This document shows, in pieces, positions 1-47,127 of a DNA stretch of 47,127 nucleotides (within the stretch, counting starts at the first letter, position 1; each line of letters opens with the position of its first letter). Under the pieces are notes generated by a model, which made no database searches, had not been told where the DNA came from, and saw only the letters and a list, made by a program, of their open reading frames with translations. This DNA comes from an uncultured Verrucomicrobia subdivision 3 bacterium (GTDB taxonomy: Bacteria; Verrucomicrobiota; Verrucomicrobiia; Limisphaerales; UBA8199), in assembly GCA_903913865.1 (NCBI GenBank), contig CAIWMU010000266.1, positions 1 through 47,127 of the forward strand, read 5' to 3'. A program made the translations under genes and the position numbers.

Positions 1-3
1 GGG

Positions 4-91
4 ATTCTGCCATGAAGCCCGGGGTTGCGCCGCCGAGGCGCTACCCCGGGTAAAGGCCAAAGACATAAACAACCCCAACGGGGTTGTGCCG
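4..91 (+). repeat. Dispersed hairpin repeat, family 1, copy 1 (forward)
   Basis: A roughly 88-bp module made of an imperfect GC-rich hairpin (AGCCCGGGGTTGCGCCG against GGCGCTACCCCGGGT), a 20-nt A-rich spacer and a small second hairpin (AACCCCAACGGGGTTGTG). The same module recurs at 228-317 (inverted), 17371-17459 (inverted) and 17671-17759 (forward), with worn copies near 8010 and 31568. All copies are intergenic. It resembles REP-type elements; no function is shown by the sequence. Confidence 0.8.
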
Positions 92-227
92 ATGGTTCGA
101 ATGGGTGGCATGTGATGTGTGTGTATTACATGGATATGGGAAATAGATACAGGGTGGACTCATTTTCCGCACCCGCGAACACGATGCCATTCCGCCCTTG
201 TTTGTCGCCCCCCCCGGCGGGCACGAA

Positions 228-317
228 CGGCACAACCCCTTGCGGGGTAGGGAACGCGATGTGGCCTGAACCCGGGGTAGCGCCGGGAACGGCGCAACCC
301 CGGGCTTTATGACACAA
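228..317 (-). repeat. Dispersed hairpin repeat, family 1, copy 2 (inverted)
   Basis: The reverse complement matches copy 1 across both hairpins. It faces copy 1, so 4-317 forms an inverted pair with about 136 bp between the two modules. The spacer between them holds no convincing gene. Confidence 0.78.
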
Positions 318-350
318 CGCCTTTGGCGTTGCGGAGGGGGGGACCGCAAA

Positions 351-450
351 TGGACGCGGATGGGCGCGGATGGACGCGGATGGACGTGGATGGACGTGGA
401 TGGACGTGGATGGACGTGGATGGACGTGGATGGACGTGGATGGACGTGGA
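351..450. repeat. 10-bp tandem array, ten units
   Basis: Ten consecutive 10-bp units. The last seven (381-450) are perfect TGGACGTGGA; the first three are TGGACGCGGA, TGGGCGCGGA and TGGACGCGGA. The array sits just after GGACCGCAAA. A short relative of the same motif occurs at 40434-40465. The unit length equals about one helical turn. Open frames through it only translate the repeat and are not credible genes. Confidence 0.92.
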
Positions 451-502
451 TGGGGCGGGGCGGGGAAGGGTGGAGGGCGTTGTGGTCGGCAGCGGGCGTT
501 GC

Positions 503-600
503 CGCATCTCCCTCCGGGATGCTGGGGTAATGCGGGGTTATACCGGTGGTGTCGTCGCGTTGCTCCTCAACCACCGGCTGTGAACCCTCCGGGTTCCGGG
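503..600. repeat. Dispersed hairpin repeat, family 2, copy 1
   Basis: Begins with the small hairpin GCATCTCCCTCCGGGATGC, followed by a CCGGTGGTGTCG...CAACCACCGG hairpin and a CCCTCCGGGTTCCGG tail. The same order of elements is found at 7481-7580 and 38331-38433. It is intergenic and has no coding capacity. Confidence 0.65.
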
Positions 601-698
601 GAGGGGGGGATGCCGGTATTGTCCACGAAACCGGTCCGGCACCGGGCCTGACCCGATTCCGGGTTCGGGGAGGGGGGGATGGCGGTATGCCCCACGAA
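588..698. repeat. Two imperfect direct copies of a 42-bp segment
   Basis: Positions 588-630 and 658-698 share the order TCCGGGTTC, a long G run, ATG(C/G)CGGTAT and CCACGAA, at a period of 70 bp. This looks like a local duplication of the tail of the family 2 repeat. The remainder up to the gene at 801 shows nothing else recognisable. Confidence 0.65.
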
Positions 699-800
699 GG
701 GGGTGCTTTCCATGATGTTGGGAGCTACGCGATCTGGCGGAGGGTTGAGGTGCGGCCCGGTTGTGGAACCCGCTTGCCACCATGGGGGTAGGGAAACATA

Positions 801-1682
801 ATGCCTTCAATGAAGCGCCGAACTTTTCTTGAGAAATCCGCCCTGGGTGTGGCTGCGATGGCCGGAGTTGGGTTGCAGGGCACCTTCGCAGCCGATAAAA
901 CGGTCTGGCCAGTGGGGTGTTTCAACAGGGCATGGACGAATTGGAGCTATGATGCCGCGTTGGATGGTATTCGGGAGGCTGGTTACCGGTTGACCGGGCT
1001 GCTTTCGACCCACAAGGGGGAGGCGTTCACCCTGTCGCAGGCGACTCCGGAGTATCTGGACGGGTTGAAGAAGCGGATTTCCCAGCGGGGGCTGGAGGTG
1101 AACATGACGGCGATCCGCTACAAGGCGGATGCTCCGTTTGAGGAGAACAAGGCTGAGTTGCGGAAGCAGGTGGAGAATGCGGCCCGGCTGGGACTGAAAT
1201 ACATGCTTTGCTTCGGTGTGGACAAGCCGGAACACTACGAGGATTTCTACCGGCTGATGTCTGATGCGGCGGCGCAGGCCGAGAAACGGGGCATCCAGAT
1301 CGCGATGAAGCCCCACGGGGGGAGCAGCGGGGCCTCCGAGGAGATTTTGCGGTGCATCGGGAAGGTCAGTCACCCGAACTTCAAGGTCTGGTATGATGCG
1401 GGAAACATCATCTATTACACGGGGAAGGATCCGGTGGCGGAATTGGAGCCGATTGCGCGGCATATCACCGGCTTTTGCGCGAAGGATTGCCCATCGCCGA
1501 AGGGGGAGGTCATGTCGCAGTTTGGAACCGGCAAGGTGGACTTCAAGGCTGTGTTCGCAAAGTTGAAGGCGGCTGGGTTCAACGGGCCGATCATGGTGGA
1601 GGGGGTGCAGGTGGGAGCCACCGCGGCTGAGACGACGGCGAACGCCAGGGCCAATCGGGAGTTTCTGGAGAAACTTTTGTGA
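801..1682 (+). CDS. Exported sugar phosphate isomerase/epimerase-like protein
   Basis: A 293-residue protein of the xylose isomerase-like TIM barrel family (AP endonuclease 2 fold), which isomerises or epimerises sugars using a divalent metal. The N-terminus carries a twin-arginine signal (KRRTFLEKSALG followed by a hydrophobic stretch ending near FAADK), so the enzyme is probably Tat-exported. Likely metal-ligand segments are KPHGG, YDAGN, CAKD and the late VEG strand, in the usual order. The length is normal for the family. An in-frame ATG at 810 is an equally good start and leaves the Tat motif intact; no clear ribosome site decides. Its stop overlaps the proposed start of the next gene. 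The substrate cannot be told from sequence. Confidence 0.88.
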   Translation: MPSMKRRTFLEKSALGVAAMAGVGLQGTFAADKTVWPVGCFNRAWTNWSYDAALDGIREAGYRLTGLLSTHKGEAFTLSQATPEYLDGLKKRISQRGLEVNMTAIRYKADAPFEENKAELRKQVENAARLGLKYMLCFGVDKPEHYEDFYRLMSDAAAQAEKRGIQIAMKPHGGSSGASEEILRCIGKVSHPNFKVWYDAGNIIYYTGKDPVAELEPIARHITGFCAKDCPSPKGEVMSQFGTGKVDFKAVFAKLKAAGFNGPIMVEGVQVGATAAETTANARANREFLEKLL

Positions 1683-2797
1683 GCTACACGGGTTCCCCGC
1701 GTTGGCAGATCACTGGCAGGACGCATCAACCAGCGTTCCTGCGCCCTTCCATATGTATACATATATGGGTGATCCTGCTGGCGGGAATAGCCGGGTTGCA
1801 CGCCGATCCGATCGATGACGCCCTAAAAACCGAGATGGGACAGCACCGTATTCCCGGCGCATCTCTCCTGATCCTCCACAAGGGGCGGGTGGCAAAGTCT
1901 GCGGCGTATGGTGTGGCAGATATCGAGAACCAGGTCCCCGCAAGGACCAATACCGTTTACGAGATTGGTTCCGTGACCAAGCAATTTACTGCGGCCGGGA
2001 TCCTGTTTTTGGTGGAGGAGGGGGCGGTCAGGCTGGATGATCCTGTTTCCCGGCACCTGCCAACTGCTCCGAACACGTGGTCCAAAATCACCGTGCGGCA
2101 TCTCCTGACCCACACCTCGGGCATCAAGAGCTATACGGGCCTGTCCGGATATGAGCTGACGAGACATCTTACCCGGACCCAGTTTGTGGCGCAGCTTGGG
2201 GCTGAGGCACTTGAGTTCCCTCCCGGCAGCGCCTGGAAGTATTCGAACAGCGGCTACAGCCTGCTGGGCCATATTATTGAGACCAATTCGGGCCAGAGCT
2301 ACTGGGATTTTCTCCATGCCAGGATTTTCAAGCCTCTGGGAATGCAGTTCACGACCAATCGACTCCCATCGTTGATCATTCCCAACCGGGCAAAAGGGTA
2401 TGAGCAGGTGGATGGCCAGTGGATCAACCGGGACTATGACCTTACCGACGTGTTTTCGGCCGGGGCGATTGTTTCCACCGTGGGGGATCTCGCCCTGTGG
2501 CAGATGGCGCTGGATCGGCCGGGGTTGCTGAAGAAGGAATCGATGGAAGCGATGTGGACACCCATGCGGCTCACGACAGGCAAGGAGACCACTTATGGAT
2601 TTGGGTGGATCATGGACCAGTTCGAGGGGCGCAAGATGATTGGTCATGGCGGTTCGACTTCCGGATTTTCGGCGAGCTGCCAGCGGTTTGTGGAGGATGG
2701 GGTCACCGTGATCCTGCTGACCAACACTGATGAACAGATCGCGACACGTCTGGCCCGGCAGGTCGGGAGCCTTTTCAGGAGGGGACTTGCTCAATAG
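1679..2797 (+). CDS. Serine beta-lactamase-like hydrolase (class C / AmpC family)
   Basis: A 372-residue serine hydrolase of the beta-lactamase / penicillin-binding family. The three family motifs are all present: SVTK (residues 98-101, nucleophile Ser and general base Lys), YSN (188-190) and HGG (323-325). A hydrophobic segment near residues 29-42 followed by HADP looks like a signal peptide, so the product is probably exported. Start choice is uncertain: GTG at 1679 overlaps the previous stop by 4 bp, which would couple translation, while GTG at 1769 would give a very short leader. Family members include esterases, D-aminopeptidases and lactamases, and the sequence does not separate these. 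Confidence 0.88.
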   Translation: MSYTGSPRWQITGRTHQPAFLRPSICIHIWVILLAGIAGLHADPIDDALKTEMGQHRIPGASLLILHKGRVAKSAAYGVADIENQVPARTNTVYEIGSVTKQFTAAGILFLVEEGAVRLDDPVSRHLPTAPNTWSKITVRHLLTHTSGIKSYTGLSGYELTRHLTRTQFVAQLGAEALEFPPGSAWKYSNSGYSLLGHIIETNSGQSYWDFLHARIFKPLGMQFTTNRLPSLIIPNRAKGYEQVDGQWINRDYDLTDVFSAGAIVSTVGDLALWQMALDRPGLLKKESMEAMWTPMRLTTGKETTYGFGWIMDQFEGRKMIGHGGSTSGFSASCQRFVEDGVTVILLTNTDEQIATRLARQVGSLFRRGLAQ

Positions 2798-2890
2798 GTT
2801 GCGTGGGGCTCGATTCGGGCGATTTGGTGGTTTCGGGAGCTTTGCGTTTGCCGAAAGGAATCATTTTCTGGTAGTTTCCACCTTCACAAT

Positions 2891-4561
2891 ATGAGCTTGA
2901 GGATGCATTTGCTGGTTCTTGCAGTCGGTCTGGGTCTGCTCAGCGTGGGTTGCGACCAAAGTGCCCGGGGGAAACCCGGCACCGGTAGTCCTACTGCCAC
3001 GGTGGCAACTCCTCCCCCCAAGCCGCCGCCCGCGCCGGAGACCATTGGCAAAATTCACTGGGTAGGGAAGGACCGTCTGGAGGAGAACACCAATGCGCCC
3101 GCCATCAATGGGATTTGGAGTCTCACGGAGAGCACCAATCTTGAGGTGCAAACCCTCGGGAAGCTCGCCACGGCACCGTGGCGCCTTTTTGCCGGGGTAG
3201 CGGCCCTTTCGAATGCGCCGTCCGACCTGTTGCTGCCGATCCTTGAGGATATCCTCAGGAGGGAAACCCTTCTGGAAATCAGGCAGACCGGTCAAAACCC
3301 GGGGGCACTGGTGCTGGCAACCCGGGTTGAAGCAGCGCATGCGGCGTTGTGGACCACGAATCTGGCAGCTGTTTTCGAAAATTTGACCGGGGGCAAGACG
3401 GTGCAGGACGGGACGAATGGATGGACCCTGGAACGGCAGGCCTCCCCGAGTTATGCTGAACTGCGTGTTGCAGGGGATTGGGTGGTGTTCGGCCTGAGCC
3501 AGTCCAGCAACCGTTTTGCCGGTGAGATGGCGGAGCGGTTGCTCAAATCCCAGACATCCCTGACGGATTCAAACTATTTCGTCAGCGCGGACCTTGATCT
3601 CGCACGCATTTCCGGGGCTTTCCAACTGGGTTGGGAGATCCCTGCGGGGTGGCCTCGCTTGACGCTGACCCTGACTGCGGATGGAGGCAACACCCGGACC
3701 CGGGGTGAGTTGGTGTTTCCGAAACCGCTCCCGTTCCAACTCGAGCCTTGGAACATTCCCACCAATCAGATTCACGATCCTCTCGTTTCCTTCACCGCGC
3801 TTCAGGGCATTGGCCCCTGGCTGGAGGCCTGGCCTGCTTACAAGGAGTTGAAACTGGGCCCCGCGCCGAACCAGGTGTTTCTGTGGGCGCAGCATGGCGT
3901 GCCCTTCCTTAGCTATGCCGCCGCCACTGTCCCTGATGGCACGAACCTGATTTCCAACCTGACTCAGGCTCTGGCCACCGGGGTCAACCCGTGGATGACG
4001 AACAACGGGATCGGGTTTTTTGAGAAGGGAACAAACGGAGCCGAAGTGGCGTGGTCGGAAGTGCCGCTCATCACCCCGTTTCTTCGGGTGGTGCCGTCGA
4101 TCAATACCAACTTCGTCCTTGGTGGACTTGTGCCGCTTCTGAACACCAACAAGCCGATGCCAGCTGAATTGCTGCGTCAATTCGAATCCCGAAAGGACCT
4201 TGCCGGATATGACTGGGAAGTCACGGGACCGCGCATCCAGCAGTGGTTGAATTTCGGCCAGTTGCTGCGGTTTGCCTTGAACAAGGCTCAGATTTCGCCT
4301 TCCTCCGCCGGTTTTGTGTGGCTCCGGGCGATGGAGGAGCGGCTTGGTAACTCTGGGACCACACTTGCTGTCACCGCCCCCAACCGCCTGATGTTGACGC
4401 GGAATTCCGCTATTGGGCTGTCCTCCGCTGAATTGTTATGGTTGGTGGATTGGCTGGAATCCCCCTCCTTCCCCAAGGGGCTGAACACTTTCACAGGAAA
4501 ACCGGAGATTTTGGATCCCCGGAGGTTAAAAGGCCGAAAACAGCCGGATCTGCCCAAATAG
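2891..4561 (+). CDS. Putative lipoprotein of unknown function
   Basis: A 556-residue protein with a lipoprotein signal: basic start, hydrophobic stretch and lipobox LSVGC with the acylated Cys at residue 21. A proline-rich linker (about 38-50) follows. The rest looks like a soluble periplasmic domain rich in Asn-Thr turns, with no motif I recognise. An in-frame ATG at 2903 is an alternative start. It stands between the lactamase-like gene and the alcohol dehydrogenase with about 100-bp gaps on each side, so operon membership is unclear. Coding is well supported by length, codon pattern and the signal sequence; function is not known. Confidence 0.85.
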   Translation: MSLRMHLLVLAVGLGLLSVGCDQSARGKPGTGSPTATVATPPPKPPPAPETIGKIHWVGKDRLEENTNAPAINGIWSLTESTNLEVQTLGKLATAPWRLFAGVAALSNAPSDLLLPILEDILRRETLLEIRQTGQNPGALVLATRVEAAHAALWTTNLAAVFENLTGGKTVQDGTNGWTLERQASPSYAELRVAGDWVVFGLSQSSNRFAGEMAERLLKSQTSLTDSNYFVSADLDLARISGAFQLGWEIPAGWPRLTLTLTADGGNTRTRGELVFPKPLPFQLEPWNIPTNQIHDPLVSFTALQGIGPWLEAWPAYKELKLGPAPNQVFLWAQHGVPFLSYAAATVPDGTNLISNLTQALATGVNPWMTNNGIGFFEKGTNGAEVAWSEVPLITPFLRVVPSINTNFVLGGLVPLLNTNKPMPAELLRQFESRKDLAGYDWEVTGPRIQQWLNFGQLLRFALNKAQISPSSAGFVWLRAMEERLGNSGTTLAVTAPNRLMLTRNSAIGLSSAELLWLVDWLESPSFPKGLNTFTGKPEILDPRRLKGRKQPDLPK

Positions 4562-4673
4562 ATAGAATACCCGGCATTCCGATCTCGGCGGAGGTATGGC
4601 GGAGTTCGGGCCGCTCTTCACCGATCCCTCCGTTCATAACCCGTTCAACCAGACGTTTTAAGGACTTTCAATC

Positions 4674-5756
4674 ATGATCCCCAAAACCATGCAGGCGGTT
4701 GTCTATCGCGGTCCGCGCGATCTCCGGGTTGAAACAGTCCCGGTTCCACAGATCCAAGCCGGTGAGTTGCTCGTGAAAGTGGCTGTGTGCGGGGTGTGTC
4801 CAACCGACATCAAGAAGATCCACTACGGCACGGTGCCGCCTCCCAGAGTTTTTGGGCATGAAACCGCAGGAACCATCGTGAGGATGGGGCGTGGAGTGGA
4901 GGGTTTCGAAGTCGGCGATCGCGTGGCCCTTCACCATCATGTCCCGTGCTGCTCCTGTCATTTTTGCAGGCACCATGCCTTTGCGCAGTGTGAACAATAC
5001 AAGCGCACGGGGATCACCGCCGGGTTCGAACCGGCAGGGGGTGGCTATGCCGAATACGTCCGGGTCATGCCGTTTGTCCTGCCGGGGGTGGTCAAAATCC
5101 CCAGGGGTAACAGCTTTGAGGAAGGGGCCATGCTTGAACCGGTGAACACCGTGCTCAAGGGGGTTGAGCGGCTGAACCTGCTTCCAGGCGACGTGGTGAT
5201 GGTCGCGGGGCAGGGACCGATTGGGCTGATGTTCACCCGGCTGCTTGCCTTGAGGGGCGTTCATGTGCTGGCCACGGACCTCTTTGATTCTCGCCTGAGC
5301 CTGTCGCAGTCCATGGGCGCCCGCTGGGTCCTGAAGCCGGAACCGGACGGTGGCAACCTCCCCTCGGCTGTGCAGAGAATGACGGATGGCAGGGGGCTGG
5401 ATGCAGCTGTCATAGCTGTCCCTTTGGATACGGTTGTCAATCAGGCCCAGAAGTTGATCCGGGGGGGCGGCCAGGTTCTGCTGTTCTCCCACACAAAGAG
5501 GGGGGATGCCTCCCTGACCGATCTGGCGGCGGTTTGTGTGGATGAGAAGGACCTGATAGGAAGCTATTCAGCGGATTTTCTGCTTCAAAAGAAGGTGGCG
5601 CGGCTGGTGTTTTCAAGAAAACTTGACGTTCGAGCCTTGATTACGCACCGATTTTTTCTGGACCAAACAGCAGAGGCGGTGGACCTGGCAAACCGCCCTT
5701 CAGCTGACTCCCTGAAGGTTGTGGTGACGCAGCAAGCAGCAGAGACTAGTATCTAA
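4674..5756 (+). CDS. Zinc-dependent alcohol dehydrogenase (MDR family)
   Basis: A 360-residue medium-chain dehydrogenase of the sorbitol/threonine dehydrogenase type, oxidising a secondary alcohol with NAD(P). Visible ligands are the catalytic zinc set C42 (CGVCPTD) with H62-E63 (GHE), and a complete structural zinc set C92-x2-C95-x2-C98-x7-C106. The Rossmann fingerprint GQGPIG lies at residues 179-184, after the conserved MLEP segment. The length is normal. Cytoplasmic; no signal peptide. It may belong to sugar alcohol or amino-alcohol metabolism, but the substrate is not shown. Confidence 0.93.
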   Translation: MIPKTMQAVVYRGPRDLRVETVPVPQIQAGELLVKVAVCGVCPTDIKKIHYGTVPPPRVFGHETAGTIVRMGRGVEGFEVGDRVALHHHVPCCSCHFCRHHAFAQCEQYKRTGITAGFEPAGGGYAEYVRVMPFVLPGVVKIPRGNSFEEGAMLEPVNTVLKGVERLNLLPGDVVMVAGQGPIGLMFTRLLALRGVHVLATDLFDSRLSLSQSMGARWVLKPEPDGGNLPSAVQRMTDGRGLDAAVIAVPLDTVVNQAQKLIRGGGQVLLFSHTKRGDASLTDLAAVCVDEKDLIGSYSADFLLQKKVARLVFSRKLDVRALITHRFFLDQTAEAVDLANRPSADSLKVVVTQQAAETSI

Positions 5757-5913
5757 ACGTTTGTAAATCAACGACTTGAGTGTGAGCCAGTTGATAGGTT
5801 TGGTGGTGGAGGTTGATAGCAACGTTGGGTGGGGAGGGGGTTGGCGTCTTCTGGAAGGGGAAGGTGCCGGTGAAAAGGTGCTTTCCCGCGTTCAAAAAAA
5901 TTTCAAAATCCTG

Positions 5914-5942
5914 TTGACTCTTGGGCGGTCTCTTGCGATAGT
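5914..5942 (+). promoter_or_regulatory. Likely sigma-70 promoter for the exported protein gene at 5977
   Basis: TTGACT (5914-5919), a 17-nt spacer and GATAGT (5937-5942), about 35 bp before the ATG at 5977. Spacing is ideal and the -35 box differs from consensus at one base. Confidence 0.6.
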
Positions 5943-5976
5943 TGCGCCACACACGGTTAACACAACTACAAAACAC

Positions 5977-6612
5977 ATGAGAACAAAAGTAATACTCGGT
6001 TTGGCTGCCATGGCAGCTTGCGCCTTCTCCGCGACGGCGCAATCCAACGTTTATTCCCTGAACGTTGTCGGTTACTACAATGTCACCGTTCCCGCCAACC
6101 AGCTGGTTGCGGTTGCGAATCAGCTCAATACGAGCGACAACAAGATCAGCTCGCTCCTGCCTGCTGGTCCTGCCGGTGCCCTGCTGTATAAGTACAACGG
6201 CGGTTACACAGCCTACGCGTTTGACGACGCTGACAATGTGTGGACCCCGGATGGCAACGCGACCTTGAACCCGGGCGAAGGCGCCTTCTTCAAGAGCCCT
6301 GTGGCCACCACTCTGACCTTCGTGGGCGAAGTGCTCCAAGGCAGCCTCACCAACACCCTGCCGATCGGTGCTCTGGCACTGCGCAGCTCGATCGTTCCCC
6401 AGGCTGGAACGGCGACCGCTCTCGGTATCCCGGGCGAAGGTGGCGACTTGCTGTATAAGTATGCCGCTGGCTTCTCTGCTTATGCGTTTGACGATGCTGA
6501 CATGGTTTGGACTCCGAGCGAGCCCGTTCTGAACGTTGGCGAAGCATTCTTCTACAAGAAGTCTCCCACAGCCACGCAGAACAAGTGGATCCGCAACTTT
6601 ACAGTTCAATAA
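5977..6612 (+). CDS. Small exported protein with two internal repeats
   Basis: A 211-residue protein with a clear Sec signal peptide (MRTKVILGLAAMAACAFSATAQ). The mature part contains two copies of a roughly 40-residue unit, residues 68-107 and 157-196, each reading LLYKY..G..AYAFDDAD.VWTP and ending in a GEAFF/GEGAFF.KSP-like strand. I know similar exported proteins from Verrucomicrobiota but no function. I chose ATG 5977 because it begins the signal peptide and follows a promoter; the frame is open further upstream. Codon choice differs from the neighbours (more C-ending codons, few G runs), suggesting high expression. There is no Shine-Dalgarno site; the leader has CACAACTA before the start, as does the next gene. 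Confidence 0.87.
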   Translation: MRTKVILGLAAMAACAFSATAQSNVYSLNVVGYYNVTVPANQLVAVANQLNTSDNKISSLLPAGPAGALLYKYNGGYTAYAFDDADNVWTPDGNATLNPGEGAFFKSPVATTLTFVGEVLQGSLTNTLPIGALALRSSIVPQAGTATALGIPGEGGDLLYKYAAGFSAYAFDDADMVWTPSEPVLNVGEAFFYKKSPTATQNKWIRNFTVQ

Positions 6613-6655
6613 CACACACCGGTTACTGTAATACCAACATAATACCACAACTAAT

Positions 6656-7303
6656 ATGAAGAAACTAGTACTCGCTTCGTTGGCACTGACCTGTGCTGCG
6701 AGCGTCTTCGCTCAAGGGACTGTTGTCCTGAACACCCGTCTGACGGGCACCGTCGTCACCCACGTTTACGGCCCGAAGGCCGGCGCTCCTGGCTTCAGCC
6801 AGATCGGTAACGGCGCCAATGATACGGTTGCAGGCGCGACTGACTGGACTGGCTTTACCGCCATCTCCGGCGCGAGCTACCTCGGCGCTCTTCTGTCCGC
6901 TCCCGGCCAGAACGCTGCTGAAGCCTCCCTGGTGCTGAATGCTCAGACCCAGTCCTTCCGCACCGGCACGGCGGCTGGTCAGATTCCCCAGACCACCTAC
7001 ACCCTCGGCAACGTTGCCAAGGATGGCGCCACTGGCGCTACCCTGCAGCTGTTCGCTTGGGACAACACGACCGGTAGCTACAGCTCCTCCGCTGCTGCTT
7101 GGACCGCGTGGAAGGCCGGCACCATCGCTGGTGGCGTCTCCTCCGTGTTCAACCTGAATGCAACCATCGGTGGCGATTTGAACGCCCCGCCCGTTGCTGC
7201 CGGTGTGAACAGCTTCAACCTCTACTCGGTTCCCGAGCCGTCCACTATGGCGCTCGCGGGCCTCGGGGCTGCAGCTCTGTTGATCTTCCGCCGCCGGAAG
7301 TAA
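6656..7303 (+). CDS. PEP-CTERM sorting-domain protein
   Basis: A 215-residue exported protein. The signal peptide is MKKLVLASLALTCAASVFAQ. The C-terminus is a textbook PEP-CTERM anchor: VPEPST (from residue 192), a hydrophobic helix, then RRRK. Such proteins are processed by an exosortase, which is not in this window. The middle is low in charged residues and rich in Ala, Thr, Gly and Ser. It lies 43 bp after the repeat-containing exported protein, shares its codon style and leader sequence, and is followed by a strong terminator, so the two are probably one transcript. Confidence 0.92.
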   Translation: MKKLVLASLALTCAASVFAQGTVVLNTRLTGTVVTHVYGPKAGAPGFSQIGNGANDTVAGATDWTGFTAISGASYLGALLSAPGQNAAEASLVLNAQTQSFRTGTAAGQIPQTTYTLGNVAKDGATGATLQLFAWDNTTGSYSSSAAAWTAWKAGTIAGGVSSVFNLNATIGGDLNAPPVAAGVNSFNLYSVPEPSTMALAGLGAAALLIFRRRK

Positions 7304-7328
7304 TCTAAGCTTTACAGCTTTAATTCAC

Positions 7329-7354
7329 GAAAGCCGCCCGAAAGGGCGGCTTTC
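7329..7354 (+). terminator. Rho-independent terminator after the PEP-CTERM gene
   Basis: A perfect 11-bp stem GAAAGCCGCCC / GGGCGGCTTTC with a GAAA loop, 25 bp after the stop codon, followed by a short pyrimidine-rich stretch. Placement fits the end of the 5977-7303 transcript. Confidence 0.8.
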
Positions 7355-7480
7355 CCTGTTTATGGGGCTGGAGTTTCGCGCAAGGGGCGGGTTCATTTCG
7401 AAGGGGGCATGTCATTACGCGGGGGGCTCAGCCGATTGAACATGCCAATCTTGATGTTGGGGACCTTCTTGGGGAGAAGC

Positions 7481-7580
7481 TCCGATCTCATCGGGATCGG
7501 ACGGACTGCGCGGGGTAGGTTCCGGGGGTGTCGCTGCGCTCAACCCCCAGCTAATCGAAGGTGTCCCTTCCGGTTCCGGA
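7481..7580. repeat. Dispersed hairpin repeat, family 2, copy 2
   Basis: Contains CCGGGGGTGTCGCTGCGCTC followed by AACCCCCAGCTA and a CTTCCGGTTCCGG tail, in the same order as the copies at 503 and 38331. The first hairpin is CCGATCTCATCGGGATCGG. It fills most of the gap between the terminator at 7354 and the gene at 7629; nothing else is seen in that gap. Confidence 0.65.
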
Positions 7581-7628
7581 TTGTTGACCCTGGGTGACAA
7601 AAGGGATGGTCTGTGCCAGAATCTGGTT

Positions 7629-7877
7629 ATGTCGCACGAAGATACATCGCACGCAGGTCTGCAAACCATGTCTGCCACAATCGCAGTTCATGGGATGACC
7701 TGCGATCACTGCTCCAAGCGGGTTGAGAAAGCTCTCCGGTCCGTGGATGGAGTGCAGGATGTTACGATGAACCGGGTTGGTGGGGCTGCAACGGTCACGT
7801 TCGATTCAAACAAACTTGATTTGGGTCGCCTGAGGGAAGTGGTCATCAAGAGCGGTTTCAGAGCGCCCATTTCCTGA
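7629..7877 (+). CDS. Heavy-metal-associated (HMA) domain protein
   Basis: A small cytoplasmic protein of 82 residues, or 69 if the ATG at 7668 is used. It contains one HMA domain with the metal-binding motif GMTCDHC near its start and the usual beta-alpha-beta-beta-alpha-beta length. Family members carry copper or other soft metal ions to P-type ATPases. No ATPase or metal regulator lies nearby. The frame is open upstream to a TTG at 7581, which I reject because the extra residues are outside the domain and overlap repeat sequence. Confidence 0.8.
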   Translation: MSHEDTSHAGLQTMSATIAVHGMTCDHCSKRVEKALRSVDGVQDVTMNRVGGAATVTFDSNKLDLGRLREVVIKSGFRAPIS

Positions 7878-7914
7878 TAGTGATCCCGGTCGTTTGAACG
7901 GCTAACGGGGAATA

Positions 7915-7945
7915 CTCGCGCAGAGATGCCGAGACGCAGAGGCGG
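7915..7945. repeat. Short dispersed element, CGCAGAG type
   Basis: The segment CTCGCGCAGAGATGCC then GAGACGCAGAGGCGG repeats a CGCAGAG-like unit. A related stretch is found at 33168-33200. Intergenic, with no coding capacity. Apart from this and the repeat beginning near 8010, the gap 7878-8316 shows nothing recognisable. Confidence 0.45.
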
Positions 7946-8009
7946 AAGGGACTTGTTTTGCCCACGGGGGCGAGGCTTCGTGACCGGTGGGCGCATCGGC
8001 TTCATGGTT

Positions 8010-8098
8010 GGCACAACGCTTTCAACGTTGAAGGCGTATCGCGGATCAAACCCAGCGTGACGTCGCGGACGGCGTGAGCCTGGGTTTTGGGGCAGAAC
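8010..8098 (-). repeat. Worn copy of dispersed hairpin repeat family 1
   Basis: Read on the minus strand it keeps the order of the family 1 module: GGCAGAAC-like edge, AACCCAGG...ACCCAG stem region and the terminal GTTGTGCC edge. Many bases have changed and the hairpins are weaker than in the copies at 4 and 17671. Confidence 0.5.
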
Positions 8099-8316
8099 GC
8101 TGTTGATGTTCCATGCAGGAGGGAAGGGGGGCGGTTTACGTTCTAAAACGTAGAGAGCAAAGGATGTGGAGCGGTGTGGAGAAAGGGGTGGTGGAAGCCG
8201 GGATCTGGGGAGGGGCATTTGGATTTTTCTCTGCGGCTCAACCACCCGGCGGAAGATCGCATCTTTTCAAGCGGGAAGCCTTGCTGGTTGGCTGGGGGTG
8301 GGGGTAACTTGTTGGC

Positions 8317-9951
8317 ATGTCCTCCCCAGAGCTATTTGAAGGAGCTACCGGTCTCAAGGTTGATCTCATTGTCACGAACGGTTTGGTTCACACCATGGAG
8401 CCAGGATACCCGAGGGCGGGGGCGATGGCGGTTATTGGGAGTCGTATCGCAGCGATCGGGAGCACCCGGGATATCGGGATGCTGGCATCCAGCAAAACAA
8501 GGGTGATCGATGCTGGCGGGCGGTTGGTGCTGCCGGGGTTCAACGATTCACATGTTCACTTTCTTGCCGGTGGTTTTTCACTAAACAATCTCGATCTGCG
8601 ATCGGCGGAGAGTCCGGAGGAATTCACCAGGCGTGTGGAGGTGTTTGCCCGGAGTTGTGCTGCCGGGACATGGATCCAGGGCGGGGATTGGGATCATGAG
8701 AATTGGCCGGGAAGTCCGTTGCCAGACCGTTCGATGGTGGATTGTGTGAGTGGACATCCGGTATTTGTGAGCCGTTTGGACGGTCACATGGGGTTGGCGA
8801 ACTCGCTGGCACTCCGATTGGCCGGGGTGACACGGGAAACCAAAGATCCGCCGGGCGGATTGATTGTCAGAGATCCGCGCAGCGGTCAGCCGACGGGGGT
8901 CCTGAAGGATACAGCGATGGATTTCATCACCCGGGTGATCCCACCTCCGGGACCGGAGGAGAGGCACCGCGCGGCGCTGGCGGCCACCCGGCATGCGGCC
9001 GAGCTTGGGGTTACAAGTGTGACGGATGTCTCCGCAGATGATGACATCGGCCTTTATCAGAAAATGGCTGAGGATGGGGAGCTTAAGAACCGGATATATG
9101 GGACTCGATCGATCGTGAATTGGGAGGTTTCGGGTCGGGCAGGTATCAGGGCCGGATTTGGAAACGACTGGGTGAGAACGGGGGGAATCAAGGGCTTTTC
9201 CGACGGAAGCCTCGGATCCCTGACCGCCTTGTTTGTGGATCCGTATGCGGACGATCCGGGCAACCGTGGACTGCTTTTTGACCAGATGTTGCCGGAGGGG
9301 ATCATGCTGGAGCGAACGCTGGGGGCGGACAGGGCGGGGTTGCAGGTGATGATCCACGCCATTGGTGATGCTGCGAACCAGCAGGTGCTGGATATATTCG
9401 CGGCTGTGGCGGAGGCCAACGGACCCCGGGATCGCCGTTGCCGGGTGGAGCATGCGCAGCATCTCCGGCGGGAGGATATTGCCCGTTTTGGCAATCTTGG
9501 AGTGATCGCATCCATGCAGCCGTATCATGCCGCGGATGATGGACGGTGGTGCGAGAAGCGCCTCGGGCGTGAGCGTTGTGCGCAGGCCTACGCCTTCAGA
9601 TCCCTGCTGGATACCGGTGCTGTCCTGGCTTTTGGATCTGACTGGACGGTGGCCCCTCTGAACCCGCTCACCGGCATCAAGGCGTCTGTGACGAGGCAGA
9701 CCTTGGATGGAAAAAATCCCGATGGCTGGGTTCCGGAGGAAAAGATCACAGTGGAGGAGGCGGTAAGGGCCTACACGATGGGGTCGGCATTCGCCGAATT
9801 TGCCGAGCACCAAAAAGGGAGTCTGGTTCCCGGGAAACTCGCCGATTTTGTGATTCTGGAGGAGGACATCTTTGCGATGGATCCCTCCGGCATTGACCGG
9901 GTGCGGGTGCTCTGCACGGTGGTCGGCGGGCGGGTGGTTCACGAGATTTGA
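8317..9951 (+). CDS. Amidohydrolase family 3 protein (YtcJ-like)
   Basis: A 544-residue metal-dependent hydrolase. The first metal-binding pair is in PGFNDSHVHF (H79, H81). Later ligands appear in order: HAIGD, EHAQH and the catalytic Asp in FGSDW. The beta-sandwich flanks that bracket the barrel in this family are visible at both ends (DLIVTNGLVHTM at the start, GKLADFVILEED near the end). The length is typical. No signal peptide, so probably cytoplasmic. The true substrate of YtcJ-like enzymes is mostly unknown, and the neighbours give no hint. Confidence 0.92.
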   Translation: MSSPELFEGATGLKVDLIVTNGLVHTMEPGYPRAGAMAVIGSRIAAIGSTRDIGMLASSKTRVIDAGGRLVLPGFNDSHVHFLAGGFSLNNLDLRSAESPEEFTRRVEVFARSCAAGTWIQGGDWDHENWPGSPLPDRSMVDCVSGHPVFVSRLDGHMGLANSLALRLAGVTRETKDPPGGLIVRDPRSGQPTGVLKDTAMDFITRVIPPPGPEERHRAALAATRHAAELGVTSVTDVSADDDIGLYQKMAEDGELKNRIYGTRSIVNWEVSGRAGIRAGFGNDWVRTGGIKGFSDGSLGSLTALFVDPYADDPGNRGLLFDQMLPEGIMLERTLGADRAGLQVMIHAIGDAANQQVLDIFAAVAEANGPRDRRCRVEHAQHLRREDIARFGNLGVIASMQPYHAADDGRWCEKRLGRERCAQAYAFRSLLDTGAVLAFGSDWTVAPLNPLTGIKASVTRQTLDGKNPDGWVPEEKITVEEAVRAYTMGSAFAEFAEHQKGSLVPGKLADFVILEEDIFAMDPSGIDRVRVLCTVVGGRVVHEI

Positions 9952-10072
9952 TCGACCCGGATCATCTGTTTAGGTGATGGAGGCGACAAAAGATTCGATT
10001 CATGGCTTGGTCGGGAATGTGGGATGATCAGGGAAAGATTGGCCTGGGGATTGTCGAAAGGAACGAACAATT

Positions 10073-13057
10073 ATGACACCATTTGTGAAGCTGAATGCGC
10101 TGAAGCGCCGCCAGGATTGGCTGGAGGCGGAGGTCGTCAAGTGCCGTGAGCAACTTACGGAAATCCAGCAAAGTCTGGCGCTGAACGAAGGGGAGGATTC
10201 TGAGGAACATTCCTACATCCCGATGGCCCCTCAAGTCGTGGGGGGGCTTGAGTGGCAGAAACCGCTGGAAGTCACCGCTGACACCTCCATTCTGCAGGAA
10301 CCTGAACTGCCCCCCCAATCGGCTCATGTTACCCCAGTCCCACCCGTGCTAACCCGGATGGAATCGAAGCCGATCCGAGTGGAGCTAAGCTCCACGGCCC
10401 CCGATGTGGCGTCGGATATGGAGACCGCGCCGCCCCAAGTCCCCGCCGAGGTCCCGGCTCCGTCATCCCTGCACCTTTCGCCCCGCCCCCCGATCGATCG
10501 ACATGCCCCCCCACAACCTCCTGTTTTCAAGCAGATCCCCCCCACGCCCACAGCGACATCGCCGGAAGGCTCGTTCGAGATGCGCCTTGGGACTTATTGG
10601 CTGGTCAGGATCGGGATCGTGATGTTTTTGACGGGGTTGGCGTTTTTTGGGAATTACGCCTACCAGAACTTCATTGCCAATGTGGGACCGGCAGGGAAGA
10701 TCTCCATGCTCTACCTTGTGAGCACGCTTCTTCTTGCTGCCGGATCCTGGTGGAGGCGCAAGGCGGCGAAGGAATCGTTGAGAAACTATGGGCAGGTGCT
10801 GTTTGCGGGAGGGATGGCAGCCATCTATTTCACGACGTATGCAGCCCATCATGTTGAGGCTGTGCGGGTGATCGAAAGCCCGCTGGTGGATGGAACGTTG
10901 CTTCTGGGATGGACCGCCTTCATGGTATGGATGGCGGATCGCAGCAAGCAGGAGGTGCTGGGCTTCTTTTCGCTGGGACTAGCCTATTACACATCCATCA
11001 TCACCCGGGTTGGGGACTTCACACTCTATTCAAACCTGCTGCTGACGGCGGCCTCTGTCTTTTTCCTGATCCGGAACCGGTGGATCGTATTGACGTTTGC
11101 GAGCGTGGCCGCGACCTATTCGGGATACGCCTACTGGAGGTTTTACGACGGAGCGGGCTGGCAATGGGCATCACCGGAAGCCGGGCTTTGGGGAGGGATC
11201 TGCTTCCTGGGCTGCTATTGGGCATTGTTCACTTTGGCGGTGTTCCTGTCGAAGGGGGATGAGTTCAAGAACGAGCGGAGGGCGATGTTTGCAAGCATGA
11301 ACAATGGAATGTTCTTTGCGTTGTTTGTCCTGACGATGATGCAGTCCCGCGCAGGTGGATTCTGGAAGTTCAGCATGGTTTACGGCTCAGTGCTGTTGGC
11401 GCTTGCGGCACTTGCCCGGAAACGGTTCCCGGCAGAGGCGGAGCCCGCAGGCAGTTACCTGACGCAGGGTTTGCTGCTGGTGACGCTGGGCGTGTTCCTG
11501 AAGTTCAGCGGGATGCAGCGCGCCCTCATGCTGGGTGCGGAAAGTGTGATGTTGATCATCATGGGCTGGCAGCGCCCGAGCCTGATCCTGCGGGGCGGGG
11601 GCTATTTCGTGGGCGCACTGGCCACAGCCATGGGGCTGGATGGCATGGCACACGACGATACTGCGGGAGGCTGGACAGGTGTCGGGTTGGGGATCTTCAT
11701 GCTGGTGAATGCCTGGGTGGAGCACCGGAAGCAGCCCTCACCCGGATTCAGGGCCGGACCCGCCTATTTTGGCGCGCTCATGCTCGCCTCATGGGTCAGT
11801 GTGCTCTGGAACAACGCGGCGCCTGTCAACCTGCCCCTGCTGGTGATTACCCTCGGTGTTTTGCTGACCCTCTCGATCCACGTCCTGCGGATCAGGGAGG
11901 TGTCGCTCCTTGCCCAATTGTGCGTGATCCTGGGCAACCTGCTCCCGGTGCTGATGGCGGGCTGGGGTTCGGCCCCGTGGTGGAATGTCGCGTCGATGGC
12001 GGCTTTGAATCTGGTGCTGGTCCATTGGTGGCAGCGGCAGAGGAGCATTCCCGTGGAGGCCCCCGCACCGGATGTGTTCCAGGCCATTTACAGTCTGGCT
12101 GTTGTCGCGTGGGTTCACCACTGGCTGCAGGGCTGGTGGCCCGGGACATCCTGGATGGTCGTCGGCGGGCTGGCTGCGGTGGCATTGACCGCATACGGGG
12201 CCATGACCCGGGCTGGCTGGCTGGCGGTGTGCGCGCAACTGTTCACGCTCGAATTGATTGTTCAGTTTTTCGGCTATCTTGCTGCGGGGCGACCTGGATG
12301 GGGCTGGCCACTCGGCCCGATTGCCACGATGTTCCTGCTCTCCGCCGGAGCGTCGGCATGGCATCGTTTTGGATCCCCCTCAAGCCCGGGCCGGGCGGAG
12401 TTGATCGGTCAATGGGGGTGTGCGTATCGATGGATTGGCATCGGGATGTCGGTCTGGTGGACGCTCGAATTTGTTCCGGACGAATATCGTGTGGCCATCT
12501 TCGGGTTGATCAGCATGTGCCTCTTTGCATGGGCCGGTTATTTCAGGTCCAGAGAACCGGTGTTCGCGAGTCTGGCGTTCATCCTCCCCGGGTTGATCCT
12601 CTACTGGTTGCCGGTGCAGATGGTGCGTCCTGCATATCCGGCGGATTTCATCATCATCCTGGCGGTGATCCTGGAGCAGCGGGTGGCCCGGCGCGCCCCG
12701 AGCCGCTACGGCTTCGCGGATCAGGCACACGCCGCTTACATCCTGGTCGGCGGGTTGTCGCTCTGGCTGTTTCTCTCGCGCAGCATCCTGCAGCACGCCA
12801 GCGGGTTCTATCTCACGGCATCCTGGTCGGTGTTCGCCCTTGCGGCGTTCGGGTTTGGACTCCTCGTCCGGGAGCGGATGTATCGCTGGTTCGGTCTGGG
12901 GGTGCTTGCCTGCGCACTGGCGCGGGTGGTGCTGATTGATGTGTGGCAGCTCGACACGGTATTCCGGATCCTGAGCTTCATGGCGCTGGGGATCGTGTTG
13001 CTCATCCTTGGGTTCTTCTATAACAAGTACCAGGAACGGTTCAAGGAATGGCTCTGA
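10073..13057 (+). CDS. DUF2339 polytopic membrane protein
   Basis: A 994-residue protein. The first 40 residues look like a short coiled coil, then comes a proline-rich linker (about 75-165), and from about 168 (MRLGTYWLVRIGIVMFLTGL) to the end there are more than twenty hydrophobic segments separated by short loops. The entry motif and overall plan match DUF2339 (PF10101). The function of this family is not established; it is an inner-membrane protein. A possible ribosome site AAGGA lies about 10 bases before the ATG. Upstream gap 9952-10072 is empty. Confidence 0.88.
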   Translation: MTPFVKLNALKRRQDWLEAEVVKCREQLTEIQQSLALNEGEDSEEHSYIPMAPQVVGGLEWQKPLEVTADTSILQEPELPPQSAHVTPVPPVLTRMESKPIRVELSSTAPDVASDMETAPPQVPAEVPAPSSLHLSPRPPIDRHAPPQPPVFKQIPPTPTATSPEGSFEMRLGTYWLVRIGIVMFLTGLAFFGNYAYQNFIANVGPAGKISMLYLVSTLLLAAGSWWRRKAAKESLRNYGQVLFAGGMAAIYFTTYAAHHVEAVRVIESPLVDGTLLLGWTAFMVWMADRSKQEVLGFFSLGLAYYTSIITRVGDFTLYSNLLLTAASVFFLIRNRWIVLTFASVAATYSGYAYWRFYDGAGWQWASPEAGLWGGICFLGCYWALFTLAVFLSKGDEFKNERRAMFASMNNGMFFALFVLTMMQSRAGGFWKFSMVYGSVLLALAALARKRFPAEAEPAGSYLTQGLLLVTLGVFLKFSGMQRALMLGAESVMLIIMGWQRPSLILRGGGYFVGALATAMGLDGMAHDDTAGGWTGVGLGIFMLVNAWVEHRKQPSPGFRAGPAYFGALMLASWVSVLWNNAAPVNLPLLVITLGVLLTLSIHVLRIREVSLLAQLCVILGNLLPVLMAGWGSAPWWNVASMAALNLVLVHWWQRQRSIPVEAPAPDVFQAIYSLAVVAWVHHWLQGWWPGTSWMVVGGLAAVALTAYGAMTRAGWLAVCAQLFTLELIVQFFGYLAAGRPGWGWPLGPIATMFLLSAGASAWHRFGSPSSPGRAELIGQWGCAYRWIGIGMSVWWTLEFVPDEYRVAIFGLISMCLFAWAGYFRSREPVFASLAFILPGLILYWLPVQMVRPAYPADFIIILAVILEQRVARRAPSRYGFADQAHAAYILVGGLSLWLFLSRSILQHASGFYLTASWSVFALAAFGFGLLVRERMYRWFGLGVLACALARVVLIDVWQLDTVFRILSFMALGIVLLILGFFYNKYQERFKEWL

Positions 13058-13114
13058 GAGGAGATATCCGGGCGGTTGACTCGGTGGGTGCCGGATTGAC
13101 AGACTGTGGACATC

Positions 13115-14086
13115 ATGAACATGGAACAGGGGTTGAGGAAGAGTGGTTCGCGCCGCAGGTTCATCGTCCAGATCGGGGCGATGGCGGCGGCGGCGACGGT
13201 GCCCGGGTGTCGGTTGCTCGACAAGGGGGACATCTCCGAGCGGATCATCGATATTCATCAACATGCCGGTTATTCGGGGCGAAGTGACGAGGAATTGCTG
13301 GCGCACCAGGCCACGATGGGTGTGACCCGGACGATCCTGCTTCCGGCAGGGAGGCCGATGAACAGCGAATCGACCCACCAGGCGGTTTCGAACGGGTTGC
13401 AGGCGCAATGCCTCGGGAACGAGGCCTGCCGGGCGATCTCCCTGAGGCACCCGGGACGGTTCCTCTTTGCAGCGAACGAGGTGCCTGATGCCCCCGGAGC
13501 GGTGGGGGAGATCGAGAAATATCTGAAGCTGGGAGGGGTGGCGATCGCGGAGCAGAAGTTTGGTCTGGAGTGCGACGCCCCCGAGATGCAGCGGCTCTAT
13601 GTGCTGGCGGCGGATTACAACGTGCCGATCCTGATGCACTGGCAGCACGAGATGTATAACTATGGCTTTGACCGGTTCCACCGGATGCTGGAGAAGCATC
13701 CCCGGACGAGGTTCATCGGCCACGCACAAACCTGGTGGGCGAATGTGGACCAAAACCACACGAACCAGAAAGAACTTTACCCCAAGGGCCCCGTGACGCC
13801 GGGTGGTTGGACGGATGTTTACCTGAGGGATTATCCCAACATGTATGGGGACCTTTCGGCTGGCTCCGGCCTGAATTCACTGACCCGGGATGAGGGGCGG
13901 GCCGTGGAGTTCCTGACCCGGCACCAGGACAAGCTCCTCTACGGGAGCGATTGCAATGACCGGGCGGGATGGGGGGATGCCTGCCAGGGGGCGCAGACCA
14001 TTGCGACCGTCAGACGGCTTGTGCCGGACTTGAAGATCCGCGCAAAGATCTTTGAGGGCAACGCACGGCGTGTTTTTCGGATCTGA
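13115..14086 (+). CDS. Exported amidohydrolase 2 family protein
   Basis: A 323-residue metal-dependent hydrolase. The N-terminus has a twin-arginine signal (SRRRFIVQIGAMAAAATVPGC), and the signal ends in a lipobox-like VPGC, so it may be a Tat lipoprotein. Metal-binding residues appear as DIHQH (H48, H50), MHWQH, FIGHAQ and the barrel-end Asp in YGSDCND, in the order expected for the amidohydrolase 2 (PF04909) family. Start choice is open: GTG 13106 and ATG 13121 are in the same frame. It begins about 58 bp after the DUF2339 gene; whether they share a transcript is unclear. The substrate is unknown. Confidence 0.87.
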   Translation: MNMEQGLRKSGSRRRFIVQIGAMAAAATVPGCRLLDKGDISERIIDIHQHAGYSGRSDEELLAHQATMGVTRTILLPAGRPMNSESTHQAVSNGLQAQCLGNEACRAISLRHPGRFLFAANEVPDAPGAVGEIEKYLKLGGVAIAEQKFGLECDAPEMQRLYVLAADYNVPILMHWQHEMYNYGFDRFHRMLEKHPRTRFIGHAQTWWANVDQNHTNQKELYPKGPVTPGGWTDVYLRDYPNMYGDLSAGSGLNSLTRDEGRAVEFLTRHQDKLLYGSDCNDRAGWGDACQGAQTIATVRRLVPDLKIRAKIFEGNARRVFRI

Positions 14087-14147
14087 CACTTAACCCGCAT
14101 CCATTGTTTCTTGCCCGGGGGCGGGTTTCCTGTCAAATTTTCGGCCA

Positions 14148-15434
14148 ATGTCAGCACTTGCATATTCGCCGATCTTAGTGACACGCAACAGCTGCCGCAT
14201 TTGCGGGAGCCGGGCCCTAACGCCTGTGGTTTCGCTGGGGGACCAGTTTCTCTCCGGTGCATTCGCAAAACCGAATGGTGTGCCGCCGGTGCAACGGCGG
14301 GTGCCGCTGGACCTGGTGCGTTGCGATCCCGCCCTGGATGAGAACGCCTGCGGTCTGGTGCAGCTGCGCCACTCTGTGCCACCCAATGTCCTTTATGCCT
14401 CCTATTGGTACCGCTCCGGGGTGAACCAGACGATGCGGGACAACCTGGCGGGAATCGCCAATGCCGCTGAGGCGACTGTGAAGCTCAAATCCGGCGATCT
14501 CGTTTTGGACATCGGTTGCAACGATGGCACGCTCCTGAAGTCCTACAAGACAAAGGGGATCAAGCGGCTCGGCATTGATCCCTCAAACGTGGTGGAGCAC
14601 GCCCGCGCCGCCGGATTGCAGGTGGTGAACGACTTTTTTTCTGCCGCAGCCCTGCGCTCGGCCTATCCCACGCAGAAACCGAAGGTGATCACCTCGATCG
14701 CCATGTTTTACGATCTTGAGAATCCCCATGCGTTTGTCAGGGACATCAAATCGAGCCTGCATGAGGATGGCATCTGGGTGCTGGAATTGAGCTATCTCCC
14801 CTCGATGCTGGAGATGAACAGTTTCGACACCATCTGCCACGAGCATCTCGAGTATTACTCACTGGCCGCCATGGAGCGGTTGTTTGCCGAAAACGGCCTG
14901 GAGGTCTGGGATGTGATGCTAAACGACGTCAACGGCGGCAGCTTCCGGATTTTTGTCGGGCACGCCGGACGGGTGAAGCCGACCGAGGAAGCCCGGCTAA
15001 GGGTGCAGCAGCTGCGGTTGAAGGAGTTCGACATGGCGATCGATACCGACGCCCCTTATGCCACCTTCCGCAAAGAGATTGAATTGCTGAAGAAGGAGAC
15101 CATCGCGTTCCTGAAAAAGGCGAAGGCACAAAAGAAGCTGGTCCACGGGTATGGGGCCTCCACCAAGGGCAACACGACCCTCCAGTATTATGGGATCACA
15201 CCGGATCTCATGCCGGCGATTGCCGACCGGAACGAGGACAAGTGGGGTTCCCACACCATCGGCACGAACATTCCGATCATTTCCGAGGAGGATTCCCGGA
15301 AGCTGAAGCCGGATTATTATTTCGTGCTGCCCTGGCATTTCATCAACGAGTTCAAACGTCGTGAGACCGAGTTTCTGGCCCGTGGTGGACAGTTTGTGCT
15401 GCCGATGCCGAAACTGACCTTCATTGGCGCCTGA
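14148..15434 (+). CDS. SAM-dependent sugar C-methyltransferase
   Basis: A 428-residue enzyme of the three-domain NDP-sugar C-methyltransferase family (Methyltransf_13 / 23 / 14). The N-terminal zinc-binding set is C16, C19, C59 and C68. The SAM motif DIGCNDG starts at D121. The family active-site signature HEHLEYYS begins at H231. The C-terminal domain has a second Rossmann-like glycine strand, VHGYGASTKGN. These enzymes add a methyl group to a ring carbon of a nucleotide-activated keto-deoxysugar. The next gene, a sugar 4,6-dehydratase relative, begins 1 bp after its stop and could supply such a keto-sugar. First gene of a three-gene cassette. Confidence 0.92.
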   Translation: MSALAYSPILVTRNSCRICGSRALTPVVSLGDQFLSGAFAKPNGVPPVQRRVPLDLVRCDPALDENACGLVQLRHSVPPNVLYASYWYRSGVNQTMRDNLAGIANAAEATVKLKSGDLVLDIGCNDGTLLKSYKTKGIKRLGIDPSNVVEHARAAGLQVVNDFFSAAALRSAYPTQKPKVITSIAMFYDLENPHAFVRDIKSSLHEDGIWVLELSYLPSMLEMNSFDTICHEHLEYYSLAAMERLFAENGLEVWDVMLNDVNGGSFRIFVGHAGRVKPTEEARLRVQQLRLKEFDMAIDTDAPYATFRKEIELLKKETIAFLKKAKAQKKLVHGYGASTKGNTTLQYYGITPDLMPAIADRNEDKWGSHTIGTNIPIISEEDSRKLKPDYYFVLPWHFINEFKRRETEFLARGGQFVLPMPKLTFIGA

Positions 15435-15435
15435 G

Positions 15436-16452
15436 ATGAAGCGCGCGGCCATCACTGGAATCGCAGGGCAGGATGGCACCTATCTGGCGCGGTTCCTGTT
15501 GAGCCGTGGCTATGCGGTGCACGGGATGCTGCAGTTTCCCTGGGACCGCGAGGAGCCGGGATTGCGCCGCCGGTATGCGCCGGAGATGATCTCCACCATC
15601 GGGTGGCAAAACGGATCACTCGAAGACCCCTTTTCCCTCGTTCGCTTTCTCAAGGCGGCCCAGCCGGATGAGATATATCACCTCGCCGGATTGACCGATT
15701 CGCGTCAGAGCTTCATGGTGCCGGAGGAGAGCGTGCTGGCGATCACCCTCGGCACCCTGCGATTGCTGGAGGCGGCGCGGGAGATCTGTCCCAAGGCCCG
15801 CATTTTCATGGCCTCATCCGCCGAGGTCTTTGGCGTTCCTGCAGAGACACCGCAGGATGAGCACACGACCCGCCAGCCGGTGACCCCCTACGGCATCGCC
15901 AAGCTGGCTGCAGACCACTTCGCCCGGTTGCATCGTGAGAAGTATGGCCAGTTCATCAGTGTGGGGATTCTTTACAACCACGAGTCCCCCCTGCGCCCCC
16001 CCAACTACCTGAGTTGCCGCGTGGCGCGGGCAGTGGCGGCGATCCGTCAGGGGAAAGCCCGGGAATTGGAATTGTCCGACATGACGCCCCAGCGGGATTG
16101 GGGGGATGCGCGGGATTTTGTGCGTGGATTCTGGCAATCGCTTCAGGCGGAGAGTTCAGGGGAATACGTTTTTGCCTCCGGTCGCAGTCACACGGTGGCC
16201 GATCTTGTGGAGACAGCCTTCCAGGCGGCGGGCCTGGACTACCGGGAGTTTGTAAAGACCACCGGGCGCGCTCCTGCGGCCACCCAGGTCTCGGCAGGGC
16301 TTTGCGGCAATCCCGCAAAGGCGATGACCACTCTTGGGTGGAAACCCGAATGGAGCTTCACCGACACCATCCGTGACCTTGTGCAGGCGGAACTGGAATC
16401 CCGGCCTGAAATTGACCGTGCAGATCCGTTACCGATTCGAAAACAACCTTAA
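15436..16452 (+). CDS. GDP-mannose 4,6-dehydratase-like SDR enzyme
   Basis: A 338-residue extended short-chain dehydrogenase. The NAD(P) fingerprint ITGIAGQDGTYLA is at residues 6-18, the catalytic set is S128 and E130 (SSAEVFG) with Y152 and K156 (PYGIAK), and the later motifs LYNHESP and QRDWGDARDFV are those of GDP-mannose 4,6-dehydratase. One usual stretch differs: the family NLAAQSHV segment reads HLAGLTDSRQSF here, so the substrate may not be GDP-mannose. I chose ATG 15436, 1 bp after the stop of the C-methyltransferase, over the upstream in-frame TTG at 15424. It likely makes the keto-deoxysugar used by its neighbour. Confidence 0.88.
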   Translation: MKRAAITGIAGQDGTYLARFLLSRGYAVHGMLQFPWDREEPGLRRRYAPEMISTIGWQNGSLEDPFSLVRFLKAAQPDEIYHLAGLTDSRQSFMVPEESVLAITLGTLRLLEAAREICPKARIFMASSAEVFGVPAETPQDEHTTRQPVTPYGIAKLAADHFARLHREKYGQFISVGILYNHESPLRPPNYLSCRVARAVAAIRQGKARELELSDMTPQRDWGDARDFVRGFWQSLQAESSGEYVFASGRSHTVADLVETAFQAAGLDYREFVKTTGRAPAATQVSAGLCGNPAKAMTTLGWKPEWSFTDTIRDLVQAELESRPEIDRADPLPIRKQP

Positions 16453-16466
16453 CAACCTGATTCATC

Positions 16467-17321
16467 ATGTTCGCCATATCCGGTTTTGCAAAGCAATCCA
16501 TCCGCAAGTTCCTGGCCTTTCCGTCCAATGTGGACCGGTTGACCATGCTCCAGCAGCACCAGTTCATCCACACCTTGCTTGCCGAGCCGCGCTATGCAGA
16601 CCCCAAGCGCCTGAACAAATTTGAGCAGCAGGTCTTCTCGCAAAACGGGGAGGACGGGGTTCTGGCGGAGATTTTCCGCCGCATCGGCACCACGGACAAA
16701 TACTTTCTGGAGATCGGCGTCGGGGACGGGCTTGAGAACAACACGACATTCTTCCTGGCGCAGGGCTGGAAGGGTGTTTGGATTGATGGGGATCAGGCAG
16801 GACTGGCGAAGGCGCGGAGCCACTTCTGGCAGCCGATCAAGCGGGGCGATCTGGTGATCCGCGAAGCGATGGTGACTGCGGAGAACATCAAGGGGATGCT
16901 TGAGGAGTTGAAGGTTCCGGTGGAGTTCGACCTCTTCTCGCTCGACATCGATCGTAATACCTGGTATATCTGGAACGTCCTGCGCCACCTCCGTCCCCGG
17001 GTGATCGTGGTCGAATACAACTCAACATTCCCGGCCGGGATGGATTGGAAGGTTGAGTATGATGCGAACCGCTGCCACAACTGCACCGCCTACATGGGCG
17101 CGAGCTTGAAGGCCTACGAAACCCTTGGGCGCGAGACCGGCTACTCCCTGGTCGGGTGTGAGCTGGGAGGGATCAATGCATTTCTGGTGAGGAATGATCT
17201 TCTTGGGGACAAGTTCTGCGCCCCATACACCTCCGAAAATCATTACGAACCGCCCCGCTTTTTCCTGCTGCGCCGGGATGGACATCCCCGTTGCTACACG
17301 GATATTCCGCAGCCGGTTTGA
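16467..17321 (+). CDS. SAM methyltransferase-like protein, FkbM-type context
   Basis: A 284-residue protein with a class I SAM-binding motif FLEIGVGDG at residues 80-88, preceded by FSQNGEDGVLAEIF (57-70). A later LDID strand and a VVEYN strand fit the methyltransferase fold. It begins 14 bp after the dehydratase-like gene and is probably the third gene of the same transcript. In sugar and envelope loci such proteins often O-methylate a glycan, but that is inference. I do not know the exact subfamily. Confidence 0.75.
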   Translation: MFAISGFAKQSIRKFLAFPSNVDRLTMLQQHQFIHTLLAEPRYADPKRLNKFEQQVFSQNGEDGVLAEIFRRIGTTDKYFLEIGVGDGLENNTTFFLAQGWKGVWIDGDQAGLAKARSHFWQPIKRGDLVIREAMVTAENIKGMLEELKVPVEFDLFSLDIDRNTWYIWNVLRHLRPRVIVVEYNSTFPAGMDWKVEYDANRCHNCTAYMGASLKAYETLGRETGYSLVGCELGGINAFLVRNDLLGDKFCAPYTSENHYEPPRFFLLRRDGHPRCYTDIPQPV

Positions 17322-17370
17322 CGGGTGCCCGGGTGGATGATGGGCGTTGACCGATCTCCCGGTCGTTGCA

Positions 17371-17459
17371 CCGCCACAACCCCTTTGGGGTTGTTGATAT
17401 ATTTGGATTTCACCCAGGGTAGCGCCTCGGCGGCGCAACCCTGGGCTTTGTGGCAGAAT
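17371..17459 (-). repeat. Dispersed hairpin repeat, family 1, copy 3 (inverted)
   Basis: The reverse complement matches the copies at 4 and 17671 over both hairpins, including the CCCAGGGTAGCGCC / GGCGCAACCCTGGG stem. It forms an inverted pair with the forward copy at 17671, pointing outward, about 210 bp apart. Confidence 0.78.
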
Positions 17460-17563
17460 CCACTTCGGGATTCCCCGAGAGGGATTTTCCAACGTCTCCC
17501 CCATCTGCATTCATCCGCGCCAGTGGCATCTCTTTCTGTAAAGTGCAAGCCGCACGGGGCACA

Positions 17564-17587
17564 CAAAAAGTGAGGACCTGACCCCAT
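17564..17587. repeat. Short motif resembling a RAYT element end
   Basis: ACAAAAAGTGAGGACCTGACCCC is nearly the same as TCAAAAGTGAGGACTGACCCC at 36281-36301. The TGACCCC core also ends the RAYT remnant at 32012-32306 and recurs near 40582. No transposase is next to it. It lies in the middle of the 17322-17981 gap. Confidence 0.45.
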
Positions 17588-17670
17588 AGCACTCGGTTGC
17601 TGATCTGGCGTTGGGAGGTGTTGCGACTGGCGGGTGTTCAACCTTCCCGCATTCGGGAACGCCGAAGGTG

Positions 17671-17759
17671 TTCTGCCATAAAGCCCGGGGTTACGCCGTC
17701 CCCGGCGTTACCCCGGGTATGGGCGGAAGAATCGAAACAACCACAACGTGGTTGTGCCG
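17671..17759 (+). repeat. Dispersed hairpin repeat, family 1, copy 4 (forward)
   Basis: Begins TTCTGCCATAAAGCCCGGGG, as copy 1 does, and ends GGTTGTGCCG. Conservation is high across the first hairpin and the AACCACAACGTGGTTGTG second hairpin. Confidence 0.8.
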
Positions 17760-17937
17760 GGGGAACGAACAGGTGGGACACCATTTTCAGGCTTGGTTGG
17801 GATCCAACACCGTCCTGTGACGGTCTTCAATTCTCCCGCAACCAGGTGGTATGAAACTCCGACTTTTTACCACAAACCTTTCAGGGTGGAACAACGGCGG
17901 AACGCCGTTCACGCAGGTCGAACAATCCCGGAGACAA

Positions 17938-17967
17938 CGGTTGGACGGTCCGCAGACCGTCCAACCG
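17938..17967. repeat. Perfect 13-bp hairpin downstream of the DUF2723 gene
   Basis: CGGTTGGACGGTC and GACCGTCCAACCG pair perfectly around a CGCA loop. It lies 14 bp beyond the stop of the minus-strand DUF2723 gene and could terminate it, but there is no T run on that strand after the stem, so it may equally be another dispersed hairpin. The rest of the gap 17760-17937 shows nothing recognisable. Confidence 0.6.
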
Positions 17968-17981
17968 CGTGACGATCGCGA

Positions 17982-20900
17982 TTACTTGCGGGGGGCTGCC
18001 GGTGCTCCGACCGCAGATTGGGTCTTGCCCATCTGCTCCAGCTGGTGCTGCTGCTGCTGGAACATGGCGTTTTGGCGCTGCTTGAGGTCCTTCAAGTTCT
18101 CCACCAATCCGACAACGGAACCGTTGTAGGGGTCCAGACGCAGGCAGGTTTCGGCCACGAGCATGGCATCATCCACGCGCTGGAACTGCATGAGGAGGTT
18201 CACGTAGCGGAAAACCGCCTCAGGGCTGTAGGGGCAGAACGCGAAGGCCTGACGGAATGCGAAATCAGCCTCCTTGGCGATCCGTTGGAATTCCTCCTGC
18301 GTCTTGGGCCGGTATTCGGCCGGGCACTGCGGGCTTAGGCGCCAGGCGAAAACTCCCGCGATGGAACTGCGGAGCTTGGAGAAGGCCTTCTGCGCATCGT
18401 TGTCGCGGATGAACTTGGCGTCGCCGGTGATGTTTCGCAGGTCGCGGTGCACATAAACCTTTTCAACCCAGGCGGCGATGTCCTTGACCGGGGTGTCGTA
18501 GTTGACGATGTCACCGGTGAGGCGTTTGGAATACTCCCTCCAGAAGGCATGATCCCGGTCCAGAATCTCGTTGGAAAGGGTGCCCAACGGCTCCCGGTTG
18601 ATCTTCATGATGATGCCGAACGGGGTGAGATGGGGATACATCCAGTCCAGCGGGAAGCTCTCCTCAACGAAGAACTCGTTCTTGGGATTGGCGTCGAACA
18701 TGACCTTGGTCAGGAGACCGTTGATACTCATGACGGCGATCTGGCCGGACACCTGAACGCGGTTGTCGATCACCCGGACGTCTTCGCCTGGTTTGATCTG
18801 GCGGGGCTCGTTGGGGAATTGTGCGTCGTGCTGGAGGCGCTTCTGGGCGTCACCCAGGTATTCCTGAAAGCAGCGCTGTGAGTCGTTGGGGGTCGCGATA
18901 TACATCTCGCGGTCGGGATAGACCCCGCCAAGGCTTTTGGCGATTTCCTTCGGATAAGCCTCCTCAAGCAAGAGCCGGTTCATGCGGATACGGGTGTGGC
19001 TCTGGGGATTTTCCTTGATGAAATCCTGGAGGTATTCCGAGAGGGCTACGCCCTTGAAGCGGTTGGTCTCGAAGAGCGATTTGACGTCCGAAAGCTCCCC
19101 GATTTCCTTGATCAGGCCTTCCTGCCTGCGGCGCAGGCTGGAGGAAGGGTCGCCATAGGCGAGTTCCTGCTCCACGGAAGCCTTTTCCTGCTGGGCCTCG
19201 ACCAGACGTTTGCGAATTCCCACCTCGCGCTCGATGATGTTGTTTAGGTCGCGGGCAAGGGCTTTTTTCAAACCATCCCCGGCACTGCCGAGCATCCCCT
19301 GTGTTTCCGGCTTGAGGTTCTCATACAGGTAGCGGGAAAGGGGGTCCTGATTGGTGCTCAGGCGGAGCTTCGTGGCCAGCGCATTGATGTCGGTGAAATC
19401 GGCCGGTTTGAACATCGAGCTGCCTGTGCGGCGCTGTTTCTCGATCGTGTCACCGAGCCCGGTGAACAGGTTGTCGAGCGGTGAGACGACCCGTCCGAGC
19501 AGGTTGGTCTTGTAATTCAGCTCTTTTTCCTTTGTGCCACGGAAGAGTTCCTGGAAGAAGGGGGGATCGATTTGCAAACTCCGGTTGTAGTGAGCACGGA
19601 TGTAGTTGAGGTAGGTTCCATCTGCGAGGGCGTTCTGCGTGATGATGTAAACATCGCGCCGGTTGAAGGTCTTGTCCTCAACAGGGCTGAAACTGCCCGG
19701 GGCGAAGCTTTCGCAGAAGATCATGTAGGTGGGGCAGAAGCGGCCCGGATCAGTGCCACCGTAGAGGATGGCGTCCTTGGTCATTTCGGGGTAGAGCGGC
19801 TTGCCATCCGCAGCCTTGAAGGGCGGGGTGAACATGTCATGGCCGAACCAGTAGCCGAAGTAGTGACCACGCTGCTCGTTGTCATACCAGTTGATGAGGA
19901 GGGCGTTGAGGGGCATCAGGGAGAAGACACCCAGGGTGATCGCCAGCGGCGCGCGCTTGCTGTAGATCAGAAGGGCCGCGAAGACCACAACTGTCATGGT
20001 GAGCAGGAGGAGACCTGCGTAAATCGGCAATCCGTAATATTCACCTCTGAAGACACCGGTGATATGCCCGAAGACCTGCCCGAGGCTCACTGAGGCACCT
20101 TCGCCGAAGTAAAACTTGGTGGTGTCTTTCACCAGTTCGTAAATGGCCAGAACCATGGCCACCCCGGAGCCGCAGATGGCCCAGAACCGGAAGGTCTTGT
20201 AGTGGGTGGCCATGAATGCCGCAGTCAACGCAAGGCCATAGCCGATCAGTGCCGCAACTACGGTATGTGAGGCTGCGAAAAACACCTTCACGAGATCGGC
20301 AGACGCGCGATCGGGCGGGGGGTTCAGGAGGATCATCAGCAGCACGCCGAGGCAGAGGTAAATCGCTGTGAGACCGATGATCCAACTCTTCTCCCGCTTT
20401 TGCATCTTGCGGAAGAACATGAACGGAACCAAAGCGAGGAAGGTGTAAACCCAGGTGAACTCGTCGGTAACGTTGCCGAAGAGCATCCCCATCTGGCTGA
20501 AGAAACGGCCGGATTCAGTCAGGAGGTTGGTCGGGTTCGGCTGCTCGTATTGGCCGCGGGTCAGGGCGTGGAGGAAACCCTCAACGGTGCGGGGGTAGCC
20601 CCATTGCATGGGCGGATCGGTCATTCCCGCGAGCGGCATGTAGAAGTAGAATGCGGCACCGAGAACCCAGAGAAGGCCCATGATGATCACCGGCTTCCAT
20701 TCGGTCAAAAATCCCTTGGTCTTTGCCGCGAGCCAGAAGCTCATTGCAAGGGAGCCAATACCGACGCTGTGGAAGATCAGAAGCAGACCGGGTTTGGCAC
20801 CGAGGTTGCGGAAAATATGTTCGCCCGTGACCATCAGGACGAGCATGTAGAGCAGGTAAATCACGCCGTTGCCGAAGAAGACATCGCGCCCCAGCTTCGG

Positions 20901-21605
20901 GCTTGCGGCAGCGATGGCGATCTCGATGCCGATGGCGGCCACGATAAGACTCTGGTGGTTCGTGAAACAGATGCCGAACATGAAGAGCGCCCAATAGGCG
21001 TAGCGCATCTGGTGCGGGGCGTGCATCCAACGCATCAGGCAGGCCAGCACCACCATGAAAGAGAGCACGCCGAACACGTAAACCTCGACGATCACCGACT
21101 GGCTCCACATGTAGCCGTTCAGACCCATGAGCAATCCGGCCACAACTCCGGAGATCAGGCATGTGGCATTCTCCCATTTGCCGGTCATCTCCCGGAGGTC
21201 TTCGATCCCCTCAACCAGCATGCTGCTGCCACGGGAAACCATCAGACCGAGAAGACCGCACGCCACGGCACCGGCGGTTGCCTCCGCCAGGGCCACCCGC
21301 CAGGCAATGTTTCCAATCGGTATGAGCACCGTCCACAGCCAGGTGTAGATCGTCCAGACCGGATAGCCGGGAGGATGGGGGACGCCGGCATAATAAGAGC
21401 CGACAGCCAGCTCGCCGGAATCCTGCAGCGTTAATTGGGGCGCGAGTGTGAAGAAATACACTGCCCACACCATTGCCGTGGTGATTCCAAAAGTCAGCCA
21501 GTCGATCTTCCTGAATAGCGGAGGGGCCTGCGTCGTTTCGGTCGCATCCACAACCGGTTTTGGCGCGGGCTTATTCCCGGACTCCGCTGCTATGTTTTTC
21601 GTCAT
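17982..21605 (-). CDS. Giant DUF2723 membrane protein, probable GT-C glycosyltransferase
   Basis: A 1207-residue protein. Residues about 35-590 hold around 14 hydrophobic segments and match the DUF2723 family. The first outer loop carries the family signature QDSGEL (D62, E65) then GVPHPPGYP; the acidic pair fits the catalytic site of GT-C (protein O-mannosyltransferase-like) enzymes. The remaining 600 residues are largely soluble, with a likely coiled coil near 780-840 (RKRLVEAQQEKASVEQEL) and a TPR-like end near 1130-1180, then a Gln-rich tail. Family knowledge suggests lipid-linked sugar transfer at the membrane; target unknown. Its own upstream region has a duplicated segment with dyads. 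Confidence 0.88.
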   Translation of the reverse strand: MTKNIAAESGNKPAPKPVVDATETTQAPPLFRKIDWLTFGITTAMVWAVYFFTLAPQLTLQDSGELAVGSYYAGVPHPPGYPVWTIYTWLWTVLIPIGNIAWRVALAEATAGAVACGLLGLMVSRGSSMLVEGIEDLREMTGKWENATCLISGVVAGLLMGLNGYMWSQSVIVEVYVFGVLSFMVVLACLMRWMHAPHQMRYAYWALFMFGICFTNHQSLIVAAIGIEIAIAAASPKLGRDVFFGNGVIYLLYMLVLMVTGEHIFRNLGAKPGLLLIFHSVGIGSLAMSFWLAAKTKGFLTEWKPVIIMGLLWVLGAAFYFYMPLAGMTDPPMQWGYPRTVEGFLHALTRGQYEQPNPTNLLTESGRFFSQMGMLFGNVTDEFTWVYTFLALVPFMFFRKMQKREKSWIIGLTAIYLCLGVLLMILLNPPPDRASADLVKVFFAASHTVVAALIGYGLALTAAFMATHYKTFRFWAICGSGVAMVLAIYELVKDTTKFYFGEGASVSLGQVFGHITGVFRGEYYGLPIYAGLLLLTMTVVVFAALLIYSKRAPLAITLGVFSLMPLNALLINWYDNEQRGHYFGYWFGHDMFTPPFKAADGKPLYPEMTKDAILYGGTDPGRFCPTYMIFCESFAPGSFSPVEDKTFNRRDVYIITQNALADGTYLNYIRAHYNRSLQIDPPFFQELFRGTKEKELNYKTNLLGRVVSPLDNLFTGLGDTIEKQRRTGSSMFKPADFTDINALATKLRLSTNQDPLSRYLYENLKPETQGMLGSAGDGLKKALARDLNNIIEREVGIRKRLVEAQQEKASVEQELAYGDPSSSLRRRQEGLIKEIGELSDVKSLFETNRFKGVALSEYLQDFIKENPQSHTRIRMNRLLLEEAYPKEIAKSLGGVYPDREMYIATPNDSQRCFQEYLGDAQKRLQHDAQFPNEPRQIKPGEDVRVIDNRVQVSGQIAVMSINGLLTKVMFDANPKNEFFVEESFPLDWMYPHLTPFGIIMKINREPLGTLSNEILDRDHAFWREYSKRLTGDIVNYDTPVKDIAAWVEKVYVHRDLRNITGDAKFIRDNDAQKAFSKLRSSIAGVFAWRLSPQCPAEYRPKTQEEFQRIAKEADFAFRQAFAFCPYSPEAVFRYVNLLMQFQRVDDAMLVAETCLRLDPYNGSVVGLVENLKDLKQRQNAMFQQQQHQLEQMGKTQSAVGAPAAPRK

Positions 21606-21644
21606 AAAAGTGCGCTTTATCAGCCGATACGATACCCACCCACC

Positions 21645-21845
21645 CTTTCAAAGCGAGTTGAATTTTTTTGATCGCCACAGGGAAAAGTCTCTCCAAGCAG
21701 GGACAAATCGACCCCCCGGAGTTCAAACACTCCCGACCGGAGGATGCTTCTGATCCATCCCTCCGTTTCTCAAAGCGAGTTGAATGCTTTGATAAGCAGG
21801 GGTGAAAATCTGTTCAAACAGAAACCAATTTAACGGTCCCGCCCC
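21645..21845. repeat. Two imperfect 75-80-bp direct repeats upstream of the DUF2723 gene
   Basis: Copy 1 (21645-21720) and copy 2 (21766-21845) share the order CAAAGCGAGTTGAAT, TTTGAT, CAGGG..AAAA.TCT, TCCAAGCAGGGACAAAT-like and GA/GG-CCC. Each begins with the dyad TCAA-AGCGAG-TTGA (TTCAA...TTGAA in copy 1). They lie 40 to 240 bp before the DUF2723 start on its coding strand, so they may be duplicated operator or promoter sites. The gap 21606-21864 holds no gene. Confidence 0.6.
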
Positions 21846-21864
21846 AAATCAACCCTCCCGGAGC

Positions 21865-22743
21865 CTACTTCCTGTCTATCTTGTCGCGGGCCAGTTGGAG
21901 GATCTTGCGCTCGCGATCCGTCAGGCTGTGAATGCCGTGTGTGGAGATTTTGTCGAGGATCGGATCCACCTCCCTGCTGACGAACTCCTCGGGGGAAAGC
22001 TCAATGGGGACCACTTTCTTGAGGCCGGCATAATCGGCCTTGGGATGGGCCTTGACGGTGACAAGGGGGGGCTTTCTGAGGGAGGGGCGGGGGATCTCTG
22101 GAAATTTCCAATGGATGGCGTAGCGGATGAAAAACACCCCGGCAAGCATTCCGCCCAGATGCGCGGCATGCGCTATGTTGTCGCCCCTAGAAATAATGCC
22201 ATACACCGAGAGCATGGCGCTGAGGACCAGGAGATACCTCGCGCGCATGGGGATGATGAAGAAAAGGAGGAGAATGCGGTCCGGGTAAAGAAGCGCAAAC
22301 GCCGCAGTCAGGCCGAACGCCCCGGCAGAAGCCCCGACCACCGGTCCAGAGATCTGGCCCGGGATGAGTTCTGAAAGGCATTGGAGCAAACCGCCGCACA
22401 CACCGCTGCTGATATAAAGGGTGAGAAAGTTCTTCTGACCAAGGCTCTCCTCCACCTCCCGGCCAAACATGTAGATTACCCATCCGTTGAGGAGCAGGTG
22501 CATCAATCCCCCGTGCATCAGCTGGAAGGTGATCAACTGCCAGAGAAAGCCGCTTTTCAAGCCGTCCAGGCTCAGGGCGAAGTGGGCGTTGACATCCACG
22601 CTGGGAAACCGCTCCAGAAGAGCCTGCAACAGGAAGGCGATTCCGTTGACCACAAGGACCAGCATGGTCGCGGAGCGGCGGGGCATGAAACCCTGCCCGC
22701 TCGTGAAACTTGGCTCCCTCATGTAATGGCGGTCATCCAGCAT
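21865..22743 (-). CDS. Rhomboid family intramembrane serine protease
   Basis: A 292-residue protein with six predicted membrane helices and an intact rhomboid active site: nucleophile S139 in GASAGAFG and H195 in AHAAHLGG, with the supporting H82 and N86 in the MHLLLNGW helix. It cuts transmembrane substrates inside the membrane. After the membrane part there is a cytosolic tail of about 75 residues ending in ILDKISTHGIHSLTDRERKIL, a small C-terminal domain often seen on bacterial rhomboids. It starts 41 bp after the ApbE gene and probably shares its transcript. An in-frame ATG at 22722 is an alternative start. Confidence 0.93.
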   Translation of the reverse strand: MLDDRHYMREPSFTSGQGFMPRRSATMLVLVVNGIAFLLQALLERFPSVDVNAHFALSLDGLKSGFLWQLITFQLMHGGLMHLLLNGWVIYMFGREVEESLGQKNFLTLYISSGVCGGLLQCLSELIPGQISGPVVGASAGAFGLTAAFALLYPDRILLLFFIIPMRARYLLVLSAMLSVYGIISRGDNIAHAAHLGGMLAGVFFIRYAIHWKFPEIPRPSLRKPPLVTVKAHPKADYAGLKKVVPIELSPEEFVSREVDPILDKISTHGIHSLTDRERKILQLARDKIDRK

Positions 22744-22783
22744 AGAATAAGCGACACAACATTAGACTCTATTGCCGCCCATT

Positions 22784-23743
22784 TCAAACCGCCTTTTTAA
22801 CGAACAGGCATTCTCCCAGCCCGCCGGGGGCGATTCTTGTCCCATCGCCGGACTCCATTGCGACCATGGCCCTCATGCCCGGGCGGAGGGATCGGATGTG
22901 GCCCATGGCGGATTCCCCGAGGACAAGCAGGGCGGTGGAGAGGGCGTCCGAATCGGTGGCCGAGGGGGTTGTGAGGGCGGCGAGGATGGCAGAGGATGCA
23001 GGGTTTCCTGTTCTGGGATCCAGCACATGGCCGAGTGTTCTCTCCCCGGATTTGAACGATTTGCCCCACACTGCTGAGACGGAGAGAGCCTCATCCCGGA
23101 GAGATATGGTTGCAAGGGGTGGACTTTCCCCATCGTGCGAGGGAGGTCCTTCAATGGAGATCTTCCAGGCTTCGGCATCCGGTGGATGGCCGATCGCGTA
23201 AACGGTGCTGGTGCCGCCATGCAGCAGGGCCGACTCCACCCCGGCCTCGCGGAGCAGTTCGGCGGCCCGTTCGATGGCGCAACCCTTGCCGATCGCACCC
23301 AGATCCAGCATCACGCCGGGCCGTTTGAACCGGATGGTGTGGTCGCTTGGGTTGAATTCCACCAGATCCATTCCGACCCGGTCACGGGCGGTCTGGAGCG
23401 CGGATGGATCAGGGAGGCATCCGGTGCCCTGCATGAATCCCCAGCATCGCAGGAGCGGGGCGATGGTGATGTCGAATGCGCCACCGGTCTCGGCGTGGAT
23501 CGTGGCGGCCTGACGCAGGAGTTGAAAGACGGGCGGGCTCACCCGCACCGGCTCGCGGGCGGCCCGGGCGTTGAGGTGGGCAATCTCACTCGAGGAGCGG
23601 AACAGGCTGAGTTGATCCTCAAGTTTGCAAATTTCCTCCAAAGCCTCCTCCCCGGCGGCGCGAAGGGCACTTTCCCGGGGGCCATGGAGCACGATTTCAA
23701 ATCGTGTGGCCATCGCGTTTCGGGCTAGGCGGAGCATCCCCAT
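22784..23743 (-). CDS. apbE: FAD:protein FMN transferase (ApbE)
   Basis: A 319-residue enzyme that transfers FMN from FAD to a Thr/Ser of flavoproteins, using magnesium. The conserved steps are visible: ATRFEI near the start, GGAFDITIAPL, LDLGAIGKGCAIERA, LLHGGTST, GHVLDPRTGNP and the metal-site region ATDSDALSTALLVLG. No lipoprotein signal or Tat signal is present, so this copy seems cytosolic. The start is odd: the ATG lies only 3 bp after the T run of the upstream gene's terminator and has no ribosome site. Two further in-frame ATGs (23737 and 23713) are possible. No obvious flavoprotein target is encoded next to it. Confidence 0.92.
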   Translation of the reverse strand: MGMLRLARNAMATRFEIVLHGPRESALRAAGEEALEEICKLEDQLSLFRSSSEIAHLNARAAREPVRVSPPVFQLLRQAATIHAETGGAFDITIAPLLRCWGFMQGTGCLPDPSALQTARDRVGMDLVEFNPSDHTIRFKRPGVMLDLGAIGKGCAIERAAELLREAGVESALLHGGTSTVYAIGHPPDAEAWKISIEGPPSHDGESPPLATISLRDEALSVSAVWGKSFKSGERTLGHVLDPRTGNPASSAILAALTTPSATDSDALSTALLVLGESAMGHIRSLRPGMRAMVAMESGDGTRIAPGGLGECLFVKKAV

Positions 23744-23746
23744 GTT

Positions 23747-23782
23747 AAAAAAAGGGGCTTCGCAGGCGAACCCGCGAAGCCC
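23747..23782 (-). terminator. Rho-independent terminator after the Gfo/Idh/MocA gene
   Basis: On the minus strand a perfect 9-bp stem GGGCTTCGC / GCGAAGCCC with a 10-nt loop is followed by CTTTTTTT. It begins 22 bp after the oxidoreductase stop codon and ends 3 bp before the ATG of apbE. Confidence 0.88.
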
Positions 23783-23803
23783 TGAAGAGTGGAGCCGGGC
23801 TGA

Positions 23804-25180
23804 TTATGACAGCGGCAGCGTGCCGTAGGTGATCGGGGCGATTTCCTTGCCGGCGGCATCGGTGATCTTGCGTGTCTTTTCGTCGAAGAGGCAAGCCATC
23901 TTGAGACGATCGGACATTTCAGCCAGCGAGATGACCGTCTGCACGCGGATGGCCAGTTCGATGTTCGCATTCGGCATCTTGTTGGTGCGGATGCAATCGA
24001 ACCAGTTCTTCTCGTGCATGCGGATGTCCTCGGGCTTGAGACCCGCGAATGTTTCGGGATCGATTTCGTCGGCGAAATCCTTTTCAGGCACCAATTCAAT
24101 CCGTTCGCCGCTGCTGCCGATGTTCATCGTGGCCTTGTGGCCGTAGATGGCAAAGCCGGGGCTCTTGGCGTTCACCGTGCTGCAGGTGACGCTGATCATG
24201 TAACCGCTCGGGAACTCCGCCATGAGTTGGACGTGCTCAGGCACATCGCGAACCGGTGTATCCGGCGTGTTCTTGTCGGCAAAGACGTTCTGCGTGGCCA
24301 CGGAGACGACGCGCTTCGGAAACTCGGGGTTGCCGGAGGCGAGCATCAGGGGGTGCAACCGGTGCGGGACGAGGTCGCCCAGCAGGCCGGAGCAATAGGG
24401 GAAATACTTGCGCCACCGGTGGAAGTGCTCCGCGCTGAACGGGACGCGCTTCTTCACAGGGCCCAGCCACGGTTCCCACTTGATGTTTTCCGCAGTGGAT
24501 TCCGGCTCAATCATGTAGTTCCACTCGCCACCCACGCTGTTGCGGCAGTAAAAGCCCTGACCCCAGACGAGGGTCCCGATTTTGCCACCCTTGATCAGCT
24601 CGGCGCACTTGTGCCAGCCTTCAGCGGAGGTGCCCTGAGAGCCGACCTGATAGATCTTGCCGGTCTTCTTCACCACATCATAGACCTTGAAGGCCTCATC
24701 GAGGTAGCGGGTCATCGGCTTTTCGCAATAGATGTGCTTGCCGGATTCCATCGTGTCGATGGAGATCTGGGCGTGCAGGGGATCGTGCGTGGCGCAGACG
24801 ACGGCATGGATGTCCTTGTTTTCCAGCATCTTCCTGTAGTCGTCGTAGGTCTGGCCCTCGGTCAACTCAGCCGTGTCCATCGCATACTTGCGGCGTTTGT
24901 TGAAGAGATCGCACGCGGCGATGATCTTGGTGTTGTTGTCGTTGGCCTTGGCATGGATCCCTTTCAAGTGATCCTTGCCGATGCCGAAGCCGATGCCAAT
25001 GACGGCCACATTGATCCGGTCATTTGCACCAACCACATTCGCGGAAGGGGCGGTGGTTTGTCCGTAAACCGGTGTGCGCAGCAAGGGAACCGCAGCGACA
25101 GCGGCGGCGGCTGTGGCAGTCTTCTTGATGAAATCACGGCGCTGAAGCCCGGCCGCGGAGGCATTTGGTTTATTTTCCAT
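23804..25180 (-). CDS. Tat-exported Gfo/Idh/MocA family oxidoreductase
   Basis: A 458-residue NAD(P)-dependent sugar oxidoreductase. The signal is twin-arginine (QRRDFIKKTATAAAAVAAVP, R14 and R15). The Rossmann fingerprint GIGFGIG is at 62-68 and the family EKP motif (CEKPMTR) at 153-155. The catalytic region reads GDLVPHRLHPL, with His as expected. Such exported members are abundant in Verrucomicrobiota and Planctomycetota, and many act on oligosaccharide sugars in the periplasm; the exact substrate is not shown. It ends at a strong terminator and stands alone as a transcript. A short palindrome lies just before the start. Confidence 0.93.
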   Translation of the reverse strand: MENKPNASAAGLQRRDFIKKTATAAAAVAAVPLLRTPVYGQTTAPSANVVGANDRINVAVIGIGFGIGKDHLKGIHAKANDNNTKIIAACDLFNKRRKYAMDTAELTEGQTYDDYRKMLENKDIHAVVCATHDPLHAQISIDTMESGKHIYCEKPMTRYLDEAFKVYDVVKKTGKIYQVGSQGTSAEGWHKCAELIKGGKIGTLVWGQGFYCRNSVGGEWNYMIEPESTAENIKWEPWLGPVKKRVPFSAEHFHRWRKYFPYCSGLLGDLVPHRLHPLMLASGNPEFPKRVVSVATQNVFADKNTPDTPVRDVPEHVQLMAEFPSGYMISVTCSTVNAKSPGFAIYGHKATMNIGSSGERIELVPEKDFADEIDPETFAGLKPEDIRMHEKNWFDCIRTNKMPNANIELAIRVQTVISLAEMSDRLKMACLFDEKTRKITDAAGKEIAPITYGTLPLS

Positions 25181-25203
25181 AAAAAATCATGATTTGAGTG
25201 CCT

Positions 25204-25216
25204 GTTACGTTGTAAC
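25204..25216. promoter_or_regulatory. Palindrome upstream of the Gfo/Idh/MocA gene
   Basis: GTTAC-GTT-GTAAC is a perfect 5-bp inverted repeat with a 3-bp centre, 24 to 36 bp before the start codon. It could be an operator. A dyad this short can arise by chance. Confidence 0.25.
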
Positions 25217-25318
25217 TCAACTGACGCAGACTAACCAAAAGTTATTCGCGGTCAATAGAACAAACAGAAGAATTCTGCAAACCGGAGGTGAAATCAGGGT
25301 CCGGGAGAGGGGTGTGGG

Positions 25319-26413
25319 TCAAGTGGCATCCGGCTCCCGTTTGTGCCATGCCAGCCAGAACAGAAGTCCTGCGATGCAACCTCCGAGCGGGGCGATGTGT
25401 GCGCCGGGGGAAAAGTGGACCGGATCATCCAGCAGGGCGGCGGTCGCCTGCAGGGCGATCCAGACGATGAACGCGGCCCAGGCGGGGAGTTGCATCCATG
25501 CATCCTGCAGCAGCAGGCAGATTCTGGTGCGTGGAAACTTGCAGGCGTAGAAAGTGACGAGGGCGGAGATGCCTCCACCGGCGCCAACGTGGGGGACGGA
25601 TGAGTCCGGGGTTGCCAGAATGAGGGTCAGATCGGCCATCAAAGCTCCCATCAGGAGCAGACATGCAGCCCGTTTCGAGCCGAGGAACTCCTCCACATCC
25701 CCGCCCAGCATGAGGAGGAACCAGACATTTGCCACGAAATACATCCAGGAGTCATGGATGAAAAAGGATGCGAACAGGGTCAGGCCGCCCAGGCGGGTCC
25801 ATTGAGATGGGATGAGCCCCAGGGTTGCCCTGGCCCAGCCGGGGTTGTAGAAGGCGCTCAGACTGCAGGCGACTAATGCGGCCACCAGGACCCAGGTGAG
25901 CATGTGCACGGTCAGGGTTCCGGGAGCTTCCGCCTTTACCGGGAGGCCGAGCAGGGCCGGGATGGACTCCCATTCGGCGTCCGGTCCATCGTCACCCTCC
26001 CGCGCATCTTCAGCCATGCGCTGGACCTCCATGATGGCGATCGCCTCCCGGGTAGCCTGGGGGAGGTGGTCATCCGGGCGGGGTGGTTTGGGTGCCAGTG
26101 GCATGGACTCCAGTTCGCCGGGATCAAACCAGAAAAACTGGCAGGATCGGCACACATCCACTGGAACCTTCCGGCCCGGCAGGGTGATGGGCACTTCAGC
26201 CATGGGACGGCAGCAACTGGGACAGTTCCGCCCCGGTCTGGATGCCCCTTCCCAAGCGGCCTTCCACGCCTCATTGATGGCCTCCGGCCTGATCGCCTTT
26301 CTCAGCACGGTGGTGTTGATGGCGATGCCGTTGCAGAGTGGACACATCCATGCCGCTCCATGGCATGTTGCCTGGCGCTCGAGCGACCCGGTGCAGTTTG
26401 GGCACTGGAACAT
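25319..26413 (-). CDS. Zinc-ribbon protein fused to a catalytically dead rhomboid fold
   Basis: A 364-residue protein. The N-terminus has two Cys-rich modules: C4/C7 with C24/C27, and C64/C67 with C88/C91 in a TFIIB-type zinc ribbon ending FFWFDPGELE. After an acidic linker (about 110-165) comes a rhomboid-like membrane domain with H220, N229 and GGDVEEFLGS in the usual places. The two catalytic residues are missing: GASG reads GAGG (G279-G280) and the AHLGG histidine is P342 in APLGG; the HL of the second helix is MYF. This matches the idea of an inactive rhomboid (iRhom/derlin-like) that binds but does not cut. An intact rhomboid is encoded 2.6 kb downstream at 21865. Role unknown. Confidence 0.85.
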   Translation of the reverse strand: MFQCPNCTGSLERQATCHGAAWMCPLCNGIAINTTVLRKAIRPEAINEAWKAAWEGASRPGRNCPSCCRPMAEVPITLPGRKVPVDVCRSCQFFWFDPGELESMPLAPKPPRPDDHLPQATREAIAIMEVQRMAEDAREGDDGPDAEWESIPALLGLPVKAEAPGTLTVHMLTWVLVAALVACSLSAFYNPGWARATLGLIPSQWTRLGGLTLFASFFIHDSWMYFVANVWFLLMLGGDVEEFLGSKRAACLLLMGALMADLTLILATPDSSVPHVGAGGGISALVTFYACKFPRTRICLLLQDAWMQLPAWAAFIVWIALQATAALLDDPVHFSPGAHIAPLGGCIAGLLFWLAWHKREPDAT

Positions 26414-26494
26414 GTGCTACGTCCGTTGCTGGTCGGGAAACGGTATCAAACCTGCCGGTTGAGCCAATCCTATTTGCTGCTGATTTTTTGATCG

Positions 26495-26514
26495 AACACC
26501 TGCCGGGAGGTGTT
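26495..26514. promoter_or_regulatory. Hairpin between divergent genes
   Basis: AACACCT and AGGTGTT form a perfect 7-bp dyad with a GCCGGG centre in the 118-bp gap between the divergent pseudo-rhomboid and carboxypeptidase genes. It could be an operator or a leader hairpin; no promoter was clear enough to anchor it. Confidence 0.3.
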
Positions 26515-26531
26515 TATCATCCGGCACACAA

Positions 26532-28064
26532 ATGACTTTCAAGCGCACTTGTTTTGCTGTGGCCACCCTTCTGACCGTTGCCATGACGGCCCACGGGGCC
26601 GATTCTTCTGACAAAACCAACGCCCCGCCCGCGAAGAAGGAGGAACCCCGGGTGCTCGCTGTGGTGCCGGATGCGACCACCAAGCCGGTGGTCCAGACGA
26701 ACACCCTCACCATCGGCGGGGAGTCGGTGACTTATACCGTGGAAGCGGGGATGCTGCCGCTGCTCAAGGCTGATGCCACCTCCCGGGCCTCCGTCTTTTA
26801 CACCGCCTATACACGCCAGGGGCTGACGAACGCTGCGGCCAGACCTCTCATGATCTGCTTCAACGGCGGGCCGGGTTCCTCATCCGTCTGGCTGCATCTG
26901 GGCGGGTTGGGTCCGAGGCGGGTCAAGTTGAACGACGATGGCACGATGCCCCCGCCTCCCTTCTCGCTGGTGAACAACGAGTTTTCCATTCTGCACACTG
27001 CCGATCTGTTGTTCGTTGATCCGGTGGCGACCGGCTTCAGCCGCCCCACCAAGGATGAGAAAGCCGAGCAGTTCTTCGGTCAGTCTCAGGATGTGGAGTC
27101 CCTGGGGGATTTCATCCGGTTGTGGGTTACCCGGCATCAAAGGTGGCTTTCTCCCAAATATTTGTGCGGTGAGAGCTACGGCGTGTTCCGGGCTGCTGGT
27201 CTGGCGGAGCATTTGCATTCCCGTTATGGAATGTATCTCAACGGTTTGGTCCTTCTTTCCGGCGTGCTGGATTTTGCCACCCTTCGAGAAGGCCCCGGCA
27301 ACGATCTGCCATCCATTGTCTTTCTGCCGGCCTTGACCGCCACTGCCCATTTTCACAAGCGGCTGCCTGCCGATTTGCAGGCGAACCTTCCGAAAGCGCT
27401 GGCTGAGGCACGGGAATTTGCCCAGGGGGACTACGCCATCGCCCTGCTGCGCGGTGCGGCCCTTCCGGCAGCGGATCGTGCAAAAGCGGTTGCAAAGCTG
27501 GCCCGCCTGACAGGCCTGCCTGCCGCATTCATCGATGATCACGATCTGCAGGTGGACAGCACCACCTTCCGCGAGATGCTCCTGCGCGATCAAGGCCTGA
27601 TCCTCGGCAGGTATGATGCGCGCATCACCGGCCGGGATGGGGACAAATCCTCCCATTACCCCCGTTTTGATCCCTCCTATGCGGCAACCCTCGGGCCGTT
27701 TGCTGCGACGATGAACGCCTATCTTCGCGAGGAGCTGAAGTTCGAGAATGATCTTCCCTATGAGATCCTCGCCGGGGTCGGCCCCTGGAATTATGATGCC
27801 CGCAGCAGCTACCCGAGCGTTGCGGACCGCCTTTCCTCCGCCATGAGCCAGAACCCCTATTTGCGGGTGCTGGTTCTGGGTGGATTGCGCGATCTGGCAT
27901 GCCCGATTGACGGGGTCCACTACAGCATGGACCACCTCGCGCTGGATGCATCGCTCCGCAAGAACATCGTTTACGCGGAATTTGAATCCGGCCACATGAT
28001 GTATGTGAACCTGCCGGATCTGAAGAAGCTCCAGCATGATCTGGAGAAGTTCCTGAAGCCGTGA
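26532..28064 (+). CDS. Exported serine carboxypeptidase, family S10
   Basis: A 510-residue protein with a Sec signal peptide (FKRTCFAVATLLTVAMTAHGA). Family S10 motifs are clear: the substrate-binding NGGPGSSS (111-118), the nucleophile S215 in GESYG, the late Asp in GGLRDLACP and the catalytic His in SGHMMY near the C-terminus. Enzymes of this family remove C-terminal amino acids at acidic pH; this one is probably periplasmic or secreted. It faces away from the pseudo-rhomboid gene across a 118-bp gap and is followed about 100 bp later by a DUF192 lipoprotein. Confidence 0.94.
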   Translation: MTFKRTCFAVATLLTVAMTAHGADSSDKTNAPPAKKEEPRVLAVVPDATTKPVVQTNTLTIGGESVTYTVEAGMLPLLKADATSRASVFYTAYTRQGLTNAAARPLMICFNGGPGSSSVWLHLGGLGPRRVKLNDDGTMPPPPFSLVNNEFSILHTADLLFVDPVATGFSRPTKDEKAEQFFGQSQDVESLGDFIRLWVTRHQRWLSPKYLCGESYGVFRAAGLAEHLHSRYGMYLNGLVLLSGVLDFATLREGPGNDLPSIVFLPALTATAHFHKRLPADLQANLPKALAEAREFAQGDYAIALLRGAALPAADRAKAVAKLARLTGLPAAFIDDHDLQVDSTTFREMLLRDQGLILGRYDARITGRDGDKSSHYPRFDPSYAATLGPFAATMNAYLREELKFENDLPYEILAGVGPWNYDARSSYPSVADRLSSAMSQNPYLRVLVLGGLRDLACPIDGVHYSMDHLALDASLRKNIVYAEFESGHMMYVNLPDLKKLQHDLEKFLKP

Positions 28065-28161
28065 TCGTGAGGCTCCCCCTCAACGGACTCCGGAGGGGGG
28101 GGTATCCGCAGATCCCGGAATTCGGGTTGAAAAGTGGGGCGGCATCCCCCACTTTGGACTC

Positions 28162-28704
28162 ATGCGCAAATTCATCCAAGCCCTGGCCGTCTTGTCACTC
28201 CTCCTTCTGGCAGTTGCCGGATGTGATGATGAGAAGCCCCGGGGTCCCCTGTTGGCTGTGGATGAGGCTCCTGTCATGCGCCTCCCCACCCGGGCGAACC
28301 CGCATCTGGCAACCATCCGCCTCTGGCTTGGGGCTGAGGAATTGATCACTGAAATGGCGTTGACCGCAGAGCAGCAGATGACCGGGATGATGTTCCGGAC
28401 AAACATGGCTGAAAACGCAGCGATGATTTTCCCGCTGCCCTACACACGGCAGGCATCGTTCTGGATGATGAACTGCCCCCTCACGATCTCGGCGGCTTAC
28501 ATCGACCCGGATGGGATCATTCTGGAGATACACGAATTGAAGGCGCAGGACACCAACTCCGTTGTTTCCGCCAGTGAGAACGTCCGGTTCGTGCTCGAAA
28601 CTTCGCACGGCTGGTTCGAGCGTCACAATGTGAAGGTGGGTGCTGCAGTGCGCACCGAGAAGGGGTCGCTTCTCCAGACCTTCTTCCCTCAGGAGGCGAA
28701 GTAG
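28162..28704 (+). CDS. DUF192 lipoprotein
   Basis: A 180-residue protein with a lipoprotein signal (lipobox AVAGC, Cys 21) and a DUF192 domain from about residue 50. The domain landmarks are MTGMMFRTNMAENAAMIF, SFWMMNCPLTISAAYID and a C-terminal VKVGAAV strand. DUF192 proteins are small beta-barrel-like proteins of unproven function, usually periplasmic. It lies about 98 bp after the carboxypeptidase. Confidence 0.9.
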   Translation: MRKFIQALAVLSLLLLAVAGCDDEKPRGPLLAVDEAPVMRLPTRANPHLATIRLWLGAEELITEMALTAEQQMTGMMFRTNMAENAAMIFPLPYTRQASFWMMNCPLTISAAYIDPDGIILEIHELKAQDTNSVVSASENVRFVLETSHGWFERHNVKVGAAVRTEKGSLLQTFFPQEAK

Positions 28705-28780
28705 GCCCGGGAAACGAATTTCAAAACAAGGTCTTGCATACGGGGGCGGTCGGGCGTAACAAACACCTATTCCAACCCAT

Positions 28781-29695
28781 ATGAGAGACTTGTCGAAAGT
28801 TGACGTCCGGAACATGACACGGTGGGGTGCCGTGGTCTTCTTCCCCGGCAAAAGCAAGCGCAACCCCGTGGATCGGGCGGACCGTCGCAAGGGGCGGTAT
28901 TCCAGTGGATCCGGGTTCACCCTGATTGAGCTTTTGGTGGTGATCGCCATCATAGCGATCCTGGCGGCGATGCTGCTGCCGGCATTGGGCAAGGCAAAGG
29001 GGCGGGCCCAATCGTTGAGCTGCCTGAACAACCTCAAGCAGTTGACCGTCTGCTGGTATCTTTACACAGGGGATTCCAACGACATGCTCGTGATGAACAA
29101 CCCGTTCTCCACCACCCCTGACACCTCATGGATAACAGGGGACATGAGCAACCCCACACAAGCCACCAACACAGCCCTGATTCAGATCGGCTACCTTTGG
29201 AAATACAATAAGACCCTTGGCATGTACCGGTGCCCGAGCGACAAGTCCGTGGTTGGCAATGTGAGAAAGGTCCGGAGCTATTCGCTGGGCGGCCAGATGG
29301 GCGCGACGGACAATGCGCAAGGCCGTCCCTGGGATGGGCAGGCCAGCATGCTCGGAAATCCAGGTTACCCCCCGAACATGAAGTTCACACATATCAACAG
29401 GCCGCCGCCCGCCCGCGCGTTGACGTTTGTTGAGGAGAGCGAGCTCTCGATCGATGACGGCTTTTATTTCATCTGGCTGCCGAAGATTGATGGCACCGCG
29501 AATGACATGTGGGGGAACCTGCCCGCACTCCGCCGCCACAACGACAACGGAACCTGCTTTTCCTTCGCCGATGGCCACGCCGAAATCTGGAAGTGGCACG
29601 ATCCCCGAACCACCAATCCGAACACCAAACCCAACGAAACCCAGGCGGGCAATCTGGATATTCGCCGCGTGCAAAGCGCCTACGCGATTCCGTGA
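28781..29695 (+). CDS. Prepilin-like protein with H-X9-DG C-terminal motif
   Basis: A 304-residue protein with a type IV prepilin / type II pseudopilin N-terminus: cleavage G45 before F46 ([19 protein letters not shown]), E50 in place and a hydrophobic helix. The leader of 45 residues is long; ATG at 28814 would shorten it to 34. The globular part has CLNNLKQL after the helix, and the C-terminal RHNDNG....FADGHAEIW element (H-X9-DG type) typical of the Verrucomicrobiota/Planctomycetota group. Dozens of such proteins occur in related genomes; their job is unclear. No assembly genes are next to it. Confidence 0.92.
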
Positions 29696-29789
29696 GGAGG
29701 CGGAGGGGTTGCTTCGGCAATGCTCATTTCATTCCCCGAGGTGGCAACTTTCCGCGTGCGTTCGGCGTGGCACAGGTTAATTTCTGGGC

Positions 29790-31076
29790 ATGATTTGTCG
29801 GCAAAAGTCGGAACAACTGTTCGCTGAGGCACTCAAATGTATCCCCGGGGGGGTCAATTCCCCTGTGCGGGCGTTTCGGGCGGTGGGGGGGCAACCCTTT
29901 TTCGCCTGCAAAGCCAAGGGTGCGAGCGTGTGGGATGTGGATGGGAACCGCTACGTGGATTATGTCGGGACCTGGGGACCTGCGATTCTTGGCCATGCCG
30001 AGCCCTCCATCATCAAGGCCGTGCAGGTCGCTGCCGAAAGCGGCACCAGCTTTGGCATACCGAATCCCTCCGAAGTGACGATGGCGAAGCTGATCTGCTC
30101 CTGGGTTCCCTCCGTGCAAAAGGTGCGGATGTGCAATTCCGGGACGGAGGCGACGATGTCGGCCATCCGTCTGGCCCGTGGATTCACCAAGCGGGACAAG
30201 ATCATCAAGTTTGATGGGTGCTACCACGGGCACCACGACTCGCTGCTGGTGAAGGCGGGGTCCGGGGCGTTGACCTTCGGGCATCCGGACAGTGCCGGTG
30301 TTCCGGCGGCCTTCACGCAGCACACGATTGTGCTTCCTTACAATGATGTGGATGCGGTGCGGGCGGCGTTTGCGGCGAACAAGGGACAGATTGCGGGCAT
30401 CATCGTTGAGCCGGTGCCGGGAAATGCCGGGTTGTATCTTCCCAGGCCGGGGTATCTGGAGGCACTTAGCCAGATCACCCGGGAGGACGGTGCGCTTTTG
30501 ATTTTCGATGAGGTTATGACCGGCTTCCGCCTTGCAAAGGGTGGTGCCCAGGAGCGGTTTGGGATCACTCCGGATCTGAGTTGTTTTGGGAAGGTGATTG
30601 GCGGCGGGCTGCCTGTGGGTGCGTTCGGCGGGCGTGCGGAGATCATGGATTGCCTGGCCCCGCTGGGGCCGGTCTATCAGGCAGGCACGCTCAGCGGCAA
30701 CCCGGTGGCGATGGCGGCCGGCATCGCGGCGCTGAGCCGGCTGGAGGAAACAGGAGCCTATGCAAGCCTGGAGGCGATTGGCGCGGAGCTTGAGGCGGGA
30801 CTCAGGGATGCGGCCCGGCAGGCCGGGGTGCCGGTGCAGTTCAACCGTTGCGGATCCATGTTCTGCGGCTACTTCACTTCCAGCCCGGTGCACAACCTGG
30901 ATGACGCGATGAAGAGTGACCGGGAGCGGTTCAAAAAGTATTTCCATGGCATGCTGGAGGAGGGGGTTTATCTGGCACCATCCCAGTTTGAGGCCGGGTT
31001 CATCTCGACGGCCCACGGGCCGGAGGAGATTGGCCAGACAGTGCGGGCGGCTGCGAAGGTCATGAAATCACTCTAA
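29790..31076 (+). CDS. hemL: Glutamate-1-semialdehyde 2,1-aminomutase
   Basis: A 428-residue PLP enzyme that turns glutamate-1-semialdehyde into 5-aminolevulinate, the common precursor of haem. Recognisable parts are [12 protein letters not shown] at the start, [28 protein letters not shown] (from D239) and the PLP lysine K268 in [17 protein letters not shown]. The length is standard. It begins 94 bp after the prepilin-like gene, and ruvX starts 9 bp after it, so hemL and ruvX are probably co-transcribed. Confidence 0.97.
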
Positions 31077-31085
31077 ACCAGAATT

Positions 31086-31496
31086 ATGCGAATTCTGGCG
31101 ATAGACCACGGCACAAAGCGGATGGGCATTGCCGTGAGCGACGAGCTGAAGATGCTCGCGCAGCCCCTTGAATTCATTCCTGCGGAGCCCTTCACGGCGT
31201 TTCTCGAGCGGCTCAAGGAGTTGATTCGCGAGAAGGAAGTGGAGCTGATTCTGGTGGGGATGCCCCGGAACATGGATGGCAGCTACGGGCCTGCCGCACT
31301 GAAGGTGCGTGAGTTTATTGCCGTGCTGAATGATGTGCTTGCCGTGCCGATCAAGGTTTGGGATGAGCGCCTGACATCCGTGCAGGCCAACCGCTACCTG
31401 ATCGAAGGGAATGTGCGTCGGGACAAACGTAAGGAAAAAGTGGACCAGATGGCGGCTGCGATCCTTCTCCAGAGCTATCTGGACGCGATCGCGTAG
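31086..31496 (+). CDS. ruvX: Putative Holliday junction resolvase / pre-16S rRNA nuclease YqgF
   Basis: A 136-residue RNase H-fold nuclease. The first catalytic Asp is in ILAIDHGTKRMG (D7), followed by the LILVGMPRNMDGS strand and the VWDERLTSVQA motif, with the last acidic residue in KVDQMAAAILLQ (D128). This protein is widely conserved and trims pre-16S rRNA in E. coli; a role in junction cleavage is also proposed. It lies 9 bp after hemL. Confidence 0.96.
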   Translation: MRILAIDHGTKRMGIAVSDELKMLAQPLEFIPAEPFTAFLERLKELIREKEVELILVGMPRNMDGSYGPAALKVREFIAVLNDVLAVPIKVWDERLTSVQANRYLIEGNVRRDKRKEKVDQMAAAILLQSYLDAIA

Positions 31497-31567
31497 CCAG
31501 GGCAGGGGATTTTCCCGATCACGAGCCGTGTGCCCCCCAAGCCCGACCGGGTTGCGGGGTTTTGGAT

Positions 31568-31650
31568 TGGCGCAACCTTTGCAGTGGAGATTAGATAGTC
31601 GCCATTCACCCATGGCGGCACCTTGGCGGTGCAACCATGAACTGTGCGGG
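31568..31650 (-). repeat. Worn copy of dispersed hairpin repeat family 1
   Basis: On the minus strand the CACCATGGCGGC / GCCGCCATGG-like stem and the CAACC edges keep the family 1 order. The copy has many changes. Besides it, 31497-31708 shows nothing recognisable. Confidence 0.4.
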
Positions 31651-31708
31651 AGAATGCCTTCGGACTCCCATGGATGGGGAAAAATCGGGCTGAGGGGAGC
31701 CGATCCAT

Positions 31709-31741
31709 AAAAACAGAAAGGCCGGGTTATTCACCCGGCCT
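31709..31741 (-). terminator. Duplicate copy of the DUF1015 terminator
   Basis: Stem GGCCGGGT / ACCCGGCC with a 5-nt loop; on the minus strand it is followed by TTTCTGTTTTT. It belongs to the left copy of the 293-bp duplication and may now serve ruvX from the other side. Confidence 0.7.
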
Positions 31742-32005
31742 CTCCGTCTACAAAACATTTACAAATCGAGGATGCCGCGCCGCAGATATACGCTGTCAAG
31801 CCACACACGGTCTGACTACTGCGTTTTTGCATCACCAACATCAATAGACTAACAGGTCCCCTGGAAAGCGCATGTCACCATTACTGGTGACACGGTGTCC
31901 CCAGTGGTTACAGCATGTGGGAGAACATGGCACCCCGCAGCTTGGGATCGAACCAGGTGCTCTTGGGGGGGGCATGATGCCAACCTGATCGTCAATATCC
32001 ATCAG
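31711..32005. repeat. Direct repeat, left copy (DUF1015 3' end and terminator)
   Basis: About 295 bp nearly identical to 33381-33673 in the same orientation. Differences are few: the terminator loop, single bases at the CATCAAT/CACCAAT and CACCCC/CATCCC sites, extra G bases in the G run, and several changes at the last 20 bp. The left copy ends at 32005, just before the RAYT remnant. Confidence 0.93.
31908..32005 (-). pseudogene. 3' fragment of a duplicated DUF1015 gene
   Basis: About 98 bp equal to the last codons of the intact DUF1015 gene (33578-34783), including the same stop position. Extra G bases in the G run shift the frame, so it could not encode the proper C-terminus even if joined to an upstream gene. 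It is cut off at 32005 by the RAYT remnant. Confidence 0.85.
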
Positions 32006-32011
32006 CGATGC

Positions 32012-32306
32012 GGTCAAAACGTAGCAACCCCTGTTGTTGAACCTTGATATTGTGTGCTTTCCAGACGAGGCCCTTACTGCGCTGCGCAAACTCCGCCTCG
32101 AGTATTCAGGCGAGATCCGTCACGTCATGAGCCGTGGGGACCAGCGTCAGGACATCTTTCTGGATGACGCGGAACGAGTTGGCCACCGGGCAGAAAAGCC
32201 ATCCGATCAAACTCGCTTTGGCAGCCCGTTTGCGTCGGGGGAGGTCCCTTTCGATTGGACTTACAATCAGCAACGAAAACCAATGGGCCTTTCTCCGGTC
32301 TGACCC
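32012..32306 (+). mobile_element. Internally deleted RAYT element, remnant A
   Basis: A relic of an element carrying a REP-associated tyrosine transposase (Y1 / IS200-like). The N-terminal coding part reads RKLRLEYSGEIRHVMSRGDQ then QDIFLDDAERV in one frame; a piece of the C-terminal part, HPIKLALAARLRRGRSLSI, follows in the next frame. The central part with the HUH and tyrosine motifs is missing, so it is dead. The right end is CGGTCTGACCC (32296-32306). The left end GGTCAAAACGTAGCA and the right end match those of remnant B at 32886. Confidence 0.82.
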
Positions 32307-32794
32307 TATTGACGACCTTTGGATTTGCTACCCTTGGCGGTTCTTGAGTTGAAGACCGATTCGATGCGAGCAATGTAATCGGCCACAGGTATGCTTGCGA
32401 CGAGTTGGCCAATGACTTCGAGCGGAACATCGTCCAAGCGCTTAAACCGGATGCAGCCTTTTCCAGCATCCAGAGGCCTCCCGGTCTTTTCCCACGCCTT
32501 CCGAAACCCCTGGTCAGCCTTCGCGTCGCCGTAAATGCACATCAAATACAGCGCCATGTGGTTCTTTTGCGAGCCTAGATTCACAAATGGCAGCGGGAGC
32601 TTGGGGTTGCACTGGTAGCCACTCGGGTAAATGCTGTGCGGGACCACATACCCAATCATGCCGTAGCTCATGCACTCCTGGTAACCTTCCGGGAGGTTGT
32701 CCAGAATGACCTTTCGGATGGCGCTGATGGCCTTACGGCGATCCTCCGGCAGCTCCTTCACGTATTCATCAACAGTCCTGACGGTGCTCTTCAT
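32306..32794 (-). CDS. DUF1801 domain protein
   Basis: A 162-residue protein matching the DUF1801 (YdhG/YobT-like) family, with VDEYVKELPEDRRKAISAIR at the start, MSYGMIGYVVPHSIYPSGY and SQKNHMALYLM in the middle and a GKGCIRFK strand. Function unknown; some relatives are called iron chaperones. It sits between two RAYT remnants. The first base of its stop codon complement is the last base of remnant A, so the stop spans the junction. The C-terminal tail SRTAKGSKSKGRQ is basic. Its base composition is less G-rich than its neighbours, consistent with arrival from elsewhere. Confidence 0.85.
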   Translation of the reverse strand: MKSTVRTVDEYVKELPEDRRKAISAIRKVILDNLPEGYQECMSYGMIGYVVPHSIYPSGYQCNPKLPLPFVNLGSQKNHMALYLMCIYGDAKADQGFRKAWEKTGRPLDAGKGCIRFKRLDDVPLEVIGQLVASIPVADYIARIESVFNSRTAKGSKSKGRQ

Positions 32795-32885
32795 GGTAAT
32801 GGGACACCATCACCTGCGACCTGAATGCTGTCAACACCGGGTGCCACCAGAAGCTTGCGCCGCTTGGTTGAATTTCCTCTTCGAT

Positions 32886-33081
32886 GGGGTCAGACCGTAG
32901 CAGCGTCTGTTGTTGAACTTTGACATTTGGTACCTTCCAGGCGATGTCCTTTCTATGCCCCGCAAACCCCGTCTCGAGTAACAAGTTTATGAACAACGCC
33001 CAAACTGGCGGTCCAGGAGCCCGATTGGACTTACAATGAGCAGCCAAAACCAATGGGCCTTGCTACTGTTTGAGCCCATCG
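32886..33081 (+). mobile_element. Internally deleted RAYT element, remnant B
   Basis: A shorter relic. Its left end GGGTCAGACCGTAGCAGC and the TCTGTTGTTGAAC stretch match remnant A, it has the beginning of the transposase (MPRKPRLE at 32954) followed at once by a stop, and it ends in GATTGGACTTACAATGAGCA then CCAATGGGCC as remnant A does. Its left end is the exact reverse complement of the right end of remnant A. Confidence 0.78.
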
Positions 33082-33167
33082 ATGAAAAAGGGAGCGAGGC
33101 ATTCGATCTCCCGCCCGGGTCGGCATGTCATCTCGGCCCCGGTCCCATGACGGGAGCAAGGGGATTT

Positions 33168-33200
33168 CTCGCGCAGAGCGGCGGAGGCGTGGAGAGAAAG
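33168..33200. repeat. Short dispersed element, CGCAGAG type
   Basis: TTTCTCGCGCAGAGCGGCGG then AGGCGTGGAG resembles the segment at 7915-7945. Intergenic. The stretch 33082-33377 otherwise shows nothing recognisable. Confidence 0.4.
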
Positions 33201-33377
33201 GGAAAAATGAAGTAAACTCTCAGCCTTGCGAAAGGGGGCGGAGTTTTCAGGAGGACAAGGGTGGGAAACGGCATCTTCACGGACCGTTTCAGCATTGGAT
33301 GCGATGCATCCGCGCGGTGGACCGGGTCAAAGCGTGAGAAGCCCCAATGAAAACCCCCTGGAATATTCCTGAAGAAG

Positions 33378-33411
33378 AAAAAACAGAAAGGCCGGGTTGT
33401 TAACCCGGCCT
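33378..33411 (-). terminator. Rho-independent terminator of the DUF1015 gene
   Basis: Perfect 10-bp stem AGGCCGGGTT / AACCCGGCCT with a 3-nt loop; on the minus strand it is followed by TTCTGTTTTTT. It lies about 167 bp beyond the DUF1015 stop, inside the right copy of the 293-bp duplication. Confidence 0.85.
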
Positions 33412-33673
33412 CTCCGTCTACAAAACATTTACAAATCGAGGATGCCGCGCCGCAGATATACGCTGTCAAGCCACACACGGTCTGACTACTGCGTTTTTGC
33501 ATCACCAACACCAATAGACTAACAGGTCCCCTGGAAAGCGCATGTCACCATTACTGGTGACACGGTGTCCCCAGTGGTTACAGCATGTGGGAGAACATGG
33601 CATCCCGCAGCTTGGGCTCGAACCAGGTGCTCTTGGGGGGCATGATGCCGCCCTGATCGGCAATATCCATCAG
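33381..33673. repeat. Direct repeat, right copy (functional DUF1015 3' end)
   Basis: The partner of 31711-32005. This copy is continuous with the intact DUF1015 coding sequence, so it is probably the original. Confidence 0.93.
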
Positions 33674-34783
33674 GTCCTGGATGCTGGTGGGGTTCATCGA
33701 AAAGGCGCAAACGTATTCGCCGGAATCGACCAGTCTTTCGAGTTCGGCGGTGCCCCGGATGCCGCCCACGAAATTGATCCGCTTGCTGGTGCGGGGATCG
33801 TGGATGCCGAAGAGGGGGGAAAGCACGCGATCCTGCAACAGGCTGACATCCAGACCTCCGATGCCCGACCCGCCCGGGGCGCGGAACTGCAGCGTGTTCC
33901 ACTGGCCCGTAAGATAGAGACCCAGCAGGTTCTTGGTGCGGGTCTGGCCGTTGCCGCCCGGGGTGATGGTGAAAATTTCCCCCAGTTTCTCGAGCAGCGA
34001 TGAGGGGGTCATGCCGTTGAGATCCTTGAGCACGCGGTTGTAGGCAAGGATCTGCACCTGGCTGTCGGGAAAGATGACGCTGAGGAACCAGCCCGAATGG
34101 CCGGTGCCGTTCCGGGACTGGAAAACGCGCCCGGCGGCGGCGCTGCGATGGTGACCATCCGCAATGTAGAGGCAGGGCAGGGAGGCGAAGGTGTTCCCGA
34201 TCAGGCTCAAATCCGCAGCATCTGTGAGCACCCAGGCGGAGTGGCGGACACCGTCCTTTGCGACAAAATCAATTTCCGGTGCTGCCGCCGTTCTGGTGCG
34301 GACCAGGGCATCCATGACCTCCCGGGCTTTGTAAACCAGGAAGACGGGACCGGTCTGGGCATTCAGGGTTTCGATGTGGCGAACCCGGTCATCCTCCTTG
34401 TCGGGGCGGGTGAACTCGTGCTTCCTGATGATGCCGTTTAGGTAGTCATCGCAGCTTGCCGCCGCCACAAGACCCACCTGAGAGTGGCTGCCCATGATCT
34501 GGCGATAAAGGTAAAAGGCCGGGGCGGAGTCCTGCCTCAGGGCACCCTCATTAATGAGCCGCCGGAAGTTCTCCAGGCCCTTCGCATAGACGGCCGGGGA
34601 GTAGGTATCCGTGCCCGGGGGGAGGTCGATCTCCGGCTTGCTGACGTGCAGAAAGCTGAGGGGATTGCCCGCCGCGACCTCACGCGCCTCCTCGGAGGAC
34701 ATGACGTCGTAAGGCAACTCGCACACGCGGGCCGCCAACTCGGGTTTGGGCCGCAACGCGGCAAAAGGTCTTATGTTAGCCAT
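33578..34783 (-). CDS. DUF1015 family protein
   Basis: A 401-residue cytoplasmic protein matching DUF1015 (PF06245). Clear landmarks are ANIRPFAALRP at the start, CELPYDVMSSEEAR, KHEFTRPDKEDDRVRH (121-136), ADGHHRSAAA (208-217) and MPPKSTWFEPKLRD at the end. The DGHHR box is similar to the nucleotide-binding motif of ParB/sulfiredoxin-like proteins, but the function of this family is not settled. It lies 76 bp downstream of thrC on the same strand, a common pairing with amino-acid genes but only suggestive here. Its 3' end was copied to 31711-32005. Confidence 0.93.
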   Translation of the reverse strand: MANIRPFAALRPKPELAARVCELPYDVMSSEEAREVAAGNPLSFLHVSKPEIDLPPGTDTYSPAVYAKGLENFRRLINEGALRQDSAPAFYLYRQIMGSHSQVGLVAAASCDDYLNGIIRKHEFTRPDKEDDRVRHIETLNAQTGPVFLVYKAREVMDALVRTRTAAAPEIDFVAKDGVRHSAWVLTDAADLSLIGNTFASLPCLYIADGHHRSAAAGRVFQSRNGTGHSGWFLSVIFPDSQVQILAYNRVLKDLNGMTPSSLLEKLGEIFTITPGGNGQTRTKNLLGLYLTGQWNTLQFRAPGGSGIGGLDVSLLQDRVLSPLFGIHDPRTSKRINFVGGIRGTAELERLVDSGEYVCAFSMNPTSIQDLMDIADQGGIMPPKSTWFEPKLRDAMFSHML

Positions 34784-34859
34784 TACTGGGGAATACCATA
34801 GGCGCAGGCCGTCCCAGATTCAAGAGGGGAGGCTGTGACGGTTACGCCCGGCGGGCGGG

Positions 34860-36200
34860 TTAGAATTTGGCCCGGGTCTCCAGTGCCCGGTCGAGGGCTG
34901 ATTTGACGGCATCCAGATTTGCGGGCAGTTCGATCGGTTGGTTGGCGTATCTGGATGGGAAATCCAGTTCCTTCTGATGGTATTTCACCTTCATTTCGAC
35001 AAATTTCAGCCCGTGGGCGGTGGAGAGGACGACGACCCGCTCCGATTTGTCGATTTTGCCAGCCTTGAGCAGTTTCAACATGGCGGCCAGAGCCACCCCT
35101 GTGTGTGGGCAGTTGAACATGCCGGTGCGGTCCCCCATGGCGACGGCATCCGCCAATTCCTCCTCCGTGGCCTGCTCGACGATGCCCTCGAACTGGGCCA
35201 GGGTGCGGACCGCCTTTTCGAAGCTGACCGGGTTGCCGATCTGGATGGCACTCGCCAGGGTTTTCTGGGCCTGCATGGGCTCGAAATTCTTGAATCCGTT
35301 CAGATAGGCGCGGTAGAGGGGGTTTGCCCGCTCCGCCTGGGCCACGACAATCCGGGGCAGTTTTGAGATGAGGCCAAGGTCCTTCATCATCAGGAGGCCC
35401 TTGCCCAGGGCGGAGACGTTGCCAAGGTTCCCGCCGGGGATGACCATCACATCCGGTGTCTCCCAGTCGAACTGCTGCACGATCTCGATTCCGACCGTCT
35501 TTTGCCCCTCCACCCGGAGGGAATTCATCGAATTGGCGAGGTAGAGCGTCGGGTCGCGGGTGATCTCCCGGACGAGTCGCATGCAGCCGTCGAAGTCGGT
35601 ATCCAGATAGAGCACCAGGGCATCGTTCGCAATCGGTTGCACCAGCTGGGCCATGGAAATCTTGCCACGGGGCAGAAGCACGATGGATTGGATCCCTGCA
35701 GCGGCACAATAGGTGGCGAGGGCGGCCGAGGTATCGCCAGTGGAGGCGCAGACCACCGCCTTGATCGGGGCTCCCTCGGAGATCATCTGCTTCACCTGCG
35801 AGACGAGCACCGTCATTCCCAGGTCCTTGAACGATCCGCTATGGGTGTTGCCGCAGAGTTTTATCCACAAGTCGTTCAGCCCGATGATCTTCCCAAAGCG
35901 CTCGGCCCAGAACAGATTCGTTCCCCCCTCATAGACGGAGACCACGTTCCGGTCCTCCACCTGGGGGAGGATCCATTCCTTCTTGCCCCAGACACCGGAG
36001 CCGTAGGGCCATTGGTTGCTCTTGTAGCGCTCCTCAAAAAGCTTCATCCACGCAGCCGGGCTGCGACGGGCAAGGGCGGCGGTGTCGTGTTGCACCTCCA
36101 GCAGCGACTGGCATTCGCGGCAGCTGTAAACGATCGTGTTCAGCGGGTAGGTGGCCCCACACGCGGGGTTGATGCATTTGAACGAGGCTTGATATGTCAT
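34860..36200 (-). CDS. thrC: Threonine synthase
   Basis: A 446-residue PLP enzyme that makes threonine from O-phosphohomoserine. An N-terminal zinc ribbon (C9, C14, C27, C30) is followed by the PLP lysine K125 in [12 protein letters not shown], the [11 protein letters not shown] phosphate loop and the PGGNLGN segment. I chose ATG 36200, which puts the zinc ribbon at the start; the frame runs open to 36272 but the extra 24 residues are unlike the family. Divergent from the permease gene at 36357. Confidence 0.95.
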
Positions 36201-36280
36201 GGTAAAAAAAGCGTTTAGACTATGACACACGCAACCCTCCGAGTGAAGCTCATTTACCTTGGGAAAGGGCATTCACTGTC

Positions 36281-36301
36281 AAAAGTGAGGACTGACCCCA
36301 A
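36281..36301. repeat. Short motif resembling a RAYT element end
   Basis: TCAAAAGTGAGGACTGACCCC lies in the 156-bp gap between the divergent thrC and permease genes. It is almost identical to 17564-17587. No transposase is nearby. Confidence 0.45.
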
Positions 36302-36356
36302 ATTTTTGTTTCGGCGGGGGGTGGTTGTTGGCACAGTGTGGGGACAAACGCACTCT

Positions 36357-37925
36357 ATGGCCACGACTAACAAGAAACTTTTTGTTGCTGATGACGGCAG
36401 AAATTTGGTTGTCACGTTCGCTCTCGTCAGCTCCCTGTTTTTGCTCTGGGGCTTCTGCAACGGGATGATCGATGTGATGGACAAGCACTTCCAGGATCAG
36501 TTGCACCTGACGAAGGCCCAGTCGGCTTGGGTGCAGTTTGCGCACTACATGGGCTACACGCTCATGGCCCTGCCAGCCGGGTGGATCACGCGCCGGTTGG
36601 GATACAAGTATGGGATCATCTTCGGCCTGGTGCTCGTGGCGCTTGGAGGTTTCTGGTTTCTGCCCGCGACGCATATCTCCCAGTTCTGGGCATTTCTGCT
36701 CGGTGTCTGTTTGATCGCGATGGGATTGACTGTTCTGGAGACCGTCGCCAATCCCTACACCACGGTGCTCGGACCGAAGGAACGGGGGGCGACGCGCATC
36801 AACCTTGCACAATCCTTCAATGGCATCGGGTGGATTCTCGGGCCGATTGTCGGAGGCTACTATTTTTATTCCGAGGGGGGCGTGCAGGTTGCGCACGGCC
36901 AGCTCTATATTCCCTACGTTGGCATCGGTGTGATTGTGCTGGTGCTGGCGGTGGTGTTCTACTTCGCCAACGTGCCTGACATCAAAGTGGAGGATCCCTA
37001 CCACACGGATGAAGCGGGCGGGGCGAATGCCGTTCCATTGGCCGACCGGCAGGTCAACCGGTTTCTCAACTATGTGCTGATGGTGCTCAATGTGGGGGTG
37101 CTCGCCTTTGCCACCTACATGATCCTGGGCTTGATCCTGCCGGCGTGCAATGTCAGTGCCGAACAATCGGCGCGATGGGTGCCGATCCTTTCCGTGGGGA
37201 TGTTCGTGGCCGCCGCCTTGTGGTTGATTCCGGTGGGCAGGAAAATCTCCACGCACAACATCTGGGCGCATCCACACTTTTCCTCAGCGACCCTGGCGCA
37301 GTTCTTCTATGTCGCCGCGCAGGCCGGCATTTTCAGTTTCTTCATCAACTACATCATTTCGGAGCCGCCCGCAGTTTCCAAGGAATGGGCGGATGGCTGG
37401 TTGATCGGCGGCAACGCCGTCCTGCGGGACGGGGCCTACCACATCAATGAGAAGGGGGCCACCCGGTTGCTGGGTTACGTCGGGTTTGTGCTGTTTTGTG
37501 TGGGCCGGTTCGTCGGGGCCGCAGTCATTAACAGGCTGCCTGCGCACCGGGTGCTCGGATGTTATAGCTTCGTGAACCTGCTCTTGTGTGGCGTTGTCGT
37601 GATGAAACTTGGGTGGGTGTCGGTGGCAGCCGTGTTCCTGACCTTCTTCTTCATGTCGGTCATGTTTCCCACCATTTTTGCCCTAGGCATTCACGGTTTG
37701 GGCGCACAGTCGAAGAAGAAAGCCTCGGCGTTCATCGTCATGTCCATCACAGGCGGCGCACTGATGCCGAAGCTCATGGGGCACCTCGGCGATATCTATA
37801 ACATGTCCGTGAGCTTTTGGATGCCGCTGGTCTGTTTCTCGCTCATAGCAGCCTATGGCTTTGGCTGGTCCAAGCTCAGCGGGGAAGAAGGGTTGAAGGG
37901 CATCTCCACGCAGGGCGGGCATTGA
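36357..37925 (+). CDS. Sugar:proton symporter, MFS FHS family (fucose permease-like)
   Basis: A 522-residue transporter with about 12 membrane helices. The first helix carries the FHS-type FLLWGFCNGMIDVM, followed by AHYMGYTLMALPAGWITRRLGYKYGI and ETVANPYTTVLGP, which are family hallmarks, and a late MSVMFPTIFALGIHGLG. Family members bring L-fucose, glucose or related sugars in with protons. I chose ATG 36357: it is preceded by GGGGA at a normal distance, and the upstream open frame (from 36222) would run through the RAYT-like motif. The sulfatase at 40685 and Tat sugar enzymes elsewhere fit sugar use. Confidence 0.93.
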   Translation: MATTNKKLFVADDGRNLVVTFALVSSLFLLWGFCNGMIDVMDKHFQDQLHLTKAQSAWVQFAHYMGYTLMALPAGWITRRLGYKYGIIFGLVLVALGGFWFLPATHISQFWAFLLGVCLIAMGLTVLETVANPYTTVLGPKERGATRINLAQSFNGIGWILGPIVGGYYFYSEGGVQVAHGQLYIPYVGIGVIVLVLAVVFYFANVPDIKVEDPYHTDEAGGANAVPLADRQVNRFLNYVLMVLNVGVLAFATYMILGLILPACNVSAEQSARWVPILSVGMFVAAALWLIPVGRKISTHNIWAHPHFSSATLAQFFYVAAQAGIFSFFINYIISEPPAVSKEWADGWLIGGNAVLRDGAYHINEKGATRLLGYVGFVLFCVGRFVGAAVINRLPAHRVLGCYSFVNLLLCGVVVMKLGWVSVAAVFLTFFFMSVMFPTIFALGIHGLGAQSKKKASAFIVMSITGGALMPKLMGHLGDIYNMSVSFWMPLVCFSLIAAYGFGWSKLSGEEGLKGISTQGGH

Positions 37926-38010
37926 GGGGGCAGGCGGGGTCGCATGCCCCTGTTGATGGCTGTTGGAGCCGAGTCATTGTTTCATGCAATGACCGGACGT
38001 CTGACCTTTT

Positions 38011-38238
38011 ATGAACACAGATCCAGGGAAGAGTTCGAGGGGATACAAACTCTCGTTCATCATCAATACCGTGATCGGAGGGCTGATGCTTCTGCTTTCA
38101 GTCTTCAGTTTTTCCTTGGAGTCCATCTTTCCGCAGTTGGGTGGTTCGCTCTCGCATGGCTTCCTCCCGGGTGCGGTGCTGTGCCTGTTCATCGCATCGC
38201 TTCACTACGCAAAATATTTGAGCCTGCAGCGGCAATAG
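38011..38238 (+). CDS. Small membrane protein of unknown function
   Basis: A 75-residue protein with two hydrophobic helices (LSFIINTVIGGLMLLLSVF and FLPGAVLCLFIASLHYAKYL) and charged ends. No family recognised. It begins 85 bp after the permease gene on the same strand and has no clear ribosome site. The membrane pattern and sensible codon use make it plausible; a chance open frame is not excluded. Confidence 0.5.
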   Translation: MNTDPGKSSRGYKLSFIINTVIGGLMLLLSVFSFSLESIFPQLGGSLSHGFLPGAVLCLFIASLHYAKYLSLQRQ

Positions 38239-38330
38239 GGTGGGGCTGACCCTGTGACCCCGGCCGGGGGGGATGAGCAGGAGGGCGGTGGTCCCGGGGT
38301 AAGTGAAGATATGCGATGCTCCGTCCTTGG

Positions 38331-38433
38331 CGCTCTGGCATCCCTCCGGGAAGCGGGGTGCTTTGGGTATGGACCGGGGGTGTCGCTTGCGCTCAACCCC
38401 CGGCTACATGCTGGCACGCCCTGCGGGGCGCTG
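38331..38433. repeat. Dispersed hairpin repeat, family 2, copy 3
   Basis: GGCATCCCTCCGGGAAGC, then CCGGGGGTGTCGCTTGCGCTC with AACCCCCGGCTA, then the GCACGCCCTGCGGGGCGC hairpin. It lies between the small membrane protein and the convergent PaaK-like gene. Confidence 0.68.
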
Positions 38434-38517
38434 GTGGGTGGCCGGGATGTGCATTTGTCGCTGCGACGAGTAGGGGGCAGAATACTTCAGGTCAGGTTGG
38501 GTAGTTTCGGATTGGCT

Positions 38518-39786
38518 CTACGTGGAGGCCTGAGTTGCCGGTTTGGCCGGGATGCAGAGGCGGAATTTGCCTGAGCCCTGGGGGACCATGAGGTCGGTGG
38601 GCTCGATTTGGACTGCGCCGGGAGCTTCGAGCTGGTGCTCGAGGCGGTCACGCAGTTGGGTTTCTGCAGTCGGTTCAAGTCCGTGCCCGTCTGGAATCGT
38701 GCGGAGCTGGAATCGGCCCTCTTTGGCCGCCAGCTGGTAGTGGACGACCCCCCCCAATCCGGCAAAGCACTGGTCCACATCCCGAACGGTCACCCTTTTC
38801 CCGGAGGGCGTGTGGAAGGCATCGGCAGCGCGTCCGTGCAACTCGTAACGGGGTCCTCCGGGACCGGTTTCGATGCAGGCGAGGTCGCCGATGCGGTAGC
38901 GCAGGAGCGGCATGTAAGGGTTTGTAAGGGTGCTGACGATGATGTCGCCGATCCCCCGGTCATCCAGAAAAGCGATGTCCAGCACCGCCGTTTCGAGGCT
39001 GGGGCGCATGGATCCTGAGTCATCCTCCATCATCAGGTGGCCGGTCTCCGTGGATCCGTAAAGGTTGAACACGGGCACCTGAAAGACCCGCTGCATGATC
39101 CGGCGGTGGTTGACGCTCAGATATTCGTAACTGCTGAGGATGAACCTGAGGGAGGGGATGCGGATGCCGTGCCGTTCACAATACAGGGCGAAAACGGCAC
39201 CGTAAACAGGGTCCACATCCAGAAAGACCGGGTTCCAATCCACAGTCTCCTCTGCCATCCGGGAAAGGTCTGATTGGCTCCAGAGAAAGGGGTATTTGGA
39301 CAGGGCCACGAACTGGGTGGATCCGACGACCCTGTCGGCGCAGGAGGGTGTGCCGCTGTAGGAGATGTCGTTGTTGCAGGAGGGGGAGGTGATGGCCACA
39401 CGGCGGGTGGAGGGCAGCAGGGCCCCACTGGCTGCGGCGGTGGGGTTCAGGGCCAGGGCTAGACGCTCCTGTTCAGCCCACCAGCCCTTTGGGAGGAGCA
39501 GGGGGGTCCGCTGGTCCGAAGTGCCGGAGGTGTGCTCCAGTTCCACTGCGCCACTCTCGATGAGGGCATCCAGATCGGCATCCGGGCCGATAAAATTTCC
39601 CGGGAATCCGCGACGGATGTCGATCTTGGACAGGAACGGCAGTTGCTGATGGCGCTCCAGGAGGGGCGCGGAAGTGGACCTTCCGGCTCCCGAGTAGATG
39701 GGTGCCTGATCGAAATAGCCTTTGAGGACGGCCTCAAGACGTTGTGTCTGTGTCGATTCCAAAATAGGTTCCTGTGTTGCCGGCAT
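38518..39786 (-). CDS. PaaK-like adenylate-forming enzyme
   Basis: A 422-residue protein of the ANL (AMP-forming) superfamily, closest in plan to phenylacetate-CoA ligase and CapK. Motifs are the phosphate loop HTSGTSDQRTPLLL (85-98), YGSTETGH (243-250) and YRIGDLA (298-303). The C-terminal domain is short. Such enzymes activate a carboxylate as an adenylate and usually pass it to CoA; no acyl-carrier or CoA partner is next to it. I chose ATG 39786; the frame is open to a GTG at 39825, but those 13 residues are unlike the family. Convergent with the upstream plus-strand genes, about 105 bp downstream of yjbQ. Confidence 0.85.
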   Translation of the reverse strand: MPATQEPILESTQTQRLEAVLKGYFDQAPIYSGAGRSTSAPLLERHQQLPFLSKIDIRRGFPGNFIGPDADLDALIESGAVELEHTSGTSDQRTPLLLPKGWWAEQERLALALNPTAAASGALLPSTRRVAITSPSCNNDISYSGTPSCADRVVGSTQFVALSKYPFLWSQSDLSRMAEETVDWNPVFLDVDPVYGAVFALYCERHGIRIPSLRFILSSYEYLSVNHRRIMQRVFQVPVFNLYGSTETGHLMMEDDSGSMRPSLETAVLDIAFLDDRGIGDIIVSTLTNPYMPLLRYRIGDLACIETGPGGPRYELHGRAADAFHTPSGKRVTVRDVDQCFAGLGGVVHYQLAAKEGRFQLRTIPDGHGLEPTAETQLRDRLEHQLEAPGAVQIEPTDLMVPQGSGKFRLCIPAKPATQAST

Positions 39787-39890
39787 TTGCTGTCTGCAAT
39801 ATGTCAGACGGACCCACCCTAGCACAATCCGCCAGCCGGTGCATGGCGGGTCGATCAGATTTGGGGAGGCGCCGGCAGGGGGGCGGCCGA

Positions 39891-40310
<420 letters not shown>

Positions 40311-40370
40311 GGCATCGGTATGCCAGCTGCGGGTGGGCGGCGCAATGCGGGATTCGTGGCGGGTGGGATG

Positions 40371-40402
40371 TTTTACACGAAGGCACGAAGACACGAAGGG
40401 GG
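40371..40402. repeat. Short dispersed element, CACGAAG type
   Basis: TTTTACACGAAGGCACGAAG and then ACACGAAGGGGG repeats the unit CACGAAG three times. I recall similar segments in intergenic regions of Verrucomicrobiota and Planctomycetota. It is non-coding. Confidence 0.5.
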
Positions 40403-40433
40403 AAACCGCTGGGGGGCGTTGGGGAGGGGAGAG

Positions 40434-40465
40434 AACCGCGAATGGACGCCAATGAACGCGAATGG
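40434..40465. repeat. Short element related to the 10-bp array at 351
   Basis: AACCGCGAATGGACGCCAAT then GAACGCGAATGG shares the GGACCGCAAATGGACGCGGATGG pattern that leads into the tandem array at 351-450, with a 10-11-bp period and three units. The gap 40311-40684 holds this, the CACGAAG element and a GAACTGACCCCA motif near 40577, and no gene. Confidence 0.55.
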
Positions 40466-40684
40466 GGGGTATTGGGATTAAGAATTTGGGATGGCCTTTG
40501 TGGATGGGCGTTGACCGTTTTCCCGCGAGGCGTCAGTTCCGTCACTGTTGAGTCCGGCTGGGGCCGGCCTCAACAGATGAGAACTGACCCCATCGCTCGG
40601 GTGCCGCGTAAACGGACCAAAAAGCGGGTCTGAGGCCAAACGGGGGCTGGCGCAGGTGTTCGGGGGAATTGTATAGTGCGGGGC

Positions 40685-42148
40685 ATGAGAACTGTTTGCC
40701 TTCTGGCCGTGGCCGTTTTCGCGGTGGGGTTTGGGATTTCGCACGGGGAATCGACTAATGATCCTTCTGTTACATCCACGGCGGTGCCTGCGCGCAAGCC
40801 GAACATCCTGATCATCGTGGGGGATGACATGGGGTATGGCGACGTGGGCTTCCACGGTTGCAAGGACATCCCGACACCGAATCTGGATGCACTGGCATCC
40901 TCCGGCGTGCGTTTCACAAGTGGCTACGTCACAGGGCCCTACTGTTCCCCGACGCGGGCCGGGTTGCTGACGGGCCGGTATCAGACTCGGTTCGGGCATG
41001 AATACAACCCTTCGGGTGCGGCTGCGGGGCTTCCGGTGAACCAGGTGACTCTGGCGGATCGGTTGAAGGCGGCCGGATATGCCACCGGGCTGGTTGGTAA
41101 ATGGCATCTTGGCAGCCAGCGGCTGATGCACCCGCAGAAACGTGGTTTTCAGGAGTTTTTCGGGTTTTTGGGTGGATCTCACAGCTACTTCAATGCGGCG
41201 GGGATCATGCGGGGAACCGAACCGGTGGATGATGTGGATTATACAACCGACGCATTTGGCCGCGGGGCAGTTGATTTCATTGAGCGGCACAAGAAGGAGC
41301 CATGGTTCCTGTATCTTGCCTTCAACGCGGTCCACACCCCGATGCAGGCCACGGATGATCGGCTCAGAAAGTTCCCAAATATCACGGACTCAAAACGAAA
41401 GAATTATGCGGCGATGATGCTGGCTATGGACGAGGCGGTTGGCAGCGTGCAAAGAAGACTGGTCGAACTGGGGCTGGACAAGGACACCCTTGTCACCTTT
41501 ATCAGCGACAACGGCGGCCCTGCAATGCCAGGGGTTACGGTGAATGGGTCGATCAACTCACCGTTGAGGGGGAGCAAACGGACGACTTTGGAGGGGGGAA
41601 TCCGGGTGCCGTTTGTCGTTTCCTGGCCGGGGCATTTAAAGCCGGGGGTGTGCGAATCGCCGGTGATCCAACTGGATTTGCATGCCACGGCACTTGCTGT
41701 GGCGGGTATCGCCCCTGAGGCGGAGTGGAGGCTGGAGGGGGTGAATCTGTTGCCGTTTCTGGATGGAACCAAAAGCGGGTTGCCGCATGACAAGCTGTTC
41801 TGGCGGTTCGGGGAGCAGATGGCGGTCCGCGCGGGTGATTTCAAACTCGTCCGGTATGATTTGAATGCGGACACCCGGACCGGGCGGCGTAATCAGGGGG
41901 TCACCCTGCCGATGCTCTACAATTTACGGGAGGATATTGGGGAGACAAAGGATCTGGCGGCAGCCATGCCGGGGAAGGTCCAGGAGTTGCAGGGGCTTTG
42001 GAATGAGTGGAACGAGGGGAATGTGCGTCCCCTTTGGGGCGGCACTGCTGGCGACAGCGATGGGCCTGAGCCTGCGCAACCGGAGGTGTCGGAGCCGGTC
42101 TCAAAGAAACAAGCCCGGCGGCTGGAGGGTGGGAAAGCGCAACCCTGA
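40685..42148 (+). CDS. Exported type I sulfatase
   Basis: A 487-residue arylsulfatase A-like enzyme with a Sec signal peptide (MRTVCLLAVAVFAVGFGISHG). The formylglycine motif CSPTR is at residues 87-91 inside YCSPTRAGLLTGR, so C87 needs oxidation by a formylglycine-generating enzyme not seen here. Calcium ligands are in VGDDMGYGD (D47, D48) and ISDNGGP, and KWHLG is present. Likely removes sulfate from polysaccharides in the periplasm. I chose ATG 40685 over an upstream GTG at 40676, because it begins the signal peptide. The C-terminal 40 residues are Pro/Glu-rich and extra to the family. Confidence 0.94.
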   Translation: MRTVCLLAVAVFAVGFGISHGESTNDPSVTSTAVPARKPNILIIVGDDMGYGDVGFHGCKDIPTPNLDALASSGVRFTSGYVTGPYCSPTRAGLLTGRYQTRFGHEYNPSGAAAGLPVNQVTLADRLKAAGYATGLVGKWHLGSQRLMHPQKRGFQEFFGFLGGSHSYFNAAGIMRGTEPVDDVDYTTDAFGRGAVDFIERHKKEPWFLYLAFNAVHTPMQATDDRLRKFPNITDSKRKNYAAMMLAMDEAVGSVQRRLVELGLDKDTLVTFISDNGGPAMPGVTVNGSINSPLRGSKRTTLEGGIRVPFVVSWPGHLKPGVCESPVIQLDLHATALAVAGIAPEAEWRLEGVNLLPFLDGTKSGLPHDKLFWRFGEQMAVRAGDFKLVRYDLNADTRTGRRNQGVTLPMLYNLREDIGETKDLAAAMPGKVQELQGLWNEWNEGNVRPLWGGTAGDSDGPEPAQPEVSEPVSKKQARRLEGGKAQP

Positions 42149-42273
42149 CTCGATCTGGAGGCAAGGATTCCCGGTGAATGGATGGCAAAACCGGGGTGTT
42201 TGCGGGGGGAAGGTGCGGATTGGCGGGGAATTTTTTGCGTGCATCGGGGGGTGGCATCTGACTATAACCTTGC

Positions 42274-42903
42274 ATGTTTTCGCTACAGCGTATTTTTGGC
42301 AAGAAAGACCGTTTTTTTGGATTGCTGGAATCAAGTGCCCAGGAAGCCCGCAAGAGTGTGCAGACCCTTGTGAAGCTGGGGAAGGATATCGACAACCCGC
42401 CCGCGGCCAACGAGTTCAATTATTCACGCCAGAAGGACAAGGAAATCACAAACGAGATTCGCTCGGCGGTTTACAGCACCTTTGTCACAGCCTTTGAACG
42501 GGAAGACATCGAGGGGCTTTCCAACGCGATCTATAAAATCCCGAAAACCGTCGAGAAATTCAGCCAGCGGGTGATGCTGGCCCCGCAGCATGCCCGCGGG
42601 GTGGATTTCTCCCTGCAGATCAAACTTCTGGAGCAGGCCACCGACATTGTGGTCGAGCTGGTCCAATGCCTCCGGGACAGCACGAATCTGGACAAGGTGA
42701 AGGAGTTGAACGACCGGTTGCAGTGCATCGAAGCCGAGGCCGACAGCCACATGATGGACCTCTACAAGGACCTGTTCAGTGGAAAATACGACGCGGTGCG
42801 GGTGATCGTGCTGAAGGACCTCTTTGAGTTGCTGGAAAAGATCATCGACCGGTGCCGGGATGCTGGAAACATGGTGGCCCAGATCGTTCTGAAAAACTCC
42901 TAA
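42274..42903 (+). CDS. DUF47 family protein, phosphate-uptake partner
   Basis: A 209-residue all-helical cytosolic protein of the DUF47 / PhoU-like family. The N-terminal helix IFGKKDRFFGLLESSAQ and the late ECI(E)A-EADSHMMDLYKDLF and DLFELLEKIIDRCRDAGN segments are family hallmarks. It is followed 3 bp later by the PiT transporter; this pairing is common, and DUF47 is thought to modulate PiT. Confidence 0.93.
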   Translation: MFSLQRIFGKKDRFFGLLESSAQEARKSVQTLVKLGKDIDNPPAANEFNYSRQKDKEITNEIRSAVYSTFVTAFEREDIEGLSNAIYKIPKTVEKFSQRVMLAPQHARGVDFSLQIKLLEQATDIVVELVQCLRDSTNLDKVKELNDRLQCIEAEADSHMMDLYKDLFSGKYDAVRVIVLKDLFELLEKIIDRCRDAGNMVAQIVLKNS

Positions 42904-42906
42904 GCC

Positions 42907-44010
42907 ATGACCCTGCTGCTCACGGTCATTTTCATCGCGCTCGTTTTTGAATACATCAACGGGTTCCATGACACGGCGAATTCGATCGCCACGGTGGTCT
43001 CCACCAAGGTGCTCACCCCCCGTCAGGCGATAGTTCTGGCCGCCACCACAAACCTTGCGGGTGCGCTCTGGGGCACGGCTGTTGCCAAGACCATCTCCTC
43101 GGGGTTGATCGACTCCAAAGTGATCTCGATGAGTTCGGAGATCATCATCTGCGCCCTGCTGGGAGGCATCATATGGAATCTGGTGACCTGGTGGTTCGGG
43201 TTGCCATCCAGTTCCAGCCATGCCTTGATCGGGGGGCTTTGCGGAGCGGCGGTGGCGGCTTCCGGGAACAACTTTCACGCCATCATCTGGTCGCAACCCT
43301 CAGCGGAGCACTGGTATCTCGGCAAGGGGCTGCTTTGGAAGGTGGTATTACCCATGGTGACATCGCCGGTGATCGGATTGGTTCTGGGATTTGGAGTCAT
43401 GGGCTTGCTGTATTGGCTCCTCCGCAACGCAAGGCCGACCCCGGTGAACCGTTTTTTTGGCAGGGCCCAGATTTTCAGTGCCGGGGCGATGGGCTTCATG
43501 CATGGAACCAACGATGCCCAGAAGACGATGGGTATTATTGCGCTCAGCCTTTTGGGGGCGACCCAGGCGGGCAAGCTCGAAAACCTGCCCGGATGGCTTT
43601 CATTCCTCCACACCCCGACTCCCGGGGTTGGTCATGAGACAGAGATTGCGGCTTGGATCAAGGTGGTCTGCGCCCTGACGATGGCGGCCGGAACAGCGGT
43701 GGGCGGCTGGCGTATCACGAGAACTTTGGGTCACAAGATGGTGAAACTGCACCCTATCAATGGATTTGCTGCGGAAACCTGTTCCGCGACGGTGATTCTG
43801 GCGGCGACCAACCTGGGGATCCCGGTCTCGACCACCCACAATATTTCTGCGGCCATCATGGGTGTGGGTGCTGCAAAGAGGTTCAATGCGATCAAATGGA
43901 GTGTGGTTGAGCGGATGGTCTGGGCCTGGATCATGACCCTGCCGGTGAGCGCCGGGCTGGCCTACCTTTTCGTAAAACTTCTGCACTCGGTCATCGGGCC
44001 GGGAATGTGA
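42907..44010 (+). CDS. pit: PiT family inorganic phosphate transporter
   Basis: A 367-residue membrane protein with about ten helices. The two PiT signature repeats are visible: YINGFHDTANSIATVV near the start and FMHGTNDAQKTMG in the second half, together with WWFGLPSSSSHALIGGL and GIPVSTTHNISAAIMGVG. It takes up phosphate with a cation. It forms a tight operon with DUF47 (3-bp gap) and the FMN reductase (4-bp gap). Confidence 0.95.
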   Translation: MTLLLTVIFIALVFEYINGFHDTANSIATVVSTKVLTPRQAIVLAATTNLAGALWGTAVAKTISSGLIDSKVISMSSEIIICALLGGIIWNLVTWWFGLPSSSSHALIGGLCGAAVAASGNNFHAIIWSQPSAEHWYLGKGLLWKVVLPMVTSPVIGLVLGFGVMGLLYWLLRNARPTPVNRFFGRAQIFSAGAMGFMHGTNDAQKTMGIIALSLLGATQAGKLENLPGWLSFLHTPTPGVGHETEIAAWIKVVCALTMAAGTAVGGWRITRTLGHKMVKLHPINGFAAETCSATVILAATNLGIPVSTTHNISAAIMGVGAAKRFNAIKWSVVERMVWAWIMTLPVSAGLAYLFVKLLHSVIGPGM

Positions 44011-44014
44011 GCCC

Positions 44015-44608
44015 ATGAGTGAACCTGTCTTGAACATTCTGGCCGTGACGGGGAGCCTCAAGAAGGAATCCGTCACGAGGGTTGTGATCCGTCACGCTGC
44101 TGCAGCGATGACTGCTGCGGGATGCGCTGTGGACATCCTCGAGTTGCTGGAGGAGCCTCTGCCGCTGTTCAATCCGGACAGCGCCCGGAGTCTGCCCGGT
44201 TTTCCGGCGCTTCAGGCCCGGGTGGCCAAGGCGGATGTGTTCCTGCTCGGGACACCCGATTATCATGGCGGGATGAGCGGTGCCATGAAAAACTTTCTGG
44301 ACCATTTCTGGCAGGAATTTGCGGGCAAGCTGTTTGTGCCGGTCGTGGCCTCGCATGAGAAGGGGTTGACGGTGATCGATGACATCCGCACCACCGCCCG
44401 GCAGTGCTATGCCTGGACTCTGCCCTACGGAGTTTCCTTTATTGAAAAGGGGGATGTCCAGTCCGGCAAGGTGGTCAGCGACGGCCTGCTCCAACGCCTG
44501 GAGATGACGACCCGGGATGCGACTGTTTATGGCAGGTTGCTCGCCAGCCAGCGCCGGGCCGATCTGGCAGGAACAGATGCCGGATTCCTCGCAAAGCACC
44601 GCAGATGA
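44015..44608 (+). CDS. NADPH-dependent FMN reductase-like flavoprotein
   Basis: A 197-residue flavodoxin-fold protein. The phosphate-binding loop TGSLKKES begins near residue 12 and the family core GTPDYHGGMSGAMKNFLDH is at about 79-97. It reduces FMN or quinone-like substrates with NAD(P)H. The start lies 4 bp after the PiT stop, so it is co-transcribed; the link with phosphate uptake is not obvious. Confidence 0.92.
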   Translation: MSEPVLNILAVTGSLKKESVTRVVIRHAAAAMTAAGCAVDILELLEEPLPLFNPDSARSLPGFPALQARVAKADVFLLGTPDYHGGMSGAMKNFLDHFWQEFAGKLFVPVVASHEKGLTVIDDIRTTARQCYAWTLPYGVSFIEKGDVQSGKVVSDGLLQRLEMTTRDATVYGRLLASQRRADLAGTDAGFLAKHRR

Positions 44609-44644
44609 GTGTTCGTTGATCTTCCAACCTGAGATACTTTCACC

Positions 44645-46921
44645 ATGGCCGCCAACAAAACATCCAACGCATCGAAACCGCAGCCCTACATTCCCGCTTC
44701 AGCCCAATTGCGGGAGTTCACTCCACGCGCCCTGATTCTGGGCACGCTGCTGGGGATGGTCTTCGGGGCATCCTCGCTGTATCTGGTGCTCAAGGTGGGT
44801 TTGACGGTGAGTGCCTCCATCCCGGTGGCAGTGATTTCGCTGGGGCTGTTCCGGCTCTGGTCGAAGATGGGCGGGCGGGATGCCACGATCCTTGAGAACA
44901 ACATCGTTCAGACGGCAGGGTCGGCCGGGGAATCGATCGCGTTCGGGCTTGGGGTGACGATGCCGGCGATCATGATTCTGGGGTTTGATCTGGAGATCAC
45001 GCGGGTGATGCTTGTGGGGCTCCTGGGAGGATTGCTTGGAATCCTGATGATGATCCCGTTGCGGCGCGCACTGATCGTGCAGCAGCACGAGGAGTTGAAA
45101 TATCCTGAGGGAACGGCTTGTGCGGAGGTGCTGAAGGCCGGAGCGGATGAGGAATCCAGGGCGGCGGCCAGCAGCGGGGGGCAGGTGGCCGAGCAGGCCC
45201 AGGCCGCGCCGAAGGCGGCGACGATTTTCGCGGGATTTGGTCTGGGCCTGGTTTACAAGACCCTGATGAGTGCCTTCAAACTGTGGAAGGACACGCCTGA
45301 AAAGGTCTTCGGGGCGCCCTTGAAGGGGGGATCCGTTTCTGCTGAGATTTCACCCGAATTGCTTGGGGTGGGATACATCATCGGACCGAAGATTTCCTGC
45401 ATCATGGCTGCCGGGGGTGTGCTCTCCTACCTGGTTCTGATCCCGCTGATCGCCTTTTTCGGGCAGGGGATGACCACACCGGTTGCGCCGGGCATCGTGC
45501 CGATCCGGGACATGGATCCGAACGGGATCCGCGGGGCATACATTTTATACATTGGTGCCGGGGCTGTGGCTGCGGGAGGCATCATCAGTCTGCTCCGGTC
45601 CCTTCCGGTGATCTGGCACGGGTTAAAGACCGGGCTGGCCGATTTCGGGGCGGCTGCTGCGCGCACTCGCGCCCGTGCCATCCGGACCGATCGCGACCTG
45701 TCGATGAAGTTTGTGATGATCGGCTGTGTGGTTGTGATTCTTGGGATTCTTGCGGCCCGCACCCTGGAGATGAACATTGTGGGTGCGATTTTGATCGTCA
45801 TCTTCGGGTTTCTCTTCGTGACGGTTTCATCACGGTTGACCGGGGAGATTGGATCCTCCTCAAATCCGATATCTGGAATGACGGTGGCAACGTTGCTGCT
45901 GACCTGCCTGATTTTCCTCGTGATCGGTAAGACCGGAGGGGCGGCATACGTCACGGCTCTTTCTGTGGGCGGGATTGTTTGCATCGCCGCCTCGAACGGG
46001 GGGACGACCTCGCAGGATTTGAAGACCGGTTTTCTTCTCGGGGCGACGCCGAGGTATCAGCAGATTGCGATTTTGATCGGGGCGGCGGCCAGTGCGCTGG
46101 TGCTGGGGCCCATTTTGCTCGCGCTGAACCAGACGGCCACCGTTTACCTGCCCGCTGCGCAGGTTGCGCCCGGGCTTGTTGCGCCGAATGATGCCCGATT
46201 TGGCGCTCCCGAGGTGCTCGCCGGGCCACAGTTCAAGGGGGATACCCACGCCTATCGTTCCTGGCACAAGACCAGCAATGAGGGAGGTCCTGCCGGTCGC
46301 TACTTGGTGAACGATGCGGGAGCGGCGGTCTATCTGGTGGACCCCGGTATCAACGGGTCACACAAGACCCGGCCGGACGGGTCGGAGGTGCGCAAGTTTG
46401 ATGCACCCAAGGCCACGTTGATGAGCTATATCATCAAGGGCATTCTGGATCGTGAACTCCCGTGGGCACTGGTGCTGTTCGGTGTGATGATCTCGCTTGT
46501 GCTGGAGTTGAGCGGGATACCCTCGCTGGCTTTTGCGGTGGGAGTTTACCTGCCCATTTCATCCTCCGTGCCGGTGTTCGCGGGTGGTGTGATCCGGTGG
46601 CTTGTGGATCGCAGCATGCGTGGCCGCCTGGCCCACCGCCAGCTGGACGAGGCCCAATTGGCCGCCGAGAGCGATCGCAGCCCAGGGGTGTTGCTCGCGA
46701 GTGGCTATATTGCCGGGGGTGCGATTGCGGGGATTTTGATCGCCTTCATGGCGGGAGTCATGGGGGATGCGGATGCCCGCATCACGCAGTGGGCGAGTGC
46801 TTCAAACCCGTTTTTCTCCGGAACGAATGCTGATTCCCTCGCGTTGATTCCGTTCCTGCTGATTGCCCTGTTCCTGTATCTCGTCGGCCGCGAGAAATTC
46901 TTCGGCAACGATTCAAAATAA
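44645..46921 (+). CDS. OPT family oligopeptide transporter
   Basis: A 758-residue membrane transporter of the OPT family, with about 14-16 helices. Recognisable parts are REFTPRALILGTLLGMVFGASSLYL at the start, the LRRALIVQQHEELKYPEGTACAEVLK segment, and ISPELLGVGYIIGP. A hydrophilic stretch of about 100 residues (about 510-605) splits two helices in the second half. Substrates in bacteria are peptides or metal chelates; not shown here. It begins 36 bp after the FMN reductase gene and is probably the last gene of the cluster. Confidence 0.93.
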   Translation: MAANKTSNASKPQPYIPASAQLREFTPRALILGTLLGMVFGASSLYLVLKVGLTVSASIPVAVISLGLFRLWSKMGGRDATILENNIVQTAGSAGESIAFGLGVTMPAIMILGFDLEITRVMLVGLLGGLLGILMMIPLRRALIVQQHEELKYPEGTACAEVLKAGADEESRAAASSGGQVAEQAQAAPKAATIFAGFGLGLVYKTLMSAFKLWKDTPEKVFGAPLKGGSVSAEISPELLGVGYIIGPKISCIMAAGGVLSYLVLIPLIAFFGQGMTTPVAPGIVPIRDMDPNGIRGAYILYIGAGAVAAGGIISLLRSLPVIWHGLKTGLADFGAAAARTRARAIRTDRDLSMKFVMIGCVVVILGILAARTLEMNIVGAILIVIFGFLFVTVSSRLTGEIGSSSNPISGMTVATLLLTCLIFLVIGKTGGAAYVTALSVGGIVCIAASNGGTTSQDLKTGFLLGATPRYQQIAILIGAAASALVLGPILLALNQTATVYLPAAQVAPGLVAPNDARFGAPEVLAGPQFKGDTHAYRSWHKTSNEGGPAGRYLVNDAGAAVYLVDPGINGSHKTRPDGSEVRKFDAPKATLMSYIIKGILDRELPWALVLFGVMISLVLELSGIPSLAFAVGVYLPISSSVPVFAGGVIRWLVDRSMRGRLAHRQLDEAQLAAESDRSPGVLLASGYIAGGAIAGILIAFMAGVMGDADARITQWASASNPFFSGTNADSLALIPFLLIALFLYLVGREKFFGNDSK

Positions 46922-47023
46922 CCGACCCACAGCAAATGTCCCAACCCATGTCCCGCAGGTTTTTCCACCGTGGCGTGCTTCGCGCCCTATACATGTGCGC
47001 ATAAATAACGGGACATATAGGCA

Positions 47024-47127
47024 TCAAGAGAACGGACGAAGGATGCCCAGGAGTTTTTCCGGATGGCGCTGCATGTCTGCGAAGGTATGAAACAGGCTGG
47101 AGCACAAGTCAGCGGGTGTTTCAAAGA
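47024..47127 (-). CDS. Possible 3' end of a gene cut by the window edge
   Basis: On the minus strand a frame open from the right edge reads FETPADLCSSLFHTFADMQR and continues HPEKLLGILRPFS before a TGA at 47024-47026. The composition looks protein-like, unlike the other frames here. Too short to name. The gap 46922-47023 shows nothing. Confidence 0.35.
   Translation of the reverse strand, partial: FETPADLCSSLFHTFADMQRHPEKLLGILRPFS

Follow-up and report, generated by a model that had tools for sequence, protein, structure and literature searches.

The stretch of DNA analysed here (the window; 47,127 nucleotides of a contig from an uncultured Verrucomicrobia subdivision 3 bacterium) carries on its minus strand, at positions 25319 to 26413, an open reading frame with an ATG start. 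On the basis of its Pfam domains and sequence, it encodes a putative zinc-ribbon rhomboid pseudoprotease of 364 amino acids, designated P0001. The initial annotation had described two cysteine-rich modules at the N-terminus, the second of the TFIIB type, and both proved to be complete C4 ribbons. The first (residues 4–27, with C4, C7, C24 and C27; positions 26333–26404, minus strand) was delimited by family alignment: it gave no match above the cut-off in the Pfam scan of P0001, and all four cysteines occur in nearly all family members. The second (residues 64–91, with C64, C67, C88 and C91; positions 26141–26224, minus strand) was matched by Pfam Zn_ribbon_TFIIB over residues 63–103 (E 5.1e-9) and is related to the solved chain 8yoz; its four cysteines are found in every member in which the region is present. 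The ribbons are followed by a cytosolic linker with the family motif W-x-x-I-P-A-L-L-G-L-P-V (residues 106–165; positions 25919–26098, minus strand; family alignment) and by the rhomboid domain (residues 212–357; positions 25343–25780, minus strand), for which the Pfam Rhomboid match (E 1.1e-19) scored 71.4 bits against a cut-off of 22.6. The head is probably cytosolic, and entry into the membrane appears to be retained.

A prediction of full-length P0001 from three sequences was poor (pLDDT 58.6, pTM 0.41), and the membrane domain (residues 160–364) was therefore predicted alone (pTM 0.65), with helices 2–6 mostly confident and helix 1 poor. A Foldseek search with this model placed GlpG at the top, but with an E value of only 0.12. 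In the VIA comparison GlpG was again the best match (Z 11.9, rmsd 5.2 over 144; the next match had Z 11.7, rmsd 2.8 over 137). The first 28 matches were all GlpG chains, followed by a designed rhomboid fold, a chain of a human ERAD complex (7y4w, Z 8.6), which we take to be Derlin, and iRhom1 (iRhom chains 9xy4, Z 8.1, and 8snl, Z 7.1). The Pfam match and the predicted model together indicate that P0001 has a real rhomboid fold, and the non-rhomboid structure that would have spoken against the initial annotation was not obtained.

An intact rhomboid with a C-terminal DUF6576 domain, recognized by Pfam and by its motif residues (S139 and H195), is encoded on the same strand at positions 21865–22743, minus strand. 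Its distance from the P0001 reading frame is 2.58 kb, in agreement with the approximately 2.6 kb given previously. Between positions 21865 and 26413 (minus strand), P0001, a Gfo/Idh oxidoreductase, ApbE and the intact rhomboid may form one transcription unit, the gaps between the genes being 138, 60 and 40 bp. A syntenic block of a congeneric species (L037) shares the order mannosyltransferase-like gene, intact rhomboid, ApbE, Gfo/Idh, zinc-ribbon rhomboid and S10 carboxypeptidase, the first and last of these names being taken from the gene sequences, and its intact rhomboid is a 67% identical ortholog.

This arrangement brings to mind an iRhom-like regulator, i.e. a P0001 that competes for substrates with, or binds, the rhomboid encoded at 21865–22743. 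The common strand, the short distance, the possible transcription unit and the conservation of the block in L037 fit such a role. However, conservation between the two species extends over the entire block, so that the adjacency of these two genes is not special; genes of the P0001 type and intact rhomboids lie apart in the other relatives examined, and there are genomes in which a relative of the intact rhomboid has no zinc-ribbon partner nearby. We regard the regulator as improbable. Among 20 family loci examined there was neither a recurring gene neighbour nor such linkage to an intact rhomboid, and for lack of a conserved neighbourhood in these loci a partnership with the nearby intact rhomboid was not adopted. 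The genome that carries P0001 encodes five Pfam rhomboids, three of which look intact. FtsH is encoded in the genomes of both species; this protease is near-universal, and its presence therefore says little.

Catalytic residues of P0001

Residue equivalences were derived from a family profile aligned to E. coli GlpG and from the family alignment. The landmarks H220 and N229 reported earlier held up in both alignments: H220 (positions 25754–25756, minus strand) corresponds to GlpG His145 and N229 (positions 25727–25729, minus strand) to GlpG Asn154. Also as reported, the nucleophile region reads GAGG (residues 277–280) and P342 lies in the motif APLGG. The position of GlpG Ser201, which lies in a conserved G-A-S-G-G motif in the family, is occupied by G279 (positions 25577–25579, minus strand; family alignment), and that of the catalytic His254 by P342 (positions 25388–25390, minus strand; both alignments). 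The losses of Ser and His are thereby confirmed, but a third had been overlooked: according to both alignments, the position of GlpG His150 holds Y225 (positions 25739–25741, minus strand). Three of the four key residues are thus gone, and the lost positions are encoded by ordinary codons (GGT for G279, CCG for P342, TAT for Y225). The oxyanion-motif Gly, the residue at the Asn154 position, the GxxxExxxG motif and G277 are retained.

Rhomboid proteases are recognized by the Ser of a GxSx motif together with a His; at these two places P0001 has G279 and P342. Its catalytic pattern is far from chance, since all 44 family members other than P0001 and its ortholog L008 (see below) keep both residues. 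That P0001 is a non-proteolytic protein is, at the level of sequence, well supported. It is hardly credible that it remains a protease by means of other residues, such as H339, which lies three residues upstream of P342, or S283. Both are indeed present in P0001, but L008 has no His at the position of H339 and keeps the normal Ser, the His150 position is lost in P0001 as well, and we know of no rhomboid with such a shifted Ser/His pair.

The zinc-ribbon rhomboid family and the order of the losses

Searches of 320 genomes of the order, 384 of the class and 387 of the phylum (some genomes being shared between the searches) yielded 46 different full-length zinc-ribbon rhomboids, a number that includes P0001 and L008. 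Full-length alignment and the family tree place P0001 within this Verrucomicrobiota family, defined by the colinear arrangement of two C4 ribbons, the linker motif and the rhomboid core. The family is scattered in Verrucomicrobiota, with a member in about 20 of the 320 genomes of the order. No relative was found in the viral contigs searched, and a scan of genome contigs returned only two relatives, one of which was L037.

Ser and the catalytic His are kept in 44 of the 46 members, the exceptions being P0001 and L008. The zinc ribbons were therefore not acquired by an enzyme that was already dead; the family sequences indicate that they are a feature of active proteases, and the expectation that ribbons and catalytic loss would be conserved together was not borne out. 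Homologues with intact Ser and His, which the initial annotation had named as evidence against its reading, thus make up most of the family, and P0001 itself is not among them.

L008 is the syntenic ortholog of P0001 in the congeneric species (60% identity) and apparently lies on the same contig as L037, for which reason the two were counted as a single observation. Its catalytic His is replaced by Gln, and the Ser (in GASSG) and the His150 position are kept. The evidence for dead proteins thus comes from two species, each represented by a single genome assembly. P0001 and L008 group together as a single clade with full support (100/100), and the sequences on this clade therefore indicate that the catalytic loss is confined to the genus and stepwise. 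The catalytic His was lost in the ancestor of the genus, or twice, and the Ser nucleophile and the second active-site His additionally in the species of P0001; the reading frame stayed open, and the rhomboid core was retained together with both zinc ribbons.

No other full-length family member was found in the genome of P0001 (95% complete). In the absence of an active paralog, P0001 thus takes the place of the active protein, and a scenario of duplication followed by decay was rejected on this ground.

Several relatives deviate from the common pattern. L052 (1501–2622) retains Ser and the catalytic His but carries Q at the His145 position and P at the His150 position, which may be a different way of becoming inactive, and L155 (1336–2745) carries an insert of about 90 residues between the head and the membrane core. 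There is an in-frame TAA in the second ribbon of L024 (112–1194), and L026 is split by an apparent frameshift; each is either a decayed copy or a sequencing error. L038 lies on a contig labelled Armatimonadetes, which may reflect horizontal transfer or a mis-binned contig. Seven other Verrucomicrobiota genomes encode stand-alone double-zinc-ribbon proteins of about 160–220 amino acids that are homologous to the head of P0001 (L148–L154). These have no rhomboid part, and no rhomboid reading frame was detected within the 3–4.5 kb taken around them. The head can therefore serve without a membrane core.

Selection on the two halves of the protein

The comparison of P0001 with L008 gave dN 0.31, a saturated dS and pN/pS 0.35; for the neighbouring genes of the same two species pN/pS ranged from 0.15 to 0.30, and for the transmembrane (TM) half of P0001 it was 0.43. 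The frame of P0001 contains no stops, and had the gene been drifting ever since the His disappeared, it would presumably carry stops or frameshifts by now. P0001 therefore combines the two properties by which a rhomboid pseudoprotease is recognized, i.e. lost catalytic residues and a gene under selection.

The two proteins are 70% identical in the zinc half and 53% in the membrane half. Among active pairs it is the membrane half that is better conserved (mean TM minus Zn +0.10), and a reversal of the size found between P0001 and L008 is rare, occurring in just 0.1% of the 946 pairs of active members. In the zinc half, both proteins have kept each of the 15 columns conserved in the family; the conserved columns that they have lost lie in the linker and the membrane part, including several at the active site. 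The tendency of the lost columns to cluster at the catalytic residues is modest (Fisher p 0.04 in P0001 and 0.09 when pooled with L008), and no weight is placed on it. Conserved columns of the TM half were lost outside the catalytic set too, and a general relaxation of this half is possible.

Branch rates were obtained on a fixed tree, with branch lengths fitted separately to each half. The TM/Zn ratio of the terminal branch of P0001 is 7.16 times that of the tree, the highest of the 46 members (next 3.72, median 1.13), and those of L008 and of the shared stem are 1.73 and 1.19, respectively. From these ratios, the release of the membrane half was strongest after the species split, in step, as the sequences indicate, with the further losses, those of Ser and of the His150 position. 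The branch length of P0001 is 0.14 in the zinc half and 0.805 in the membrane half.

The fast evolution of the TM half could also be read as that of a decaying gene, an unneeded protease caught before breakage; the patchy distribution of the family, which implies that the gene is often lost, and the broken copies at two other loci (L024 and L026) agree with this. However, the His is already absent in both species, and although these are separated by a saturated dS, the frames are of full length, dN/dS is low and every conserved column of the zinc half has been kept. We consider decay very improbable.

The main rival to an adaptor is a membrane-tethered zinc-ribbon protein, in which the function would lie in the head, through binding to nucleic acid or to a protein of the cytosol, and the rhomboid core would serve as an anchor without clients. 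The nearly frozen zinc half and the free membrane half of P0001 would fit this reading too, and the stand-alone double-zinc-ribbon proteins accord with it. Retention of GxxxExxxG, H220, N229, G277 and the overall core argues against a mere anchor, as does the pN/pS of the TM half, which shows that constraint remains. A tethered head is thus rather unlikely, though it deserves serious attention.

Proposed role and relation to known rhomboids

The balance of evidence tips slightly towards P0001 being a lineage-specific rhomboid pseudoprotease that probably serves as a membrane adaptor, its zinc-ribbon head lying in the cytosol. As proposed in the initial annotation, a pseudoprotease is the most economical reading of a lost catalytic dyad, purifying selection and intact ribbons; the partnership with the nearby intact rhomboid, also proposed there, is backed by the synteny of two species only. 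P0001 would descend from active proteases of the zinc-ribbon rhomboid family. Inserted in the membrane with the head on the cytosolic side, it may still recognize the membrane-spanning segments of clients in the rhomboid cavity, and the head may contact a cytosolic or membrane partner, so that a role as adaptor or receptor would replace cutting. The adaptor step is suggested by analogy only.

Among the five Pfam rhomboids of the same genome there is, outside the window, another rhomboid-fold protein (L121; G000:C142:31557-32207) that lacks His145, His150, the Ser and the catalytic His. Its relatives were matched in 47 of 313 genomes of the order at E 1e-6, the weakest matches probably being other rhomboids. 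About 20 aligned relatives from across the order all lack the catalytic residues, share with some variation the C-terminal tail S-x-R-x-x-R-L-E-L and, in 12 of 12 members scanned, match Pfam Rhomboid. Judged by these sequences, this is apparently an order-wide bacterial pseudo-rhomboid family, which would make bacterial rhomboid pseudoproteases of this group more than a one-off. Chances are about even that they evolved here at least twice, once recently and stepwise (P0001) and once earlier, as the order-wide family with the tail (L121).

The best-known rhomboid pseudoproteases are those of eukaryotes, and the route from protease to pseudoprotease is usually hidden by deep time. If the above is true, bacteria possess their own analogues of iRhoms and derlins, and a comparison of living species reveals in which order the active-site residues were lost, with an active family, the half-converted L008 and the fully converted P0001 among close relatives. 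Literature searches gave nothing relevant on zinc-ribbon rhomboids in Verrucomicrobia and no reports of bacterial pseudo-rhomboid families; the coverage of both was partial, which makes them weak evidence of novelty.

The closest known proteins are the active zinc-ribbon rhomboids (L009–L023, L038 and others, with Pfam Zn_ribbon_TFIIB and Rhomboid), which are colinear with P0001 over their full length (31–45% identity) and share its two ribbons, linker motif and rhomboid core; Ser and His are still present in them, whereas P0001 has G279, P342 and, in place of His150, Y225. E. coli GlpG, the best structural match for the core, is an active protease of the Ser-His type and has a different N-terminal domain. 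iRhom1 and iRhom2 resemble P0001 in their naturally dead rhomboid core, cytosolic N-terminal part and structure. However, they have a large folded first loop (the iRhom homology domain), whereas that of P0001 comprises only about 37 residues (approximately 186–222), and their motif is GPxG rather than GAGG; there is no evidence that the catalytic losses are of common descent. Derlin-1, likewise a dead rhomboid fold, uses this fold to handle membrane clients. Derlins have no zinc ribbons and carry a C-terminal cytosolic p97-binding tail, which is missing in P0001: its last helix extends to about residue 359 and the protein ends at residue 364. The kinship with iRhoms and derlins suggested at the outset is not supported beyond the fold, as their defining extra parts are missing.

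The closest precedent that has been studied by experiment is YqgP (GluP) of B. subtilis, in which a metal-binding head at the N-terminus likewise lies in the cytosol, ahead of a rhomboid core. Its protease-dead S288A variant still presents MgtE to FtsH, and the N-terminal metal-binding domain is required for this presentation (PMC7231995). By analogy, FtsH would be a plausible downstream partner of P0001. The likeness is one of layout and not of parts, since the head of YqgP has another fold (restriction-endonuclease-like) and binds metal weakly, whereas that of P0001 consists of zinc ribbons. YqgP is an active protease with a C-terminal TPR domain; P0001 is naturally dead and has no C-terminal domain, and its Pfam scan showed only zinc ribbon and rhomboid, neither a PF09491-like N-terminal domain nor a C-terminal TPR. 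The idea put forward from YqgP, that the adaptor function came first and proteolysis was dropped later, becomes directly testable in bacteria. By this comparison, the combination seen in P0001 of a binding, non-cutting core and a cytosolic zinc-ribbon head is probably the layout of a membrane adaptor.
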